A stretch of 64,000 nt of DNA from Phytohabitans flavus. GTDB taxonomy: Bacteria > Actinomycetota > Actinomycetes > Mycobacteriales > Micromonosporaceae. A program made the translations under genes and the position numbers. Under the pieces are notes generated by a model. It was not told the DNA's origin. It made no database searches and saw only the letters and a list, made by a program, of their open reading frames with translations. Numbering within the stretch: the stretch's first letter is position 1; every line of letters starts with the position of its first letter. Positions 1-64,000 of the stretch are shown piece after piece. The stretch lies in assembly GCF_011764545.1 (NCBI RefSeq), contig NZ_AP022870.1, forward strand, positions 4,262,001 through 4,326,000. Direction: 5' to 3'.

Positions 1-2991
1 ACGACGCGGACGCGAACATCTTCGCCGTCCTCGAGGCCACGTACACCGACCGCGGCGGCGCGGGCGGCAGCGCGGCGCTGACCGGCCGCTCACTGATCCA
101 GCTCCAGCCGAAGCGGAAGCAGGCCGAGTACTTCTCGGCGACCGGCCGGGTGGCCGGCGCGCCCACCGGCGGCACCGCGGGCGTGCAGCGGGAGACGACA
201 AGCGACCCGCAGGGCGGCTTCCAGAACATCGCGTTCGTCGAGAACGGCGACTGGTGGTCGTTCGCGCCCACCAACCTGACGAACATCACCTCGGTACGGC
301 TGCGGGCGGCCTCGGCCAACGGCGCCGGCACCGTCGAGGTGCGCGGCGGCTCCACGACCGGCCCGCTGCTCGGCTCGGCCGCGGTCCCGAACACCGGCGG
401 CTGGCAGTCCTACGTGGACGTCAACATCCCGCTGTCCGCCAGCACCGCCACCCAGCAGCTCTACTTCATCGCCCGGTCCGCCGCCGGCACACCGGCCGGC
501 ACCGCGCTGGTGAACGTCAACTGGGTCGACTTCGTCGGCTCGGGAGTCGGGGTCAACGACCCGCAGGCGCCGCTGTCCCGCAACGTCCACCTCTTCTACT
601 ACCCGTGGTACGGCAGCCCGTCGGTCAACGGCAGCTACCGCCACTGGCAGCAGGGCGGCCACACCCGCCGAACGACATCGGCGCGAACCTCTACCCGACG
701 CTCGGCACGTACGACTCCGGTGACTTCGCCGGCGCGGTCGCGCAGCACATGAGCTGGATCCGGCAGTCCGGCGCGGGCGTGATCGTGTACAGCTGGTGGG
801 GCCAGAACTCGTACGAGGACCAGCTCGCGATGGGCGTGCTCAACGCCGCCCAGCAGCAGGGCATCAAGGTCGCCTGGCACCTGGAGCCGTACGCCGGGCG
901 GACCGCCGCCTCGACGGTCGCGGACATCAACTACATCAACACCCGGTACGGCTCGCACCCGGCGTTCTTCAAGTCGGCCGAGCACAACAACAAGGCCGTC
1001 TTCTACGTCTTCGAGAGCCTCAACATCGCGGACTGGACGGCACTGGACCAGGTCACGGCCAGCAACATCGTCCTGGCGCAGACCACCGACACCTCGAAGA
1101 TCGCCCACTTCTCCGGCATGTTCACCTACGACGCGATCGCCGCGACGACCGCGCCGGGCTGGGAGAACGCCGGCGAGTACGCGAAGGCGAACGGCCTGAT
1201 CTGGGCACCGTCGCTCGGCCCCGGCTACATCGACGACCGAGCGGTGCCCGGCAACACCACCCCGACGCTGGCCCGCAACAACGGCGCCACGTACGACCAG
1301 GTGTGGAACAACGCCCTCGACCCGACCAAGGGCGGCGTGCCGACCTGGGTCTCGGTCACCTCGTTCAACGAGTGGCACGAGGGTTCGACGATCGAGCCGG
1401 CCGACTCCACGCCGCCGTCCGGGTTCGGGTACGAGACCTACGACGGTGCGTACGGCAAGACCGGCGCCGCCGCGGAGACCGCGTACCTGGAGCGGACCGC
1501 GTTCTGGACGGCCGAGTTCGAGCGGCGGCGCACCGGTACCGGCGGCGGGCTCGTCGCCGACCCGGCGAGCGTGGCGTTCGGCAACCAGGACGTGAACACC
1601 ACCAGCGCCGCGCGGCCGGTGACGATCCGCAACACCGGCACGTCGGCGGTCTCGCTCTCCGGGGTGACGGTCACCGGCGACTTCGCCCAGACCAACAACT
1701 GTGGTACCAGCCTCGCGGCCGGCGCCACGTGCACGGTGAACGTCACGTTCCGGCCCACGGCGGCGGGCAACCGCACCGGCGTGCTCACGGTCGGCTCCGT
1801 GACCGTCGGCCTGTCCGGTACCGGTACCACCCCGAGCGGTGGCAACCTGGCGGCCGGCAAGCCGGTGACCGCGACGAGCTCGCAGGGCGGCTTCCCGGCG
1901 GGCAACGCGGTCGACGGCAACGCGGGCAGTTACTGGGAGAGCGCCAACAACGCGTTCCCGCAGTCGCTGACGGTCGACCTGGGCGCGTCGGTCAACACCA
2001 ACCGGCTGGTGCTGAAGCTCCCGCCGGCCTGGGGCGCCCGCACCCAGACGCTGTCGGTGCTCGGCTCGACCGACGGCTCGTCCTACTCCACAGTGGTCGC
2101 CTCGGCGGCGTACAACTTCAACCCGGCGACGGCCAACACGGTCACGATCCCGCTGACGTCGGCGTCCCGCCGGTACATCCGGCTGACGTTCACCGCTAAC
2201 ACCGGGTGGCCGGCCGCTCAACTGTCCGAGTTGGAGGTGTACGGCGGCACCACCACACCGGCGCCCGCGCTGACCGTGTCGCCGTCGAGTGTGTCGTTCG
2301 GCAGCCGGACGGTCGGTACAGGTGGGCCGGCGTCGCCGGTGACCGTCACGAACACCGGTACGGCGGCGGCCAGCATCACCGGCATCACCGCGACCGGCGA
2401 CTTCGCGCAGACCAACACCTGCGGTACGAGCCTGGCCGCCGGCGCGTCCTGCACGGTGAACGTGACGTTCACGCCGACCGCCGCGGGCAGCCGCACCGGC
2501 ACGCTCTCGGTGGCGTCGAACGCGCCGGGCAGCCCGCACACTGTCGCGCTGTCCGGCACCGGTACGACCGCCAACACCAACCTGGCGGCGGGCAAGCCGG
2601 TGACCGCGACGACCACGCAGGGCGGCTTCCCGGCCGGGAACACGGTCGACGGCAACGCGTCGTCCTACTGGGAGAGCGCGAACAACGCGTTCCCCAGTCA
2701 CTGACGGTCGACCTGGGCAGCGCGCAGTCGGTCTCCCGGATCGTGCTGAAGCTGCCACCGGCCACCGCGTGGCAGACCCGGACACAGACACTGTCGGTGC
2801 TCGGGTCCACCAACAACACGACGTACTCCACAGTGGTCGGATCGGCCGGGTACACGTTCAACCCGGCGACCGGCAACACGGTGACCATCACGTTCCAGGG
2901 CACGAGCCAGCGGTACCTGAGGCTCACCTTCACCGGTAACACCGGTTGGCCCGCGGGGCAACTGTCCGAACTGGAGGTATACGCTCAGTAG
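1..2991 (+). CDS. Secreted GH99-like glycosidase with CBM6 and two HYDIN-discoidin units (5' partial, two frameshifts)
   Basis: The gene enters from the window edge in frame 3. Module order: tail of an unseen upstream domain, a CBM6-like sandwich (about 117-540), a GH99-type barrel (about 580-1530), then two copies of a unit made of a HYDIN-like (choice-of-anchor D) Ig domain plus an F5/8-type discoidin domain (1549-2244 and 2266-2991). GH99 is indicated by YYPWYG, WHLEPY and SFNEWHEG; the two Glu codons of the last motif (1370-1372, 1379-1381) match the catalytic pair of GH99 endo-alpha-mannosidases/mannanases. Extracellular cleavage of mannose-rich glycans is inferred. The frame breaks near 655-660 (ACACCCGCC, one C short) and near 2693-2697, where the first discoidin copy shows one base is missing. 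Both breaks look like consensus errors in one intact gene. The stop overlaps the end of the convergent gene by a few bases. Confidence 0.8.
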
Positions 2992-3876
2992 TCTGAGAGG
3001 CCGGGCCGTCGTGGGGGCGGCCCGGCGCTCATCTCCACGACCAGCGGCCGGTGGTCGGAAAAGGGCACCCGCGGCGTCTCCGCGGTCCCCTCGCCCGACC
3101 ACCGCGCTCCCCCACGGCGGTCCAGCAGCACATGGTCGAGCTGGACCCGCGGCTGCCAGGCCGGGAAGGTCGGCACCCGGGCCAGCGGCCGCCACCCCGA
3201 GACGAGCGCCGCCACGCGGGCCGGCATGTTGAGATCGCCGAGCAGCAGCCGCGGCGACGGGAGCCGGCGCAGCGCCCGCACCACCAGGCGCAGCTGGGCG
3301 GCATTCCACGCGGGTACGAACGACAGGTGCGTGGTCGCGACGGTGAACGGCCCGTCCGGCCCCTCGACGACCGCGGCGAGCATGACCCGCGGCTCGTCCC
3401 GCAGCCACAGGAAGCGCCCGCCCGGCCCGGGCGGTTTGTGGGCCGGGCTAGCCTCGCCCACCGCGGCCGCGAAGGGTCCGTCCCCTTGACCTTGGCCCCT
3501 TCGGGGCCAGGACCGGCGAGCGCAGCGGCGCGCCGGTCAGCCGGGTGACGTGCCACGACCGCACCGGCCAGCGGCTGACCAGGCCCACCCCGAAGCTCGG
3601 CTCGTCGGCGCCGTCCTCGTCGTCGGTCAGCCGGCGGTAGGTCTCCCCCGGCGTGCCGATCAGCGCGGGCGCGAACCGGCAGGTGACCGCGCCGCTCGCC
3701 TCGGCGGCGACCTGCGTGAGGTCGATGTGGCCGCTGCGCGGCTGCCCGCGGTCGACCTCCTGCATGCCGAGCACGTCGGCGTCGAGCGCGGCGACCGCCG
3801 AGCGGAAGCGCTCCCGCTCCACCTCGCCGTCGTCGAGCGACCTCCCGTGCAGCACGTTGAACGTGGCCAGGCGCAC
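2985..3876 (-). CDS. Endonuclease/exonuclease/phosphatase (EEP) family hydrolase, frameshifted
   Basis: N-terminal half starts at GTG 3876 and shows the EEP signature RLATFNVLHG and GMQEVDRGQ (metal-binding Asn and Glu); the C-terminal half carries TTHLSF, LLGDLNMP and the terminal SDHRPLVVE, giving the usual catalytic Asp/Asn and Asp-His pairs of the DNase I-like fold. Substrate cannot be told; family members are nucleases, sugar or phosphoinositide phosphatases. The two halves lie in different frames and join somewhere in 3440-3510; two single-base losses in that GC-rich stretch would restore the frame. The stretch also contains a small hairpin (TGGCCCC...GGGGCCA, 3493-3509). A TAGGCT hexamer seven bases upstream of the GTG suggests a leaderless transcript. 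Converges on the GH99-like gene with overlapping ends. Confidence 0.75.
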
Positions 3877-3883
3877 GGGTTCC

Positions 3884-3889
3884 AGCCTA
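3884..3889 (-). promoter_or_regulatory. -10 element TAGGCT, leaderless layout
   Basis: TAGGCT on the minus strand ends seven bases before the GTG of the EEP-family gene, and no Shine-Dalgarno is present. Confidence 0.45.
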
Positions 3890-3918
3890 CGGGGTCGCGA
3901 TCCGCCCGTCGCGCGCTC

Positions 3919-3947
3919 TTACTATGAACAAAGTTAACTGATAAGCT
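3919..3947 (+). promoter_or_regulatory. Candidate promoter/operator of the chitinase
   Basis: TTACTA (3919-3924) and TAAGCT (3942-3947) are 17 bases apart in the only AT-rich stretch upstream of the chitinase. The perfect palindrome AGTTAACT (3932-3939) lies in the spacer, where a repressor could act. Seen in sequence; function inferred. Confidence 0.4.
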
Positions 3948-3981
3948 TCCTGCCCAATCGATAAGGATGATTGGGGTTGTC

Positions 3982-5338
3982 ATGCGCGTTCGGCGTCTTG
4001 TGTTAGCCCTGGTGACAGGGGTGGCGGCAGCGGTTGTCGCCGGGATCGGCCTCGCGCCGAACGTCGGGGCGGCGCCCCAACTGCTCGTGGTCTGCAACGC
4101 GCCGGCGTGGGCCGAGGGCAACACGTACCCGGCCGGCGCGCAGGTGGTCTACAGCCTCCGGCTCTACCAGGCGCTGGTCACGCACACCGCGCACCCGGGC
4201 GCCGGCTGGAACCCGGCGGCCACTCCCTCGCTCTGGCGCGACCTCGGCGCCTGTGACGGACAGCCGCCGCCGACGCCGACCCGTACCCCCTCGGCCACGC
4301 CCACGCCCACGCGGACTGCCACCCCTCACCGACCCCGACGCGGACCGCGTCGCCCACCCCGACCACACCGGCGCCGACCGGCGGGACCTGCGCGGTCAAG
4401 TCGCGGCCCGGGGCAAGGTGCTTCACGGGTACTGGGAGAACTGGGACGGCGCCGCGAACGGCGTGCACCCGCCGCTGGGCTGGATCCCGATCACCGACGC
4501 GCGGATCCGCCAGCACGGCTACAACGTGATCAACGCGGCGTTCCCGGTGATCCTCTCCGACGGCACCGTGCTGTGGCAGGACGGCATGGACGCCGGGGTC
4601 AAGGTGGCCACGCCGGCTGAGATGTGCGCGGCCAAGGCGGCCGGCCTCACGATCCTCATGTCGATCGGCGGTGCCACAGCCGGCATCGACCTGTCGTCGT
4701 CCGCGGTGGCCGACCGGTTCGTCGCCACGATCGTGCCGATCCTCAAGCGGTACAACTTCGACGGCATCGACATCGACATCGAGACCGGCCTCACCGGCAG
4801 CGGCAACATCAACCAGCTCTCCGCCTCGCAGGCCAACCTGATCCGCATCATCGACGGCGTGCTCGCCCAGATGCCGTCGAACTTCGGGCTCACGATGGCG
4901 CCGGAGACCGCGTACGTGACCGGCGGCAGCGTCACGTACGGCTCGATCTGGGGCGCGTACCTGCCGATCGTCAAGAAGTACGCGGACAACGGCCGGCTGT
5001 GGTGGCTCAACATGCAGTACTACAACGGCAGCATGTACGGCTGCTCCGGCGACTCGTACGCGGCCGGCACCGTGCAGGGCTTCACCGTGCAGACCAACTG
5101 TCTGAACAGCGGGCTCGTCATCCAGGGCACGACGATCCGGGTCCCGTACGACAAGCAGGTGCCGGGACTGCCCGCCCAGCAGGGCGCCGGTGGCGGGTAC
5201 ATGTCGCCGAGCCTGGTCAGCCAGGCGTGGAACTCGCACTCCGGGCAGCTCAAGGGCCTGATGACCTGGTCGATCAACTGGGACGGCTCGCGCAACTGGA
5301 CCTTCGGCGACAACGTCCGCTCGCTCCAGGGCCGCTGA
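3982..5338 (+). CDS. Secreted GH18 chitinase with N-terminal CBM5/12 (two frameshifts in linker)
   Basis: Start chosen at ATG 3982, with GGGG seven bases upstream; an ATG at 3967 has no usable ribosome site. A Sec signal peptide (VRRLVLALVTGVAAAVV) is followed by a CBM5/12 chitin-binding domain (about 4084-4260: CNAPAW..., WNPAATPSLWRDLGACDG), a Pro/Thr linker, and a bacterial-type GH18 barrel. The barrel has the SIGG strand and the catalytic FDGIDIDIE (acid Glu codon 4781-4783). Hydrolyses chitin outside the cell. The linker is split over three frames: one base lost near 4320 and another near 4408-4415. Joining the frames gives a continuous linker ending in CAVKSRP-GKVLHGYWENW, as in actinomycete chitinases. 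A strong hairpin follows the stop. Confidence 0.88.
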
Positions 5339-5341
5339 GTT

Positions 5342-5374
5342 GAAGAGGGGCGTCCCTTGTGGGCGCCCCTCTTC
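5342..5374 (+). terminator. Hairpin terminator after the chitinase
   Basis: 11-bp perfect stem GAAGAGGGGCG / CGCCCCTCTTC (5342-5352, 5364-5374) with an 11-base loop, starting four bases after the chitinase stop codon. No T run, as is common in actinomycetes. Confidence 0.75.
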
Positions 5375-5458
5375 ACATTCATGATCGCCAGCTGTACGGC
5401 CGCGTCGGTATAGTGACGGTGCGCGAAGGCGATCACGAAAGACCCCCGGGGACGCGCC

Positions 5459-6927
5459 ATGAGAACGCAGCGGAAGACGTCTCGCCGGGTCGGTCTGGTC
5501 GCCTCGCTGGCCGCGCTGCTGGTGGCTGCCGCCTGCACCAGCGACCGTGACCCTTCCCCGGGTCCAGCGGGCCAAGCCCGAGCGATACGCGCCCATCGGT
5601 CCTGGCATGGACGCTGGCCGCCGCGACGGCCCTCGGCCACCCGAAGAACGTGGGCGGCGTCGCCGTCGCGTACCTGGTCGAGGCCAAGGAACTGTACCTG
5701 ATCGGCATGGACCCCAAGACCGGGAAGGAGCTGTGGCGCCAGCTCGCCTCGCCCGGCCAGATCACTCCCGGCATCCCGGTGACGGTGCAGGACGTCGACG
5801 ACAAGGTCGTCTACATGCGGCCGGAGCGCGGCGACCCCAGGTTCACCCGGCTGGTGATCGCCGACCCCAAGACCGGAGCGGACATCGTCGTGAGTGGACC
5901 GGCGATCGTCTCGTCCAGCCTCAGCAGCTGCGGAGCGGACGTGTGCACGACGGCCAGGCGGAGCGTCAACGCCCGCGGCACCCTGCACCGGCTGCGCGTC
6001 GCGGACGGGAAGCTGGCCGAAGAGCCGGCGCAGGCCGCGATCCCGGCGGGCGCGCGAAGCATCGGCGACGGTGGGCTGCTCGACCTTGGCATCCGCAGTC
6101 CGCAGCGCGAGGAGTTCGCCCTCTTCAGCGACAACAAGGTGCGTTGGAGGATCCCGGTCACCGACGCCTTCCCACCCGGGTACAGCACCGACTACGGCTG
6201 GCGCTTCCACCACTACGAGAGCCAGAAGCTGATCGTCGGAAACATCTACCCGGACGTGAAGCGGGCGCCGGACTCCAGCTTCACCCGGCAACTCGAGGGC
6301 CGCGCCGCGGCGGCCGGCATCTCCACCGTGGACGGCTCGGTCCTGTGGAAGGAGCCCGGCGCCGACCTCTTCTGCCGCGGCGCGATCGACGTGGAAGATC
6401 CGGCTACAGAGGATCTCATTCCCGTCCGCTGCCGGTACCGGGGTATCGAGACGTACGACGGCAAGACCCGACAGGTGAGCCACCGCGACCTGAGCGTCAC
6501 CGTGGAAGGCTTCTCCCCCACCACGGGCAAGACCACCTGGACTGTGGACGCCGGCCCGGCCGACCTGCTGGTCGAGCCCGGCAACGGACAGGTCACGGCC
6601 GGACGCACCACGGTCATGGCCCGCTTCGGGGCTGAGCCTCTCGCCATCGACATTGCGACGGGTAAGACCACGGTGCCCGCCTCGGACGCCACCTTCTGGT
6701 GCCCGCGCAAGGTCGAATTCAAGTACCGGGTACCCATGCGAATCCTGGGCGACCTGATCTACGACCGCTACGGCGAGGCGATCACGAGCATCTGCGACAC
6801 AAAGGGCGAGCCGGCGACCCAGCCACCGCCGTCGAGCGTGACCCGGTCCGTCGGCACCAACTTCGACGACATCACCATCGTCGCCACCAAAGAGGGCTTC
6901 ACCGCCTACCGGACCGAGCCCGCGTAG
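5459..6927 (+). CDS. PQQ-like beta-propeller lipoprotein, frameshifted near N-terminus
   Basis: ATG 5459 follows a GGGGAC ribosome site. The N-terminus is a signal peptide ending LLVAAAC, a plausible lipobox placing the protein on the outer membrane face. After a frame change near 5565-5570 (one base lost beside GCGGGCC) the protein continues as PSVLAWTLAAATALG... and then repeats of the type MDPKTGKELW, VDGSVLWKE and TTGKTTWTVD, the strand signature of PQQ-like (quinoprotein-fold) propellers. About 490 residues after repair. No catalytic role is visible; such lipoproteins often serve as binding or assembly scaffolds. It lies between the chitinase and the GH3 gene and could belong to the same glycan-utilisation block, but it has its own leader region. 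Confidence 0.72.
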
Positions 6928-6976
6928 CGAGCCCGTCGCGCGCTCGCCTTACGGAAAACCACGCTCTTGACGCATG

Positions 6977-6994
6977 GGGTCATATCGATGACCC
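6977..6994. promoter_or_regulatory. Inverted repeat upstream of the GH3 gene, possible operator
   Basis: GGGTCAT-ATCG-ATGACCC, a perfect 7-bp inverted repeat about 95 bases before the GH3 start codon. Possible binding site of a sugar-responsive regulator; no regulator gene is adjacent. Confidence 0.35.
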
Positions 6995-7088
6995 TGATGT
7001 TCAGTAACCGCCTCTTCGGCGCTGTGGCGGCCCTTCGCGGGTCCGCCTCGGGCGGTGCCTTCACCATCGCCCGACGCCTGGAGGTGTC

Positions 7089-10000
7089 ATGTCGCAGTAC
7101 TCCCTTGTCCGGACGCGACCACGCAGAGCCCTCGCCGCGGCTCTAGCCGTGGTCGTCGCCGGCCTGCTCGGCGCGGTCGCCATCGCCCAAGGGCGGGCGG
7201 ACGCGGCCGGTCCCCTGATTTCCCAGGGCAAGCCCGCCACCGCGTCCTCCGCCGAGGGCGACGGCCTGGCCGCTGCCTTCGCGGTCGACGGCAACCCGGG
7301 CACGCGCTGGTCCAGCCTGTTCAGCGATCCACAGTGGATCCAGGTGGACCTCGGGCAGACCGCCGCGATCGACCAGGTGACGTTGGTCTGGGAGGCGGCG
7401 TACGCGAGCGCCTTCCGGATCGAGACCTCGACCAACGGCACCACCTGGACGCAGATCTACGCGACCACGACCGGCACCGGCGGCACGCAGACGCTCGCGG
7501 TGAGCGGCTCCGGCCGGTACGTGCGGATGTACGGCACGGCCCGGGCGATCGGCTACGGGTACTCGCTCTGGGAGTTCCAGGTCTTCGGCACGATCGGCGG
7601 CGCCCCCACGACGCCACCGACAAGCCAGCCGCCGACCAGCCAGCCGCCGCAGGGCGGGACGGTCATCTCGGAGTTCAAGAACGTGACCGCCTCCTCGTAC
7701 GAGGGTGGCAACGCGCCGGCGGCCGCGCTCGACGGGCGGACGGCGACGCGCTGGTCCAGCCAGTTCAGCGATCCACAGTGGATCCAGGTGGACCTGGGCG
7801 GAGCGGCCACGATCACCGGGGTGACGCTGGTGTGGGAGGCCGCGTACGCATCGTCGTACCGGATAGAGACCTCGACGAACGGCACCACCTGGACCCAGGT
7901 CTACGCCACGACGGCCGGGCGGGGCGGCACCGAGCGGCCGGCCGTGACCGGCAGCGGGCGGTACATCCGGCTGACCGGCACCGCGCGGGCGACCGGCTAC
8001 GGGTACTCGCTCTGGGAGTTCCAGGTGTTCGGCACGGTGAACACCGAGGCGAGCACGCCGCCGCTGCTCTCCGGCCCGACCCGCCCGCCGGGCACGACCG
8101 GGCAGTTCCAGCTCAGCGCGCCGGCCAACGGGGCGATGGTCACGACCACGCGCCGGCCGCCGCTGTCCTGGGCCGCCGTCGGCGGCGCGGCCCGCTACCA
8201 GGTGTGGCTCAACGTCAGCCGTACCGACTACGACTTCGCCGCCTCGGGCAACCTCATCGACGTGTACACGAAGGTCGCCGAGCCGACCGGCACCAGCTAC
8301 ACGCCGACCTGGGACATCGCCGACCGGTGGACCTACAAGTGGTACGTGGTCGCGGTCAACGGCGCGGGCGGCACCGTCGCCACCTCGAACATCCGGCAGT
8401 TCAGCCTCTACGTGCCCACGCTGGAGGCGGTCGCCGACGGCGTCGGGATCGTGAACGGCGCGCGCGACCTCAACCGCAACGGCGCGATCGAGCCGTACGA
8501 GGACTGGCGGCTGCCGGTCGAGTCGCGGGTCAGCGACCTGCTCGGGCGGATGACGCTCGAGGAGAAGGCGTACCAGATGTTCTACAACGCGCAGCTGTTC
8601 GCCCAGGCGGGCTGGCACTTCGGGCCGGCCGGCGCGGCCGACCTGCACGCCAACCTGCTGCGGTCGAGCGGTACCCGGCTGGGCATCCCGTTCATCTCGG
8701 CTGGTGACACGATCCACGGGTACCAGACCACCTACCCGACGCAGAGCGCGCTGGCCGCGGGGCGCAACTACCCGCTGGACTACAAGCTCGGCGACATGCA
8801 GCGGCGGGAGCAGCTCGAGGTGGGTACGCGCGGCGTGCTCGGGCCGCTCGCCGAAGTGGGCACGAAGGTGCTGTACCCCCGCATCCAGGAAGGGAACGGG
8901 GAGAGTGCCGAGGTCGCGGCCGCGCAGGTGCGGGCGCTTGTCTCCGGACTTCAGGGCGGGCCGGAGCTGAACCCGCAGTCGGTGCTCGCCACGGTCAAGC
9001 ACTGGCCCGGCGAGGGCGCGGGCGGCGAGGCGCTGATCGTCTTCGACGCCGTCACGATCAAGTACCACATGATCCCGTTCCGGGCCGCGATGGAGGCCGG
9101 CGCGGTCAACATCATGCCCGGGTACGCGGGCAGCTCGTACCTCGACCCGGGTGGCCCGGGTGCGGGCGACAGCGCGCCGATCCTCAACTACCTGCGGCAG
9201 AACCTCGGCTACACCGGCCTCATCACCACCGACTGGCTCCCGTCCGGCTCCTGGGTCGGTGCCGCGCGGGCCGGCTCGGACGTGATGGGCGGCGCCGACC
9301 CGGGCGCGCCGGGGTACAGCATCGGCACGTTCACCGCCGGTGTGCCGGCGGCCCGGATCGACGACGCGGTACGGCGGGTGCTGCGGCTGAAGTTCCAGCT
9401 CGGCCTCTTCGAGAACCCGTACGGCGACCCGGTCAACGGCCCGTACCGCTTCCACATGCCGCAGTACGCGGGGCTCGCCAACCAGGCGGCGCGGGAGTCG
9501 ATGACGTTGCTGCGCAACAACGGCGTGCTGCCGGTACGCCTCAACGCCGGCGACAACATCGTGGTGGCCGGGCCGCGCGCCGCGGACACGTCGGCGTGCT
9601 GCATCTGGACCAGCTACTTCCACCAGGAGTACGGCTCGCAGACGTTCCTGGAGGCGATCCGGGCGCGAGCCGCGCGGGCCGGCGTCAACGTGTACCAGGA
9701 CACCGGGCCGTCGCCGAAGCTGGCGGTGGTGGCGGTCGGCGAGAGCTCGTACACCCACGGCACCAACTGGGTGAAGGAGCAGCCGTACCTGCCGCCTGAC
9801 CAGCTGGCCGTCATCCAGAACTTCCAGCGGCAGGGCATCCCGGTCGTCGTCCTGCTGGTCATGCCCCGGCCGTACGTGATCAGCGAGTGGCACGAGCTGT
9901 CCAGCGCGCTCGTCGTCACGTACCGCGCCGGCGAGGAGATGGGTCCGGCCGCGGCCGGCCTGCTCTTCGGCGACTACCAGCCGCGGGGCAAGCTCCCGTG

Positions 10001-10211
10001 GCAGCTGCCGCGCACGCTCGACCAGGTGCTGCGGCCGGGCGGCAGCGACGTGCTCGCGGACGCCAACGAGCAGTGGGACCTGCCGTACGACCTCGGCGCC
10101 ACCGCCGCCCAGCGCAACGAGATCCGGGCACGGATCGACGCCGGGCAGCCGGTACCGACGAACTACGGCAACCCGCTGTACCCGTTCGGGGCCGGCCTGA
10201 CAGCGTTCTGA
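7089..10211 (+). CDS. Secreted GH3 family glycosidase with two discoidin domains and an FnIII-like domain
   Basis: 1040 residues. ATG 7089 is preceded by GGAGG at a four-base spacing. Signal peptide (about residues 1-40), two F5/8-type discoidin/CBM32-like domains (about 45-170 and 190-315) that are near repeats of each other (DPQWIQVDLG, GYGYSLWEFQVFG), an FnIII-like domain (about 340-450) and a GH3 catalytic region (about 465-1035). GH3 features are LRLKFQLGLFENP, KHWPGEG (KHFxGxG) and TTDW, whose Asp aligns with the GH3 nucleophile. The short thiol-rich stretch SACCIWTS precedes the C-terminal alpha/beta sandwich. Likely an extracellular beta-glycosidase acting on oligosaccharides released by the neighbouring enzymes; exact sugar unknown. 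A hairpin terminator follows. Confidence 0.88.
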   Translation: MSQYSLVRTRPRRALAAALAVVVAGLLGAVAIAQGRADAAGPLISQGKPATASSAEGDGLAAAFAVDGNPGTRWSSLFSDPQWIQVDLGQTAAIDQVTLVWEAAYASAFRIETSTNGTTWTQIYATTTGTGGTQTLAVSGSGRYVRMYGTARAIGYGYSLWEFQVFGTIGGAPTTPPTSQPPTSQPPQGGTVISEFKNVTASSYEGGNAPAAALDGRTATRWSSQFSDPQWIQVDLGGAATITGVTLVWEAAYASSYRIETSTNGTTWTQVYATTAGRGGTERPAVTGSGRYIRLTGTARATGYGYSLWEFQVFGTVNTEASTPPLLSGPTRPPGTTGQFQLSAPANGAMVTTTRRPPLSWAAVGGAARYQVWLNVSRTDYDFAASGNLIDVYTKVAEPTGTSYTPTWDIADRWTYKWYVVAVNGAGGTVATSNIRQFSLYVPTLEAVADGVGIVNGARDLNRNGAIEPYEDWRLPVESRVSDLLGRMTLEEKAYQMFYNAQLFAQAGWHFGPAGAADLHANLLRSSGTRLGIPFISAGDTIHGYQTTYPTQSALAAGRNYPLDYKLGDMQRREQLEVGTRGVLGPLAEVGTKVLYPRIQEGNGESAEVAAAQVRALVSGLQGGPELNPQSVLATVKHWPGEGAGGEALIVFDAVTIKYHMIPFRAAMEAGAVNIMPGYAGSSYLDPGGPGAGDSAPILNYLRQNLGYTGLITTDWLPSGSWVGAARAGSDVMGGADPGAPGYSIGTFTAGVPAARIDDAVRRVLRLKFQLGLFENPYGDPVNGPYRFHMPQYAGLANQAARESMTLLRNNGVLPVRLNAGDNIVVAGPRAADTSACCIWTSYFHQEYGSQTFLEAIRARAARAGVNVYQDTGPSPKLAVVAVGESSYTHGTNWVKEQPYLPPDQLAVIQNFQRQGIPVVVLLVMPRPYVISEWHELSSALVVTYRAGEEMGPAAAGLLFGDYQPRGKLPWQLPRTLDQVLRPGGSDVLADANEQWDLPYDLGATAAQRNEIRARIDAGQPVPTNYGNPLYPFGAGLTAF

Positions 10212-10223
10212 CCGGTGTGGACG

Positions 10224-10257
10224 GGGCGGGCGCCCCTCTCCTTAGGGGCGCCCGCCC
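10224..10257 (+). terminator. Hairpin terminator after the GH3 gene
   Basis: Perfect 14-bp stem (GGGCGGGCGCCCCT at 10224-10237, partner 10244-10257) with a six-base loop, 13 bases after the GH3 stop codon. Confidence 0.75.
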
Positions 10258-10259
10258 TC

Positions 10260-10265
10260 TACGCT
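10260..10265 (+). promoter_or_regulatory. -10 element TACGCT, leaderless layout
   Basis: TACGCT ends seven bases before the GTG of the DUF1707 gene, directly behind the GH3 terminator hairpin. No Shine-Dalgarno. Confidence 0.5.
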
Positions 10266-10272
10266 CAGCGTC

Positions 10273-10710
10273 GTGAAAGAGCCCCAGGACACGCCGACGG
10301 CCCGGCTGGCGCTGCGCGTCGGCACGCCAGAGCTCGACGCGGCGGCGGAGGCGCTGGCCAAGCACGTCGGGGAGAAGCGGATCGACTCCGCCGAGTACGA
10401 GCGGCGGATGGAGGCAGCCAAAACGACGACGACACAGGGCGAGCTGCTCCAGATCTTCGCCGACCTCCCGGCGCCCCACCCCGACCTGCCTGGCGTTCCC
10501 GAGCCGCTGCCGCTGCGCAAGACGGGCGACGGCGACGACGACATCCCCATCTACGCGGCCGCCTGCGCCCTCGCGATCCTGCTCGGCGAGCCGGTCGCGA
10601 TCGTGCTCGCCATCGTCTACGACGCGTGGTGGCTGATCGCGATCCCAGTCGCCTTCTGCGTCCTCCTGGTCACCGGCGTCGCCATCCACGACCGCCTCCG
10701 CCGCCACTAG
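10273..10710 (+). CDS. DUF1707 (SHOCT-like) membrane protein
   Basis: 145 residues from GTG 10273. The first half is a DUF1707/SHOCT-like helical module (ALRVGTPELDAAAEAL...KRIDSAEYERRMEAAKTTTTQGELLQIFADLP), followed by two closely spaced membrane segments (about residues 91-112 and 114-137) and a short basic tail. The family is abundant in actinobacteria and has no agreed function; DUF1707 modules often sit in front of membrane or regulatory domains. The stop codon lies at the outer end of repeat element B1, which fills the space downstream. Confidence 0.75.
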   Translation: MKEPQDTPTARLALRVGTPELDAAAEALAKHVGEKRIDSAEYERRMEAAKTTTTQGELLQIFADLPAPHPDLPGVPEPLPLRKTGDGDDDIPIYAAACALAILLGEPVAIVLAIVYDAWWLIAIPVAFCVLLVTGVAIHDRLRRH

Positions 10711-10945
10711 ATCTTTCAGGGCCGGGGTCACATTCAATTTCTTGAGACAAGGTATTTGCCCCGGTCCGCGCCAGTCGCAGACCGTATGCTCCCGCGGGCA
10801 CCGCGCAGGTCGGCGCCTCGCTAGCGCTCGCCGAAATCCCCGACCTCCGCTGCCACGTCCGCGGTCCAAGCCCAAACCCCAACCCGGGACCGCCGTCGGA
10901 CGAGGAGCAAGGAGGTGGGTGCGGGCTGGGTGTACGCGAGAGATC
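10711..10945 (+). repeat. Interspersed repeat, type B arm (copy B1)
   Basis: About 235 bases that match, with few differences and in opposite orientation, 34251-34471. Shared landmarks from the outer end: ATCTTTCAGGGYCGGGGTCA, CATTCAATTTCTT, TTGCCCCGGTCCGCG, CTCCCGCGGGCACCGCGCAG, GGTCCAAGCCCAA, and at the inner end GTGTAYRCGAGAGATCG. It occupies most of the 330-base gap between the DUF1707 gene and the next gene. No convincing coding capacity. Together with a type A arm at 11468-11522 in the opposite orientation it brackets the gene at 11041. Confidence 0.75.
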
Positions 10946-11014
10946 GCCGCGCTGCTGGCGGCGCTGCGGGAGGCGGTGTCGGCGATCGCGCAGCGGCTCG
11001 ACGCTGTACTTTGA
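10937..11014 (+). other. Possible coding remnant next to repeat B1
   Basis: An open frame ending at TGA 11012-11014 reads REIAALLAALREAVSAIAQ..., an amphipathic helix like many protein C-termini. It has no start of its own; upstream it runs into repeat B1. Either the tail of a gene cut by the repeat, or chance. Confidence 0.25.
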
Positions 11015-11040
11015 CAACGTTTGACACGAGGAGGATGACG

Positions 11041-11446
11041 ATGGGCCTGGCGGAGCGGCGAGCGGCACTGGCGTTCAGCACCGAGGAGTACCCGGGGTGG
11101 AGGAGCAAGTTCGATCAGGCCGCCTGCTTCGAGGTGCCGGTCGAGGTCGCCTGGGACGAGCTGGCGGTCGACGGTTACGCCGACGACTATTCGGCGTTCT
11201 TCACGAAGGTGTACTTCAGGCCGCTGGCCGAGGCGCTGGCCGCGATCACTATCGATGACCTCGGCAAGGACGCCCTGAAGGCGGGCTGAAGAAGATCGTC
11301 GTCAGGAACTCGGGTCAGTACTACAGCGACAGCGGCTTCACGTTCGTCGACGGTGTGCTGACGGTCGACCACCAGGCCCAGTCCAATGTGGAGTACTACG
11401 ACGAGCGCGCCAAGCAGCTCCAGCGGCTCCTGGAGTCCGGCCTTTA
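11041..11446 (+). CDS. Conserved hypothetical protein, one frameshift
   Basis: ATG 11041 follows an excellent GAGGAGG site (spacing seven). The first 82 residues (ERRAALAFSTEEYPGWRSKFDQ...FEVPVEVAWDELAVDGYAD...) end at a premature TGA in GGGCTGAAG. One lost C at about 11286 would join them to LKKIVVRNSGQYYSDSGFTF...LQRLLESGL, ending at TAA 11446. The joined 135-residue soluble acidic protein resembles small conserved actinobacterial proteins of unknown function; I assign none. The gene lies between repeat B1 and a type A repeat arm. Confidence 0.65.
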
Positions 11447-11467
11447 AGTCACCGCGACCAACAGCGG

Positions 11468-11522
11468 CGGGTGAGGCCGCGGGAGCGACGGTCTGGACCA
11501 CGACGGACGCCGCGGTAGCTCG
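11468..11522 (-). repeat. Interspersed repeat, type A arm, solo copy
   Basis: Minus-strand copy of the arm that begins GAGCTACCGCG and runs GTGGTCCAGACC...GCTCCCGCGGCCTCACC. It lies between the hypothetical gene (+) and the ABC-F gene (-), at their converging 3' ends. No partner arm or core palindrome is next to it; this copy has several changes (CGGCGTCCGTCGTGG). Confidence 0.7.
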
Positions 11523-11537
11523 AATGATGATTGAAGG

Positions 11538-13142
11538 TCACTGGCCGCGGAGGCGCAGCTGGCGGCCGGGCCAGCGGGCGCGGAGCCAGCGGTCGTGGCT
11601 GGCCATGACCACCGCCCCGGGGCTGATCCCCAGCGCCTCCTCCAGCTCGTCGCAGAGCCGGGGCGAGAGGTGGTTTGTGGGCTCGTCGAGCAGGAGCAGC
11701 TCGGGCGGGTCGGCCACCAGCAGGGCGAGGGCTAGGCGCCGCCGCTGGCCGACCGAGAGTTCGCCGACCGGCCGCGCGATGTCGCCTGGGCTTAGCAGGC
11801 CCAGAGACCGCAGGGGTACCGACTCCGCGCGCTCAAGGCCCAACGCCAGCTCGTACGTGTCCTGCGCGGTCCGATCTGGACGGTCGAACGCCGTGTCCTG
11901 GGTCAGCAGCCCCACCCGCAGCCCGCGCCGCCGCCGCACCTCGCCCCCGCCGTGCAGCCGGCTGGCTAGCACGGCGAGCAATGTGGACTTTCCGGTGCCG
12001 TTGGGGCCGGTGACCAGCAGCCGGTCGTCCGCGCGCAGGTCGAACCGGTCGAGGCTGAGCCGGCCCGGCACGCGCAGGTCGCGCACCGACACGAGCAGCC
12101 CGTCGGCGGCGGGACTGACCAGTGTGGACACCCGGAAGCGCAGCGGCTCGGGCGGCTTGCGCACCTGGTCGCGTTCGAGGTCCTGGAGGCGGCGGGCGGC
12201 GTTGCGTACCCGGCGGGAGACCTGCTGCTCGACGCGGTTGCCCATCGTGCCGTACGACATCTTGTTGTTGTCCTTCGGCGGCCGCCCGTATCCGACCTGG
12301 TGCGCGGTGACCGCCACCGCGTGCCGCAGCTCGCCCAGCTCCTCCTGCTCCTCGGCGTAGCGGCGCTGCCACCGTTCCCGTTCGGCGCGCTTCGCGGCCT
12401 GGTAGTCGGTGTAGTTGCCGCCGTACCGGGCGGGCCCGTCGACGGCGGGGTCGAGGTCGACGAGGTCGGTGCAGACGGCGTCGAGCAGCGTACGGTCGTG
12501 GCTGGCCAGCACCACCACGCCGGGCAGGCCGCGCAGTTGCTCCTCCAGGAAGGCGGCCGCCGCGTCGTCGAGGTGGTTGGTCGGCTCGTCCAGCAGCAGC
12601 GCCGACGGGCGGCGGATCAGCAGCGCGGCGAGGGCGAGCCGGCCGCGCTGCCCGCCGGAGATCGAGCCGAGCGTGCGGTCATACGCGAGATCGCCCACCC
12701 CGAGCCCGGCCAGCACCAGCCCGGCGCGGCGGTCGGCGTCCCAGGCGTCGGTCTCCTGGGCGCGGTCAAGCCGCTCGCCGTACTCGGTGAGCAGGTCCGC
12801 GTCCTCCGGCGTGGCGGCGAGCGCGGCGGTGAGCCGGTCCAGCGCGGCGAGCACGTCGCGGGCCTCGCGGAGCGCGTCGTCGACCACGTCCCGCACTGTC
12901 GCGGTGAGGTCGAACGGCATCTCCTGGTGCAGGTAGCCGAGGTCGGGCGGGCGGACCACGCTGCCGCCGTCGGGCTCGTCGACGCCGGCGAGGAGGCGGA
13001 GCAGGGTGCTCTTGCCCGTGCCGTTTTCGCCGATCAGGCCGATGCGGTGGCCGGGCGCGGCGACGAGGGACACGCCGTCGAGCACGCGACGCGCGCCGAA
13101 CGTGCGGACGAGATCATTTGCGAGGAGGGGATGACGTGACAC
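11538..13142 (-). CDS. ABC-F family ATPase, antibiotic-resistance-like
   Basis: Two ABC domains on one chain with no membrane segments. Domain 1: GENGTGKST, SGGQRGRLALA, LLLDEPTNHLDD; domain 2: GPNGTGKST, SVGQRRRLALAL, LLLDEPTNHLSP. The linker is charged and helical (AERERWQRRYAEEQEELGEL). Total 534 residues from GTG 13142 (MSRHPLLANDLVRTFG), or 542 if GTG 13166 is used. Length and layout fit ABC-F proteins of the ribosome-protection type (TlrC/OleB/VgaA/LmrC-like), which displace macrolide, lincosamide or related drugs from the ribosome; the drug cannot be read from sequence. Such genes are often controlled by leader attenuation; the roughly 200-base upstream region has short open frames but I see no clear attenuator. 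Confidence 0.85.
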   Translation of the reverse strand: MSRHPLLANDLVRTFGARRVLDGVSLVAAPGHRIGLIGENGTGKSTLLRLLAGVDEPDGGSVVRPPDLGYLHQEMPFDLTATVRDVVDDALREARDVLAALDRLTAALAATPEDADLLTEYGERLDRAQETDAWDADRRAGLVLAGLGVGDLAYDRTLGSISGGQRGRLALAALLIRRPSALLLDEPTNHLDDAAAAFLEEQLRGLPGVVVLASHDRTLLDAVCTDLVDLDPAVDGPARYGGNYTDYQAAKRAERERWQRRYAEEQEELGELRHAVAVTAHQVGYGRPPKDNNKMSYGTMGNRVEQQVSRRVRNAARRLQDLERDQVRKPPEPLRFRVSTLVSPAADGLLVSVRDLRVPGRLSLDRFDLRADDRLLVTGPNGTGKSTLLAVLASRLHGGGEVRRRRGLRVGLLTQDTAFDRPDRTAQDTYELALGLERAESVPLRSLGLLSPGDIARPVGELSVGQRRRLALALLVADPPELLLLDEPTNHLSPRLCDELEEALGISPGAVVMASHDRWLRARWPGRQLRLRGQ

Positions 13143-13371
13143 GGGACACCACCGCGGGATAGACACTTCCGCCCGCCGGGCAGTGCCTCGGGCGCGGGCG
13201 CGACAGGGTGTCTACGGATCACATCGCCGTCAACGGTAGCCACGCCGCCGCGCCCGCCGCAAACGATTAACCGAAGTAGCCACGGACACGGCCGTGTCCT
13301 CACTCGTTCCTCATCAGAACTTGATCTGCCGGCCGCTAACCTAGCGGCGAATTCTGACGTGGGGTTGAAAC

Positions 13372-14309
13372 GTGACGCGGTGGGGGAAAGAAGGCCCCGT
13401 GGCTACGACGGTTGAGGCACGGACAAAGGTCCGTCAGGCGCGAGTTACCCTTCCCACGGCCTGGCTGGTTCTCCTCGGCCTGGCCAACGCGCTCTGTTTG
13501 GTCGCGGTGTGGCGGTTCTTCGTGCGCAGCGAGCGGGGGCAGCTGCTGGACACCGTCGCCCTGGAGGGGAACGCGATCGGCCAGGACCGCGTCGACGGTC
13601 TGGCCAACACGGTGCTCAACGCCGTCTCCCTGGCCTCGCTGGCCGTGGCGACGATCGTCGTCGCGGTGATCGCGCTGGCCCGGGGCGGGTACTGCTCACG
13701 CTGGTGGTCACCGCGTTCGTGGCTACCGCCAACGTGGTCACCCAGGTGCTCAAGCAGGGGCTCTACCGACCCGACTTCGGCGTAGACCCGGAACGGGTGA
13801 CCGCCGGCAACAGCTTCCCCAGTGGCCACGCGACTGTCGCCATGTCCGTGGTCATCGCGCTCGTCCTGGTGGTACCGCCCCGGCTGCGCGGAATCGTCGC
13901 GATCCTCGGCGCCGTGTACGCGGCCGTGGCCGGCGTCGCCACCATGTCGCTCGGCTGGCACCGCCCCAGCGACGTCGCCGGCGCGGTGCTCATCGTCGGC
14001 GGCTGCGTCGCGCTCGCCGGCCTGCTGCTGGTGCTGGCGCACGGCCGGGAGGCCCGGGTGAAGGCCGACGACGCCCACCCGTTCGCCGTCACGTTGCTGA
14101 TGATCGCGGCAGTGGTCCTGCTCCTGGCCGCGGCCGGCGCCTTCTGGCGGGTCAACGGCGTGGCCACGACACCGGTCGACGAGCTCCCCCGCGACACGCT
14201 GCTCACCGCGTACCTGGGCGCGGCCGCGGGCATCGCCGGCATCGTCTCGGCGGTCACCGGCCTCACGCTCGCCGCGATGCACCGCGTGGTCCCCTGGCGC
14301 ATCAGCTGA
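13372..14309 (+). CDS. PAP2 superfamily membrane phosphatase, one frameshift
   Basis: GTG 13372 has GGGG eight bases upstream. Several membrane helices carry the three PAP2 motifs: KQGLYRPDF, FPSGHATVA and SLGWHRPSDV. The catalytic His pair lies in PSGH and GWH, so this is an integral membrane lipid phosphatase, possibly acting on undecaprenyl pyrophosphate or phosphatidic acid (inferred). Two further helices and a C-terminal membrane segment follow. The frame changes at 13686-13690, where CGGGGCGGGTACTG lacks one G; repaired, the chain reads ALARGGVLLTLVVTAF. About 312 residues. Confidence 0.8.
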
Positions 14310-14330
14310 CTAGCTGACAGGCTGGCGTCG

Positions 14331-14421
14331 CGTCAGGCTCGCACCGACCGGGCCGCATCTCCGGGCGTCAGGCGCGCAGCGACCGGGCCGCACCTCCGGG
14401 CGTCAGGCTCGCAGCGACCGG
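14331..14421. repeat. 35-bp tandem repeat derived from the end of the hydrolase gene
   Basis: Two full 35-base units (14331-14365 and 14366-14400) and a 21-base partial third (14401-14421), consensus beginning CGTCAGGCTCGCAGCGACCGG. The partial unit contains the last codons and stop of the minus-strand hydrolase, so the gene end appears to have been copied outwards twice into the convergent intergenic gap. Confidence 0.75.
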
Positions 14422-15233
14422 TCCAGGAAGGCGGCGACCGTGCGGGCCAGCGCGACCCGGTGGTCGGCGAGCGAGTGGTCGGTCGGGAATAGGTGGTGCT
14501 CGAAGCGAGGCAGCGCCCCGAACGCCTCGACCACCGGCAGGTGGTGCTCCTCCGGCGGCGCGACCACGTCGAGGGCGGCGCCGATCAGCAGCACCGGGCG
14601 GTCGGCCAGGCGCGGGGCCAGCTCGCCCAGGCGACCCGACGCCCCGACCTCCTCCATCTCGTCGACGAGCGCCTCCGCGCTGGTACCCCGCAGCGGCAGC
14701 AGCTCCTCCTCGAAGGCGGCCACATACCCCGCCCGCACCTCAGGATCGGCCTGGCTGGCGGCGGCGCCCGCGCCGAAGTCGAAGGCCGCGATCGACGCGA
14801 CCGCCTCCACCGACGGGTCGGCGGCGGCCGTGCGGAGCGCCGTGTACCCACCGAGGCTGTGCCCCACCAGCCCCAGCCGGGCGGGGTCGAGGCGGTGCGC
14901 CGCGGTGAAGGCCTCGTCGCGGACCGCGCGCACGACGAAGACGGCATCCTCGAACACGTTCCCCCACGACCAGGAGCCGCCGACACCCCACGAGCCGCGG
15001 TAGTGGAAGACCAGCGCGGCATACCCCGCGCGGCGCAACGCGTGGGCGAGGTCGAAGTTACGCTCGTTGCCCGGGAAGCCGTGCAGCAGCACCACAACCG
15101 GGTGCGGCCCGGGACCACCGGGCAGGTGGAGCACGCCGAGGAGCGTCTCGCCGCCACTCTCGAACGTCACCGGCCTCGTGCTGGCCGGCGGTGTCAGGTC
15201 GCCCGACGGGTCGGTCACCAGGAAGTCGGACAT
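14403..15233 (-). CDS. Alpha/beta hydrolase (dienelactone hydrolase/prolyl oligopeptidase-like)
   Basis: 276 residues from ATG 15233. Typical alpha/beta-hydrolase fold: VVLLHGFPGNERNFD with the oxyanion region, nucleophile elbow GHSLGG, acid ALDVVAPPEEHH and catalytic His in FPTDHSLADHR. No signal peptide, so cytoplasmic; substrate unknown, probably an ester or short peptide. Divergent from the VOC gene with only 35 bases between start codons; both have a TANNNT hexamer 6-7 bases before the start, so both are probably leaderless and their promoters overlap. The 3' end carries a tandem duplication (see the repeat at 14331). Confidence 0.82.
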   Translation of the reverse strand: MSDFLVTDPSGDLTPPASTRPVTFESGGETLLGVLHLPGGPGPHPVVVLLHGFPGNERNFDLAHALRRAGYAALVFHYRGSWGVGGSWSWGNVFEDAVFVVRAVRDEAFTAAHRLDPARLGLVGHSLGGYTALRTAAADPSVEAVASIAAFDFGAGAAASQADPEVRAGYVAAFEEELLPLRGTSAEALVDEMEEVGASGRLGELAPRLADRPVLLIGAALDVVAPPEEHHLPVVEAFGALPRFEHHLFPTDHSLADHRVALARTVAAFLDRSLRA

Positions 15234-15240
15234 CCTCGGC

Positions 15241-15246
15241 AACCTA
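15241..15246 (-). promoter_or_regulatory. -10 element TAGGTT, leaderless layout
   Basis: Minus-strand TAGGTT ends seven bases before ATG 15233 of the alpha/beta hydrolase. Confidence 0.5.
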
Positions 15247-15256
15247 GCAGAGGGCC

Positions 15257-15262
15257 TACGCT
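15257..15262 (+). promoter_or_regulatory. -10 element TACGCT, leaderless layout
   Basis: TACGCT ends six bases before ATG 15269 of the VOC gene and lies back to back with the hydrolase promoter, in a 35-base divergent region. Confidence 0.5.
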
Positions 15263-15268
15263 CCTGGC

Positions 15269-15697
15269 ATGCGAGCGCACGCACTCAACCCGATCCTCAA
15301 CGTGAGCGACTTCGCGGCGACCATCCGCTGGTTCGAGACACTGGGCTGGGAGAAAGCCTGGGACTGGGGCGACCCGCCGACCTTCGGCGCGGTGCGCTCC
15401 GGCGCCTGCGAGATCTTCCTCTGCCAGGACGGCCAGGGCGGCCGAGGGCACGGCGGCGTGGCGGCGACCTTCGGCCCGGACGGCGACACGAGCGCCGACC
15501 GCGGCGTGTGGATGTCAGTCTGGGTCGACGACGTGGACGAGCTACACGCACACTGCGTCGCGTCCGGCATCGAGGTCGCCTGGCCCCCGACCGACATGCC
15601 GTGGGGCGTACGCGAGATGCACGTCCGACACCCGGACGGCCACGTCTTCCGCGTCAGCCACCCCACCCACGCCGAAGACCACCCACACCCGCATTAG
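15269..15697 (+). CDS. VOC superfamily (glyoxalase/bleomycin-resistance-like) protein
   Basis: 142 residues. Two beta-alpha-beta-beta-beta units are recognisable: LNPILNVSDFAATIRWFETLGW and a second half ending HPDGHVFRVSHP. WMSVWVDDVDELHAHCV matches the middle of bleomycin-resistance/dioxygenase-fold proteins. Members bind metals, drugs or small metabolites; nothing here identifies the ligand. The C-terminus is a His-rich tail (HAEDHPHPH) that could bind metal. Converges on the SnoaL-like gene across an 850-base gap filled with repeats and palindromes. Confidence 0.75.
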   Translation: MRAHALNPILNVSDFAATIRWFETLGWEKAWDWGDPPTFGAVRSGACEIFLCQDGQGGRGHGGVAATFGPDGDTSADRGVWMSVWVDDVDELHAHCVASGIEVAWPPTDMPWGVREMHVRHPDGHVFRVSHPTHAEDHPHPH

Positions 15698-15718
15698 AGA
15701 CTTTCAGGATCGAGATCT

Positions 15719-15795
15719 GAGCTACCGCGACGTCCGCGGTGGTCCAGACCGCCGCTCCCGCGGCCTCACCCTCCGCGCTCCACAACCCAAACCCA
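15719..15795 (+). repeat. Interspersed repeat, type A arm
   Basis: GAGCTACCGCGACGTCCGCG...GTGGTCCAGACC...GCTCCCGCGGCCTCACC...CACAACCC, the same as arms at 44056, 44597, 57371 and 57552. The outer flank CTTTCAGGATCGAGATCT resembles the outer end of type B arms. It starts 22 bases after the VOC stop codon. The arm itself contains small inverted repeats (ACCGCG/CGCGGT and GGTC/GACC). Confidence 0.8.
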
Positions 15796-16014
15796 CGACC
15801 CACAGCTCCGCGTCCCACCTTGTTGCTGCCCTGGAGCCGGTTGCAAAAATGCCCGCCGACAACCTGCGTCGGGAAAATACGGCTGTGTCGACCGCTGGCC
15901 GCCGAGCGGCGGCAAGCGAGGGTCAACGCGACCCCTCATCTCATGCGAATCTGGCGATTCTGTCCCCGGCAGCAATAAGTGCTCACAAACCGCCCGAGCC
16001 CGGGGCGGACCCGA

Positions 16015-16074
16015 GTTCTGGATCTAGTCGACTTTCTGTCGTCAGGGCAGCAGAAAGTCGACTAGATCCAGAAC
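16015..16074. repeat. Long palindrome with a perfect 24-bp stem
   Basis: Stem 16015-16038 (starting GTTCTGGATCTAG) pairs perfectly with 16051-16074 around a 12-base loop (TCGTCAGGGCAG). It lies in the gap between convergent genes. Stem sequence differs from the GATCGTGGTA family, but loop length and position are alike. Confidence 0.85.
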
Positions 16075-16078
16075 TTTG

Positions 16079-16108
16079 CCGGGTCGCCCGCGAGGCGGGC
16101 AGACCCGG
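16079..16108. terminator. GC-rich hairpin between convergent genes
   Basis: CCGGGTC-g-CCCGC (16079-16091), loop gag, partner GCGGG-ca-GACCCGG (16095-16108). Directly beside the 24-bp palindrome. Could end transcription from either side. Confidence 0.45.
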
Positions 16109-16280
16109 AAACATTCATGCGTTGCCGGGGTTGCGGTTACCCCATTTCTTGGCTCCGGCGGGGATCTCCGGCCTCCAGGATGGGGAAAGTGCGGGCTGCG
16201 TCGAATCTGATCGCTCAGCCGCCTCTGAACGCGGTTCCGGTCGCACTGGCAGCAACAAGCGGACCCAAAAGCCACTCGTT

Positions 16281-16396
16281 CCTTGATCGGCGCTACAGCC
16301 CGACGCCATAGCAGATCGTGGTATTTAGCTGTCGCTATAGGGGCAGCTAAATACCACGATCGCTAGCCTGCTCCGGCCGTAACGCGCCGATCAAGG
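16281..16396. repeat. Core palindromic element, GATCGTGGTA family (full copy)
   Basis: Inner hairpin: 18-bp perfect stem GATCGTGGTATTTAGCTG (16314-16331) with partner 16344-16361 and a 12-base loop. Outer inverted pair CCTTGATCGGCGC (16281-16293) and GCGCCGATCAAGG (16384-16396). The same nested layout recurs at 44430-44546, and in reduced form at 34205 and 57464. Confidence 0.85.
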
Positions 16397-16550
16397 GGAA
16401 CCAGATTTCTGCGGTTGTGCGTCGCCCTTGCGTCCCCTGCGGTTATGCGTGAGGACGGGGTTCGTCGGGGCTTTGGGTGCGTTTTCCGTTGCTATAGCAA
16501 CGGTTAGTGTTCACAAAGGCGCGGCGCCGGCTTGCAATGGTGGCGCCGGG

Positions 16551-17126
16551 CTACTCGGGTGGGAGGTGGGTCCAGGCGAGTTCGTTTCCGCGGGCGTGTG
16601 CGACGGTCGCTAGCCCGATCGCCGTGCAGCGCCAGCCGGCGCGGGTGCGTACCAGGCGGTGGGTGTAGTGGCCCCACACCTCCCACAGGGCGTCGCCCAG
16701 CGGGCGGGCCAGGCGGTTGAAGGCGTACCCCTTGGAGCGTGTGCTCGCCCGATCACCGTCCACGGTGATCGCGTGGTTGGTGCGCATGTGGAAGCTTGCC
16801 TTCTCCGCGTACAGGTTGCGCTCCCACCCACCGACCAGCTCGTCGGCGGTGATGCGTGCCGCCGGGCCGCCGCCCAGCGCGGCGAAGTCCACGTCCACCC
16901 GGTCGGTGAAGTAGGCCCGGCACCGCGCCCAGTCCTTGGCGTCCACCGCGTCGTCGATGCCGTCGAGCACCGCCCGGATCGCCTCCAGGTCGGCCGGTGA
17001 CGCGGCCCGTGACGTGGCGGGCGGTGACGACGCCGAGGCCGGTGACGGTGCGACCATCGCCGCGCCGGCCACACCTATCGCGCCGGCCACCACGGCCCGT
17101 CGGGGCAGTTCACTGCTCTCCACCAC
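16551..17126 (-). CDS. Exported SnoaL-like (NTF2-fold) protein
   Basis: 191 residues from GTG 17126, with GGGAGA upstream. The N-terminus LPRRAVVAGAIGVAGAAMV is a Tat-like signal (twin Arg plus a mild hydrophobic stretch). The rest is an NTF2-like cone: ADLEAIRAVLDGIDDAVDAKDWARCRAYFTDRVDVDF, then VGGWERNLYAEKASFHMRTNH and VWGHYTHRLVRTRAGWRCTAIG. Such proteins are cyclases, isomerases or ligand binders; no catalytic Asp-His pair can be assigned. Its 3' side faces the palindrome-rich gap. The AraC-type regulator lies immediately upstream on the same strand. Confidence 0.72.
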   Translation of the reverse strand: MVESSELPRRAVVAGAIGVAGAAMVAPSPASASSPPATSRAASPADLEAIRAVLDGIDDAVDAKDWARCRAYFTDRVDVDFAALGGGPAARITADELVGGWERNLYAEKASFHMRTNHAITVDGDRASTRSKGYAFNRLARPLGDALWEVWGHYTHRLVRTRAGWRCTAIGLATVAHARGNELAWTHLPPE

Positions 17127-17188
17127 TTTCTCCCATCAGGCGAGCATCAGGTGCGCGATCCACATCGCACGGGTTCACGCCAGCCACG

Positions 17189-18037
17189 CTAGGCGGGCTC
17201 CGGCGCCTCGCCGTTGTACGTTCTTGCGGACCTCGCGTACCCGCCCGGCGGGACACCCACCACGCGCCTGAAGTGCCGGGTGAAGTGGCTCGGATCGTAG
17301 AAGCCCGTGGCGTACGCCACCTCGGTCGCGCTCCGCCCGGCCAGCAGCAGCCGCCGAGCCAGCCCCACGCGGGCCTGGATCTGGTAGGCGTGCGGCGGCA
17401 ACCCGTACTCGGTCGCGAATGTGCGCGCCAGGTGGTACGGGCTCAGGTTCGCCACGCGGGCCAGGTCGGCGAGGGAGACGTTGCGGGCGAGGTTGTCCAT
17501 GAGGTATGCGCGGACGCGCTCAGCCTCGTGGCGGGCAGGTGCCGGCGGGCGACCCGGGCGTACACCGCGCTGCCGCTCCAGCAGCGCCACAAGTGCCGCC
17601 TGCGCGAGGCAGTCCCGGGTGAGTCGTGACTCAGCCTCCTGGTACGAGCGGTGCAGCCGCAAGAAGCGGTCGAACAGTTCGTCCGCCGGCACCAGCAGGT
17701 CGGCCAGCCCGGCCCGCGCCGGCCGGCCGGCGACCGCGCCCGCCACGGCGTCTACCGCGCCCGGGTCCAGGTAGAACACGCGGTACCGGCCGCCGGCCGG
17801 GCGGTCGTCGGGGTCGCGGGTCTCGTGCACCTCCTGCGGCGCCACGACGGTGAGGCTGCGCGGGGCGATCGTGTGCCAGGCCCGCCGGTACCACACCCGG
17901 CCGGGCAGCTCCAGGTTGAGGCAGACCTGGTACTCCTCGTGCGCGTGCCGGGGGTACGCCACCGCCGGGCCGGGCCCGTACCGGTAGCGCTCCAGCACGA
18001 CACCGTCCACGCTCCACGCTTCGATCCTCACTCCCAT
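17189..18037 (-). CDS. AraC family transcriptional regulator
   Basis: 282 residues from ATG 18037 (MGVRIEAWSVDGVVLERY). N-terminal cupin-like sensor (PRHAHEEYQVCLNL, with His residues typical of the fold) and C-terminal double HTH (VSLADLARVANLSPYHLARTF; SATEVAYATGFYDPSHFTRHFRRVVGVPPGGYA). An upstream in-frame ATG (18130) would extend it into the divergent promoter region and is unlikely. Its start codon is 143 bases from the divergent MMPL exporter operon, so it probably controls export genes in response to a small molecule; this is inferred from position only. Confidence 0.85.
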   Translation of the reverse strand: MGVRIEAWSVDGVVLERYRYGPGPAVAYPRHAHEEYQVCLNLELPGRVWYRRAWHTIAPRSLTVVAPQEVHETRDPDDRPAGGRYRVFYLDPGAVDAVAGAVAGRPARAGLADLLVPADELFDRFLRLHRSYQEAESRLTRDCLAQAALVALLERQRGVRPGRPPAPARHEAERVRAYLMDNLARNVSLADLARVANLSPYHLARTFATEYGLPPHAYQIQARVGLARRLLLAGRSATEVAYATGFYDPSHFTRHFRRVVGVPPGGYARSARTYNGEAPEPA

Positions 18038-18143
18038 CGCAGCCCGACAGTGCCGTACCGATGGGAAAGCGCGGCGAAAGGTGGTGCCAGCACCACTCCG
18101 AAGAGGCAAGCCCGCTCTATCGATGGCCACCTGCCCCGATCCA

Positions 18144-18149
18144 TAGCGT
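18144..18149 (+). promoter_or_regulatory. -10 element TAGCGT of the MMPL operon
   Basis: TAGCGT lies 30 bases upstream of the MMPL start; the intervening leader has a GGAGGGAGAGGG ribosome site. Confidence 0.4.
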
Positions 18150-18179
18150 CGACAGCGACGAATCCGGAGGGAGAGGGAC

Positions 18180-20308
18180 GTGTTCGAGAGGTGGGGTACG
18201 GCTGTGGTCCGGCACCCGGTGCGGGTGATCCTGGCCTGGCTGGTGGTGGTGATAGGGCTGGGCGGCCTCGGCTACCTGGTGCTCGGGCCCGAGGGCGCGG
18301 CGGCCGTCTCGGGGCAGAACGAAACGGACTTCCTGCCCGACAAGTACGAGTCGGTACAGGCGGCCAGGTTCGCGGAGAAGGCGTTCCCGTCCGGTGTGGT
18401 GGAGGGGGCGACGGCCGTGCTCGTGCTGTCCCGTGTGGACGGTGCGGCGCTGGACCCGACCGACCAGGCCAAAGGACGGGAGGTGATCGGCGGCCTCGGC
18501 GGTGCGGGCGTCCGTGGTGTGAGCCCACCGTCCTTGTCCCCAACGCGAAGGTGATGCTGGCCCAGGTCACGTTCACGGAGAAGGTCGGAAACACCGAGGT
18601 TTCGAGCGCCGTCACCCGGCTGCGCACCGAGACCGCCGAGCGCCTCACCGGTACGCCACTGCGCTCCGGCTACACCGGCGAGGCGGCGGTCGCCAAGGAT
18701 GTCGAGCGGCTCGACATACTGGTCAGCGTCGGCATGGTCGTGATGATCCTGGTGCTGCTGATCGTCATCTTCCGCAGCCCGTGGGTGGCGCTGCTCAACC
18801 TGCTCATCATCGCGCTGGTCGGCCAGGGCGCGGTGGCGGTCATCGCGATCACCGCCAAGCTAGCTGGCACCACATTGGACGGATCGGTCACCGGGCTGCT
18901 GCCCGTGGTGCTCTTCGGCGTCGGTACCGACTACGTGGTGTTCCTGCTGTACCGGTACCGCGAACGGCTCCGCCTCGGCGAGGATCGGCGTACCGCGATG
19001 GTCGCCGCGCTCGCCCGGGTCGGCTCGGCGATCGGCGTCTCCGCGCTCGCGGTGGCGGTGTCGTTCGGCGCGCTGCTGCTGTCCGGGTTCGGCTCGTTCC
19101 AGATCCTGGGGCCGGCGCTGGCGTTCGCGGTACTCGTGATGGTGCTCGCCGGACTCACCCTGATCCCGGCGGTGTTCTCGCTGCTCGGGCACCGCGCCTT
19201 CTGGCCCTCCAAGGCCTGGCGCCAAGAGCCGGAGGCGGGGCTCGCGGCCCGTACCGGAAATCTCGTGGCCCGGCGCCCGGCGGCGGTGGCCCTGGCCGCG
19301 GTGGCCATCCTGGCGGCGCTCGGGGCCGCCGCCCTGGCCCACAAGCCCAGCTACGACATCGAGGCCATGCCGGCCGGCACCGAGTCGGCGCACACGATGC
19401 AGCGGCTGGAGTCCGGCTTCCCGGCCGGCACGCTGAGCCCGACGACGGTGTACCTCTCCGGTCCCGGACTGACCGAACAGTCAGCGACCGCGTACGCCGA
19501 GCGCCTTGCCGCACTGTCCATCGTGGGCGAAGTGGGCGGGGTGCGGGCGACCGGCGACGCGGCCCAGGTCGACCTGCTGCTCGCCGCCGACCCGCTCAGC
19601 GAGAAGGCGCTCGACGCGATGGTGGACGAGCTCCGCCCGGCCGCGCACGCCGCCGCACCGCCCGGCACCACCGTGTACGTGGGCGGCGAGACCTCGATCT
19701 TCGCGGACATCCGCGAGGTGGTCGAGGTGGACCTCACGGTGATCCTGCCCGCCGCGGGGCTGCTGATCGGGCTCGTGCTGCTGCTGATGCTGCGCGGGCT
19801 GCTCGCCCCGGTGTACCTGCTCGGCGCGGTGGTCGGCGGCTTCGTCGCCACGCTCGGCGCGGCGGTGCTGGTCTTCCAGGGTGCGGTGGGGCGGCCGGGG
19901 CTGACGTTCACGCTGCCGCTGATCGTGTACATGTTCGTGGCGTCGATCGGCACCGACTACAACATCCTCATGATCGCCCGGATCCGGGAGGAGCTGCGCG
20001 GCGGCGCGTCCCGGCGCGAGGCGGTCCGCGTGGCGCTACGCCAGGCCGGCCCACCGGTGGCCGCGGCCGGCGTGATCCTGGCGGCCTCCTTCGGGGCGCT
20101 GACCATCTCGGCCACGCTCGCCGAGGTCGGGTTCGCGGTCGCGGTGGGGATCCTGCTCTCCACGTTCGTGCTGTCGTGGCTGCTCGTGCCGGCGTTGACC
20201 GCGCTGCTGGGGCGGGCCGCCTTCTGGCCGGCCCGGGTGGGGCGGGAGGTCGCGCCACCCCGGGTGGTTTCGTCCGAGACGCCCGTTGGGGCCAGAATGA
20301 CACAGTGA
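18180..20308 (+). CDS. MMPL/RND family membrane exporter, one frameshift
   Basis: GTG 18180 with a strong purine-rich ribosome site. About 710 residues with the RND layout: first helix, large extracytoplasmic loop (ending in ...TPLRSGYTGEAAVAKDVERLD), a block of five helices, a second loop and a second block. FGVGTDYVVFLLYRYRE and ASIGTDYNILMIARIREE are the paired GTDY proton-relay motifs of actinobacterial MMPL proteins. Likely exports a lipid or secondary metabolite. The frame breaks at about 18515-18525 (GTGTGAGCCCACC; one base lost), joining GVRGV to EPTVLVPNAKVMLAQV. Its stop overlaps the ATG of the histidine kinase by one base, so exporter and kinase are co-translated. Confidence 0.82.
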
Positions 20309-21504
20309 TGACGCGGGCGCTGCGGGACGTTCGGCACATGCTCGCCAGCACCGGGCTGGGGCTGGCCGCGCTGGGCCTGCTGCTGCTCACCGTCTTCGCG
20401 CTGATCCTGTGCGTACTGCCGCCGGTGGGCGGGCCCGCGCTGAGCAACATCGCGAGGCTCGCCCGCCGCTTGGCGGATCGGCAGCGGCGGCGGGTCGAGC
20501 CGGCGATCCCGTCGCCGTACACCGCTGACCCGGTCCGCATCCGCGACGTCCTGCTGGACCCCACCTTCTGGCGCGACACCGCGTGGCTGCTGGTCTACGG
20601 GCCGGCGGGCTTGGCCGCGGCGTTCGTGTGGGCGCTCTGGCCATCCGGGCTACAGGGGCTGGTCACCCCGATCCTCTACCGGCTGCTCCCGGCCAGCGCC
20701 GACCTCACGTTCCAGGCACTGCCGATCACCAGCCCCACCCGGTCGTACATCGCCGTGGGGATGGGCGCGGTGGTCCTCGTCGCGGCCTACTTCCTGCCCC
20801 GCTGGTACCGCCTCGGCGAGGCCCGCCTGTCGCGGTGGCTGCTCTCCCCCACCGCCGCCGCCCGACTCAATGCCCGGGTCGAGCAGCTCGTCGAGACGCG
20901 CACCGCGGCCGTCGACGCCTCCGCCGCCGAGCTGCGCCGCATCGAGCGCGACCTGCACGACGGCGCGCAGGCGCGGCTTGTCGCGCTGACGATGAACCTG
21001 GGCATGGCGGAGGACATGTTCGACACCGATCCGGCCACGGCCAAGGCGATGCTCGCCGACGCGCGGGCCGGCGCGCACTCCGCGATCAGCGAGCTGCGCG
21101 ACCTGGTACGCGGCATCCACCCGCCGATGCTCGCCGACCGAGGGCTCGCCGGTGCGGCTGAGGCGCTCGCCGCGTCCAGCCCCGTGCCCGTCGAGCTGGA
21201 CGTGCGGCTTGACCGGCGGCTCAGCGCACCGGTGGAGTCGGCCGCCTACTTCGTGCTCGCCGAGGCACTTGCCAACGCCATCAAGCACGCCGGCGCCGCG
21301 CACATCGGGATGTCCGTCGTGGACGAGAGCGTCCACATCAGACTTCGTGTACGGGACGACGGCCGCGGCGGTGCCGACGCCAGGAAGGGTACGGGGCTGC
21401 GGGGTATCGAGCGGCGGCTCGCGGCCTTCGACGGTACGGTCACGGTGACCAGCCCACCCGGCGGCCCCACGCAGATCGAGGCGGTGCTCCCGTGCGGGTC
21501 GTGA
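20308..21504 (+). CDS. NarL-family sensor histidine kinase
   Basis: 398 residues. Membrane helices at the N-terminus (about 12-35) and in the middle (about 90-165), then a dimerisation helix with the phospho-acceptor His in ELRRIERDLHDGAQARL, and a HATPase_c domain with N box EALANAIKHA and G boxes DDGRGG and GTGLRGIERRL. Overlaps the MMPL stop (TGATG) and overlaps the response regulator gene by 13 bases. Signal unknown. The kinase at 50285-49162 is a close paralogue, ending in the same ELPCGS/LPCGS tail. Confidence 0.88.
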   Translation: MTRALRDVRHMLASTGLGLAALGLLLLTVFALILCVLPPVGGPALSNIARLARRLADRQRRRVEPAIPSPYTADPVRIRDVLLDPTFWRDTAWLLVYGPAGLAAAFVWALWPSGLQGLVTPILYRLLPASADLTFQALPITSPTRSYIAVGMGAVVLVAAYFLPRWYRLGEARLSRWLLSPTAAARLNARVEQLVETRTAAVDASAAELRRIERDLHDGAQARLVALTMNLGMAEDMFDTDPATAKAMLADARAGAHSAISELRDLVRGIHPPMLADRGLAGAAEALAASSPVPVELDVRLDRRLSAPVESAAYFVLAEALANAIKHAGAAHIGMSVVDESVHIRLRVRDDGRGGADARKGTGLRGIERRLAAFDGTVTVTSPPGGPTQIEAVLPCGS

Positions 21505-22133
21505 TCGCGGAAGACCTCGTGCTGCTGCGCGACGGCATGGTGCGGATGCTCACCGCGTACGGGTTCGAGGTGGTCGCCGCGGTCGACGACGGCGCGACGC
21601 TCGCCGACACCCTCGTCTCGCTGCGGCCGGACGTGGCCGTGGTCGACGTGCGCCTGCCACCCACGTTCACCGACGAGGGGCTGCGCGCCGCGATCGCCGC
21701 CCGCCGCGCGGTGCCCGGCCTGCCGGTGCTGATCCTGTCCCAGTACGTGGAGCAGGTGTACGCCCGCGAGCTGCTCGGCGACCGCGCCGGCGGGGTCGGC
21801 TACCTGTTGAAGGACCGGGTCGGCGAGGTGCGCGAGTTTACCGAGGCGGTACGGCAGGTAGCCGGCGGCGGCACCGTAATGGACCCGGACGTGGTGGCCC
21901 AGCTGCTCGGCGGCGGCCGGTCGGCGCAGCTCGCCACGCTCACCCAGCGCGAGCGGGAGGTGCTCGGGGTGATGGCGGAGGGCCGTTCGAACGCGGCGAT
22001 CGCGTCCCGGCTCGTCATCACCGAGAAGGCGGTCAGCAAGCACATCAACAGCATCCTGACCAAGCTCGACCTGCCGCCGTCGGACGACGACCACCGCCGG
22101 GTGCTGGCGGTGCTCGCCTACCTGGGCGCCTGA
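21492..22133 (+). CDS. NarL/LuxR-type response regulator
   Basis: 213 residues from GTG 21492. Receiver domain with VIAED acidic pocket and VVDVRLP phospho-acceptor Asp; then an HTH_LuxR domain (LTQREREVLGVMAEGRSNAAIASRL...KAVSKHINSILTKL). Partner of the preceding kinase by overlap. The sequence SQYVEQVYAREL...GVGYLLKDRV is nearly repeated in the regulator at 49174-48536, so the two systems are paralogous. Likely controls the MMPL operon or the product it exports (inferred). Confidence 0.88.
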   Translation: MRVVIAEDLVLLRDGMVRMLTAYGFEVVAAVDDGATLADTLVSLRPDVAVVDVRLPPTFTDEGLRAAIAARRAVPGLPVLILSQYVEQVYARELLGDRAGGVGYLLKDRVGEVREFTEAVRQVAGGGTVMDPDVVAQLLGGGRSAQLATLTQREREVLGVMAEGRSNAAIASRLVITEKAVSKHINSILTKLDLPPSDDDHRRVLAVLAYLGA

Positions 22134-22182
22134 CCGGGCAGCGTGGCAAGGCGCCACGCTCCCGGCCCGTCGCCTCGCTCGG

Positions 22183-22890
22183 TCAGCCGGTGGGAAACGC
22201 CGGGTCGAGCGCCGCCCGTCCAGTGTGGACCTCGCCAGCCCGCGCGTACCCGACCTCGACCTCCTCGCCGCCGTCGTGCTCGCGGGTGAACAGCCACAGG
22301 TCGGTGCGGCTGAAGATGGGCGCGTCGCCGAGGCGCACGACGATGTCACCCGGCTCGATGCCCGCGCGGGCGGCGAAGGAGTCGTCCGCCACCGTACGCA
22401 CAAGCGGGCCGGCCAGCACGTCGTCGGCCTCGAGGCCCAGGTCGGAGCGGAACGTAAAGAACCGGTCCAACCGGACGCCGGTGCGCAGGTACAGGTCGAG
22501 CGCGGCGAGCGTCTGCGCCCAGCCGAGGCCGACGCCGTCGATCTTCGCCTGCCAGTCGACGCCCTCGCCGAAGCCGGACTGGGTGATGGTGAGCCGCGTG
22601 CCCGCCTCCGCCTCCTCGAACGTGACCGTGACCTCGGTCTCCACCGGCAGGATGCCAGCGCCCTCCCGATAGGTCAGCTTCCGCTCGGGATCGACGTCCA
22701 CGATGTCCCACACCAGCTGCCCGTACTCGTCGGGTGTCCAGGCGATCTGACCGCCCGGCTCGACATTGGCCTTCTCGACCGTGCCGCTCAACCACACCTC
22801 GATCAGCTTCGGGTCGGTGAAGGCCTGCCACGCCTTCTCTACCGGCACCGACAGCGTGAATGTCTTCTCGTACTTCGCGAACTCGCTCAT
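22183..22890 (-). CDS. SRPBCC (AHSA1-like) domain fused to a PDZ domain
   Basis: 235 residues. Residues 1-140 are an AHSA1-type SRPBCC fold (FTLSVPVEKAWQAFTDPKLIEVWLSG, VTFEEAEAGTRLTITQSGFG, GWAQTLAALDLYL). Residues about 150-235 look like a PDZ domain (VADDSFAARAGIEPGDIVVRLGDAPIFSRTDL). SRPBCC proteins bind hydrophobic ligands; PDZ binds C-terminal peptides; the combination is unusual. The ATG overlaps the stop of the ArsR gene (ATGA), so the two are translationally coupled, an arrangement often seen for ArsR-AHSA1 pairs. No signal peptide, so cytoplasmic. Confidence 0.8.
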   Translation of the reverse strand: MSEFAKYEKTFTLSVPVEKAWQAFTDPKLIEVWLSGTVEKANVEPGGQIAWTPDEYGQLVWDIVDVDPERKLTYREGAGILPVETEVTVTFEEAEAGTRLTITQSGFGEGVDWQAKIDGVGLGWAQTLAALDLYLRTGVRLDRFFTFRSDLGLEADDVLAGPLVRTVADDSFAARAGIEPGDIVVRLGDAPIFSRTDLWLFTREHDGGEEVEVGYARAGEVHTGRAALDPAFPTG

Positions 22891-23464
22891 TGCTCCTCTT
22901 CAGGCTGTGGGTGAACGGCGAGCACCACGCGGTAGGGATCGCCGTCAGGATTGCCGTACTTCTTGAGCAGCGGGCCGACCGCCGCGACGTACTCACTCAG
23001 GAAGGCCGCGCGCTGCGCCTCGCCGGCCAGCCGCACCTCCCCTCCACGGCGGCGCTGGCGATCTGCTCCCCGTCGAACGCGGCCCGGTCGAGCAGCTGCG
23101 CGGCCGCCCGCTGGAGCCGCTCGCCGGTCGCGACAAGGCTCTCCAGCGCCACCTGGTCGGCGAGCGCCCCGACGCGCCGCGGATCGGTCCAGGCCACCCT
23201 CGGCGACACCACGAACGTCGCGGCGACCGCCTGGTAGAGGCTCTCCATCAGGTTGCCGGCGCGCCGCTCACCGACCCGGCGGACCAGGCCGGCCCGCTCC
23301 AGCTCCTTGACGTGGTAGTTGACCTTCTGCCGCGGCTGGTCGATGCCGCGGGCGACCACGGCCGCCGACGCGGGGCTGCGCAACGCCGCGAGGATGCGCA
23401 GCCGGATCGGGTGGGCGAGGACCTGGAGTGTCTCCAGGTCGGCAACGGACGCCACGGCTTCCAT
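22887..23464 (-). CDS. ArsR family transcriptional regulator, one frameshift
   Basis: Start at ATG 23464 (MEAVASVADLETLQVL). Winged-helix HTH (AHPIRLRILAALRSPASAAVVARGIDQPRQKVNYHVKELERAGLVRRV) followed by a helical C-terminal domain. The frame breaks at 23039-23042, where a run of four G (minus strand) needs five; the repaired end reads EVRLAGEAQRAAFLSEYVAAVG...EEEQ and its TGA overlaps the ATG of the SRPBCC-PDZ gene. A palindromic operator lies directly in front of the start. No cysteine metal site is visible, so a metal sensor role is unlikely. As written, the P450 frame runs into this gene without a stop. Confidence 0.82.
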
Positions 23465-23465
23465 G

Positions 23466-23498
23466 GACAAGAGTGTTGTCCGGACAGGAATTCTTGTC
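23466..23498. promoter_or_regulatory. ArsR promoter/operator
   Basis: GACAAGA (23466-23472) and TCTTGTC (23492-23498) form an inverted repeat around the perfect palindrome TGTCCGGACA (23477-23486). On the minus strand TTGACA, 17 bases, then AACACT gives a plausible promoter in the same place. Autoregulation by the ArsR protein is the natural reading. Confidence 0.6.
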
Positions 23499-23531
23499 AA
23501 GGCCGACTCGACGGCCGGCGTCCGCGCTCCC

Positions 23532-24751
23532 TCAGGTGGTCCGGAGGGCGGGGTACGGATGTTCGCGAGCACCATGCCGCTCCTCGGTCTCGCGGGTACG
23601 CGCCGCAGGGAGATGCTCACGTCCTGGTCAGGCATCTCGTAGTCGAGCCGGGCCAGCATCGGGAGCAGGGCTCGCAGCAGCGCGACCGTCAGCGTCTCGC
23701 CGGGGCAGCGGTGGCCGGTCCGCGGGTCGCCGCCGCCCTGCGGGATCAGCTCGTAGGGGCCGACCCGGCGCTCCAGGAAGCGGCCCGGCGCGAAACCGTA
23801 CGGGTCCGGCCACAGCCTCGGGTGGTGGTTCTGGCCGTAGATGTCCAGGAGGACGAGCGAGCCGGCCGGGATCCTGTGCTTGTCCCACTCCAGGTCGCGG
23901 CTGGCGCGAGCGGCGACGAAGGGGGCGAACGGGTAGAAGCGACGAACCTCGTGCCCGAATGCCTCGGCGTACTCCGGGTCGTCGTCCCGCAGGCGGTCGC
24001 GGTGTTCGGGCCAGCGGTGCAGGGCGTGCGCGGCGAACGTGACGAACCAGCACACCGCGACCGTCGGGCGCAGCACGTTGAGCAGTTCGACGGCGGCCAC
24101 CCGGGCGTCGAGCGGGTCACCCACCGCGTCGGTGTGCTCGGCGATCGCGGCCAGCGCGCTGCCGGCGGGGGCGGGCGCCGTCGTACGGGCGCGGACGATC
24201 ACGTCGGTGAGCCACGCTTCGCGGCGGGCCCTCGCGCGGCGGGCCTGCCACTGCCGGCGACCCGCCGCAGCGAATCCGTCCACCATGGACACCAGATCGG
24301 CGGCGAACGGGTCCACGTCGACCTCTTCCGGACGGAGGCCGGCCCACGGGCCCACCGCGCGGGTCAGCAGCCGCGCCACCTCGTCGAAGAGCACGACGCG
24401 GTCGCGGGTAGCCCAGCTCGCGACGGCGGCGTCCCAGGCCTCGGTCGCGAGCCGCTCCAGCAGGCCCACGCCATCCCCGCTCAGCATCGACATGAACATC
24501 GCCTTGCGCAGCCGGTGGTCCACTCCGTCCAGGCTCTGTACGCCGCCGCGCCCGAGCAGCGTGTCCTGGACCGGGCCGGGGATGGCGCCGTGGCGGTGCA
24601 CGTTGCCCTCGGCGTAGAAGAAGCGCGCCGCGTCCGGGCCGCACAGGGCGGTCACCGGCTGCCCGAGCAGGCGGGTCTTGACCACGCCGTCGGTCGTACG
24701 GCGACGGCGGTTGGACAGCCAGCCGTACCCCTCCATCAAGAACCCGATCAC
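23532..24751 (-). CDS. CYP152-type cytochrome P450 (fatty-acid peroxygenase-like)
   Basis: About 405 residues from GTG 24751 (VIGFLMEGYGWL). KTRLLGQPVTALCGPDAARFFY, VRRFYPFAPF, LWPDPYGFAPGRF and GGGDPRTGHRCPGE (heme Cys) match CYP152 peroxygenases. LNVLRPTVAV keeps the Arg-Pro of the I helix that in CYP152 anchors the fatty-acid carboxylate in place of the usual acid-alcohol pair, so H2O2-driven alpha/beta hydroxylation or decarboxylation of fatty acids is likely. The frame has no stop before the ArsR gene; one lost C in CCCCGCCC near 23555 would place a TGA at 23532-23534, the end used here. It follows the TetR gene by 38 bases on the same strand. Confidence 0.8.
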
Positions 24752-24788
24752 GCGAGCCGGATGCCCGCCCCACGAGGGGGCAAACTTC

Positions 24789-25373
24789 CTACTCGAAGAT
24801 CGTGTCCAGGTGGGCGTCGAGGGCGGCGAGCGCGACATCCGGGCCGTAGTGGCCGCCGAGCAGGTGCACGCCCAAGCCCTCCATCAGCGCGAGCAGGCCC
24901 ACCGCCGCCAGGTCCGGGTCGATCCCCTCGCGCGGGCCGCCGGCGCGGATCCGGTCGGCGACGAACGCGCGCATCTCGGCGGTGTCGGCGCGGAGCGGGG
25001 CGGCGGCTTCGGGGCGCACCGCCGTGTACGCCAGGAACGCCAGCGCCACCCGCCCGTCCGCTCGGCGCGGCTCGTCGACCGGCAGCACCTCGGCCACGAT
25101 CGTGCGGAGCAGCCGGCGGGGCGTGGGATCGGGGCCGAGCCCGGCGGCGGCAGCGGTCAGCCGCGCCTCGCTCCGCTCCCGCACCACCTCCAGCGCGAAC
25201 GCCATCATCTCGTCCTTCGTCCGGAAGTAGTGCTGCACCATCCCGGACGTCACACCCGCCTCGGCGGCGACGTGGCGCAGGCTGACCGCCTCCAGCCCGT
25301 GCTCGCCCGCGACCCGCAGCAGCGCCTCGGCGATGCGGGTACGGCGCTCGTTGTGGTCCACGACCTTGGGCAT
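24789..25373 (-). CDS. TetR family transcriptional regulator
   Basis: 194 residues. N-terminal HTH: RRTRIAEALLRVAGEHGLEAVSLRHVAAEAGVTSGMVQHYFRTKDEMM, followed by a helical ligand-binding domain ending DAHLDTIFE. Divergent from the membrane protein at 25450; the 76-base gap holds a perfect 9-bp inverted repeat that should be its operator. The P450 gene follows closely, so regulator and P450 may be co-transcribed, which would link the regulator to fatty-acid sensing (inferred). Confidence 0.88.
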   Translation of the reverse strand: MPKVVDHNERRTRIAEALLRVAGEHGLEAVSLRHVAAEAGVTSGMVQHYFRTKDEMMAFALEVVRERSEARLTAAAAGLGPDPTPRRLLRTIVAEVLPVDEPRRADGRVALAFLAYTAVRPEAAAPLRADTAEMRAFVADRIRAGGPREGIDPDLAAVGLLALMEGLGVHLLGGHYGPDVALAALDAHLDTIFE

Positions 25374-25414
25374 GCCTCACATGCTTTCACATTGCGACCG
25401 CAACGGCACCCGTG

Positions 25415-25436
25415 TTACGTTGCGGATGCAACGTAA
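25415..25436. promoter_or_regulatory. TetR operator
   Basis: TTACGTTGC-ggat-GCAACGTAA, perfect 9-bp arms, in the divergent region between tetR-type gene and membrane protein gene. A weaker TTGCG-AC-CGCAA (25392-25403) lies beside it and could be a second site. Confidence 0.7.
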
Positions 25437-25449
25437 AAAGGGAGGGTCG

Positions 25450-26070
25450 ATGAGCAGGCTCCGGAAGGTGACCACATACGAGGCGGCTATGTGGCGTGGT
25501 CTGTACCGCTGGATCACCCGGCGCCCCCTCAAGCTGGCGCCTGGCGACGTCGCCTTCGGGCACGCGGGCCCGGTCAAGCCGATCTTCGTGGTCTTCATCG
25601 TCCTGTCCGCGCTGGAGATCCCGGTCTTCGACCTGATCATCAGCCATCTCGTGCCGTGGCCGGTGGTCCGCTACGTCGCGCTCGCCGCCGGCGTCTACGG
25701 CCTGATCTGGATGTTCGGCCTCCTCGGCGCGCTGCTGACGAACCCGCACGTGGTCGGCGACGCCGGCATCCGGATCCGCAACGGCACGTCGGTCGACCTG
25801 ACGATCCCCTGGGACGCGATCGCCGCGGTCGGCCACCGCTACCGCCCGCTGCCGTCCAGCAAGGCCGTCCAGGTCGAGCGATCGGGCGACCGCGCGGTCC
25901 TCAACCTCGGCACCGGCGGCCAGACCAGCGTCGACGTCACCCTCCGCGAGCCGCTGACGCTGCTCCCGGCGGCCGGCCCCGATCCGGTGCACGAGGTCCG
26001 CTTCTACGCCGACGACCCGAAGTCCCTGGTCACCCTCGCCCGAGGCACTAGGGTGACGGACCATGGCTGA
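25450..26070 (+). CDS. Membrane protein of unknown function, TetR-controlled
   Basis: 206 residues from ATG 25450 with GGAGGG upstream. A basic N-terminus (EAAMWRGLYRWITRRPLKLAPG) precedes two membrane helices (IFVVFIVLSALEIPVFDLII and VVRYVALAAGVYGLIWMFGLLG), then a cytoplasmic beta-rich domain (GDAGIRIRNGTSVDLTIPWDAIAAVGHRYR...VDVTLREPLTL) that looks like a PH-type fold. I do not recognise the family. The TetR operator sits just upstream, so the gene is probably induced by the same ligand. Its end overlaps the start of the pentapeptide gene by eight bases. Confidence 0.7.
   Translation: MSRLRKVTTYEAAMWRGLYRWITRRPLKLAPGDVAFGHAGPVKPIFVVFIVLSALEIPVFDLIISHLVPWPVVRYVALAAGVYGLIWMFGLLGALLTNPHVVGDAGIRIRNGTSVDLTIPWDAIAAVGHRYRPLPSSKAVQVERSGDRAVLNLGTGGQTSVDVTLREPLTLLPAAGPDPVHEVRFYADDPKSLVTLARGTRVTDHG
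26049..26054 (+). promoter_or_regulatory. -10 element TAGGGT, leaderless layout
   Basis: TAGGGT ends eight bases before ATG 26063 of the pentapeptide gene and lies inside the end of the preceding gene. Confidence 0.4.
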
Positions 26071-26699
26071 GCGCAGGCACGGAGCCGTCCCACCGCCCAC
26101 CGAGTCGGAGGTACGCCACGAGGACTGGGCGTGCGACGACATCTCCGGGCAGGAGCACGCCCGCGTCGCGTTCCACGACGTCGACCTGACCGAGGTGGTC
26201 AACCAGGGCGCCGCGTTCACCGAGTGCGTGTTCAGTGACTGCCGCTTCAACGCCTCCGTCCACACGGACGCCGCGTTCGTCAACTGCTCCTTCACCAACT
26301 GCTCGTTCTTCGACGCCACCTTCACCGGCTGCAAGCTTGTCGGCAGCGCGTTCGAGAGGTGCTCGTTCGGCCTGCTGAAGGTGACCGGCGGCGACTGGTC
26401 GTTCGTGGGGCTGCCCGGCGCCGACCTGAGCAAGTCGCGCATCACGGGCGTACGCATGCGCGAGGCCGACCTCACCGGCGCCAACTGCGCCGACGCCACG
26501 CTCAGCCACGCCGACCTCGCCGGCGCGCTACTGCTCCGCACCAACCTGAGCCGCACCGACCTACGCGGCTCCGACCTGTCCACACTGGACCCGATCGCCG
26601 CCAACGTACGCGCCGCCATCATCGACCCCGACCAGGCCGCGACGCTCGCGGAGGCGCTCGGCCTGAGCGTCCGCCCCCACTCCCCCACCCGCGACCTAG
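26063..26699 (+). CDS. Pentapeptide-repeat protein (3' end uncertain)
   Basis: About 212 residues. Repeats of A(D/N)LXX type and their variants dominate: FTECVFSDCRFNASV, FVNCSFTNCSFFDATFTGC, ADLSKSRITGVRMREADLTGANCADATLSHADLAGALLLRTNLSRTDLRGSDLS. This predicts a right-handed quadrilateral beta helix as in QnrB/MfpA-like proteins, though most members have no known function. Overlaps the preceding gene and has a leaderless-type TAGGGT in front. As written the frame has no stop and continues into the M1 peptidase; two losses in the C runs at 26670-26690 would give the TAG at 26697 used here as the end. Confidence 0.7.
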
Positions 26700-26794
26700 A
26701 ACCGCCGGGGTCAAGGTCGGCGGGCCGAAAAGGGGATCATCAAGCGGCGCCGGGTCTGGGAATATCGGCTGGCCAGCCGCCGAGAGGAGCCCCC

Positions 26795-28186
26795 ATGGCC
26801 CGACGTCACCTGGTCCGCGCCGCCGTGGGCGTGGCCGCCGCCGCCACCTCGCTTGTGGTCGCCGCACCCGCCACCGCTACGTCGGGCGCCGGCTCGCCCG
26901 GGCTCGGCGACCCGTACTTCCCACTGGCCGGCAACGGCGGCTACGACGTGCGGCACTACTCGCTGGACCTCGACTACGTGCGCGCCACCAACTTCCTCGA
27001 CGCGTCCACCACCATCACCGCGCGGGCCACGCAGGACCTGCGGCGGTTCAACCTCGACCTGCGCGGGTTCACGGTGAGCCGGGTGACGGTCAACCGGCTG
27101 CCCGCCACGTTCACCCGCGATGGCCAGGAGCTCGTCGTCACGCCGAGGGTCCCGCTGCGGCGCGGCAAGACGTTCGTGGTGAAGGTGGAGTACAAGGGCG
27201 AGCCGACCGAGGTGATCGACCCGGACGGCAGCAGCGAGGGGTGGGTGCCGACGGCCGACGGCGCGTTCGTGGTCAACGAGCCGCAGGGCTCCCCTGGCTG
27301 GTACCCGGCGAACGACAACCCGCGCGACAAGGCCACGTACGACATGGCCATCACCGTGCCGAAGGGCATCACCGCGATCGGCAACGGGCGGCTGCTGTCC
27401 AAGCGCGACCGCGGCGGCAAGACCACCTGGCGCTGGTACGAGGACTCGCCGATGGCCCCCTACCTCGCCACCGCCACCAACGGCGTCTTCGAGTTGCGGG
27501 TCAGCAAGGCGGGCCGCATCCCGCTGTACCACGCGGTCGACCCCGCCGAGGTGGCCGAGGGCGCCTTCGACCGCCTGGCCGCGGAGGCCGAGATCATCGC
27601 GTTCTTCTCCGACCTGTACGGGCCGTACCCGTTCAGCAGCGGCGGCGGCGTGGTCGACCACGCGCCCGAGGTGGGGTACGCGCTGGAGTCGCAGACCAAG
27701 TCGCAGTACGACAGCACGCCGAGCGCCGGCACGGTGGTGCACGAGATCTCGCACCAGTGGTTCGGCAACTCGGTGAGCCTCACCGTGTGGCCGGACATCT
27801 GGCTCAACGAGGGCTTCGCCAGCTTCTCCGAGTGGATCTACGACGAGCGGCACGGCGGCCCGACCGCCCAGGCTTCGTTCGACCAGGTGTACGCGCGGCC
27901 GGCGACAAGCTCGATCTGGACCCGGCCACCGACCAATGTGGGCGGTCCGCAGTTCATGTTCAGCGGTACGGTCTACGACCGCGGCGCCGCGACGCTCCAG
28001 GCGCTGCGGGTGAAGGTCGGCGACCGGACGTTCTTCCGGATCCTCCGCGAGTGGTACGCCGACAACCGCAACGGCAACGTGACCACCGCCGACTTCGTCC
28101 GCCTGGCCGAGAAGCGCAGCGGCCAGCAGCTCGACGCGTTCTTCGACACCTGGCTGTACCAGCCGGCGAAGCCCACCACCTGGTAG
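26795..28186 (+). CDS. Secreted M1 family metallopeptidase
   Basis: 463 residues from ATG 26795, which has its own GAGAGGAG ribosome site. Signal peptide MARRHLVRAAVGVAAAATSLVVAAPA. Catalytic zinc site HEISHQWFGN (from 27740) with the third ligand in WLNEGFASF, the HExxH-(18)-E pattern of M1 aminopeptidases. The substrate-binding GAMEN motif is replaced by GYALESQT. Length is about half that of full M1 enzymes: the beta saddle and catalytic domains are present but the large C-terminal helical domain is missing. Likely an extracellular aminopeptidase. A 28-bp palindrome lies just after the stop. Confidence 0.85.
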   Translation: MARRHLVRAAVGVAAAATSLVVAAPATATSGAGSPGLGDPYFPLAGNGGYDVRHYSLDLDYVRATNFLDASTTITARATQDLRRFNLDLRGFTVSRVTVNRLPATFTRDGQELVVTPRVPLRRGKTFVVKVEYKGEPTEVIDPDGSSEGWVPTADGAFVVNEPQGSPGWYPANDNPRDKATYDMAITVPKGITAIGNGRLLSKRDRGGKTTWRWYEDSPMAPYLATATNGVFELRVSKAGRIPLYHAVDPAEVAEGAFDRLAAEAEIIAFFSDLYGPYPFSSGGGVVDHAPEVGYALESQTKSQYDSTPSAGTVVHEISHQWFGNSVSLTVWPDIWLNEGFASFSEWIYDERHGGPTAQASFDQVYARPATSSIWTRPPTNVGGPQFMFSGTVYDRGAATLQALRVKVGDRTFFRILREWYADNRNGNVTTADFVRLAEKRSGQQLDAFFDTWLYQPAKPTTW

Positions 28187-28200
28187 CGCCGCGCCCGACG

Positions 28201-28228
28201 CGGGCGCCCGCACCGGTGCGGGCGCCCG
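28201..28228 (+). terminator. Perfect 28-bp palindrome, terminator of the M1 gene
   Basis: CGGGCGCCCGCACC and its exact reverse complement abut with no loop; it lies 14 bases after the M1 stop codon and just ahead of the next promoter. Confidence 0.65.
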
Positions 28229-28233
28229 AGCGC

Positions 28234-28239
28234 TACGGT
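28234..28239 (+). promoter_or_regulatory. -10 element TACGGT, leaderless layout
   Basis: TACGGT ends eight bases before ATG 28248 of the Hsp70-like gene. Confidence 0.5.
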
Positions 28240-28247
28240 TGGCGCCG

Positions 28248-29966
28248 ATGGAAGCCACACGGATAAGCGTCGATTTCGGTACGTCGCACACCGTCGCGAT
28301 GCTGTGGGTGCCCGGGCGGGAGCCGCGACCGCTGATCTTCGACGGCTCGCCGCTGCTGCCGTCCGCCGTCTATGCCATGCCGGACGGCCGGCTGGTGGTC
28401 GGCCGCGACGCGTGGCACGCGGGGTCGAGCAACCCGGCCGGGCTGGAGCCACATCCGAAGCGCCACATCGACGAGGACAACCTGCTCCTCGACGGGCGCG
28501 AGGTGCCGATGGAGGCGGTGGTCGCGGCGGTGCTGCGGCACGTCTCACTGGAGGCCGACCACGTCGCCGGCGACCACGTCGACACCGCGGTCCTGACCTG
28601 CCCCGCCTCCTGGGCCGGTGCCCGCCGGGACCGGCTGGAGGCTGCGGCCCGCACCGTCTTCGGCACGGTCACCCTGGTCGCCGAGCCGGTCGCCGCCGCC
28701 CGGCACCACCTGGCCCACACCCCGGTCGCCGGCGCGGGGCACGTCCTCGTGTACGACCTCGGCGCCGGCACGTTCGACGCCTCGGTTCTGGCCTGCCTCC
28801 CCGACGGTCGCGTCGAGCTTGTCGCCTCGACCGGCCTCGACGACGCCGGCGGCCTCGACATCGACGCGGCCGTCGTCGACCACCTCGGCGAGACGCTGGC
28901 CGCCCGCGACCCCGAGCGCTGGCGCCGCCTCGCCGAGCCCGCCGACCGGTCCGACCAGCGGTCCCGCCGCCAACTGTGGGACAGCGTGCGTACCGCCAAG
29001 GAGGTCCTGTCCCGCACGGCGACGACGATCGTCCACATTCCACTGTTCGACGAGGAGCTTCCGCTCGGCCGCGAGCGCCTGGACGAGCTCGCCCGCCCGG
29101 TCCTCGACCGTACCGTGGCGCTGTGCCGCGACCTGTCCGCCGCCGCGCGGAGCGGCCCGCTGCTCGGCATCTTCCTGGTCGGCGGGGCGAGCCGCATGCC
29201 GCTGGTCCGCACGCTGCTGCACCAGACCCTCGGCGTACCCCCGAGCGCGGTCGACCAGCCGGAGCTCGCGGTCGCCGAGGGAGCGCTGGCCGAGCCGCTG
29301 CCCGTACCGACGGAAGCCTGGCCGCCCGTCGCCGTCACGACCCCGATCCCGCTGGCCCGGCGCGGACGCCGCCGCTTGGTCGCGGCCGGCGCGACGGTCG
29401 CGGTGCTCGTGGCGGCGGCCGGTGCGGTCTGGATCGGTACCCGCGAGGACCGGCCACCGCCCGGTGACGCCCAGCGCACGCCGACCCCCGTGGCCTCGGT
29501 CGGCGGCGCCAGCCCGACGCCGACACCGTCACCGTCAGCGAGCCCGCTCATCGACCCGTGCCTGGTCGGCGTCTGGATCTCGACGAACTACATGATCACC
29601 AACTACATCGACGGCATCCGGACTCAGTTCAACGGCAGCGGCGGCACCGTGAAGACCTTCCGGGCGAACGGCACCTTCGTTCACGACTACAACCGCAGCG
29701 CGGCCAATACCGCGCGGGTCAGCGGCGACAACTGGCGCCAGCTGACCCGCGGCACCATCACCGGCCGCTTGCGGAGCGTCGGCGGGAAGCTGATCCCCAG
29801 CAACACCAAGGCGAGCGGCGAGAACGCGTGGTTCAAGAACGGCCGGCGCGTCGACACCATCAAGATGGGCGCCGACCCGACGCCGTCCAGCTACTTCTGC
29901 GAGGCGGAATCCCTCACCGAGTACACCGACGACTACCACGTCGACTTCAAGCGCCAGAGCGGCTGA
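28248..29966 (+). CDS. Hsp70-like ATPase with transmembrane anchor and extracytoplasmic domain
   Basis: 572 residues from ATG 28248. The N-terminal 370 residues are an actin/Hsp70 ATPase: phosphate-1 loop VDFGTSHT, phosphate-2 loop YDLGAGTFD, adenosine loop FLVGGASRMP. No peptide-binding domain of DnaK type follows. Instead there is a basic stretch (RRGRRR), one membrane helix (LVAAGATVAVLVAAAGAVWIG), a Pro/Thr/Ser linker and an outside domain of about 130 residues (CLVGVWISTNYM...FRANGTFVHDYNRS...) reminiscent of lipocalin-type barrels. The architecture implies ATP-dependent signalling or remodelling across the membrane, which is inference. The divergent start uses a leaderless layout. The convergent MMPL gene ends nine bases beyond its stop. 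Confidence 0.82.
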   Translation: MEATRISVDFGTSHTVAMLWVPGREPRPLIFDGSPLLPSAVYAMPDGRLVVGRDAWHAGSSNPAGLEPHPKRHIDEDNLLLDGREVPMEAVVAAVLRHVSLEADHVAGDHVDTAVLTCPASWAGARRDRLEAAARTVFGTVTLVAEPVAAARHHLAHTPVAGAGHVLVYDLGAGTFDASVLACLPDGRVELVASTGLDDAGGLDIDAAVVDHLGETLAARDPERWRRLAEPADRSDQRSRRQLWDSVRTAKEVLSRTATTIVHIPLFDEELPLGRERLDELARPVLDRTVALCRDLSAAARSGPLLGIFLVGGASRMPLVRTLLHQTLGVPPSAVDQPELAVAEGALAEPLPVPTEAWPPVAVTTPIPLARRGRRRLVAAGATVAVLVAAAGAVWIGTREDRPPPGDAQRTPTPVASVGGASPTPTPSPSASPLIDPCLVGVWISTNYMITNYIDGIRTQFNGSGGTVKTFRANGTFVHDYNRSAANTARVSGDNWRQLTRGTITGRLRSVGGKLIPSNTKASGENAWFKNGRRVDTIKMGADPTPSSYFCEAESLTEYTDDYHVDFKRQSG

Positions 29967-29974
29967 CCGGAGGC

Positions 29975-32117
29975 TCAGCCGGCGGTGTCACCGATGGCCT
30001 GGTCGAGGATCTCCAGGCCGAGCCCGCGAGGCTCAGGTTTGGTAGGCGGCGGCGCAGCCAGCTGGGCAGCCACCAGTTCGCGGGCCGAGCAGCGTCATCA
30101 GGGCCGGCACGAGGATCAGGCGGACGACGGTGGCGTCGAGGAGTACGGCGGTGGCCAGGCCGAGGCCGAGCATCCGGGCGAAGGGTGAGGGGTTGGCGAC
30201 GAAGGCGAGGAACACGGCGGCCATGATGAGCGCGGCTGACGTGATCACGCGTCCGGTGGCCGCGATGCCGCGGCCAATCGAGTCGACGGTATCGCCACTG
30301 CTGTCGTACGCCTCGCGGATGCGGGACAGCAGGAACACCTCGTAGTCCATGGAGAGTCCGAAGAGGACGGCGAAGAAGATGGTGGGCAGCGGTGAGGGGA
30401 CGACGAGTGTCTCCTCCAGGCCGAAGAGGTCCTTGAGCCACCCCCACTGGAAGACGGCGACGACCACGCCGTACGCGGCGCCGATCGACAGCAGGTTCAT
30501 CAGGACGGCTTTGAGCGGCACGAGGATCGACCGGAACACCAGCATGAGCAGCAGGAACGACGCGCCCAGGATCGCGGCGACGAAGAAGGGCAGCATGCGC
30601 CCGAGATGCCGGCTCAGGTCGTCGGTCATGGCGGTCATGCCGGAGACGGAGACGTTGGCGGGGACCAGGCCGCGTACGCGATCGAGCGTCCGGGACGTCG
30701 CGGCGTCACCGGGAGCGGTGGTGGTGACGGCGCGAAAGACGACCGCGTCCCCGGCGGGGGATGTCTGGGGTTCGCCGACCGAGGCGATGCCGGGGTCGGC
30801 CGCGACGCGCTGGGACAACGCGGGTATGTCGCCGGCGGCGGCGCCAGGGCCGCGTAGGTCCACGACCAGGAGCAGCGGCCCGTTGACCCCCGGGCCGAAG
30901 CCCTCCGCCAGCAGGTCGTAGGCGCGCCGGTGGCTGGTGCTGGTCGCGTCGTCGCCGGCGTCGGGAAAGCCGGTCCGCATCGACAGCGCCGGGGCGCTCA
31001 GGGTGAGCAGGAGCGCCACGGCCGCGAGGAGGTAGGGCCACGGCCTCCTGGACACCCGGTGGGCCACGCGCCGCCAGGCGGTACCGGACGCACGCCGCTG
31101 GCGCAGTGGGAGCGCACCTCGGTCGATGCGGTCGCCCAGCAGCGCGAGCAGGGCGGGAAGGAGTGTCAGGGCGGCGGTGGCGGCGCCGAGCACGACAAGC
31201 GCGGTGCTGAGCCCGATCGAGATGAGAAAGCCCATACCGGTCAGCGCGAGCGCCGCCATCGCCACGACGATGGTCCCGCTGGCGAAGACGATGGCGCTAC
31301 CGGCCGACGCCATGGCATCGGCCAGCGCGGCGGCGTTGTCGCGGGCCGTAGCGCGGTTCTCGCGGTAGCGGGCGGTGATGAACAGGGCGTAGTCGATGCC
31401 GACGCCGAGCCCGATCATCGCGGCGATCGTCGGCGCGGCGGTGGACACGTCCATCGCGTTGGCGAGCAGCGTGACACCGCTGACGCCGGCGGCGACCACG
31501 AGCAGCGCGAGCACGATCGGGACCAGCGCGGCCACCACCGTCCCGAACGCGACGAGCAGCACGATCAGCGCGGCCACGACACCGGCCGCTTCCGCGCCGG
31601 AGGTCGGCGTCTCGGCGTTGATGAACGCCGCGTCGCCACCGAGCTCCGCCGTCACACCGGCTCCGCGGGCCGGCTCCAGGGCCGCGGCGATCGCGTCGAA
31701 AGGCCCCGGGCCGAGGTGCGTCGCCGGCGCGTCGAAGGTGATCTCGGCGTACCCGATCCGCCCGTCGCCCGAGACGGTACCGGCGGCGAACGGATCGGCC
31801 ACCGCGGTGACGTGCTCGGCGGCCGCGATCCGCTCGACCGCGGCGCCGATCGCCGGCCGGTGGCTGTCCAGGCGCTGGCCGTCCGGGACCGCGAACACGG
31901 CCAGGGCGGTACCGCCGGCCGCCTCGGGGAACCGCTCCTCGAGCAGTTCCATCGCCTGCTCGCTCTGGCTGCCGGGAGCGACGAAGTCGTCGGCGAACGC
32001 ACCGCCGGCGGTGCCGGCCAGCGCGATGATGGCGACCGCCGCTAGCACCCAGGCGGCGATCGTGGTCCAGGGGCGGCGGGCACTGGCCGCGCCGACGCGT
32101 CGGGTAAACGAGTTCAT
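29975..32117 (-). CDS. MMPL/RND family membrane exporter (two frameshifts at the C-terminus)
   Basis: About 714 residues from ATG 32117 (MNSFTRRVGAASARRPW). Twelve predicted helices in the RND pattern, with GLGVGIDYALFITARYRENRA and FGLSMDYEVFLLSRIREAY as the paired relay motifs. Likely exporter of a lipid or hydrophobic product. Near the C-terminus the frame breaks at about 30080 and again at about 30027; adding one base at each gives the standard ending NWWLPSWLRRRLPNLSLAG-LGLEILDQAIGDTAG with TGA at 29975-29977. Divergent from the kinase/regulator pair at 32264, which may control it. Confidence 0.82.
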
Positions 32118-32249
32118 GGCCGCCATCGTGGGCGGCGCGGGCGGGCCCGGTCTCCCGGCGCCGGACGGTCCGGTCACTCCCCCGCTGGGCGGGACCGCGG
32201 GCGCGTTCCCTCCGCCCAGCGGCGGATGACGGCGCGGCGCGCGCTGCCC

Positions 32250-32255
32250 TACGGT
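32250..32255 (+). promoter_or_regulatory. -10 element TACGGT, leaderless layout
   Basis: TACGGT ends eight bases before ATG 32264 of the histidine kinase; same hexamer and spacing as at 28234. Confidence 0.5.
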
Positions 32256-32263
32256 GAGCGACG

Positions 32264-33418
32264 ATGAGCCCGACGCGCAGGTTCCGTGGTCCGTTCGCCC
32301 GCTGGCCGCGGGTGTCGGACGCGGTCCTCGCTGCCGTGCTGCTGCTGACGGCGGTGTTCACGACGGAGGGCCCGAACGACTCGTGGGTGCTCCGGTCGAT
32401 CACCGAGGTACCCCCGGTCGCCCTCGCGGTCTACGTCGTCGCCGGGGCCGTGTTCTACCTGCGCCGCCGCGAGCCGGTCGCCGTGCTCGGCGTAGCGGTC
32501 GCCGGCTGGGCGCTCGCCCTCGCGGCCGCGGACTCCAACCTGGGCCTGGTCACGCTCTTCGCGCTGTACAGCGTCGGCCGCTACGCGGCGAACAACCGGC
32601 AGGGTCTGGCCGGTGTGGCCGCGGCGATCGCCGTGCTCGTCGTCGACGGCCTCGTGCTGTCCACCCCATGGTCGGCGACCGGCTTCGGCGTCGTGTTCAT
32701 GTTCGTCGTGTGGTACATCGGACGGCGCCTGCGGCTGCGCGAGGAGCGGGCCGTCCAGCGGCGCCGGCAGAAGGCGGACGAGGCGCGGCGGATCGTCGCC
32801 GAGGAGCGCACCCACATCGCACGCGAGCTGCACGATGTGGTGGCCCACCAGGTGAGCATGATGACGGTGCAGGCCGGGGCGGCGCAGGCCGTCGCCGCCG
32901 CGGATCCGGAACGCGCCCGCGAGGCGATGGCCGCGGTCGAGCAGGCCGGTCGCCAGGCGCTCGACGAGCTGCGGCACCTGCTGGGCGTGCTGCGCCCCGA
33001 GACCGAGCGGGACGGCCTCGGCCCACAGCCCGGACTCGCCGACCTGCCCCGGCTCGTCGCGCAGCTGCGCGCCGCGGGTCTGGAGATCGAGATCACCGAC
33101 GGCCTGCGGACGCCGGTGCCCATCCGCTTGCAGTTGTCGGCATACCGCATCATCCAGGAGGCGCTCACCAACGTCCTCAAACACTGTGGACCGGGCACCC
33201 GCACCGAGGTACACCTGCGCGAGGAGGGAACGGCGATCACCATCGAGGTACTGGACCACGCCCCGCCCGCACCGGCACGGCCGAGGACACCCGGCCACGG
33301 GATCATCGGTATGCGGGAGCGGGCGACCCTGCTCGGTGGCAGCCTCGAAACCGGCCCGCGCCCCGAGGGCGGCTTCCGTGTCCTGGCCCGCCTCCCACTC
33401 ACCGGTGAGCCGGCATGA
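32264..33418 (+). CDS. NarL-family sensor histidine kinase
   Basis: 384 residues. N-terminal membrane region of four to five helices (about 20-150), dimerisation helix with ERTHIARELHDVVAHQVSMM (phospho-acceptor His), then HATPase_c with YRIIQEALTNVLKHC and GHGIIGMRERATLLGG. The stop overlaps the ATG of the response regulator (ATGA). Divergent from the MMPL exporter. This is the DesK-like class with few extracellular residues, suggesting it senses the membrane itself. Confidence 0.88.
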   Translation: MSPTRRFRGPFARWPRVSDAVLAAVLLLTAVFTTEGPNDSWVLRSITEVPPVALAVYVVAGAVFYLRRREPVAVLGVAVAGWALALAAADSNLGLVTLFALYSVGRYAANNRQGLAGVAAAIAVLVVDGLVLSTPWSATGFGVVFMFVVWYIGRRLRLREERAVQRRRQKADEARRIVAEERTHIARELHDVVAHQVSMMTVQAGAAQAVAAADPERAREAMAAVEQAGRQALDELRHLLGVLRPETERDGLGPQPGLADLPRLVAQLRAAGLEIEITDGLRTPVPIRLQLSAYRIIQEALTNVLKHCGPGTRTEVHLREEGTAITIEVLDHAPPAPARPRTPGHGIIGMRERATLLGGSLETGPRPEGGFRVLARLPLTGEPA

Positions 33419-34092
33419 CGGTCAGCGTCGTCATCGCGGACGACCAGGCGTTGGTACGCGGCGGCTTCGCCATGATCCTCGGGGCACACGCCGACATCGA
33501 GGTCCTGGCCGAGGCCGGTACCGGCGTGGAGGCGATCGAAGCGGCGCACCGGCACCGTCCGGACGTCGTCCTCATGGACATCCGCATGCCTGAGCTCGAC
33601 GGCCTTGAAGCGACCGCCCGGATCCTGCGGGACGCCGACTGGCTGGTCCGGATCCTGATCCTCACCACCTTCGACCCGGACGAGTACGTCTATCAGGCGC
33701 TCCGCGCCGGTGCCAGCGGCTTCGTGCTCAAGGACATCCCACCGCACGAGCTCGCCACCGCCGTCCGCACGATCGCCGACGGCGGCGCGCTCATCGCCCC
33801 CTCGATCACCCGCCGTCTGATCGGCCGCTTCGCCGAACGCCCGGGCGTCAACACCGCGGTCGCCGACCGCCTGCACCGCCTGACCGAGCGTGAGCGCGAC
33901 ATCGTCATCGGCGTCGCGCGCGGCGCCACCAACACCGAGATCGCCGAACAGCTCTACATCGGACCCGCCACAGTGAAGTCACACGTCTCCAGCATTCTCA
34001 CCAAGCTGGGCCTGCGCGACCGCACCCAGATCGTCGTCTTCGCGTACGAGAGCGCCCTCGTCGCGCCGGGCAGCCACGACATCGGCCACTGA
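33415..34092 (+). CDS. NarL/LuxR-type response regulator
   Basis: 225 residues. Receiver with VIADDQALVRGG and phospho-acceptor in VVLMDIRMPELDG; conserved Thr and Lys in ILTTFDPDEYVY and FVLKDIP. HTH_LuxR: LTERERDIVIGVARGATNTEIAEQLYIGPATVKSHVSSILTKLGLRDR. Co-translated with the kinase through a four-base overlap. A composite inverted repeat element follows the stop. Confidence 0.9.
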   Translation: MTVSVVIADDQALVRGGFAMILGAHADIEVLAEAGTGVEAIEAAHRHRPDVVLMDIRMPELDGLEATARILRDADWLVRILILTTFDPDEYVYQALRAGASGFVLKDIPPHELATAVRTIADGGALIAPSITRRLIGRFAERPGVNTAVADRLHRLTERERDIVIGVARGATNTEIAEQLYIGPATVKSHVSSILTKLGLRDRTQIVVFAYESALVAPGSHDIGH

Positions 34093-34109
34093 CCCGCGCG
34101 GGTCCGGCG

Positions 34110-34181
34110 ACCGGTCGGCGGCTCGCCAGCGCTCGCCGAAACCCCGACCTCCACTGCCCGGCCCGCGGGTCAAGCCCGGCA
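34110..34181 (+). repeat. Interspersed repeat, type B arm, partial copy
   Basis: GTCGGCGGCTCGCCAGCGCT...CCGAAACCCCGACCTCC...GGGTCAAGCCC matches the middle of the type B arm and faces the longer copy at 34251-34471, with a core palindrome between them. Confidence 0.7.
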
Positions 34182-34204
34182 GCGCAGCGCGGACGCCGTC
34201 TGGC

Positions 34205-34254
34205 AGATCGTGGTATCGAAATGCCCCTCTGGGGGCAGTTTGGTACCACGATCT
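34205..34254. repeat. Core palindrome, GATCGTGGTA family
   Basis: Outer stem AGATCGTGGTA (34205-34215) pairs with TACCACGATCT (34244-34254); inner stem TGCCCC (34222-34227) pairs with GGGGCA (34232-34237). It sits between two inverted type B arms. Confidence 0.8.
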
Positions 34255-34471
34255 CTCGTATACACCAACCCGACCCCGCACTTCCGACGGCGGTACCGGG
34301 GTTGGGTTGGGCTTGGACCGCGGACCTGGCAGCGCGGGTCGGGGATCTCGGCGAGCGCCAGCGAGCCGCCGACCTGCGCGGTGCCCGCGGGAGCATGCGG
34401 TCTGCGACTGACGCGGACCGGGGCAATCCCGCTCTTAAGAAATTGAATGTGACCCCGACCCTGAAAGATCT
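34251..34471 (-). repeat. Interspersed repeat, type B arm (copy B2)
   Basis: Reverse-orientation copy of 10711-10945, about 220 bases, high identity by eye. Inner end GTATACGAGAGAT runs straight into the core palindrome; outer end CTGAAAGATCT at 34461-34471. Confidence 0.78.
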
Positions 34472-34597
34472 CTAGAGAACGCTCTCCGCCTCGGAGGTTC
34501 CCCGCCGCGACGCGCCGAAACAACCGCGGTGGACGTTTGGGACACGAGATTGCGGCCATCTCGTGCGAGACCGGGCGAACCAAAAGGGACGTGGGTG

Positions 34598-36004
34598 ATG
34601 TTGGAGGAATCAGCACGGGCTACCGCCGCGACCGCGGCCGTACCCGATCGAGTCGTGTGCCCGGACAGCCTTACCAGGGTACTCGTGACGGCCGCCGCCC
34701 GGGCGCTCCACGGCCGCGACTGCGGTGACCTGGGCCGGCGGCCGATGGTCGCGCGCTATGGAGGTGTCCTGCCGTCCGGTGCCCGCCGCGCGGCCGCGCG
34801 CAACGCCAGCCAGGCGGCGATACCCGTGGCGGCCACCACCGGCATCGACACCGACGAGGTGGCGCGGTGGATCGTCGGCCAGTACCCGCGGCGGCAGTAC
34901 CCGGCCGTCGTCATCGGCTCCCCGCACGGCGCCGCCGTGCACCTCGCCGCGGCGGCCGGCGTGCCGTGGCTGCCCTCCAGCTTCGAGATGGCGGTGCAGT
35001 GGCCGGACGGCTCGCCGGACGACCCGTCCGCCGCGCTCACCCACGGCGCCTCGATCGCCGCCCGCCTGCTCGCCGCCAACCCGGCCGTCGCCATCCGCCA
35101 GGTGCACGATCCCGTGCTCCGCGGCGTGCTCGCCGGCTCCACCGTCTCGCTGCACGCCCGCTGGCAGCACCTGCCGGACCCGTACCGCGAGTTCCTCTCC
35201 GCGTACCTCACCCGGGGTGCCGCCGTGATCGTCGTCCGCGACATGCGGACCTGGCCAGTGCTCGACGTCGGCGCCGGGCACACGTTCCAGCTGGGCAGCC
35301 CGGCGAGCGGGCTGGACGCGGGCGAGTTCCGCACCGCCGGCCCGCAGCTCTGCCAGGCGCTGCGCTACCTCGACGCGGACCGGGTGAAATGGCGGCCGCC
35401 CACCACGTCCTGCCCGGAGCGGTACACCGAGACAGGTGTCGAGGCCGGCTTTGAGGAGAGCGTGCGCTCGTGGGCCCGGGCCCGCCGGCTGCACCTGCAC
35501 CGCGTGCTCTACGCGGCACCGGAGGCGTTCAGCGCGGCGGTCGCCGACCTGTACCGCCAGTGGCTGCGCGGCGCCGGCAAGACCGGCAACCGGCTCGTGG
35601 TGGAGAGCGGGCGGCTGCTCGACCCCACCCAGGTGCTCCGCGCCGGCCTTGTGCCGTACTGGTGCGAGACGCCGGCCAGCCGCGCGGCGAACGCGCTGTG
35701 CTGGTGGTTGGCGGGCAGCACCACGTTCAGCTCGATCGACGTGATGGTGGACGGCTTCGGGGTACCGACGGCGTCGACCGCGAACCCGTCGCAGTGGCAC
35801 GCCGCCGCCCGCTTCGGCGCCCGGCGCGCGCACGTCGACCCGGCCGCCACCAACCTGGGCATGTTTCCGCTGCCGGTACGGCATGCCACCGGCGTACTGC
35901 GCGGTCAGGCGGCGGACCTGCCGCCACCGGCCCCGCTGCGGCCGGAGGCGGCGATGGAGGCGATCGGCGAGTGCGCGGCCACGCCCGCGATCCTCGTCTG
36001 CTGA
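34598..36004 (+). CDS. Uncharacterised protein
   Basis: 468 residues from ATG 34598 (a GTG lies one codon upstream); GGGACGTGGG precedes it. Soluble, with no signal peptide or membrane helix. An N-terminal part rich in Ala/Arg (SLTRVLVTAAARALHGRDCG...GGVLPSGARRAAARNASQAAIP) is followed by alternating strands and helices (YPAVVIGSPHGAAVHLAAAAGVPWLPSSFE) that look like a Rossmann-type fold, and a C-terminal part RLVVESGRLLDPTQVLRAGLVPYWCETPASRAANALCWWLAG. I do not recognise the family and assign no reaction. The next gene starts seven bases after its stop, so the two are probably one operon. Confidence 0.7.
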   Translation: MLEESARATAATAAVPDRVVCPDSLTRVLVTAAARALHGRDCGDLGRRPMVARYGGVLPSGARRAAARNASQAAIPVAATTGIDTDEVARWIVGQYPRRQYPAVVIGSPHGAAVHLAAAAGVPWLPSSFEMAVQWPDGSPDDPSAALTHGASIAARLLAANPAVAIRQVHDPVLRGVLAGSTVSLHARWQHLPDPYREFLSAYLTRGAAVIVVRDMRTWPVLDVGAGHTFQLGSPASGLDAGEFRTAGPQLCQALRYLDADRVKWRPPTTSCPERYTETGVEAGFEESVRSWARARRLHLHRVLYAAPEAFSAAVADLYRQWLRGAGKTGNRLVVESGRLLDPTQVLRAGLVPYWCETPASRAANALCWWLAGSTTFSSIDVMVDGFGVPTASTANPSQWHAAARFGARRAHVDPAATNLGMFPLPVRHATGVLRGQAADLPPPAPLRPEAAMEAIGECAATPAILVC

Positions 36005-36010
36005 GGGGCC

Positions 36011-36831
36011 GTGACCTCTGACCAGCGGCCCCGTGCGAGCGTGACGTTCCTCGGCAGCGCCACGACCGTGCTGCGGATCGGCGACTTCACCATGCTGACC
36101 GACCCCAACTTCCTGCACGCCGGTCAGCGGGCCCACCTGGGGTCCGGGACCTGGACCCGGCGCCGCCTCGACCCGGCGCTCACCATCCCCGAGCTGCCGT
36201 CGCTCGACGGGATCGTGCTGTCGTACCTGTACGGCGGCCACTTCGACCGGGTCTCGCGGCACGGGCTGCCGCGGGACCTGACCGTGCTGACCACGCCGGC
36301 GGCGGAGCGGCGGCTGCGGCAGTGGGGGTTCCGGGGCGCGATCGGGCTGGGGACGTGGGAGAGCCATGAGTTCGTCCGCGGCGCCCAGCTGCTGCGGGTC
36401 ACCGCCACACCGGCCCACCACGGCCCGCGCGGGCTGAACCGCCTGCTGCCGCAGACGATGGGCACGATCGTCGAGCTGGAGCAGGACGGGGAGCCGGTGT
36501 TCTGCCTCTACATCACCGGCGACACGCGGTACCGGCCGAGCCTCGCCGAGATACCGCTGCGCTACCCGTACGTCGACGCGATGCTGGTGCACCTCGGCGG
36601 CGCCCGGGTGCTGGGTGTGGGGCTGACCATGAACGGGCCGGAGGGCGGCCACCTCACCCGGCTGATCCGGCCGGTGGTGGCCGTGCCGATCCACTACGAC
36701 GACTACCCCCGTTGCGCTCGACGCTGGACGACTACATGCGCGAGGTCGCCCGCTCCGGCTCGCCGACCCGCGTGCTCCCGGTACGCCGCGGCGACACGGC
36801 GGAACTGCCGGTCGGCGCCGGGGTCGGATAA
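36011..36831 (+). CDS. Metallo-beta-lactamase-fold protein with degenerate metal motif, one frameshift
   Basis: GTG 36011, seven bases after the preceding stop. Fold matches UlaG/RomA-like hydrolases: ASVTFLGSATTVLRIGDFTMLTDPNFL, TPAHHGPRG, YITGDTRYRP and VVAVPIHYDDY. The first metal-binding motif, normally SHxHxDHFD, reads SYLYGGHFD, so two His and the Asp are gone while later ligands remain. Either a one-metal enzyme or a non-catalytic relative. The end is frameshifted at about 36708 (GACTACCCCCGTTGCG, one C short); repaired, it reads PPLRSTLDDYMREVARSG...GAGVG with TAA at 36829-36831. About 273 residues. Confidence 0.75.
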
Positions 36832-36859
36832 AGGTGCCCGACCTGGGTAGGAGACGGAC

Positions 36860-37435
36860 ATGAGCGACGAGTACCCGCACCCGCTCTCCGATCCCGAGGC
36901 GCTCGGCATCCCCGACGTCGCCGACGACGACTCCACGGCTCGGGACGACGTGCACACCGGTCGGGAGGCCGACGGGCCGGAGCCGGCCGCGATGCCGCTG
37001 GACCGCGAGGACTATCCCGACGGGATGGACGAGTTCGGCAACACGGCCGAGGAGCAGCGCGAAGGCGAGTCGCTGGACGACAAGGTCTCCCGCGAGATGG
37101 TCGACCCGGCGATGCAGGACACCGACGTGCGCCGCGACGTGCGGCAGTCCCCGATCCAGGTGGAGGCGTTCGACCCGGACCCGCTGACCGACGACATCGA
37201 CCGGGTGGACGACGAGACCCCGCTCGACGACGCCGACCCGGTGGACCCGCGTACCGACTCGCCCGTGTCGATGTACGACACGGAGGTCGGTCCACGTTCG
37301 GTCGGCCGGCTGGTCGAGCCTGACCAGGGCGTACGCGAGGACACCGACGCGACGTCCATCGCACTGGACGCGGGCGCGGCCGGCGGTGCTCCCACGGCCG
37401 AGGAGGCGGCGATCCACGAGGTCGAGGAGCCCTGA
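36860..37435 (+). CDS. DUF5709 family protein
   Basis: 191 residues, strongly acidic, no membrane segment. ATG 36860 follows AGGAGA at a suitable distance. The patterns EEQREGESLDDKVSREMVD, VGRLVEPDQGVREDTDATSIALD and AEEAAIHEVEE match DUF5709, a small actinobacterial family of unknown role. Likely intrinsically disordered in part. Function unknown; it lies between the MBL-fold gene and an anti-anti-sigma factor, but spacing does not prove a common operon. Confidence 0.78.
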   Translation: MSDEYPHPLSDPEALGIPDVADDDSTARDDVHTGREADGPEPAAMPLDREDYPDGMDEFGNTAEEQREGESLDDKVSREMVDPAMQDTDVRRDVRQSPIQVEAFDPDPLTDDIDRVDDETPLDDADPVDPRTDSPVSMYDTEVGPRSVGRLVEPDQGVREDTDATSIALDAGAAGGAPTAEEAAIHEVEEP

Positions 37436-37513
37436 GCGGTGAGGTTTATCCCACATCTCGTTTGACCCCACCGGGTGCCGGGCAACCACGCCGGCACATG
37501 CGGGGGGTTGATT

Positions 37514-37909
37514 ATGGGATGGGTGATGAACGAAAGTCTGCGCTACCCGGCGGGTGACGCCTACGGGGAGCTCGGACTCGCCATCGACCTGGAGGAACAC
37601 CACGATGTCTGCGTGGCGATCGCGCGCGGCGTCATCGACTTTTGGAGCGTAGGTCCACTCCAGGAGCGGCTCAACGACGCCCTGCTGGCCAACCCTCGGG
37701 TCGTACTGGACCTGCGGGATGTGTCTTTCGTGGACTCAACAGGGCTGGGACTGCTGCTCTCGATGCACGACCGGGCCGCGACCGAGGGCGGCTGGCTCCG
37801 CCTCGCCGCGCTCAACCCGCTCGTCAAGCGGCTCCTCCAGACGACCGAACTGGACCGCCGCTTCCACGTCTACCCGACGCTCACGGCCGCGACCGCGTCC
37901 CTCGGGTAG
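37514..37909 (+). CDS. STAS-domain anti-anti-sigma factor
   Basis: 131 residues from ATG 37514, with GGGGGG six bases before. STAS fold: VCVAIARGVIDFWSVGPLQERLNDALL, VVLDLRDVSFVDSTGLGLLLSMHDRA. The Ser of VDSTGLG is the residue phosphorylated by partner anti-sigma kinases, so this protein probably binds and titrates such a kinase (SpoIIAA/RsbV type). No partner kinase or sigma factor gene is in the window. Single-domain length is normal for the family. Confidence 0.85.
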   Translation: MGWVMNESLRYPAGDAYGELGLAIDLEEHHDVCVAIARGVIDFWSVGPLQERLNDALLANPRVVLDLRDVSFVDSTGLGLLLSMHDRAATEGGWLRLAALNPLVKRLLQTTELDRRFHVYPTLTAATASLG

Positions 37910-37917
37910 CGCGCGGG

Positions 37918-38151
37918 TCACATCAGCTCTTCGGTCTGCTCGTCCACGCGGACCGGGCCGGGTGGCTCACGGCCCTCGTCCTGCCGCTGGTCGCGCACGG
38001 CCTGGCGCCGCTGGTCGGTCTCCCGCGCGGCCTGGCGGCGCTGGTCGGTCTCCCGCTCGCTCGGCGGTGGTCGCAAGGTCTCCGCCTCGGCCGGGCTCAT
38101 CGGGGCCCCCGCCATGTCCTCCTGGGCGCCCCGTTGGACCTTCTTCGCCAT
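37918..38151 (-). CDS. Small hydrophilic protein of unknown function
   Basis: 77 residues from ATG 38151, preceded by GGAGCGAAG. Highly charged and probably helical or disordered; contains an internal near repeat (RETDQRRQAARETDQRRQAV). Codon third positions are GC-rich, as in neighbouring genes. Converges on the STAS gene with eight bases between stop codons. An ATG at 38217 would add 22 residues but has no ribosome site. Confidence 0.5.
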   Translation of the reverse strand: MAKKVQRGAQEDMAGAPMSPAEAETLRPPPSERETDQRRQAARETDQRRQAVRDQRQDEGREPPGPVRVDEQTEELM

Positions 38152-38288
38152 CACTTCGCTCCAGACATCTCGGGCATCCAATCGGGCGCATTCCCAAGGC
38201 CCGGATGGCGTAAACACCGCCGCGCCCGAGGTCAGTCGCCTGAGGAGCCCGCGCCCAGGCTAGCTTGCCGCGTTGCCTGCGCGCCGGC

Positions 38289-38732
38289 TCAGTCGCCTGA
38301 GTAGCCCCAGAAGTGGATCGACTCGGGGCGGCCGGCGGCGTCGTGCAGGACGGCGCAGCGGCCGGTCCAGCGCGGGCCCGTCAGGTCGTCGAAAAGCGGC
38401 ATGTGCGCGGTGGTGAGGCGCTCGGTGCCGGCGCAGCTCAGCGCCTCAGCCGCGGTCACCGGCCGCACGCCACCGAACTCCGACGCCGCGCCCTCGGGCA
38501 GGACCCGCTGCATGTCCAGGATCGAGTGGGTCCCCTCCTGCTGGACCAGCTCGTCTTCCCAAAGCTCGTCAACGGTCGCCGGGCGGTCGCCGTGGTCGCT
38601 CGCCGGCGTGAAGATCTGGCCGCGCGCCCAGTAGTAGTCGCCGTCGGCGAACACCTTCTCCTGGAGCTCGGCCAGCGCGGCCGCGAAGTCCTCCCGATAC
38701 GGAACCGTGTAGTCCCACACCGACGCGCCCAT
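38289..38732 (-). CDS. Conserved actinobacterial protein of unknown function
   Basis: 147 residues from ATG 38732; GGGAGAGGGAGG lies upstream. Soluble, acidic. Motifs such as YREDFAAALAELQEKVFADGDYYWA, LVQQEGTHSILDMQRV and WTGRCAVLHDAAGRPESIHFWGYSGD give the impression of a well-conserved single-domain family, but I cannot name a function. The long gene downstream on the opposite strand starts about 160 bases from its ATG. Confidence 0.7.
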   Translation of the reverse strand: MGASVWDYTVPYREDFAAALAELQEKVFADGDYYWARGQIFTPASDHGDRPATVDELWEDELVQQEGTHSILDMQRVLPEGAASEFGGVRPVTAAEALSCAGTERLTTAHMPLFDDLTGPRWTGRCAVLHDAAGRPESIHFWGYSGD

Positions 38733-38890
38733 CGCGCCCTCCCTCTCCCGAAGACAGCAGGACTGTACCGGCTGACACCGACAAACAGTCTCGACCTCGG
38801 AACGCGCCGTAATCCTCACGCACCGGACTCAACGCCGGGCGCGATCCGTCATATGTTGATGGGGCTTCCCCTCGCATCGGCGGTGAATGG

Positions 38891-41800
38891 ATGGGCCAGC
38901 AACCCGAGCCGACGGCACAGCCGTGGCCGTACTGGATGCTGCGCTTCATCGCCTCGAATGGGGACGAAGAGGCGTACTCGGACCTGGTCTGGTCGGTGGG
39001 TGCCGCGCCGCCCTACGGCGGCGTCGCGGTGGACGAGGCCGACGCGGTGTTCGAGCTGCTCCAGGCCTATGTGGGCGAGGGGTGGCGGGCAGCGCCTGCT
39101 ACGAGCGGGTCTCCGGGTACCTCGGCGGCCGGCCGTACGACAAGCTGGCGCTCGAGGCGTTCCGCATCCACGACCGGATCGCCAGCGACCCCACCGGCTT
39201 CCGCAGCGCCGACGTGGCGGCGGGCCGGGTGATCGCCGCGCAGGCCGGCCACGCTGGCCTGGCCATCTATTTCGAGGTACTGGCGGCGGAGATCGCCCTC
39301 CGCGACAACCACGTCACGGTGGCAAAGGACGTGCTGCTCGCCGCGCTGCCCCGGCTGACCGCGCTCGCCGCGGCCGACCGGGTGTACGTGGGACAGGCCC
39401 GCGTCGCCGCGCAGAACGCCGCCGCCGTGGCCGGCATGAACGGCGACACCGAGCGCGCCCGGATCGCCACCGCGGTGATGGAGGTGCTCAGCGCCGACCC
39501 GGCCCTGGCCGCGGCGTACGCGACCGACCTCACCCGTCCCCCCGGCGCGGCACAGGCGGCACCCACGCGGGTCTTCGACGACCTGGCCCGCGAGGCCTCC
39601 GACCTGCTGCGCGCCGGCGACGCGAGGGGCGCCCTCGACCGGTTCGTGCGCGCCGAGGTGGCGGCCCGGGCGGAGCGGCAGGAGCCCGGGCTGTGCGCGG
39701 TGCTGGGCGAGAAGGCGTACGCGCTGGAGCAGGTCGGCGACCAGCGCGGCGCGATCGACACGTACGACCGGGCGATCGAGCTCTGCCTGCGGTACGGCGA
39801 CATGTTCAACCTCAGCCGATGGACGGCCGGCCTTGTCGGCCTCCTCGTCACGCGTGGCGACCTCGACGAGGCCGAGCGGATCCTCGCCACGATGCTCGAC
39901 GCGGCGGCGCGCACCGGCCGGGTGGACCGGCTGGCCATCGCCGAGATGCGCACGGCCGCGTACCTCACCGCCCGGCAGCGGTACCAGGAGGCGGTCGACC
40001 GGCTGGCCCTGGCCGCGCGGCACGCCGGCGACGACAAGGCGCTGGCCGGTGTCGTCCGGCGGGACACGCTGGCCACCCACCTCGCCTGGGCCGAGGCGCT
40101 GCGGCGGGACAACAGTCGCGGTCCGGCCGAGGCGGCGCTGCGCACGGTGGTACGGCTCGCCGAGGCCACGAACGCCGAGGAGGTCCGGCTCTCGGTCAGA
40201 GCACATCTGCTGCTGGCGCAGCTGCACGAGGTCGTCGCGGCACCGCCCCTGGACGTCACCGCAAAACCGTCCGCGGCCCTCTCCGCTGACCCGTCTGGGG
40301 ATGTCGCGCCTGAACCGTCCCCAGACGCCTCCGCCGAACCGTCCGCGGACGCCTCCGCTGAACCGCCCGCGGACGTTTCGGCTGAATCTGGCGCGGCCGA
40401 GCCCGAGGATGGCCCGGCCTCACCGGATGTAGCCGAGGGCGGCTCGGCTGAACCGGGCTCGGCCTCACCGGATGTAGCCGAGGGTGGCTCGGCTGAACCG
40501 GGCTCGGCCTCACCGGATGTGGCCGAGGGTGGCTCGGCCTCATTGGATGTAGCCGAGGGTCGCTCGGCTGAACCGGACGCGGCCGAGCCCGAGGGTGATG
40601 AGGTGTCCGAGCTGCTCGCGATGCGTCGCGACGACCTGGACGGCGTGCTCGGCGCCTGGGTGGCAGGCGCCGCGGACGGCACGCCGCCGGCTGAGGCGGC
40701 CACACCGTTCCTGACGTGGCTGGACGGTGTCCAGGACCGGCTGGACCGGGGCCGGGCCGCCCCGGCACCGGGCACGTCCGCCGGCGGCGCGGCCGGCCTG
40801 CTCCACCTCGGCGAACAGGTCGCGGAGGGGCGGCGGCCGTACGTGGCGGCCCGCGACACGACCACCGCGCTCGGCCTCGACCCGGACGTCGCGACCGCAG
40901 TCTGCCTGCACGTCGCCCAGGGCGGTGACGGTGTCGTGGCCGGTACGGTGATCCAGCTGGTCGCCGACACGACCACGGACGACCTGCTCGCCGCCCGCCT
41001 GTACCGGCTGCTGCTCGCCTTCGTCGAGTCCGCGGACGACGACCAGCGGTTCCTCGACCTGATCGAGGTCGGGCTGGCCCGGCTCGCCGGTGGTGCGGAC
41101 GAAGCGCTCCGCGCGGAGCTGCTCAACGAGGGCGCGGTGCACCTCGCCCGGCTCGGCCGCGAGGAGGAGTCGCTGCGGTACGCCCGCGAGGCCCGCGAGC
41201 TGGCCGGGGAGCACGGCCACGAAGGGCTCGTGCTGGCGGCGGCCGGCACCGAGAACGCCGCGCTGATCGCCCTCGACCGCGGCGCCGAGGCGCTCCCGGT
41301 CATGGAACCGGCGAGCAGCGGCGCCGAAGCGCTCATGGAACCCGACACCCCCAACCCGGAGACCAGCGGCGACCCGCTCGCCGTCCCCAACCCAGGCGCC
41401 GCGTCCGAGGCCGGCAGCGACGCGTTCGCGGTCGCGGAACCGGCCGCCGCCGAACCCGAGACCCACAGCCACGTGCTCGCCGTCGCGCGTCCGGCCGCCG
41501 CCGAACCCGAGGCCTCCCCCGAGCCGGCGCCCGGCCGGGACGCCTTCGCCCCCGTGGACCCGGCCGCCCGCGAGCCGCAGGCCTTCCCCGAGCCAGAGGC
41601 CGACGCCGAGACGGCGCAGCCAGAGGCCCACAGCCAACCAGCGCAGCCAAAAACCGACAGCGAGCCACCCCAGCTAGAAGCCGACAGCGAGCCGGCACAG
41701 CCAGAGGCCGGCAGCGAGCCGGCACAGCCGGAAGAAACCGGGCTGAGGCGGCTCGAACGCGCCTGGCTGGAGAGCGCGCACCCACCCGCCGGCCTGGCGC

Positions 41801-43988
41801 TGGCCCGGGCGTACACCCAGGTAGGCCGCCCGCTGGCCGCCCTGACCGTGCTGAACGCCCTGCGCGGCCGCGTAGAGGCGGGCGCGGACGGCGACCTGCG
41901 GATCGAGTTCCTGACGGCGGAAGGGCTCGCCCACCGCGCCGGCAACGACACCTCCTCCGCGCTCGCGAGCCTGGGCCGCGCGCACGACCTCGCCCTCGCC
42001 GCCGCCCCTCCCCGACCGGCGTGACCGCCACCCGCGAGTGGGGTGCGGCCCTGACCGGCGCCGGCCGCCTGGAGGAGGCGGTCGCCGTGCTCGAAGCGTG
42101 CCTGCCCCGGGCACGGGCGCTGGGCGGGCAGCCGACCACGGAGGCGTACCTCGGCCAGACCCTGGCTCGGGCGCTCGACGCGGCTGGCGACGCCGCCGGG
42201 GCCGGACGGGTGCTCGACCGGGCCGCCGAGATCTTCCGCGCCGAGGACGACCTGGGCGGGCTCGGCCGTACGCTGGCGATCCGCGGTGACGTGGCGCTCG
42301 CCCTCGACGACCTCGACGCCGCGTGGCGGTACCTCGCCGCCGCGGCCGAACTGGCCGAAGAGGCCGGCGACCACCCGGCGCACGCCGCCGCGCTCGACGC
42401 GCTCGGCACCGTCCACATGCGAGCCGGGGACGCCGCGCTGGCCGTGGCGTGCCACGAGCGGGCCGCCGGTGCGTACCGCGAGCTGGGCGCCGCCGAGGAC
42501 GAGCAGGCCGCCCGGCTCAACCTCGTGGAGTCCCACCTCCAGCTCGGCGACGCCCGCGCGGCGCAGGAGGCGTTCCAGGCCGTACTCGCGCCCGACGCGC
42601 CGGTCGTCGTCTCGCTCGCCAGCCGCATGTACTTCCTCACCGCGCTGCTCAGCGCGGAGCGGGGCGACTGGGGCGGGGCACGTCCGGCGCTCCGGCAGTG
42701 CCTCGACGCCGTGTCGCGGGACACCGCCTCGGTCTCCTCGCCCGGCGAGCGGTGGCGCCGGATGCGCGCCGGCGACCGGGCGTACGAGCTGGCCGGCGCG
42801 GCGGCGGTGCGGGCCGGCGACGCCACGTTCGCGGCCGAGGTCGCCGAGGGCCGGCGGGCCGCGTTCCTGCGGGCGGTCTTCGGCGAAGCCGCCCCGGCCG
42901 CCACACTGCCCGCGCTGGAGGATGTCACCGCGGCGCTGCCACCGAACACCGTCGCCGCCTACGTCGACCTCTCCCCCACCCTGACCGTCCTCTGCGCCGC
43001 GCCCGGCGGCTGGAGCGCGATCGTCGAGCGCCCCGGGGTCGGCGCGGACGACATCCCGGCGGCCGCCGGCGCTCTCCCGGCCGGGCGGCTGGACGCCGTG
43101 GGCCGGCTGCTCGGGCGCGAACTGTGGGCGCCGCTGCTGGAGCGGGTCCCGGCGGGCACGACCGGCGTCGTGCTACTGCCGTCCGCCCGCCTCGCCGGCC
43201 TCCCGCTGGACGCGGCCCGGCTCCCGGACGGCGGGCAGGTGGGCGACCGGATCCGGGTCGGCTACGCGCCGAGCCTCGCCCTGCTGCGCCGGAACGTGGA
43301 CGAGCCGCCCCCGCCCCGCAGCCTGGGCCAGGCCGTCGACCCCACGGGAGAGTTCCCGTTCAGCCGGCGGGCGGCCGCCGCCGTGGCCGAGCCGGCGATC
43401 GCGTTCACCGGGGCCGACGCGACGGCGGACGCCGTACTCAAGCTGCTGCGGACCTGCGACGTGGTGCACTTCGCCGGGCCCGGCCGCTTCGACCCGGACG
43501 ACCCGCCAGGCTCCTACCTCCAATGCGCCGCCGGTGACGGCGGCGACGGCCGGCTCAGCATCGCCCGGCTGCTCACGGAGGGCGGGCCGGTCAGCGCGTC
43601 GCTCGTCGTACTCTCCGGCTGCGCTTCCGGCGCCGCCTCTGCCGGACGGTGGCGCGGCGACGCCGTCGGCCTGCCAGGCACGCTCCTCGTGGCGGGTGCG
43701 GGGCAGGCGATCGCCACACACTGGGCGGTCGGCGAGCTGGAGGCCGCGCTGCTCGTGGGCGAGTTCTTCCGCCGCTGGCAGCAGGGCGCGGTCTCCGCCG
43801 CGACAGCGCTAGCCGAGGCCCAACGCTGCTTCCGCAGCGAAATCTCCAACGCGGACGTCGTAAGCCTCCTACGGCAGTGGGACGCGACCGACGCCACGCT
43901 GGTCCGCTGGCGAGCCCGCCCACCCGACGCGCCCGCATTCGCCGGCACCGTCGACTGGGCCGCCTTCCACCTGGTCGGCCTCCCCTAG
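38891..43988 (+). CDS. Very long TPR-type protein with C-terminal CHAT domain (two frameshifts)
   Basis: Roughly 1,699 residues once two single-base losses are repaired, near 39090 (GGGTGGCGGGCAGCGCC; joins YVGEGWRAA to CYERVSGYLGG) and near 42010 (GCCCCTCCCCGACC). Helical TPR-like repeats occur before and after two low-complexity linkers: Ala/Ser/Glu/Pro repeats encoded at 40260-40600 and Glu/Pro/Gln-rich repeats at 41290-41750. The C-terminal third is a CHAT (caspase-HetF) domain with VVLLPSARLAGLPLDA, CDVVHFAGPGRFD and VVLSGCASGA. The Cys (43620-43622) is kept, but the position normally His in the HG of this motif is Pro (43478-43480), so protease activity is doubtful. TPR-CHAT proteins act as proteases in stress or defence pathways; the role here is unknown. 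Confidence 0.78.
40441..40560 (+). repeat. 45-bp in-frame tandem repeat in the TPR-CHAT linker
   Basis: Two 45-base units (40441-40485, 40486-40530) beginning GGCTCGGCTGAACCGGGCTC, plus a 30-base unit lacking 15 bases (40531-40560). All multiples of three, so the repeat number can change without breaking the frame. Confidence 0.8.
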
Positions 43989-44055
43989 AGCCTGCCTCCG
44001 AGTCGCTAGGTCTGTCCACAATGGCGCCGGCAGACCCATTGCACGACAAAGATGT

Positions 44056-44131
44056 GAGCTACCGCGACGTCCGCGGTGGTCCGGACCGCTGCTCCCGCGG
44101 CCTCACCCTCCGCGCTTCACAATCCAAGCCC
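44056..44131 (+). repeat. Interspersed repeat, type A arm (left arm of composite)
   Basis: GAGCTACCGCGACGTCCGCG...GTGGTCCGGACCGC...GCTCCCGCGGCCTCACCC. Faces its inverted partner at 44597-44661 across three hairpins. Starts about 68 bases after the TPR-CHAT stop. Confidence 0.82.
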
Positions 44132-44245
44132 CCGCGGCACTGGCCGGCAGGCCGGACCCGATGCGACAACCCCATCGCACCAATCAGGGCGATGGCCGGC
44201 GCAGTCGGAAAAGGGGACGCGGCCTAGATCGGTCGATGCTCTGGT

Positions 44246-44295
44246 CGTCCGTGTCGAGAAATTACCCCTCCAGGGGCAACTTCTCGACACGGACG
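44246..44295. repeat. Long palindrome inside composite element
   Basis: Perfect 15-bp stem CGTCCGTGTCGAGAA (44246-44260) with TTCTCGACACGGACG (44281-44295); an inner CCCCT/AGGGG stem (44265-44269, 44272-44276) caps it. Confidence 0.82.
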
Positions 44296-44390
44296 CGGCC
44301 CGGTAGGGCGCTGCTCGCGTCGATCAAGGGAAGTCCGGGGCCATCGGCCACGAACGGCCTCTTTGTGTGAAGGTTCGTCGCCGTCAACGC

Positions 44391-44419
44391 GGGGTCTGGG
44401 GCCGGAGGCCCCAGACCCC
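44391..44419. terminator. Hairpin with 13-bp GC-rich stem
   Basis: GGGGTCTGGGGCC (44391-44403), loop GGA, partner 44407-44419, all pairs perfect. Lies between the inverted GCGTCGATCAAGGG (44317-44330) and CCCTTGATCGACGC (44429-44442). A good candidate for two-way termination. Confidence 0.6.
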
Positions 44420-44429
44420 GACAGCTTTC

Positions 44430-44546
44430 CCTTGATCGACGCGTCGGAGCCGGTGCAGGCAAGCGATCGTGGTACTCAGCTGTCGCTACAGCGACAGTGA
44501 AATACCACGATCTGCTGGAGGGCGTCGGCTGTAGCGCCGATCAAGG
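44430..44546. repeat. Core palindromic element, GATCGTGGTA family (full copy)
   Basis: Inner hairpin GATCGTGGTA (44465-44474) with TACCACGATC (44503-44512), capped by CTGTCGCT/AGCGACAG (44480-44487, 44490-44497). Outer pair CCTTGATCGACGC (44430-44442) and GCGCCGATCAAGG (44534-44546). Same layout as 16281-16396. Confidence 0.85.
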
Positions 44547-44596
44547 AAACCAGTGGCTGTCGGGGTTCTGCTCGGGCCGCCGGCGGCGGGTCGGTC

Positions 44597-44661
44597 GTGA
44601 AGCGCGGAGGGTGAGGCCGCGGGAGCAGCGGTCCGGACCACCGCGGACGTCGCGGTAGCCC
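44597..44661 (-). repeat. Interspersed repeat, type A arm (right arm of composite)
   Basis: Inverse copy of the arm at 44056. Ends about 20 bases before the stop codon of the convergent molybdenum-subunit gene. Confidence 0.82.
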
Positions 44662-44681
44662 AAATCTTGAAATGGAGTCGT

Positions 44682-46889
44682 CTAGGGGCGGAGCAGCTTG
44701 TCCGGGGTGATGGGGAGGTCGCGGACGCGGATGCCGATGGCGTGGTAGACGGCGTTGGCGATGCTGGCGTGTACGCCGACCGCGACCACCTCGCCCAGCC
44801 CCTTCGCGCCCAACGGATGCGCGTTGTAGTCGGGCTCCTCCACAAAGGACACGTCGATGTCGCCGACGTCGGCGTTGACCGGTACGTGGTAGTCGGTCAG
44901 GGCGGGCGCGATGAAGCGGCCGGTCACCGGGTCCGTGGCCAGGTCCTCCATCAGGGCACCGCCGAGCGCGTAGATGATGCCGCCCTGGGCCTGGTTTCGC
45001 GCGGTCTTCGGGTTGAGTACCCGGCCGACCGCGAAGACGCCGACGTGCCGGGTGACCCGTACCCGCCGCAGGGTGTCGTCGATGCGTACCTCGGTGAAGT
45101 GGGCGCCGAACGTGGCGTACGCGAAGCGGGGGTCGGCGCCGGCCGGGTCGTGGAATCCCTGCTCCACTATGGAGCGCCGGCCGTTGCGGCGGAGCAGGTC
45201 GCGGTACGTCTCGCCGCGGCGTGGGACGTCCACATCGTACAATCGGCCGCGAGCGGCGCCGACCCGCTCGGCGGGTAGGCCGTGCAGGGGTGAGCGCGGG
45301 TCGGCGACCGCGAGCCGGGCCGCGGCCTGCCGTGCCCGGAGCGCCGCCAGGTGCACCGCCGTGCCGGTGCTGCCGGTCGTGCGCGAGCCGGACGTTGGCG
45401 CGGACTCCGGCAGCGTGGTGTCGCCGCTGCGGATGTCCACTTGGGACGGTGCGATGCCGGTACCGTCGGCGGCGATCTGGGTGAGTGTGGTGAGGTTGCC
45501 GGTGCCGATCTCCGGGGCGGCCGTGCGCACCTCGGCGCTGCCGTCGTCGCGGATCTCGACGGCGGCGCGCGCGGCGGCGTGGTGCTCCAGCCGCTGGGCG
45601 GACGACATGCCGAAGCCGACCCAGTCGGCACCGTCGCGCATCATCCGCGGGCGGGGTGCGCGCCGCTCCCACCCGAAGCGCTCGGCGCCCACGTCGTAGC
45701 ACTCCAGCAGCTGCTTGCCACTCCATGGGCGGCCGAGCAGCGGGTGTACGGCGAGGTGGTTGCGGCGGCGCAGCTCGATCGGGTCCAGCTCCAGCGCGTA
45801 CGCCATCTCGTCGAGCGCGCTGCCCACCGCGAACATCCCGGGGCCGTCGCCGGGCGTGCGCATCGTGGCCGGGGCCGGCATGTGCATGCCCGCGACCTCG
45901 ACGCGGACGCCGACCGAGCGGAGGGCGTACACGGTGCCGGTCGGCGAAATCGCGGCCTCGGGGCGGTCGAAGAGGACCGGCGTGCCGTTGACGGTGTGGT
46001 GGGTGATGGCCTGGAGCGTGCCGTCGCGGTTGGCGCCGACCCGCAGCCGCTGGATGATGGGCGGCTGGTGGCCGTGGCAGGTGAAGACCTGCTTGCGCGT
46101 GACCACGAGCTGGACCGGCCGTCCCACCTGGCGGGCGGCCACGGCGGCGAGGAGGGTGTGCGCCCACACCGCGGTCTTGTTGCCGAACGCGCCACCCACC
46201 AAAGTGGACACGACCCGCACCCGGTCCGGCGGCAGGCCGAGCGCGCCGGCGATGACCGGGCGGTCGAGGTGGACCTGCTGGCTCGTCTCGTGCACGGTCA
46301 GCGAGCCGCCGTCCCAGTGGGCGAGCGTCGCGTTCGGCTCCATCGGGGCGTGGCTGTTGTAGGGCGTGCGGTACTCCAGGTCGAGGCGCACGTCCGCGGC
46401 CGCCAGCCGGGCCTCGGGGTCGCCGAGCGCGAGCAGGGTCGGAAACTCGGGCTCGAAGCGCCACACGGGCTGGTGCGCGTCCGGCAGCGCGGCGTCCAAT
46501 GTGGGCACGGCTGGGCGGGTCTCGTAGTCGACCGCCACCAGGCCCGCGGCGTGCGCGGCCTGCTCGCGGGTGCCGGCGACGACCACCGCGAGGTACTGGC
46601 CGTGGTGGTGGATGTGCTCGTCGGCGAGAGGGAAGCGGGTCTCCACGTACCGCAGGGCGGCCGGCGTGCTGTGCCACTGTGGACGGTTGAGGTGGGTGAT
46701 GACGGCGAGCACGCCGGGTGCCGCCTCGGCGCGGGCGGTGTCGATGGCGCGCACCCGGCCGGCGGAGACCGCGCTGCTCATCAGCGCCGCGTACACCATG
46801 CCGGGCAGGCGGGTGTCGGCGGTGTAGCGGGCCGCGCCGGTCACCTTGTCGCGGGCCTCCACCCGGCTCAGGGGCCTCCCGATTGCCAT
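44682..46889 (-). CDS. Molybdenum-cofactor subunit of PaoABC-like aldehyde/xanthine dehydrogenase
   Basis: 735 residues from ATG 46889. Xanthine oxidase family large subunit: RVEARDKVTGAARYTAD, TLVGGAFGNKT (cofactor contact), MRTPGDGPGMFAVGSALDEMAYALELDP and the C-terminal GAKGLGEVV whose Glu is the catalytic base of the family. It binds the molybdopterin cytosine dinucleotide and oxidises the substrate, passing electrons to the two partner subunits. The ATG overlaps the stop of the FAD subunit gene (ATGA). It has no signal peptide, which fits co-export with the Tat-bearing iron-sulfur subunit. Substrate probably an aldehyde (by analogy with PaoC). Confidence 0.87.
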   Translation of the reverse strand: MAIGRPLSRVEARDKVTGAARYTADTRLPGMVYAALMSSAVSAGRVRAIDTARAEAAPGVLAVITHLNRPQWHSTPAALRYVETRFPLADEHIHHHGQYLAVVVAGTREQAAHAAGLVAVDYETRPAVPTLDAALPDAHQPVWRFEPEFPTLLALGDPEARLAAADVRLDLEYRTPYNSHAPMEPNATLAHWDGGSLTVHETSQQVHLDRPVIAGALGLPPDRVRVVSTLVGGAFGNKTAVWAHTLLAAVAARQVGRPVQLVVTRKQVFTCHGHQPPIIQRLRVGANRDGTLQAITHHTVNGTPVLFDRPEAAISPTGTVYALRSVGVRVEVAGMHMPAPATMRTPGDGPGMFAVGSALDEMAYALELDPIELRRRNHLAVHPLLGRPWSGKQLLECYDVGAERFGWERRAPRPRMMRDGADWVGFGMSSAQRLEHHAAARAAVEIRDDGSAEVRTAAPEIGTGNLTTLTQIAADGTGIAPSQVDIRSGDTTLPESAPTSGSRTTGSTGTAVHLAALRARQAAARLAVADPRSPLHGLPAERVGAARGRLYDVDVPRRGETYRDLLRRNGRRSIVEQGFHDPAGADPRFAYATFGAHFTEVRIDDTLRRVRVTRHVGVFAVGRVLNPKTARNQAQGGIIYALGGALMEDLATDPVTGRFIAPALTDYHVPVNADVGDIDVSFVEEPDYNAHPLGAKGLGEVVAVGVHASIANAVYHAIGIRVRDLPITPDKLLRP

Positions 46890-47863
46890 CACTTCACCAG
46901 CAGCTCGGTCAGGGCACGGCGCACGACACCGCGGACAAGCTCCACTTTGTACGCGTTGTCCGGGCGAGGGGCAGCCCCGGCGGTCGCCGCCTCCGCCGCC
47001 GCCTCGATGGCCGCCGCGTCCAGGCGCCGGCCGCGCAGCGCGCTCTCCGCCGTGTGCGCCCGCCACGGCTTCGGGGCCACACCGCCGAGGCAGACGCGGG
47101 CGTCGCGGACCACGCCGCGTTCACTGTGGACGGCCACGGCGGCGGAGGCGAGCGCGAACGCGTACGAGGCGCGCTCGCGGAACTTGACGTACGTCGAGCG
47201 GGCCGCGAACGGACTGGCCGGCACCTCGACCGCCACGACAAGCTCGCCGTCGCGCAGGGCGTGCTCCACGTGCGGGGTGTCGCCGGGCAGGCGGTGCAGG
47301 TCGCCGACCGGGATGCGGCGGGTGCCCCGAGCGCCCTCGACCACCACGGTCGCGTCGAGGGCGAGCAGGGCCACCGCGCAGTCCGAGGGATGTACCGCGA
47401 TGCACGCCGCGCTCGTGCCGAAGATGCCGAGCAGCCGCCCGTCCCCCTCGATGGCGGCGCAGCCGGTGCCGGGCTCGCGCCGACCGCAGGCAAACTCGGG
47501 CAGCCGGAAGTACGGGCACCGCACGCCCTGGAGCAGGTTGCCGCCGAAGGTCGCCCGGTTGCGGATCTGCGGTGACGCGCCGGACCGCAGCGCCCGTACG
47601 AGCACCGGGTACGCCGCCGCGAGGCGCGGGTCGTCGACCGCGTTGCGGCACAGGGCGCCGATCCGCACGCCGTCGCGGCTCCACCGCAGCCCGTCGAGCG
47701 GGAGACCGTTGATGTCGACGAGGCGCGCCGGTGTCCGTACCCGATCGCGGAGGAGGGTGACAAGGTCGGTGCCGCCGGCGATGATCTCGGCGTCCGGGTG
47801 GGTGGCGATCAGCCGCAGCGCCTCGCGGACCGTGCCCGGACGCTTGTACTCGAACGTGTCCAC
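46889..47863 (-). CDS. FAD-binding subunit of PaoABC-like dehydrogenase
   Basis: 324 residues from GTG 47863 (MDTFEYKRPGTVREAL). IIAGGTDLVTLLR is the FAD-binding loop; RNRATFGGNLLQG is the second FAD contact. The insert RCPYFRLPEFACGRREPGTGCAA carries the cysteines that in PaoB bind an extra [4Fe-4S] cluster, which separates this group from ordinary CoxM-type subunits. The C-terminal CO-dehydrogenase flavoprotein domain ends RALTELLVK. Start and stop both overlap the neighbouring genes, so the three subunits are translationally coupled. Confidence 0.87.
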   Translation of the reverse strand: MDTFEYKRPGTVREALRLIATHPDAEIIAGGTDLVTLLRDRVRTPARLVDINGLPLDGLRWSRDGVRIGALCRNAVDDPRLAAAYPVLVRALRSGASPQIRNRATFGGNLLQGVRCPYFRLPEFACGRREPGTGCAAIEGDGRLLGIFGTSAACIAVHPSDCAVALLALDATVVVEGARGTRRIPVGDLHRLPGDTPHVEHALRDGELVVAVEVPASPFAARSTYVKFRERASYAFALASAAVAVHSERGVVRDARVCLGGVAPKPWRAHTAESALRGRRLDAAAIEAAAEAATAGAAPRPDNAYKVELVRGVVRRALTELLVK

Positions 47864-48438
47864 TACTCCCCCTCGCGTGACAGGTGCGCGGCGGCCTCGA
47901 TGGCGTCGCGGATGTTGCTGTACGCGGCGCAGCGGCACAGGTTTCCGCTCATCAGCTCGGGGATCTCGGCCGCCGTCACGCGGGGCCGCTCGGCCAGCAG
48001 CCCGACCGCCGACATGATCTGCCCGGACGTGCAGAATCCGCACTGGAACCCGTCGTGGTCGACGAAAGCCCGCTGCACCGGGTGCAGCCGGTCCCCTTCG
48101 GCCAGGCCCTCCACAGTGGTCACCTCGCTCCCCTCGTGCATCACCGCGAGGGTGAGGCAGGACAGGACGCGGCGGCCGTCGAGCAGCACCGTGCACGCGC
48201 CACAGGCACCCTGGTCGCAGCCCTTCTTGGTACCGGTGAGGCGGAGCCGGTCGCGCAGGGTGTCCAGCAGGCTCGCCCGTACGTCGACCTCCAGCCGCAC
48301 GCGGTCGCCGTTTACCACCAGCGTGAGGATCTCGGGCTTCGCCCCGCTCGCCTCGGCGCGCACGGGCGGGGCGGCCAGGCCGGCGCCTAGGGAGAGCCCG
48401 CCCGCCAGCACCGTCCGGCGACTCGTTCCTTCGGTCAT
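47863..48438 (-). CDS. Tat-exported [2Fe-2S] subunit of PaoABC-like dehydrogenase
   Basis: 191 residues from ATG 48438. The N-terminus MTEGTSRRTVLAGGLSLGAG is a twin-arginine signal. Two cluster motifs follow: CDQGACGACTVLLDGRRVLSC (plant-type) and CGFCTSGQ...LCRCAAY (second cluster). Transfers electrons from the molybdenum centre to the FAD subunit. The TAG overlaps the GTG of the next subunit by one base. Order 2Fe-2S, FAD, Mo is that of paoABC (yagTSR); the paoD-type cofactor-inserting chaperone gene is not in the window. Divergent partner upstream: none; a response regulator gene lies 98 bases away on the same strand. Confidence 0.87.
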   Translation of the reverse strand: MTEGTSRRTVLAGGLSLGAGLAAPPVRAEASGAKPEILTLVVNGDRVRLEVDVRASLLDTLRDRLRLTGTKKGCDQGACGACTVLLDGRRVLSCLTLAVMHEGSEVTTVEGLAEGDRLHPVQRAFVDHDGFQCGFCTSGQIMSAVGLLAERPRVTAAEIPELMSGNLCRCAAYSNIRDAIEAAAHLSREGE

Positions 48439-48535
48439 GAGACCCACGATGCCGGGGCGGCGCGGCGATTGACTCCTGCCGCTGGCCGCGGTGCGCGGGC
48501 CCGGGGAACGAGGGGGTCCTCCAAGTGGCCGGCCG

Positions 48536-49174
48536 TCAGATAGACCCCAGGTAGGCCAGGACGGCGCGGACGCGGCGGTGGCCGCCGTCGTCCGGAGCCA
48601 GGCCGAGCTTGGTGAAGATGTTGCCGATGTGCTTCTGCACCGCATTGCCGCTGACGTGCAGGCGGGCGGCGATCGTGTCGTTGTCGTGGCCCTCGGCCAT
48701 CAGCGCCAGCACCTCCCGCTCGCGTGGGGTCAGCGCGGCCACCGGGTCGCCGCGGGTCAGCAGCTGCGCGACCACCTCTGGGTCCAGCGCGGTGCCGCCG
48801 CGGGCCACGCGGGTCAGCGCGTCGACGAACTCGTCCACCCGGCTCACCCGGTCCTTCAGCAGGTAGCCCACGCCGCGCGGGGCGGCGGCGAGCAGTCTCG
48901 TGGCATACGCCTGCTCGACATACTGCGACAGGACCAGCACCGGCAGGTCGGGGTGGCGGCGGCGTGCCTCGATCGCGGCCCGGATGCCCTCGTCGCGGAA
49001 GCCGGGCGGCAGCCGCACGTCGACGATCGTGACGTCGGGGCGGTGCGCGTCGACGGCGGCCAGGAACGCCTCCGCGTCGGTGGCGACCGCGACGACCTCG
49101 CAGCCCTTGGTGCCGAGCAGCAGCTCCAGGCCGCTGGAGAGCAGCACGTTGTCTTCGGCGATCACGACCCGCAC
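48536..49174 (-). CDS. NarL/LuxR-type response regulator
   Basis: 212 residues from GTG 49174 (MRVVIAEDNVLLSSG). Receiver with TIVDVRLPPGF phospho-acceptor, HTH_LuxR LTPREREVLALMAEGHDNDTIAARL...NAVQKHIGNIFTKLGL. Overlaps the 3' end of its kinase gene by 13 bases, exactly as in the system at 20308-22133, and is alike throughout (SQYVEQAYATRLL, GVGYLLKDRV). The molybdenum dehydrogenase operon follows 98 bases downstream on the same strand and could be a target (inferred). Confidence 0.87.
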   Translation of the reverse strand: MRVVIAEDNVLLSSGLELLLGTKGCEVVAVATDAEAFLAAVDAHRPDVTIVDVRLPPGFRDEGIRAAIEARRRHPDLPVLVLSQYVEQAYATRLLAAAPRGVGYLLKDRVSRVDEFVDALTRVARGGTALDPEVVAQLLTRGDPVAALTPREREVLALMAEGHDNDTIAARLHVSGNAVQKHIGNIFTKLGLAPDDGGHRRVRAVLAYLGSI

Positions 49175-50285
49175 GGCAACTCCACCCCCACGACCGTGGG
49201 CCCGCCGGGCGGGCTGGTGACGGTGAGCCGGCCGTCGAGCGCCTCCGTCCGACGGCGGATGCCGGCCAGGCCGGTGCCCCGTGCTCGCTCGCGCCGCCGG
49301 CGCCGTCGTCGCGGACCTCAACAAGCAGGCGGTCGCCGGCCCGGCGGACCCGCACTGTCGCGCGGCTGGCCCGGCTGTGCTTGGCGACATTGGTCAGCGC
49401 CTCGGCGACCGCGAAGTAGGCGACCGCCTCGACCGCCGCCGGCACCGCGCCGAGGTCGCCGACGTCGAGGTCGGCCGGGACGCCGCCGCGCGCGGCCACC
49501 GCGCGCAGGGCGCCGGCGAGACCCTGGTCGGCCAGGATCGGCGGATACATCGTCCGGACCACCTCGCGCAGCTCGGTCATCGCCTCCTCGGTGCCCTCGT
49601 GCGCCTGCCGCAGCAGGTCGGCGACAGCCGGTGGCGCGTCGGGCAGCGCCTGCCGGGCGACGGCCAGCCGCATCGCGATCGCCACCAGCCGGGCCTGGGT
49701 GCCGTCGTGCAGGTCGCGCTCGATCCGGCGCAGCTCGGCGCCGTGCGCGTCGAGCACATCCGCGCGGGTGCGGGTCAGCTCGGCCACCCGGTCGGCGAGC
49801 CGCTCGGCCGCGGACGGGGCCAGCCCGGCCAGCGTGACGCGCGCGTGCAGGGCGGCCAGCGGTGGGAACAGGACTGCCGCGACCGCCGCGAGGATCGCGA
49901 GCTGCGCGGCGCCGAGGACCACCGCGCTCGCCCAGCCGGTCACCGCCACCTCGATCAGCAGGCGCGGCGGGTCGGCCGCCGGGAACAGCCACCACAGCGG
50001 CATCACGACGGCGGCGAGCAGCGCATTGCCGAGGCAGTAGAGCGCGAGCAGGCCGGCCGGCACGCCGATGGCCGTGTGCACCGCGAGCCACGGCAGGTAG
50101 CGATCGAGCCGCGCGGTCGGTGGTGGCGGCGGGCCGCCGCGCAGGGCCGCCGCCCGGCGCAGGTGCAGCACTGCCCAGCGCCGCCGCGGCACCGGGAGCC
50201 ACAGCAGCGCGAACGCAAGCACGGACGCCACTGCTGTGGGCAGGATGCCCAGCAGATACACCGTCGCCGTCCACGCTCGCCGCAC
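49162..50285 (-). CDS. NarL-family sensor histidine kinase, one frameshift
   Basis: About 374 residues from GTG 50285. Four to five membrane helices (about 10-150), then ELRRIERDLHDGTQARLVAI with the phospho-acceptor His, and HATPase_c (FAVAEALTNVAKHS, DDGAGGA). The frame breaks at about 49277-49280 (CACGGGGCACC needs five G): repaired, the end is GTGLAGIRRRTEALDG...GVELPCGS with TGA at 49162-49164. Paralogue of the kinase at 20308-21504, but without an attached MMPL gene. Divergent from the serine hydrolase at 50399. Confidence 0.82.
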
Positions 50286-50384
50286 CCGTAAACGTCTATC
50301 AGGGCGGCGACCTGCGGGGCACTACAGCCAGCTCTACCTTTCGACGGGTACCTCGCTGTATCGCTCCGGGCCCTCCGCCCGGCC

Positions 50385-50390
50385 TAGCGT
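50385..50390 (+). promoter_or_regulatory. -10 element TAGCGT, leaderless layout
   Basis: TAGCGT ends eight bases before ATG 50399 of the serine hydrolase gene. Confidence 0.5.
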
Positions 50391-50398
50391 CAGCGGCC

Positions 50399-51538
50399 AT
50401 GCGAACTCTTCTTCTCCTCGCCGCGGTCGCGTCCCTGGGCGTGCCCGCGCCAGACCTCCAGCCAGGCGTCGACGCGATCCACGCGCTGGGCCTGCCCGGC
50501 GCGCAGGCCCGCCTGGTCACCGAAGACGGGCGGCACGAGGTCGCCACGAGCGGCTTCGGCGACCTGGCCACCGGGCGTCCGGTGCCGCCGGACGGGCACT
50601 TCCGGGTCGCCAGCACCGGCAAGGCGTTCGTCGCCACGGTGGCTCTGCAGCTCGTCGGCGAAGGCCGGCTCCGCCTCGACGACCCGGTGGAGCGGTGGCT
50701 ACCGGGTGTCGTGCGCGGCAATGGCAACGACGGCCGGCGGATCACCGTGCGGCACCTGTTGCAGCACACGAGCGGCATCCACGACGACTTCCCCGACTAC
50801 ACGACGGAGGCCGACTTCCAGCGCCACCGGTACGACGTGTACACGCCCGCGCAGCTCGTCGCGCGGGCGGTGGCGCACCGGCCGGACTTCAAGCCGGGCC
50901 GGGGGTGGGGCTACTCCAGCACCGGCTACCTGCTGGTCGACATGATCATCGAGCGGGTCACCGGGCGGTCCTGGTGGACCGAGGTGGAGCACCGCGTCGT
51001 GCGTCCGCTGGGCCTGACCGGTACCTCGTGGCCGGGGCTCTCGCCGCTGGTGCCGCGGCCGCACGCGCGGGGGTACCAGGTGTTCGAGACCGGCCGCCAG
51101 GTCGACGTCACCGAGCAGGTGGTCGTGGATCCGGAGGCGGCGATCACGTCCACGACCCGCGACCTCAACACGTTCTTCCGGGCGCTGCTGGGCGGGCGGC
51201 TGCTGCGGCCGGCCCAGCTCGCCGCGATGACCCGTACCGTGCCGGTCGACCCGGGCCTGGCGGAGATCCTGCCCGGCGCCCGCTACGGCCTCGGCCTCTT
51301 CCAGCGCACGCTGCCCTGCGGCGGCGTCTACTGGGGACACCCGGGCGGCGGCGCCGGTTACGTCACGGACAGCGGGGTGACCGCGGACGGCCGGCGCAGC
51401 GTCGTGCTCTCGGTCAACGGTGTGCTCGGCAACGCGCCGGAGGACTTCATCCGGCAGCAACACGCGGCTGACGAGCTGGTCGAGGGCGCGCTGTGCGGGG
51501 CGGGCGGCGCAGAAACCACTCGGCCACAGCAAGGTTGA
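50399..51538 (+). CDS. Secreted serine beta-lactamase-like hydrolase (DD-peptidase/class C fold)
   Basis: 379 residues from ATG 50399. Signal peptide MRTLLLLAAVASLGVPAP. Catalytic motifs of the class C beta-lactamase/DD-carboxypeptidase family: ASTGKAF (SxxK, nucleophile Ser and general base Lys), GYSSTGY (YxS/N) and HPGGGAG (HxG). HTSGIHDDFPDY follows the usual HTSG segment. Probably an exported esterase or D-alanyl-D-alanine carboxypeptidase; antibiotic hydrolysis is possible but not shown by sequence. Its 3' end overlaps the convergent DUF2306 gene by 92 bases. Confidence 0.85.
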   Translation: MRTLLLLAAVASLGVPAPDLQPGVDAIHALGLPGAQARLVTEDGRHEVATSGFGDLATGRPVPPDGHFRVASTGKAFVATVALQLVGEGRLRLDDPVERWLPGVVRGNGNDGRRITVRHLLQHTSGIHDDFPDYTTEADFQRHRYDVYTPAQLVARAVAHRPDFKPGRGWGYSSTGYLLVDMIIERVTGRSWWTEVEHRVVRPLGLTGTSWPGLSPLVPRPHARGYQVFETGRQVDVTEQVVVDPEAAITSTTRDLNTFFRALLGGRLLRPAQLAAMTRTVPVDPGLAEILPGARYGLGLFQRTLPCGGVYWGHPGGGAGYVTDSGVTADGRRSVVLSVNGVLGNAPEDFIRQQHAADELVEGALCGAGGAETTRPQQG

Positions 51539-52108
51539 TCAGCCAGCCGGCCAGCATCAGCCCGGCGCGGCCGTTCGCGCCGGGCTGTTCGCCGCCGCTC
51601 GCGATCAGGTAGGGCGCGTGGGTGAACGCCTGTGTCCCGCGCCGAGGCCGATCGCGTAGGCGCGCACCATCCACGCCCGGTGCGGGCCGAAGTCGCGGCG
51701 CAACGCGGCGGCGAGGCCGAGCACGATAAACACCGCCATGGCCGAGCCGAAGACGACCCGCTCTCCGTTGACGATGGCGTTGTCGTGCGCCGGCAGGTCG
51801 TAGGCGAACGTCATCCACAGCCCGGAGAGGGCGACCGTCAGTCCACAGGGGACGAGCACCCGCCCGGCCCAGCGGTGCCAGCGCCGGCGGCGCAGGCTCG
51901 GTACGAACTGGAAGGCGCCGAGCCACGCGTAGATCACCGCGCCCACGATGTGCAGCACCACCGGCACCGGGTCGCCGACAAACCGGGCGTTGTCCGGGGT
52001 GACCTCCGGGCTGCTGCCCAGCTCGGTCACCCGCGCCGCCCCGGCGATCACCGGTACCAGGCCCAGCAGGATCAACGCGGCCGGTAGCCGCCACTCACGC
52101 AATGTCAT
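51447..52108 (-). CDS. DUF2306-like multi-pass membrane protein, one frameshift
   Basis: About 220 residues from ATG 52108. Six or so helices: LPAALILLGLVPVIAGAA, VPVVLHIVGAVIYAWLGAFQFVP, HRWAGRVLVPCGLTVALSGLWMT, VVFGSAMAVFIVLGLAAAL. HxxxGR within RRRRWHRWAGRVLVP and the HRAWM segment suggest heme- or quinone-binding histidines as in related families, but function is unknown. The frame breaks near 51643 (GCGGGACACAGG lacks one G); repaired, it reads GAGTQAFTHAPYLIASGGEQ...GLMLAGWLINLAVAEWFLRR. The C-terminus overlaps the convergent hydrolase gene. Confidence 0.72.
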
Positions 52109-52199
52109 GCCATCGATGGTGGCCGTCAGGCCCGGTGCGCCTCATCGGTACATGGGCCGCGACTCACCTCGCCCATGGTCGGGCTCGGGAGTCGTACTT

Positions 52200-52615
52200 T
52201 CAGCGGTCGCCGGTCACCATCCACTCGTCGCCGACCTTGGCTACCCGCAGCACCGTGATGCCCAGCGGGTTGGCGCCGACCTCGAGCCACCCGGTGTCGC
52301 CGGTCGGGGTGAGGCTCGTGTCACGCAGCTCCTCCCGCTGCCGGTCGGAGAGGCCGCCGAGCATCCGGTCCACGCCGTCCGGGCAGCTGCTGACCGCGTA
52401 CCGGGTGGCGATCTCCTGCCCGAAGGGCCGGGTCACCAGCGTGCAGGCGAACTCCCCGTCGCCGGTCGCGAGCGACCTGAGGTAGTTGCGCGCCGCGCCC
52501 TCGGCCGGATCGGTGCGCTGCCAGGCGTACCCGAGGCAACCGGCCACCACGACGGCGACGAAGGCGACCGCGAGCAGGGCGGCGCGGCGGCGGCGCGGCG
52601 GGTTACCCCGGGCAC
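52200..52615 (-). CDS. Small membrane-anchored extracytoplasmic protein (in-frame with the upstream regulator as written)
   Basis: About 139 residues if started at GTG 52615. A basic N-terminus (RRRRAALL), one membrane helix (AVAFVAVVVAGCLGYAW), then an outside domain DPAEGAARNYLRSLATGDGEFACTLV...ELRDTSLTPTGDTGWLEVGANP...VGDEWMVTGDR, which looks like the NTF2-like lumazine/DUF4878 class of secreted cone folds. As printed, it continues the response regulator frame without a stop. A single missing C in GTGCCCGGGGTAACC (about 52607-52612) would both end the regulator at TAA 52603-52605 and place this protein in frame with GTG 52615, so two overlapping genes are the better reading. Confidence 0.6.
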
Positions 52616-53263
52616 GGGTGCGGTTTGTCTCGTACGCCCACATCGCGATCTCGACCCGGTTACGCACGCCGAGCTTCGTCATCAGGCTGGTGATGTGCGA
52701 CTTGACGGTGCTCAGCGTGATGAACAGCTCGTCGGCGATCTCCTTGTTCGTCCGACCACGGGCGACCGCGACAAGCACCTGCTCCTCGCGGTCGGTGAGC
52801 GCCTCGATCGGCTGCTTCGGCGGCGCGGCCGGGACGGTGTCGGCGAACGCCTTCAGCAGCCGGGTCGTCACGCTCGGCGCGATCAGCGCGTCGCCCTTGG
52901 CTGCCGCGTGCACGGCCTGCGCGAGCAGCGCGGGGCCGGCCTCCTTGAGCAGGAAGCCGCGGGCGCCGGCACGCAGCGCCGAGTACACGTAGTCGTCCAG
53001 GTCGAAGGTGGTGATGACGACGACCGCCAGCGGATCGGCGACCGAAGGGCCGGCGAGCGCCCGGGTCGCCTCGATGCCGTCCATGCCCGGCATCCGGATG
53101 TCCAGCAGGCATACGTCGGGCGGAGCCGCTGGGCGAGCTCGACCGCGCGCCGCCCGTCGCTGGCCTCGCCGACCACCTCGATGTCCGGCTGCGCGTTCAG
53201 GATCATGGTGAGACCGGTACGGACGATCTCCTGGTCGTCCGCGACAAGCACACGCACACTCAC
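52603..53263 (-). CDS. NarL/LuxR-type response regulator, one internal frameshift
   Basis: About 221 residues from GTG 53263. Receiver MSVRVLVADDQEIVRTG and, after the break near 53120 (CCGCCCGACG, one C short), DVCLLDIRMPGMDGIEATRAL with the phospho-acceptor Asp, ITTFDLDDYVYSALRAGARGFLLKEA, then HTH_LuxR LTDREEQVLVAVARGRTNKEIADELFITLSTVKSHITSLMTKLGVRNRVEIAMWAYE. Start overlaps the kinase stop by four bases. The end is placed at the TAA 52603-52605 that one further lost C would restore; otherwise the protein is fused to a membrane-anchored domain. Confidence 0.82.
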
Positions 53264-54399
53264 GCTGGCGCCCCGGCGCGGGGCAGGATCGCGGTGACCG
53301 TCCAGCCGCGGTCGGCGTTGGGGCCCGCGGCGCAGGTGCCGCCGAGCAGGTCGGCGCGTTCCATCATGCCGATCAGGCCAAACCCGGGCTGGCTCGCCGG
53401 GCGGACGGCGCTGGCCTCGCCGTCGTCGCTGACCCGCAGGTGTACCGAGGTGTCGTCGGCCGCGACGCTGACCTCGATGCGGGTGGCGTGGCGGGCGTGG
53501 CGGCGGGCGTTGGTCACCGACTCCTGGGCCAGCCGGTACAACGCCGAGCCGACCGCCGGCGGCAGGTCCTCCATGTCGCCGCGGATGTCCACGTCGACGG
53601 CGGGCCCGGCGCGGAACCGGCCGGCGAGCCGCCCGATGTCGGCGACCTGCGGGTTTGGCGCCAGGTCGGCGGGCTGGTCGCGGCGGAGCACCCGGACCAT
53701 CGCGCGCATCTCGGCCAACGCGCGGGACGCCTCCGCCTCGATCACCTGGAGCGCCTCGACCGCGGCGCCGGGCTGGGTGGCCGAGGCGGCGATACCGGCC
53801 TGGGCCCGGATCGCCATCGCCGACACATGGTGCGCGACCGTGTCGTGCAGGTCGCGGGCGATCCGCTCGCGCTCCAGCAGCTTGACCCGGTCGAGCTCAC
53901 GCAGGCGGGCGCTGGCCCGGAAGCGGACCGCGGCGCCCAGCGCGGCGACACCGAACATCACCGCGAAGCCGGCGATCATCTCGCCGACGCCGATCGTGAG
54001 GGCGAAGGTGGAGAGGACGAGCTTGGCCGCGATGAAGGCGGAGCCGATCACGGCCTCCCGGCCGGCGCCCCAGCGGAACAGCGCATACGTCAGGATGACC
54101 ACGAAGCCCGAGGAGTACATGAGGCAGGGGTCGCCGGGCAGCACGAACGGGGCGACCGCGGTCACGCCGTACGTGATCGCCACCATCCCGAGCGGCTGGG
54201 TGCGCCGCCACAGCAAGGTGGACAGCAGCGCGAGCGCCATGACCGCGGAGCCCGCCGGCCACGGCAGGTCGGACCGGAGGATCCCCTCCAGCACGATCGC
54301 GGGCACGAACAGGGCGAGCAGCACCCAGTCGCGCCAGACCCGGGCCGGGGCGTTGGGCGCCCGCGGCTCATCCCATACGGAACGCAGACGAGGGTGCAC
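53260..54399 (-). CDS. NarL-family sensor histidine kinase
   Basis: 379 residues from GTG 54399. Five membrane helices (about 22-160), then ERERIARDLHDTVAHHVSAMAIRAQ with the phospho-acceptor His, and HATPase_c (LYRLAQESVTNARRHARHA, VSDDGEA, GFGLIGMMERADLLGG). Fits the DesK/LiaS-like class. The stop overlaps the regulator start (GTGA). Divergent from the LtrA gene: both have leaderless-type TANNNT hexamers six bases before their starts, 93 bases apart. Confidence 0.88.
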   Translation of the reverse strand: MHPRLRSVWDEPRAPNAPARVWRDWVLLALFVPAIVLEGILRSDLPWPAGSAVMALALLSTLLWRRTQPLGMVAITYGVTAVAPFVLPGDPCLMYSSGFVVILTYALFRWGAGREAVIGSAFIAAKLVLSTFALTIGVGEMIAGFAVMFGVAALGAAVRFRASARLRELDRVKLLERERIARDLHDTVAHHVSAMAIRAQAGIAASATQPGAAVEALQVIEAEASRALAEMRAMVRVLRRDQPADLAPNPQVADIGRLAGRFRAGPAVDVDIRGDMEDLPPAVGSALYRLAQESVTNARRHARHATRIEVSVAADDTSVHLRVSDDGEASAVRPASQPGFGLIGMMERADLLGGTCAAGPNADRGWTVTAILPRAGAPA

Positions 54400-54405
54400 G
54401 TTCCT

Positions 54406-54411
54406 ATCGTA
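54406..54411 (-). promoter_or_regulatory. -10 element TACGAT, leaderless layout
   Basis: Minus-strand TACGAT ends six bases before GTG 54399 of the histidine kinase. Confidence 0.45.
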
Positions 54412-54479
54412 CGAACCAGGTGCGGCTTCCAGATCGGCCCAAAGTACGACCGATTCGTCCCCGGTACCCGACCCGCCTT

Positions 54480-54485
54480 TAGGCT
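54480..54485 (+). promoter_or_regulatory. -10 element TAGGCT, leaderless layout
   Basis: TAGGCT ends six bases before ATG 54492 of the LtrA-like gene. Confidence 0.5.
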
Positions 54486-54491
54486 CCTGCC

Positions 54492-55660
54492 ATGACGCGT
54501 AGGCGGTGGCGGGACGGTGGCAGCCCGGCCGGGCGGGTGACGGTGGTCGAGGTCTTCTTCGACGTGGTGTTCGTCTTCACGCTCACCCAGCTCACCCGGA
54601 TCCTGGAGGCGCATCTCACGCTCGCCACCGTCGGGCAGGTGCTGCTGCTCTTCGGGATCCTGTGGTGGATGTTCGACGGGTACGTGTGGCTCGCCAACCA
54701 CGTGCCGCCCGGGAGCCGGAGCAGAAGCTGCTGCTCTTCGTCGGCATGGCCGGGTTCCTGATCGCGGCGATCGGCATCCCGCGCGCGTTCGACGGCACGG
54801 GTGTGGTCTTCGGGGTCGGTTACCTGGTGACGATCTGCGTACACCTGCTGCTCTTCACCCAGGCCCGGGTCGGTCGGGCGCTGTCGCTGCTCGCGGTGTA
54901 CAACCTCGGTGCCGCCCTGCTGGTCCTGGCCGGCGGCTTCGCCGACGGCGCGCTGCGGACCGGGCTGTGGGTGGCGGCGCTGGCGCTCCAGATGGTCGTG
55001 CCGTACCTGGTGCCGCGGCACTCCTGGATCGGCACGGTGCGCTCGTTCCACCTGGCGCCGGAGCACTTCGTGGAGCGGCACGGCCTGCTGGTGATCATCG
55101 CGCTGGGCGAGTCGGTGGTGGCGATCGGCGCGGGCGTCGACGTCGACCACCTCACCGCGAGCACGGTCGCGGTGGTCGTGCTGGCATTGGCCCTGCCCGC
55201 CGGTCTGTGGTGGACGTACTTCACCGACACCCACGCCGCCGAGGTGACGATGAGCCGTGCCACCGGCGGCCCGGCCACCCGGCTCGCGCTGTGGCTGGGG
55301 CTGACGCACATCCCGCTGCTGCTGGGCATCGTCTTCACCGCGGCCGGCATCCACGCCGCGGTCGCCCACCCCGGCGACCACACGCACTGGCCGGAGGCGC
55401 TGGCGCTGGCCGGCGGTGTCGCGGCGTACCTGTGCGGCATCGCGGAGCTCCGCCGCGCGCTGCGCGTGCGCGGGGTGTGGCGCCGGCTGCTGACCGCCGC
55501 GGCGGTGCTGGCCACCGTCCCGATCGGCACCGAGGTCAACGCCGGGCTCCAACTTGTGGCAGTGGTCGGGGTGGTCGCGATCCCGCTGGTCCTGGAGCGC
55601 GGGCAGCACTCAGCCCCCGCAAAGCCCTCCACTGTGGAACACACCGGCACCAAGACCTGA
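54492..55660 (+). CDS. Low-temperature-requirement A (LtrA) family membrane protein, one frameshift
   Basis: About 389 residues from ATG 54492. Ten or more helices. The family signature opens with VTVVEVFFDVVFVFTLTQLTRIL and continues with WWMFDGYVWLANHVPP; later FHLAPEHFVERHGLLVIIALGESVVAIG and GLWWTYFTDTHAAEVTM are typical of LtrA. The name comes from a Listeria locus needed for growth in the cold, but the biochemical role is unknown. The frame breaks near 54712 (CCGCCCGGGAGCC, one base short), joining NHVPP to REPEQKLLLFVGMAGF. Independent of the next gene, which has its own promoter region. Confidence 0.82.
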
Positions 55661-55684
55661 GTCATCGGGGGCTTGGATTTACCG

Positions 55685-55694
55685 GAAATCTTTC
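55685..55694. promoter_or_regulatory. Candidate operator GAAA-TC-TTTC upstream of the xylanase
   Basis: GAAATCTTTC is a small inverted repeat in an AT-rich stretch 190 bases before the xylanase start. Similar GAAA...TTTC sites are bound by LacI-type xylan/cellulose regulators in streptomycetes (family knowledge); here it is a match by pattern only. Confidence 0.4.
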
Positions 55695-55698
55695 GTAA

Positions 55699-57291
<1,593 letters not shown>

Positions 57292-57301
57292 AAACGAACA
57301 C

Positions 57302-57335
57302 CCCCGGTGCGGAGGCCTCACCCTCCGCACCGGGG
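57302..57335 (+). terminator. Hairpin terminator after the xylanase
   Basis: Perfect 14-bp stem CCCCGGTGCGGAGG (57302-57315) with partner 57322-57335 and a six-base loop, ten bases after the stop codon. Confidence 0.75.
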
Positions 57336-57370
57336 CAGCGGCTCTTCCGCGCCCATTCCACTATGGACTT

Positions 57371-57440
57371 GAGCTACCGCGATGTCCGCGGTGGTCCAGA
57401 CCGCTGCTCCCGCGGCCTCACCCTCCGCGCTACACAACCC
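57371..57440 (+). repeat. Interspersed repeat, type A arm (left arm of composite)
   Basis: GAGCTACCGCGATGTCCGCG...GTGGTCCAGACC...GCTCCCGCGGCCTCACCC...CACAACCCAACC. Faces 57552-57620 across a core palindrome. Confidence 0.82.
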
Positions 57441-57463
57441 AACCCCGCGCACAAGCTAGTCGG

Positions 57464-57543
57464 CCCTTGATCTGCGATGGGATCGGAGCACGCAGCGATC
57501 GTGGTACGCAACTGCCCCTGAGGGGCCGCTAAATACCATGATC
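57464..57543. repeat. Core palindromic element, GATCGTGGTA family (left-framed copy)
   Basis: Left frame CCCTTGATCTGCG (57464-57476); stem GATCGTGGTA (57497-57506) pairs with TACCATGATC (57534-57543, one G-T change); inner CCCC/GGGG (57515-57518, 57522-57525). The right outer frame is missing because the right arm follows at once. Confidence 0.78.
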
Positions 57544-57551
57544 TGCCGGAG

Positions 57552-57620
57552 GTTGTGAACCGCGGAGGGTGAGGCCGCGGGAGCAGCGGTCTGGACCACC
57601 GCGGACATCGCGGTAGCTCA
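57552..57620 (-). repeat. Interspersed repeat, type A arm (right arm of composite)
   Basis: Inverse copy of 57371-57440, with the same ATGTCC variant, ending 55 bases before the stop codon of the convergent coiled-coil gene. The two arms of this element match each other better than they match arms elsewhere. Confidence 0.82.
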
Positions 57621-57674
57621 AATTTCTATTCTGGGCCAGATTCGCAGATGAGCCCGACCACGAAGAGTGTCCGG

Positions 57675-59141
57675 CTATTCGGCCATTCGGGGGCCTGGCT
57701 GTGCGGGGACGGGGCCGGCGTTGTGGTCCGCCGGGTGGCCGTTTGTGCTGTCGTGCTCGCCGGCTGGCTCGACCTGGCCGTTGCGGGGGCTCGGCTCGAA
57801 GAGGCCGCGCGCGGGCAGTGGCACCGGCACCTCCGGCCGGTGCGCCACCTCGGGCACGTGCGCCGCCTCAGGCATGTGTGCGGCCTCGGGCATGTGTGCC
57901 GCCTCGGGCACCTGCACGGGCTCCGCGGCCGGGATCTCCTCGACCGCCGGGGCCTGCCTCTGGCGGGGTGGGGCGACCTGCGGGTACTCGCCCGTCTGCA
58001 CGTTGCTCGCGGCGGCCGCCATCACCGCGGCGGCGGCCAGGTCGGCGACCCGCTTCGCCTCGCGCTGCACCCGGGCACGTACCTCCTTGGCGTGCCGCTC
58101 GGCGGAGTCCGCGGCGGTGCGGGTCTGCTCCAGCCGGTCGAGCTCGCCGGCCAGGTCCTGCCGTACCGCCCCGAGCTGCTGAAGCAGCTCGGCCACCTCG
58201 CGCTCGGCGACGTCACCGTCGTGGCGCACCTGGTTCAGCTGCTGCTGGCCGGTGTCCAGCTCGCTCAGCAGCTGGGTCAGGGCCTGCCGGCGCATCTGGA
58301 TCTCCTGCTGTACAAGCTGGAGCTGCTGCTGGTGGCTGGCCTGCTGCTCGTCCGCCCGGCGCCGGATGTCGGCCGCGTGCTGCTGTGCCTCCGCCAGCAG
58401 CGTGGCCGCGCTCTGCTCGGCCTGCGACCGCTCGTCGGCCATCTTGGCCTGTGCCGCGCTCAGCTGCTCGTTGAGGTCACGCTCGGCGGCCGAACGCCGG
58501 TCGGCGAGGTCGCGCTCCACAGTGGCCTGCCACTGGGTCAGCTCCTGGTGGGTGTTCGCCCGAGCGGTCTCGGTCTCCTGCTGCGACTGCGTCCGCGCCG
58601 CCTCCACCATCGCCTCGGCGTCGGCCCGCGCCTGCTCAGCCCGCTGGGCGGCCTCCTCGTCGACCTGCCTGGCCGCCTCGACGCTGCGGTCGTGGGCGGC
58701 CTCGCCGGCGGACCGTACCCGCTCGGCCAGGTCGCGGGCGTCGGCGAGCGCCTTCTCCGCCTGCGACTCGAGGGCCGCGGCCCGCTCGCCGGCAGCGTTG
58801 ACGAGCAGCTCGCCCTGCTTTTCGGAGAGCTCCAGGATCTGGTCGACCATCGTGCCGAGATCGCGGAACGATGCCTTCTCCAGCTGCCGCGGCCGATCCC
58901 GCAGCTCGACGAGCTCGGCGTGCATCTCGGCGAACTCGGCCCGGTGCTGGTGCAGCTGCGTGGCGAGGTCGCGGGCCTGTGCGATGGCCTGGTCGCGCTC
59001 CCTGGCCACTTGAGACATCCCGCTCTCGGCCTGGGCCACGAACCGGTCCACCTGGGTCTTGTCGTAACCACGCAGGGTGACCTGGAACCGCTGGGACGCC
59101 GCGCCCTCGGGCGCCATAACCGCCTCACCACGCTGGGACAT
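57675..59141 (-). CDS. DivIVA-like coiled-coil protein
   Basis: 488 residues from ATG 59141, with GGAGG six bases upstream. N-terminal DivIVA-like segment (FQVTLRGYDKTQVDRFVAQAE), then about 350 residues of nearly unbroken Ala/Glu/Gln-rich coiled coil (e.g. ARDLAERVRSAGEAAHDRS, QQQLQLVQQEIQMRRQALTQ), and a disordered C-terminus with short repeats (PEAAHMPEAAHMPEAAHVPEVAH). No membrane segment. In actinomycetes such proteins form cytoskeletal or polar scaffolds (Scy/FilP/DivIVA group) that organise tip growth; that role is inferred from architecture. Converges on the xylanase across a composite palindromic element. Confidence 0.8.
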   Translation of the reverse strand: MSQRGEAVMAPEGAASQRFQVTLRGYDKTQVDRFVAQAESGMSQVARERDQAIAQARDLATQLHQHRAEFAEMHAELVELRDRPRQLEKASFRDLGTMVDQILELSEKQGELLVNAAGERAAALESQAEKALADARDLAERVRSAGEAAHDRSVEAARQVDEEAAQRAEQARADAEAMVEAARTQSQQETETARANTHQELTQWQATVERDLADRRSAAERDLNEQLSAAQAKMADERSQAEQSAATLLAEAQQHAADIRRRADEQQASHQQQLQLVQQEIQMRRQALTQLLSELDTGQQQLNQVRHDGDVAEREVAELLQQLGAVRQDLAGELDRLEQTRTAADSAERHAKEVRARVQREAKRVADLAAAAVMAAAASNVQTGEYPQVAPPRQRQAPAVEEIPAAEPVQVPEAAHMPEAAHMPEAAHVPEVAHRPEVPVPLPARGLFEPSPRNGQVEPAGEHDSTNGHPADHNAGPVPAQPGPRMAE

Positions 59142-59283
59142 GCGCATCCTCCATAGGGACCGACAGCGAGCCGGGCCGCCGGCTGAGGGGGGTGGCGACC
59201 CGCCGCCCGCAAACGCTACCGTCACCGCGCCGCGAGCCATAGTGGGGTGCCATCACGATCCGACCAGCCGGTCGGCTCGCTGG

Positions 59284-59680
59284 TCAGGCGTTGGCGAGGC
59301 GGGTCACCAGGGTGCGGAGCCAGGGCTGGGAGAGGCCCGGCTCCCCGGCGGTGGCGCGGGCCAAGGCCCGCCGACCTTCCGTGCTGCGGCCGTACGCGAC
59401 GACCGCGACCGCCTCGGCCAGGGCGTTTCGGGTACGTTCGTCGCGGCCCGGACCGTCCGCCTCGGCAAGCCAGTATTCGGGCCGGCAGGTGCGGCGGCCA
59501 TGAAGACGAGGTCGCCGTCGCCGCTGCGGGCCAGCACCTTGCCGGCGCACGCGCCAGATCGTCCAGAAACCCGAGCTTCGGCGGGGTGGCGCCGGCCAGC
59601 GTTGAGCCGAGCTGGTCGGGGGTGACCAGGTCCCAGCGGAACGGTGGGCCCGGCGCCGGATTGTCCGCGCGGTGATTGTG
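59284..59680 (-). pseudogene. Degenerate or shortened gene, spread over three frames
   Basis: FRWDLVTPDQLGSTLAGATP...LGFLDDLAR, then in a second frame GKVLARSGDGDLVFMAA, then in a third frame TCRPEYWLAEADGPGRDERTRNALAEAVAVVAYGRSTEGRRALARATAGEPGLSQPWLRTLVTRLANA to TGA 59284. Two base losses, near 59545 and 59495, would join them into about 130 residues. From memory, related actinobacterial proteins that start FRWDLVTPDQLG are several hundred residues long, so the middle may have been deleted. No convincing start codon is seen; the upstream end is approximate. Divergent from the methyltransferase. Confidence 0.5.
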
Positions 59681-59723
59681 CCGGTGGTGGGATGGTGAGA
59701 CCGAAACATCAGAGGGAGGAACG

Positions 59724-60776
59724 ATGAGCACACTCGCCGAACGCCTGGTCGACGCGACGACCGGCGCGCTCGAACTCTTCACCATCCACCTCGGCCGCGA
59801 GCTCGACCTCTACACCGAGCTGGCCGACGGGCCGCTCACCTACCCGGAGCTGGCCGAGCGGGCCGGGATCGCACCCCGGTACGCCCGCGAGTGGCTGGAG
59901 CAGCAGGCCGTGGCCGGGCTGCTGACCGCCAGCTCGGACGAGGCCGCGCAGGCCCGGCGCTACGGGATCCCGGAGGAGCACCGCGCGGTGCTGCTCGACC
60001 CCGAGGACCCGTCCCACGTCGCGCCCCTCGCCGACCTCGTCGCGGGCATCGCCGCCGTGCTCGGCGAGCTCCCGGACGCGTACCGGACCGGCGGCGGCAT
60101 CCCCTTCTCCGCGTACGGTTCCGCGTTGCGCCGAGGGCAGGGCGGCATCAACCGGCCGCTGTTCCGCCACGAGCTGCCCGACTGGCTCGCCGCCATGCCG
60201 GACGTCGGCGAGCGGCTGGCCAGCAAGCCGATCGCCCGCATCGCCGACCTCGGCTTCGGCGAGGGGTGGTCGACGATCGCGCTGGCCCGCGCGTACCCGG
60301 GCGCGTACGTGGACGGGTACGACACCGACCAGGCCAGCGTGGCCGCCGCCCAGCGGCACGCCGCCGAGGCCGGGGTGGGCGACCGGGTCACGTTCCAGGT
60401 CGCGGACGCCAGCGGGCTCGCCGGCCCGTACGACCTCGTGTTCGTCTTCGAGGCGCTGCACGACATGGCCCACCCGGCGCAGGTGCTCACCGCCGTCCGC
60501 GCCGCGCTCGCCGAGGGCGGCACGGTGCTCGTGGCGGACGAGCGGGTGGCGGACACGTTCACCGCGCCCGGCGACGGGGTGGAGCGACTCATGTACGGCT
60601 GGAGCGTCAACCACTGCCTGCCCGCCTCGATGTCCGAGGTGGACAGTGCCGCGCTCGGCACCGTGCTGCGCCGCGGTACCGTGCACGAGCTGGCCGCCAA
60701 GGCCGGCTTCGCCGTGACGGAGCTGGCCCCGCACAACGACTTCTTCCGCTTCTACCGTTTGGACAGTGCACAGTGA
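59724..60776 (+). CDS. SAM-dependent methyltransferase with N-terminal winged helix
   Basis: 350 residues from ATG 59724, with GAGGGAGGAA upstream. Residues 1-100 form a winged-helix domain (ELFTIHLGRELDLYTELADGPLTYPELAERAGIAPRYAREWLEQQA) like those of O-methyltransferases. The SAM-binding core starts at ARIADLGFGEGWSTIALARAYPGAYVDGYD (motif I), with FVFEALHDMAHP as motif IV/post-I region. Closest in style to the Rv2258c-like methyltransferases; the acceptor is unknown. Its stop is eight bases from the end of the convergent small membrane protein gene. Confidence 0.83.
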   Translation: MSTLAERLVDATTGALELFTIHLGRELDLYTELADGPLTYPELAERAGIAPRYAREWLEQQAVAGLLTASSDEAAQARRYGIPEEHRAVLLDPEDPSHVAPLADLVAGIAAVLGELPDAYRTGGGIPFSAYGSALRRGQGGINRPLFRHELPDWLAAMPDVGERLASKPIARIADLGFGEGWSTIALARAYPGAYVDGYDTDQASVAAAQRHAAEAGVGDRVTFQVADASGLAGPYDLVFVFEALHDMAHPAQVLTAVRAALAEGGTVLVADERVADTFTAPGDGVERLMYGWSVNHCLPASMSEVDSAALGTVLRRGTVHELAAKAGFAVTELAPHNDFFRFYRLDSAQ

Positions 60777-60783
60777 ACCTGCG

Positions 60784-61146
60784 TCAGGTCATGCCGCCGC
60801 CGACATCCCACCCGCAACAAGAGATCACGGAACCGATGACCAGGCCGCTCAGGCCGGCGATGGTGCCCGCCAACCACGGGGAACGCTGACCCCGGAGGAC
60901 GTAGGCCAGGACCACCGCGCCGGCGATCAAGCCGGCGAGGACGGCGGGCACCCCGAAGAGCAATGCCAGGATGCCCGTGCCGGTCCGCTCGTCGAAGCAA
61001 AATCCGACGCAGTTCTCGTCCACCACGGTGGGCCGCTGCGACACCCAGAGCACCATGGCGAGAGCCGCGATGGCGAACCAGCCGAACAGCACCGCCACAC
61101 CCGTCAGGACCCGTCCCGTCGACGGCGCCGCATCCACGGTGTCCAT
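60784..61146 (-). CDS. Small three-helix membrane protein
   Basis: 120 residues from ATG 61146. Predicted helices: VLTGVAVLFGWFAIAALAMVLWV, GILALLFGVPAVLAGLIAGAVVLAYVL and WLAGTIAGLSGLVIGSVISCC. Between helices 1 and 2 is a short outside loop with two cysteines (ENCVGFCFDER). No family recognised. Converges closely on the methyltransferase gene and lies back to back with the XRE-cupin regulator; no evidence that it works with either. Confidence 0.65.
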   Translation of the reverse strand: MDTVDAAPSTGRVLTGVAVLFGWFAIAALAMVLWVSQRPTVVDENCVGFCFDERTGTGILALLFGVPAVLAGLIAGAVVLAYVLRGQRSPWLAGTIAGLSGLVIGSVISCCGWDVGGGMT

Positions 61147-61319
61147 GGTGTGGCGTGTGCCGGCCTCCAGGTAGCGGTCGATCGGCCGAGATCCAGACCG
61201 CGCGCGATGTGATCGACTAGTCGTTAAGAGCCACTTGACGGACCCGGGTGGGTGTGGCGGTAACCTACACTCGACATCCGGTCCGGGCTAGCCCGGCGAG
61301 CAGCGCGCGGGAGGTGGTC

Positions 61320-62099
61320 GTGGCGTCGTCAGCGGTGCCCCCGATCGGCGCGCGGCTGCGGGCCGAGCGCCGCCGCCGTGGCGTCAGCATCCGCGGGCTG
61401 GCCCGCGAGATCGGCGTCTCGGCGAGCCTCATCTCCCAGATCGAGACGGAGAAGAGCAGCCCGTCGGTCAGCACGCTGTACGCGATCTCGACCGCCCTCG
61501 GCATCTCGATCGAGGAGCTGTTCGGCCCGGTGACGGCCGACGAGACCGAGGCCGCCCCGGAGACGGAGGACGCCGACGACCCCGCCGAGGGCGACGAGGC
61601 GGCCGGCGTGCGGGTCGTGCGGCTGCCCGCCTTCGCGCCGGCCGGTGACGTGGCCGTCGTGCGGGACGGTCCGGCGGCGGCCGCGCTGCTCACCGCCGCC
61701 CTGGCCGCGTCCGGCGCCCCGGTGACCGCGACGCCCGTGGAGGTGGCCGGCAAGCGGGTCGGGCCGGTGATCACGCCGGACGAGCGCGAGGTGCTGACCC
61801 TCGACTCAGGAGTGACCTGGGAGCTGCTCGGCCGGATGCCGCACAAGCACGTGGAGTTCCTGCTGATCACGTACCAGCCGGGCGGCACCTCGTCGAGCTC
61901 GGGCCTGCTCATGCGCCACTCGGGGATCGAGTTCGGCTTCGTGATCAGCGGCGAGCTGACGCTGTCGCTGGGCTTCGAGACGCACAAGCTGACGGCCGGC
62001 GACGCGGTCTCGTTCGACTCGTCCAACCCGCATGCGTACCGCAACGAGAGCGCCGATCCCGCCGTGGGCGTGTGGTTCGTGCTCGAGCGCTGGGCCTGA
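61320..62099 (+). CDS. XRE family regulator with C-terminal cupin sensor
   Basis: 259 residues from GTG 61320, with GGGAGG five bases upstream. [67 protein letters not shown]. An acidic linker ([20 protein letters not shown]) leads to a middle region and a cupin_2 domain ([23 protein letters not shown]...[19 protein letters not shown]) that senses a small molecule, as in PuuR/CdhR-like regulators. It precedes the amidohydrolase gene in the same direction; the gap holds palindromes that may be its operator. Controls uptake or breakdown of the amidohydrolase substrate (inferred). Confidence 0.85.
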
Positions 62100-62176
62100 G
62101 CCCAAACACCCCCTGCGCCCCACCCGGGCCCCCTGTGCACCAGGGCGTACATCTGCGCGTTCACAAGATCGCAAGT

Positions 62177-62217
62177 GTGTAAGTGGTATTGCACACGTGT
62201 GAACTAGCAGCTTACAC
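62177..62217. promoter_or_regulatory. Nested palindromes upstream of the amidohydrolase, candidate operator
   Basis: GTGTAAG (62177-62183) and CTTACAC (62211-62217) form an inverted repeat around the perfect palindrome CACACGTGTG (62192-62201), in the only AT-rich part of the gap between the XRE-cupin gene and the amidohydrolase. Confidence 0.55.
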
Positions 62218-62322
62218 TCCGGCCCTAAGACAGCTCGGAAACCAAGCTGACCCCCACTGGTAACACACGCCGAACCCACCCCCATAAAAGCCGCGTCGTG
62301 ACCCGTGAGAGGACGGTGTCCA

Positions 62323-63990
62323 GTGACCCAGGCTGACCAGGAAGGCGTTCCCCGAAGAACGATATTTCGCACCGGCGCGGCCGTCGGTGCCGCCGCCACC
62401 ATCGGCTCGGTGGCGGGCGCCCAGCCGGCCGCCGCGCACGGACGGCCGTCCGATCAGGACCTCATCCTGCACAACGGCTCGATCCACACGATGAACCGCC
62501 GGCACGACGTCGTACGCGCCATCGCCATCCGGGACGGGCGGATCGCGTACACCGGCAACAGCCTCGGCGCCGCGCTGCGGGCGGTGCCCGAGCACCCGCG
62601 GGTCGTCGACCTGCGCGGGCGCGTGGCGATCCCGGGCATCATCGACAACCACAACCACATCGTGCTGATGGGCAACCGCCCGGGCCGCCACACTCCACTT
62701 GAGAACGCGTACTCGGTCGCCGACGTCCAGCAGACGTACCGGGCGCGGGCGAAGGGCGTGCCGGCCGGCGAGTTCGTCACGACGATCGGCGGGTTCCACT
62801 TCAACCAGTTCCGCGAGGTGCGCCTGCCCACGCTCGCCGAGCTCGACGCCGCGCTGCCGAAGCACCCCGCGTACGTGTCGGTCGGCTTCAGCGGCCCGTC
62901 GGCGACCAACAGCCTCGGCAAGGCGTTCTTCGAGGCGGCCGGCGTGGTCGTGGGCGCGGACGGCGCGATCGCCGGCGGCACCCAGACCGGCCGGGCCACG
63001 CTCGCGCTGCGCCAGACGCTCACCCCCGAGCTGCGGCGGCGCGGCGCGCGCGACGCGATGGCGTACGCGCTCAGCGTCGGCGTCACCACCCACCTGGACC
63101 AGGGCGCGTTCCAGGCCACGGGTACGCCGAGCGACGGCGCCGCGCACGAGGACAACTACACGATGCACCTGCCGTTCCTGGAGCTGTACGACCAGGGTCT
63201 GGCCCCGGTCCGGCTGCGCATCAACTACCTGCACATGGACACCGACGCAGGCCTGCCGACGCTGGAGCAGCGGCTGCGCAACACGTTCCCGTTCTTCGGC
63301 GACGACATGGTGCGGACCGGCGGCATCGGCGAGTTCATCGCCGGCGGCCTCGGGCCCAACTGGCTGGAGGCGGCGAAGCGGGTGGCCCGGGCCGGCTGGC
63401 GGGCCGAGGTGCACTCGCTCTCCGCCACCGACTTCCGCACCGAGATCGAGGGCTTCGAAGCGGTGAACGCGGAAGTGTCCATCGAGGACCTGCGGTGGGT
63501 CGTGGCGCACGTCCCGTTCATCACCGAGGACTATGTGGACCGGCTCAAGGCGATCGGCGGCGGGCTCAGCCTCACCGGCTGGCGCTACCTCGCCGGCACC
63601 GGCACGACCGCCGGGCCGCCGTTCCGGATGATCGTGGACAACGGCATCCACGCCGGCATGAGCTCGGACGGCATGCAGATCGCGCCGATGAACCCGTTCA
63701 TCCACGCGTACTACGCGGTCACCGGCCGCAACGCGCTGGGCGCCGTCGTCAACGACGGCCAGCAGATCACCCGCCGCGAGCTGCTCGACCTCTACACGCG
63801 GGACAACACGTGGTTCCTCGGCAAGGCCGACGAGGACCAGCTCGGCGTGCTGGAGGAAGACCGGCTCGGCGACGTCGTGGTGCTCGACCGCGACTACTTC
63901 CGCGTACCCGAGGACGAGATCCGCCAGGTGCGGTCCGTGCTGACCGTCGTCGGCGGCGCGATCGTTCACGAGACCGGGAAGGTGCGTTGA
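62323..63990 (+). CDS. Tat-exported amidohydrolase (YtcJ-like metal-dependent hydrolase)
   Basis: 555 residues from GTG 62323. N-terminal Tat signal (VPRRTIFRTGAAVGAAATIG...AQPAAA). Composite-sheet start LILHNGSIHTMNRRHDVVRAIAIRDGRIAYTG, then the barrel with the metal-binding HxH in IPGIIDNHNHIV, further His in THLDQGAF and EVHSLSATD, and SSDGMQIAP near the last metal ligand. Belongs to the amidohydrolase_3 group with YtcJ and N-acyl amino-acid or formamide hydrolases; substrate unknown. Probably controlled by the XRE-cupin regulator upstream. At the window edge ATG 63993-63995, behind GGGAAGG, may start a further gene. Confidence 0.85.
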   Translation: MTQADQEGVPRRTIFRTGAAVGAAATIGSVAGAQPAAAHGRPSDQDLILHNGSIHTMNRRHDVVRAIAIRDGRIAYTGNSLGAALRAVPEHPRVVDLRGRVAIPGIIDNHNHIVLMGNRPGRHTPLENAYSVADVQQTYRARAKGVPAGEFVTTIGGFHFNQFREVRLPTLAELDAALPKHPAYVSVGFSGPSATNSLGKAFFEAAGVVVGADGAIAGGTQTGRATLALRQTLTPELRRRGARDAMAYALSVGVTTHLDQGAFQATGTPSDGAAHEDNYTMHLPFLELYDQGLAPVRLRINYLHMDTDAGLPTLEQRLRNTFPFFGDDMVRTGGIGEFIAGGLGPNWLEAAKRVARAGWRAEVHSLSATDFRTEIEGFEAVNAEVSIEDLRWVVAHVPFITEDYVDRLKAIGGGLSLTGWRYLAGTGTTAGPPFRMIVDNGIHAGMSSDGMQIAPMNPFIHAYYAVTGRNALGAVVNDGQQITRRELLDLYTRDNTWFLGKADEDQLGVLEEDRLGDVVVLDRDYFRVPEDEIRQVRSVLTVVGGAIVHETGKVR

Positions 63991-64000
63991 GCATGTTCAA

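Follow-up and report, generated by a model that had tools for sequence, protein, structure and literature searches.

In pneumococcus, the small, structured and lineage-limited interspersed repeats SPRITE, RUP and BOX are enriched at convergent genes, as reported in the accessible part of PMC3049150. According to the same part of that source, SPRITE is terminator-like and is found near the 3' ends of genes, and its co-option as a terminator was suggested (PMC3049150). BIME/REP and REPIN are, like the family described here, high-copy, mosaic, extragenic palindromes with inverted pairs able to form hairpins (accessible parts of PMC2817692 and PMC3116915), and ERIC, Correia/NEMIS and other bacterial MITEs are likewise palindromic and devoid of a transposase, several of them with TA at their ends (accessible part of PMC2229807). 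The locus analyzed here is situated at positions 44,056 to 44,661 of a 64,000-nucleotide stretch of Phytohabitans flavus DNA (Micromonosporaceae; NZ_AP022870.1, 4,262,001 to 4,326,000), which is referred to as the window. It belongs to a repeat family in which outward-facing arms, with about 58 strongly conserved positions and a variable leader, surround a lineage-specific assortment of hairpins. Four Phytohabitans genomes contain hundreds of these arms each; in the sampled stretches they are situated chiefly at the 3' ends of genes, with convergent junctions as the most frequent site.

In the preliminary description of the locus, two type A arms in opposite orientation (44056-44131 and 44597-44661) were seen to enclose three perfect hairpins and a framing inverted pair. 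The opposed arms were borne out and are, as measured, slightly longer (44049-44138 and 44579-44668), being 90 nt each and 89% complementary to one another (Table 1). All three hairpins are present as well, but strictly perfect is only hp2, whose 14-nt arms are 100% complementary, while those of hp1 (24 nt) and hp3 (23 nt, aligned without gaps) reach 92% and 83%. The framing repeat does occur in inverted copies, yet there are three of them and not two. In agreement with the statement that no protein is encoded inside, the codon-usage caller placed no gene in 43988-44682, and the neighbouring genes are convergent. As RNA, hp1, hp2 and hp3 were predicted to fold with -34.9, -31.6 and -29.2 kcal/mol (z -10.4, -6.8 and -7.7, respectively), and for each of them 0/200 shuffles were as good. 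The fold of the arm alone was unexceptional, two consensus versions giving z -0.8 (44/200 shuffles as good) and z -2.1 (7/200). When six junctions were folded whole with their flanks, long nested hairpins with raw, unshuffled energies of -278 to -311 kcal/mol per 420-450 nt were obtained. No Rfam 15 family matched the element at its gathering score, the two matches up to E 1 being far lower (34 bits vs 197 and 18 vs 52), which agrees with the earlier remark that it was not recognised as a named repeat family. A scan for intrinsic terminators (GC-rich hairpin plus T run), which is blind to U-less hairpin terminators, returned none in 43900-44750.

Table 1. Features of the repeat element at 44,056-44,661 and of further copies in the window.
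Feature	Position in the window	Strand	Remarks
Left neighbour, TPR + CHAT-domain protein	42021..43988	+	stop TAG, context CCCTAGAG
Left leader, stop codon to arm	43989..44049	+	holds GGTCTGTCCACAATGGCGCCGGCAGACC, akin to leaders of some other copies
Left arm, core 44058-44088	44050..44136	+	sense to left gene
Hairpin module hp1	44246..44295	.	CGTCCGTGTCGAGAA...TTCTCGACACGGACG
Framing repeat, copy 1, GCGTCGATCAAGGGAA	44316..44332	+	
Hairpin module hp2	44390..44420	.	GGGGTCTGGGGCC/GGCCCCAGACCCC
Framing repeat, copy 2, inverted	44427..44443	-	100% complementary to copy 1
Hairpin module hp3, 48 nt	44465..44512	.	GATCGTGGT...ACCACGATC; inside variable, largely self-complementary
Framing repeat, copy 3	44534..44549	+	88%
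Right arm, core 44629-44659	44579..44668	-	sense to right gene
Right leader, ends at stop TAG of right gene	44669..44681	-	context CGTCTAGGGG
Right neighbour, molybdopterin-binding subunit of xanthine dehydrogenase-type enzyme	44682..46862	-	
Second complete copy: arm + hp3 (57497-57543) + inverse arm	57363..57627	.	convergent genes
Third copy: + arm 15721, hp3 16314-16361	15721..16361	.	convergent genes
Solo arm core	11489..11519	-	convergent genes
hp3 alone	34206..34253	.	tandem genes

Recurrence of the arms had been noted at two other convergent junctions; they do recur, but at three. Besides the solo core, arm cores were found at 15721-15751 (+), 57373-57403 (+) and 57587-57617 (-), all in convergent gaps, with the reservation that the gene called nearest to the left of 11489 has 30 codons only and the gene preceding that one runs the same way. 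The three further hp3 copies of the window start at 16314, 57497 and 34206.

The genome of the window (G000, 9,607,004 bases) and five other Phytohabitans genomes (G001-G005) were searched for a 31-nt arm core with up to 3 mismatches. It was obtained 459 times in G000, 366 times in G002, 387 times in G003, 205 times in G005, 17 times in G004 and 4 times in G001, and outside Phytohabitans as a single copy in 2 of the remaining 115 genomes. As the reversed pattern, used as control, gave 0 matches, the 459 cores are not due to chance. The exact arm pattern matched at least 11 stretches among named genomes, and the matches listed all belong to Phytohabitans suffuscus NBRC 105367. A 29-nt inner core (up to 3 mismatches; reversed controls 0) was detected in 34/160 genomes and 11/44 genera of the Micromonosporaceae, with 7-431 copies in each of the six Phytohabitans genomes, 17-45 in each of six genomes searched of genus g19, and 11 at most elsewhere. 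In g19 the flanks of the core differ from those in Phytohabitans, the typical form being ggtcccgg-core-ccggggacc. Genus g17 (G021, G183; L214, L215) has single diverged cores in a similar longer context, GATCAAGGGG...core...AAGGTCAAA, which may represent a further subfamily. Counts from the sequence-only model search are lower bounds, since at most 64 candidates were scored per genome. Collections of plasmids, phages and viral contigs returned no match with the queries used.

Ungapped stacking of 162 arms revealed a strongly conserved block from about -2 to +56, the outer side of which fades into the leader. Leaders have a higher A+T content than the 3' flanks of ordinary convergent genes and range in length from 6 to more than 100 nt; an extended leader (GTCCGTCCACAATGG...), considered as a constant component of the element, had 6 copies only at up to 3 mismatches. 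Among 40 mapped loci, hp1, hp2, hp3 and the framing repeat are shuffled in order, number and orientation. Mostly, hp3 is a 48-nt hairpin with fixed ends and variable interior, of which, at 48 nt and up to 1 mismatch, there are 105 copies in G000, 283 in G003, 174 in G005, 29 in G002, 2 in G004 and 0 in G001, as well as 1-3 copies in 14 of the other 154 genomes of the family. hp1 occupies 33 places in G000 and 5 in G004, and none in G001, G002, G003, G005, G138 and G150. The arm counts across genomes and the spread of hp1 and hp3 thus show that the arms are common property, while much of the interior is species-specific. In G003 (P. suffuscus; L150-L166) a large number of hp3 copies combine two half types, TATGAAAC.G with TACGGATCCG, and seem to stem from one amplified hybrid lineage. 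Arm pairs at a distance of 214-1063 nt (24 entries, corresponding to 22 distinct copies) contain 0 called genes, and many arms are solo (20/31 in convergent gaps). A dispersed repeat of about 120 bp was observed near one arm (G000:C1:2414504-2414630; L139:14504-14630), having, in most of the listed matches, 81-92% identity to many places in G003 and G002.

Genes were called with a custom script based on codon usage, so that their positions are approximate. A contiguous sample of 320 kb of G000 (2.30-2.62 Mb) contained 31 arms with up to 6 mismatches, of which 16 are located in convergent and 15 in tandem gaps, and none in divergent gaps or inside genes. Convergent gaps account for 14% of the called intergenic length (excess of arms, p 9e-7; by junction number, p 6e-5) and divergent gaps for 25% (deficit, p 2e-4; by junction number, p 2e-3). 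Together with the window, which had been chosen for the finding, the sample holds 37 arms (22 convergent, 15 tandem, 0 divergent, 0 intragenic). Looser patterns, applied to the window and to stretches of G000, G003 and G002, yielded 77 whole or half arms, of which 31 are convergent, 38 tandem, 3 divergent and 5 intragenic, and a larger set selected by arms, which provided 70 distances to the upstream sense stop, had 59/87 arms in convergent gaps and 2/87 inside called genes. For hp3 outside called genes (n=63, many loci being selected by their arms) the distribution was 27 convergent, 34 tandem and 2 divergent; 13 more pattern matches inside called genes mostly fold poorly. The loci of other genera comprise 62 core entries, including 6 from the Phytohabitans genome G004 and 2 repeats of one copy, and are distributed over 20 convergent, 35 tandem and 3 divergent gaps, with 2 intragenic and 2 with a neighbour missing. 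The preference for convergent gaps is strong in Phytohabitans and weaker in the other genera sampled. The count of genomic copies and of their gene orientation, which the preliminary description had proposed, was thereby carried out on samples and showed enrichment in convergent gaps and avoidance of genes and divergent promoters. The opposite picture, copies at random in genes and promoters and stems without compensatory change, was absent, as 0 of the 31 arms are divergent or intragenic and compensatory changes were found in hp3.

In tandem gaps, 21 arms are in sense and 17 in antisense orientation; 16/21 sense arms are no more than 130 nt away from the stop, and the antisense arms face the start of the next gene. 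These counts indicate that the outer end of the arm simply faces outward. A sense-oriented 3'-UTR signal, at first suggested by the 59/87 convergent arms, was weakened by this polarity and the claim was withdrawn. Among the tandem gaps of other genera, antisense copies outnumber sense copies (20 vs 15).

Arms commonly begin a few to about 100 nt past the stop codon, and among these stops TAG, in the context C-TAG-A, is unusually frequent. Where the arm follows within 60 nt (n=45 genes), a hairpin below -15 kcal/mol precedes it in 3 cases (6.7%), compared with 28% in length-matched cuts; at convergent gene ends without arms, 259/271 (96%) have such a hairpin within 100 nt. Arms at more than 60 nt from the stop (n=32) are in 78% of cases located beyond another strong hairpin and therefore need not terminate anything, and in some copies an intact native terminator is situated ahead of the arm. 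Over all 77 arms the difference is modest (36% with a preceding hairpin vs 54% in length-matched cuts, p 0.04). Judged by the 6.7% and 78%, many genes have the element as their first strong structure, and for others it is redundant. The suggested role as terminator is thus favoured by position only, in convergent gaps and at gene 3' ends, and not by a terminator of the T-run type, of which 0 were found in 43900-44750.

Covariation, whose analysis had also been proposed beforehand, stood out in hp3 but not in hp1, and hardly at all in the arms. In 44 of 50 candidate hp3 copies, 87.8% of cells are paired (81.5% in shuffles), 71 two-sided changes were counted (37.5) and the covariation score is 0.232 (0.139), with 0/500 shuffles as high for each of these measures, while slid registers are 30-46% paired. 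The other two of the five measures were weaker, namely pairs with two-sided changes (10 vs 9.1, 181/500) and further pair types (33 vs 29.2, 18/500). Relatedness of the copies and palindrome-repairing replication could contribute to the compensatory signal. Covariation in hp1 was not above shuffles, and the arm had one two-sided change among 11 predicted pairs, so that a conserved RNA fold of the arm is weak. In the g19-type stem one closing pair covaries in one register (35 C-G, 8 U-A) and none in the better-paired register. The notion of a structured RNA hence gains from the compensatory changes of hp3, but neither from the arm nor from hp1, and no Rfam family matches.

Where an arm follows the end of a gene at no more than 130 nt, the stop codon is TAG in 55/100 genes, compared with 211/880 genes without arm (p 8e-10); in the 320 kb and the window alone, the numbers are 16/26 and 80/325 (p 2e-4). 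TAG is preceded by C in 38/55 genes adjoining arms and in 74/211 without, and followed by A in 27/55 and 27/211, respectively. As C also precedes TGA in 28/34 genes adjoining arms, compared with about 330 of 611 (p 0.001), the preference for C is not specific to TAG and there is no plain CTAG signature. Among orthologs without sense arm, one gene differs by TGA -> TAG at the same codon and another has different last codons, while the others keep their stop. Matched stops on both sides, considered as a sign of CTAG/TTAA duplication, were rejected, since 11/21 pairs vs 7.5 expected from the marginals is no clear excess. This stop-codon bias was unexpected; part of it would agree with a landing site that contains TA, or with a C-TAG-A tip of the element's own.

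Positions of the arms turn over between species. When the stretches of G000 and G003 were compared, BLAST matched 13 sense genes adjoining an arm to a gene of the other stretch. Eleven of these are orthologs with at least 80% identity, of which 0/11 have a sense arm there, while an antisense arm is located within 400 nt in three cases. One of the 2 weaker matches carries a sense arm (73% over 140 nt, possibly a paralog). The left gene of the window copy keeps an arm in G003 beside a different neighbour, and the ortholog pair of the window junction in G005 is separated by a plain gap of about 100 bp.

The statement that the element is not an insertion sequence was upheld, as no transposase is encoded inside and no target duplication was detected. 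For 36 arm pairs, the longest common flank words were those of mismatched pairs, and a 2-bp TA duplication at the stops is still compatible with this result. The 9 genes examined inside six wide arm pairs comprise one nested DDE transposase fragment (IS5-like), 2 without Pfam match, and others that are unrelated. The nested element (G000:C1:2302000-2302895; L134:2000-2895), which we take to be IS5-like, has the ends GGCGTGTCCTA/TAGGACACGCC and is inserted in a repeat copy, where it splits a CTTAAGCTGAG module; its reading frame matches Pfam DDE_Tnp_1_2 slightly under the cut-off. Three accounts of how copies arise or are kept alike found no support. An accessory-gene cassette of gene plus 3' arm was not supported in the sampled stretch, since genes with arms are as syntenic as others (G000 5/24 vs 60/299, G003 5/19 vs 51/280, with a collinear chain covering just 57 of 320 kb). 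Insertion into a native terminator palindrome was unsupported because joined leaders fold no better than mismatched ones (p 0.17), and gene conversion between the two arms of a copy because their identity is 0.846 vs 0.830 in random pairs (p 0.24; 32 arm pairs, two copies counted twice). At a GGTCCRGACC centre, arm halves join either each other or, in 17 places, another module. In 25/58 hp3 copies at least 4 of 10 positions differ between the halves; 41/50 such halves recur elsewhere and 17/50 in self-complementary copies, although one G003 hybrid lineage supplies many of the mixed halves. Both the joins of arm halves and the mixed hp3 pairs are suggestive of half-palindrome exchange, and exchange of halves at palindrome centres is a possible reading of these sequences.

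On balance, we favour the reading of the locus as one member of a multicopy family of non-autonomous, mosaic palindromic repeats (BIME/MITE/SPRITE-like) in the Micromonosporaceae, which spreads or is exchanged in trans and serves gene 3' ends as a bidirectional 3'-end structure or terminator. At gene 3' ends the family probably acts in this latter way. Spread or exchange would be brought about in trans by an enzyme of the host or of an insertion sequence, and landing may be tolerated or favoured at stop-codon or terminator sites, where the long fold-back structure would replace or back up the native terminator. Both convergent transcripts could then receive a 3'-end structure that causes termination without a U-run or blocks 3' decay. 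Copy number and turnover fit the mobile palindromic unit moved in trans that had been suggested, but neither an enzyme nor a target duplication was found, and the variation in leader length (6 to more than 100 nt) is unlike the fixed end of a transposon. A purely parasitic repeat that accumulates after stops because insertions elsewhere are selected against, with no role in termination, is somewhat unlikely. Quick turnover of copies agrees with it, arm polarity explains the apparent sense orientation (21 sense and 17 antisense in tandem gaps), and a similar distribution is reported for pneumococcal SPRITE, RUP, BOX and IS in the accessible part of PMC3049150. By itself, however, parasitism leaves unexplained the TAG/C-TAG-A bias, the rarity of further hairpins ahead of nearby arms, the conservation of the core over 11 genera and the compensatory changes in hp3, although palindrome-repairing replication could also yield the latter.

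A more elaborate version, in which the repeat lands at stop codons, brings its own C-TAG-A tip and a two-way terminator and is remodelled by half-palindrome exchange at hairpin centres, has suggestive signs in the joins of arm halves and in the mixed hp3 halves, but we hold it to be unlikely. Selection rather than mobility would maintain the copies if they were a host cis-element, an RNA or DNA binding site read at 3' ends by a trans-acting factor. Presence of the 29-nt core (up to 3 mismatches) in 11/44 genera, with different flanks in the copies read, and the covarying closing pair of g19 (35 C-G, 8 U-A) would suit such a site; since positions are mostly unshared between orthologous genes, genomes within one family or genus differ in abundance from 0-7 copies to hundreds, and covariation is hardly seen in the arm and not at all in the better-paired g19 register, this explanation is quite improbable. 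Inverted pairing, high copy number, extragenic position and mosaic structure are shared with REPINs (accessible parts of PMC2817692 and PMC3116915), so that movement by a RAYT tyrosine transposase was considered and rejected as extremely improbable. Its Y1_Tnp domain (PF01797) was absent from the copy-rich genomes searched (0/6 Phytohabitans, 0/3 g19); the sole match among 15 genomes was in G022, with 6 core copies, while a control set was matched in 5/14. The arms are, moreover, long and 200-1100 nt apart.

Should the pattern of the samples apply throughout, each Phytohabitans genome has, among several hundred copies, a large share at gene ends, at the spot where a terminator is expected, and the question whether interspersed repeats become working bacterial 3' ends is directly testable in one organism. 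The interest of the family is in its scale, its stop-codon bias and its missing mobiliser. The bias, together with the lack of RAYT, suggests that mobilisation takes a route other than the textbook one for REP-like repeats. A repeat that lands at stop codons and exchanges halves would, if true, imply a dedicated, undescribed mobilising activity in actinomycetes. For annotators of high-GC actinomycetes the results are a warning that some convergent gaps are filled by repeats and not by missing genes or RNAs.

A literature search, outside which most subscription papers lay, returned no description of this Micromonosporaceae repeat family, and words starting with 'repeat' occur 0 times in the main text of PMC7692728. 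The Phytohabitans family has the high-copy extragenic inverted pairs of REP/REPIN-BIME, but differs in that no RAYT was found in the copy-rich genomes searched, the arms are much longer and the copies form part of larger composites. With MITEs it shares terminal inverted repeats (89% complementary) and the lack of coding capacity (22 distinct pairs below 1.1 kb, no called gene), whereas, compared with ERIC, Correia/NEMIS and other MITEs, no terminal duplication was detected, leader length is variable and the interior is a mosaic. Closest in behaviour is SPRITE of pneumococcus. The likeness to SPRITE, RUP and BOX, drawn from the accessible descriptions only, consists in enrichment in convergent gaps, structure and lineage limits, and BOX is modular too; the Phytohabitans family differs by paired units of about 300-1150 nt, long inverted arms and several separately dispersed hairpin modules, and further by its TAG stop bias and a core common to several genera. 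Taken together, it is a new and elaborate family, not found described for this group, within a known kind, the bacterial interspersed mosaic palindromic repeats.
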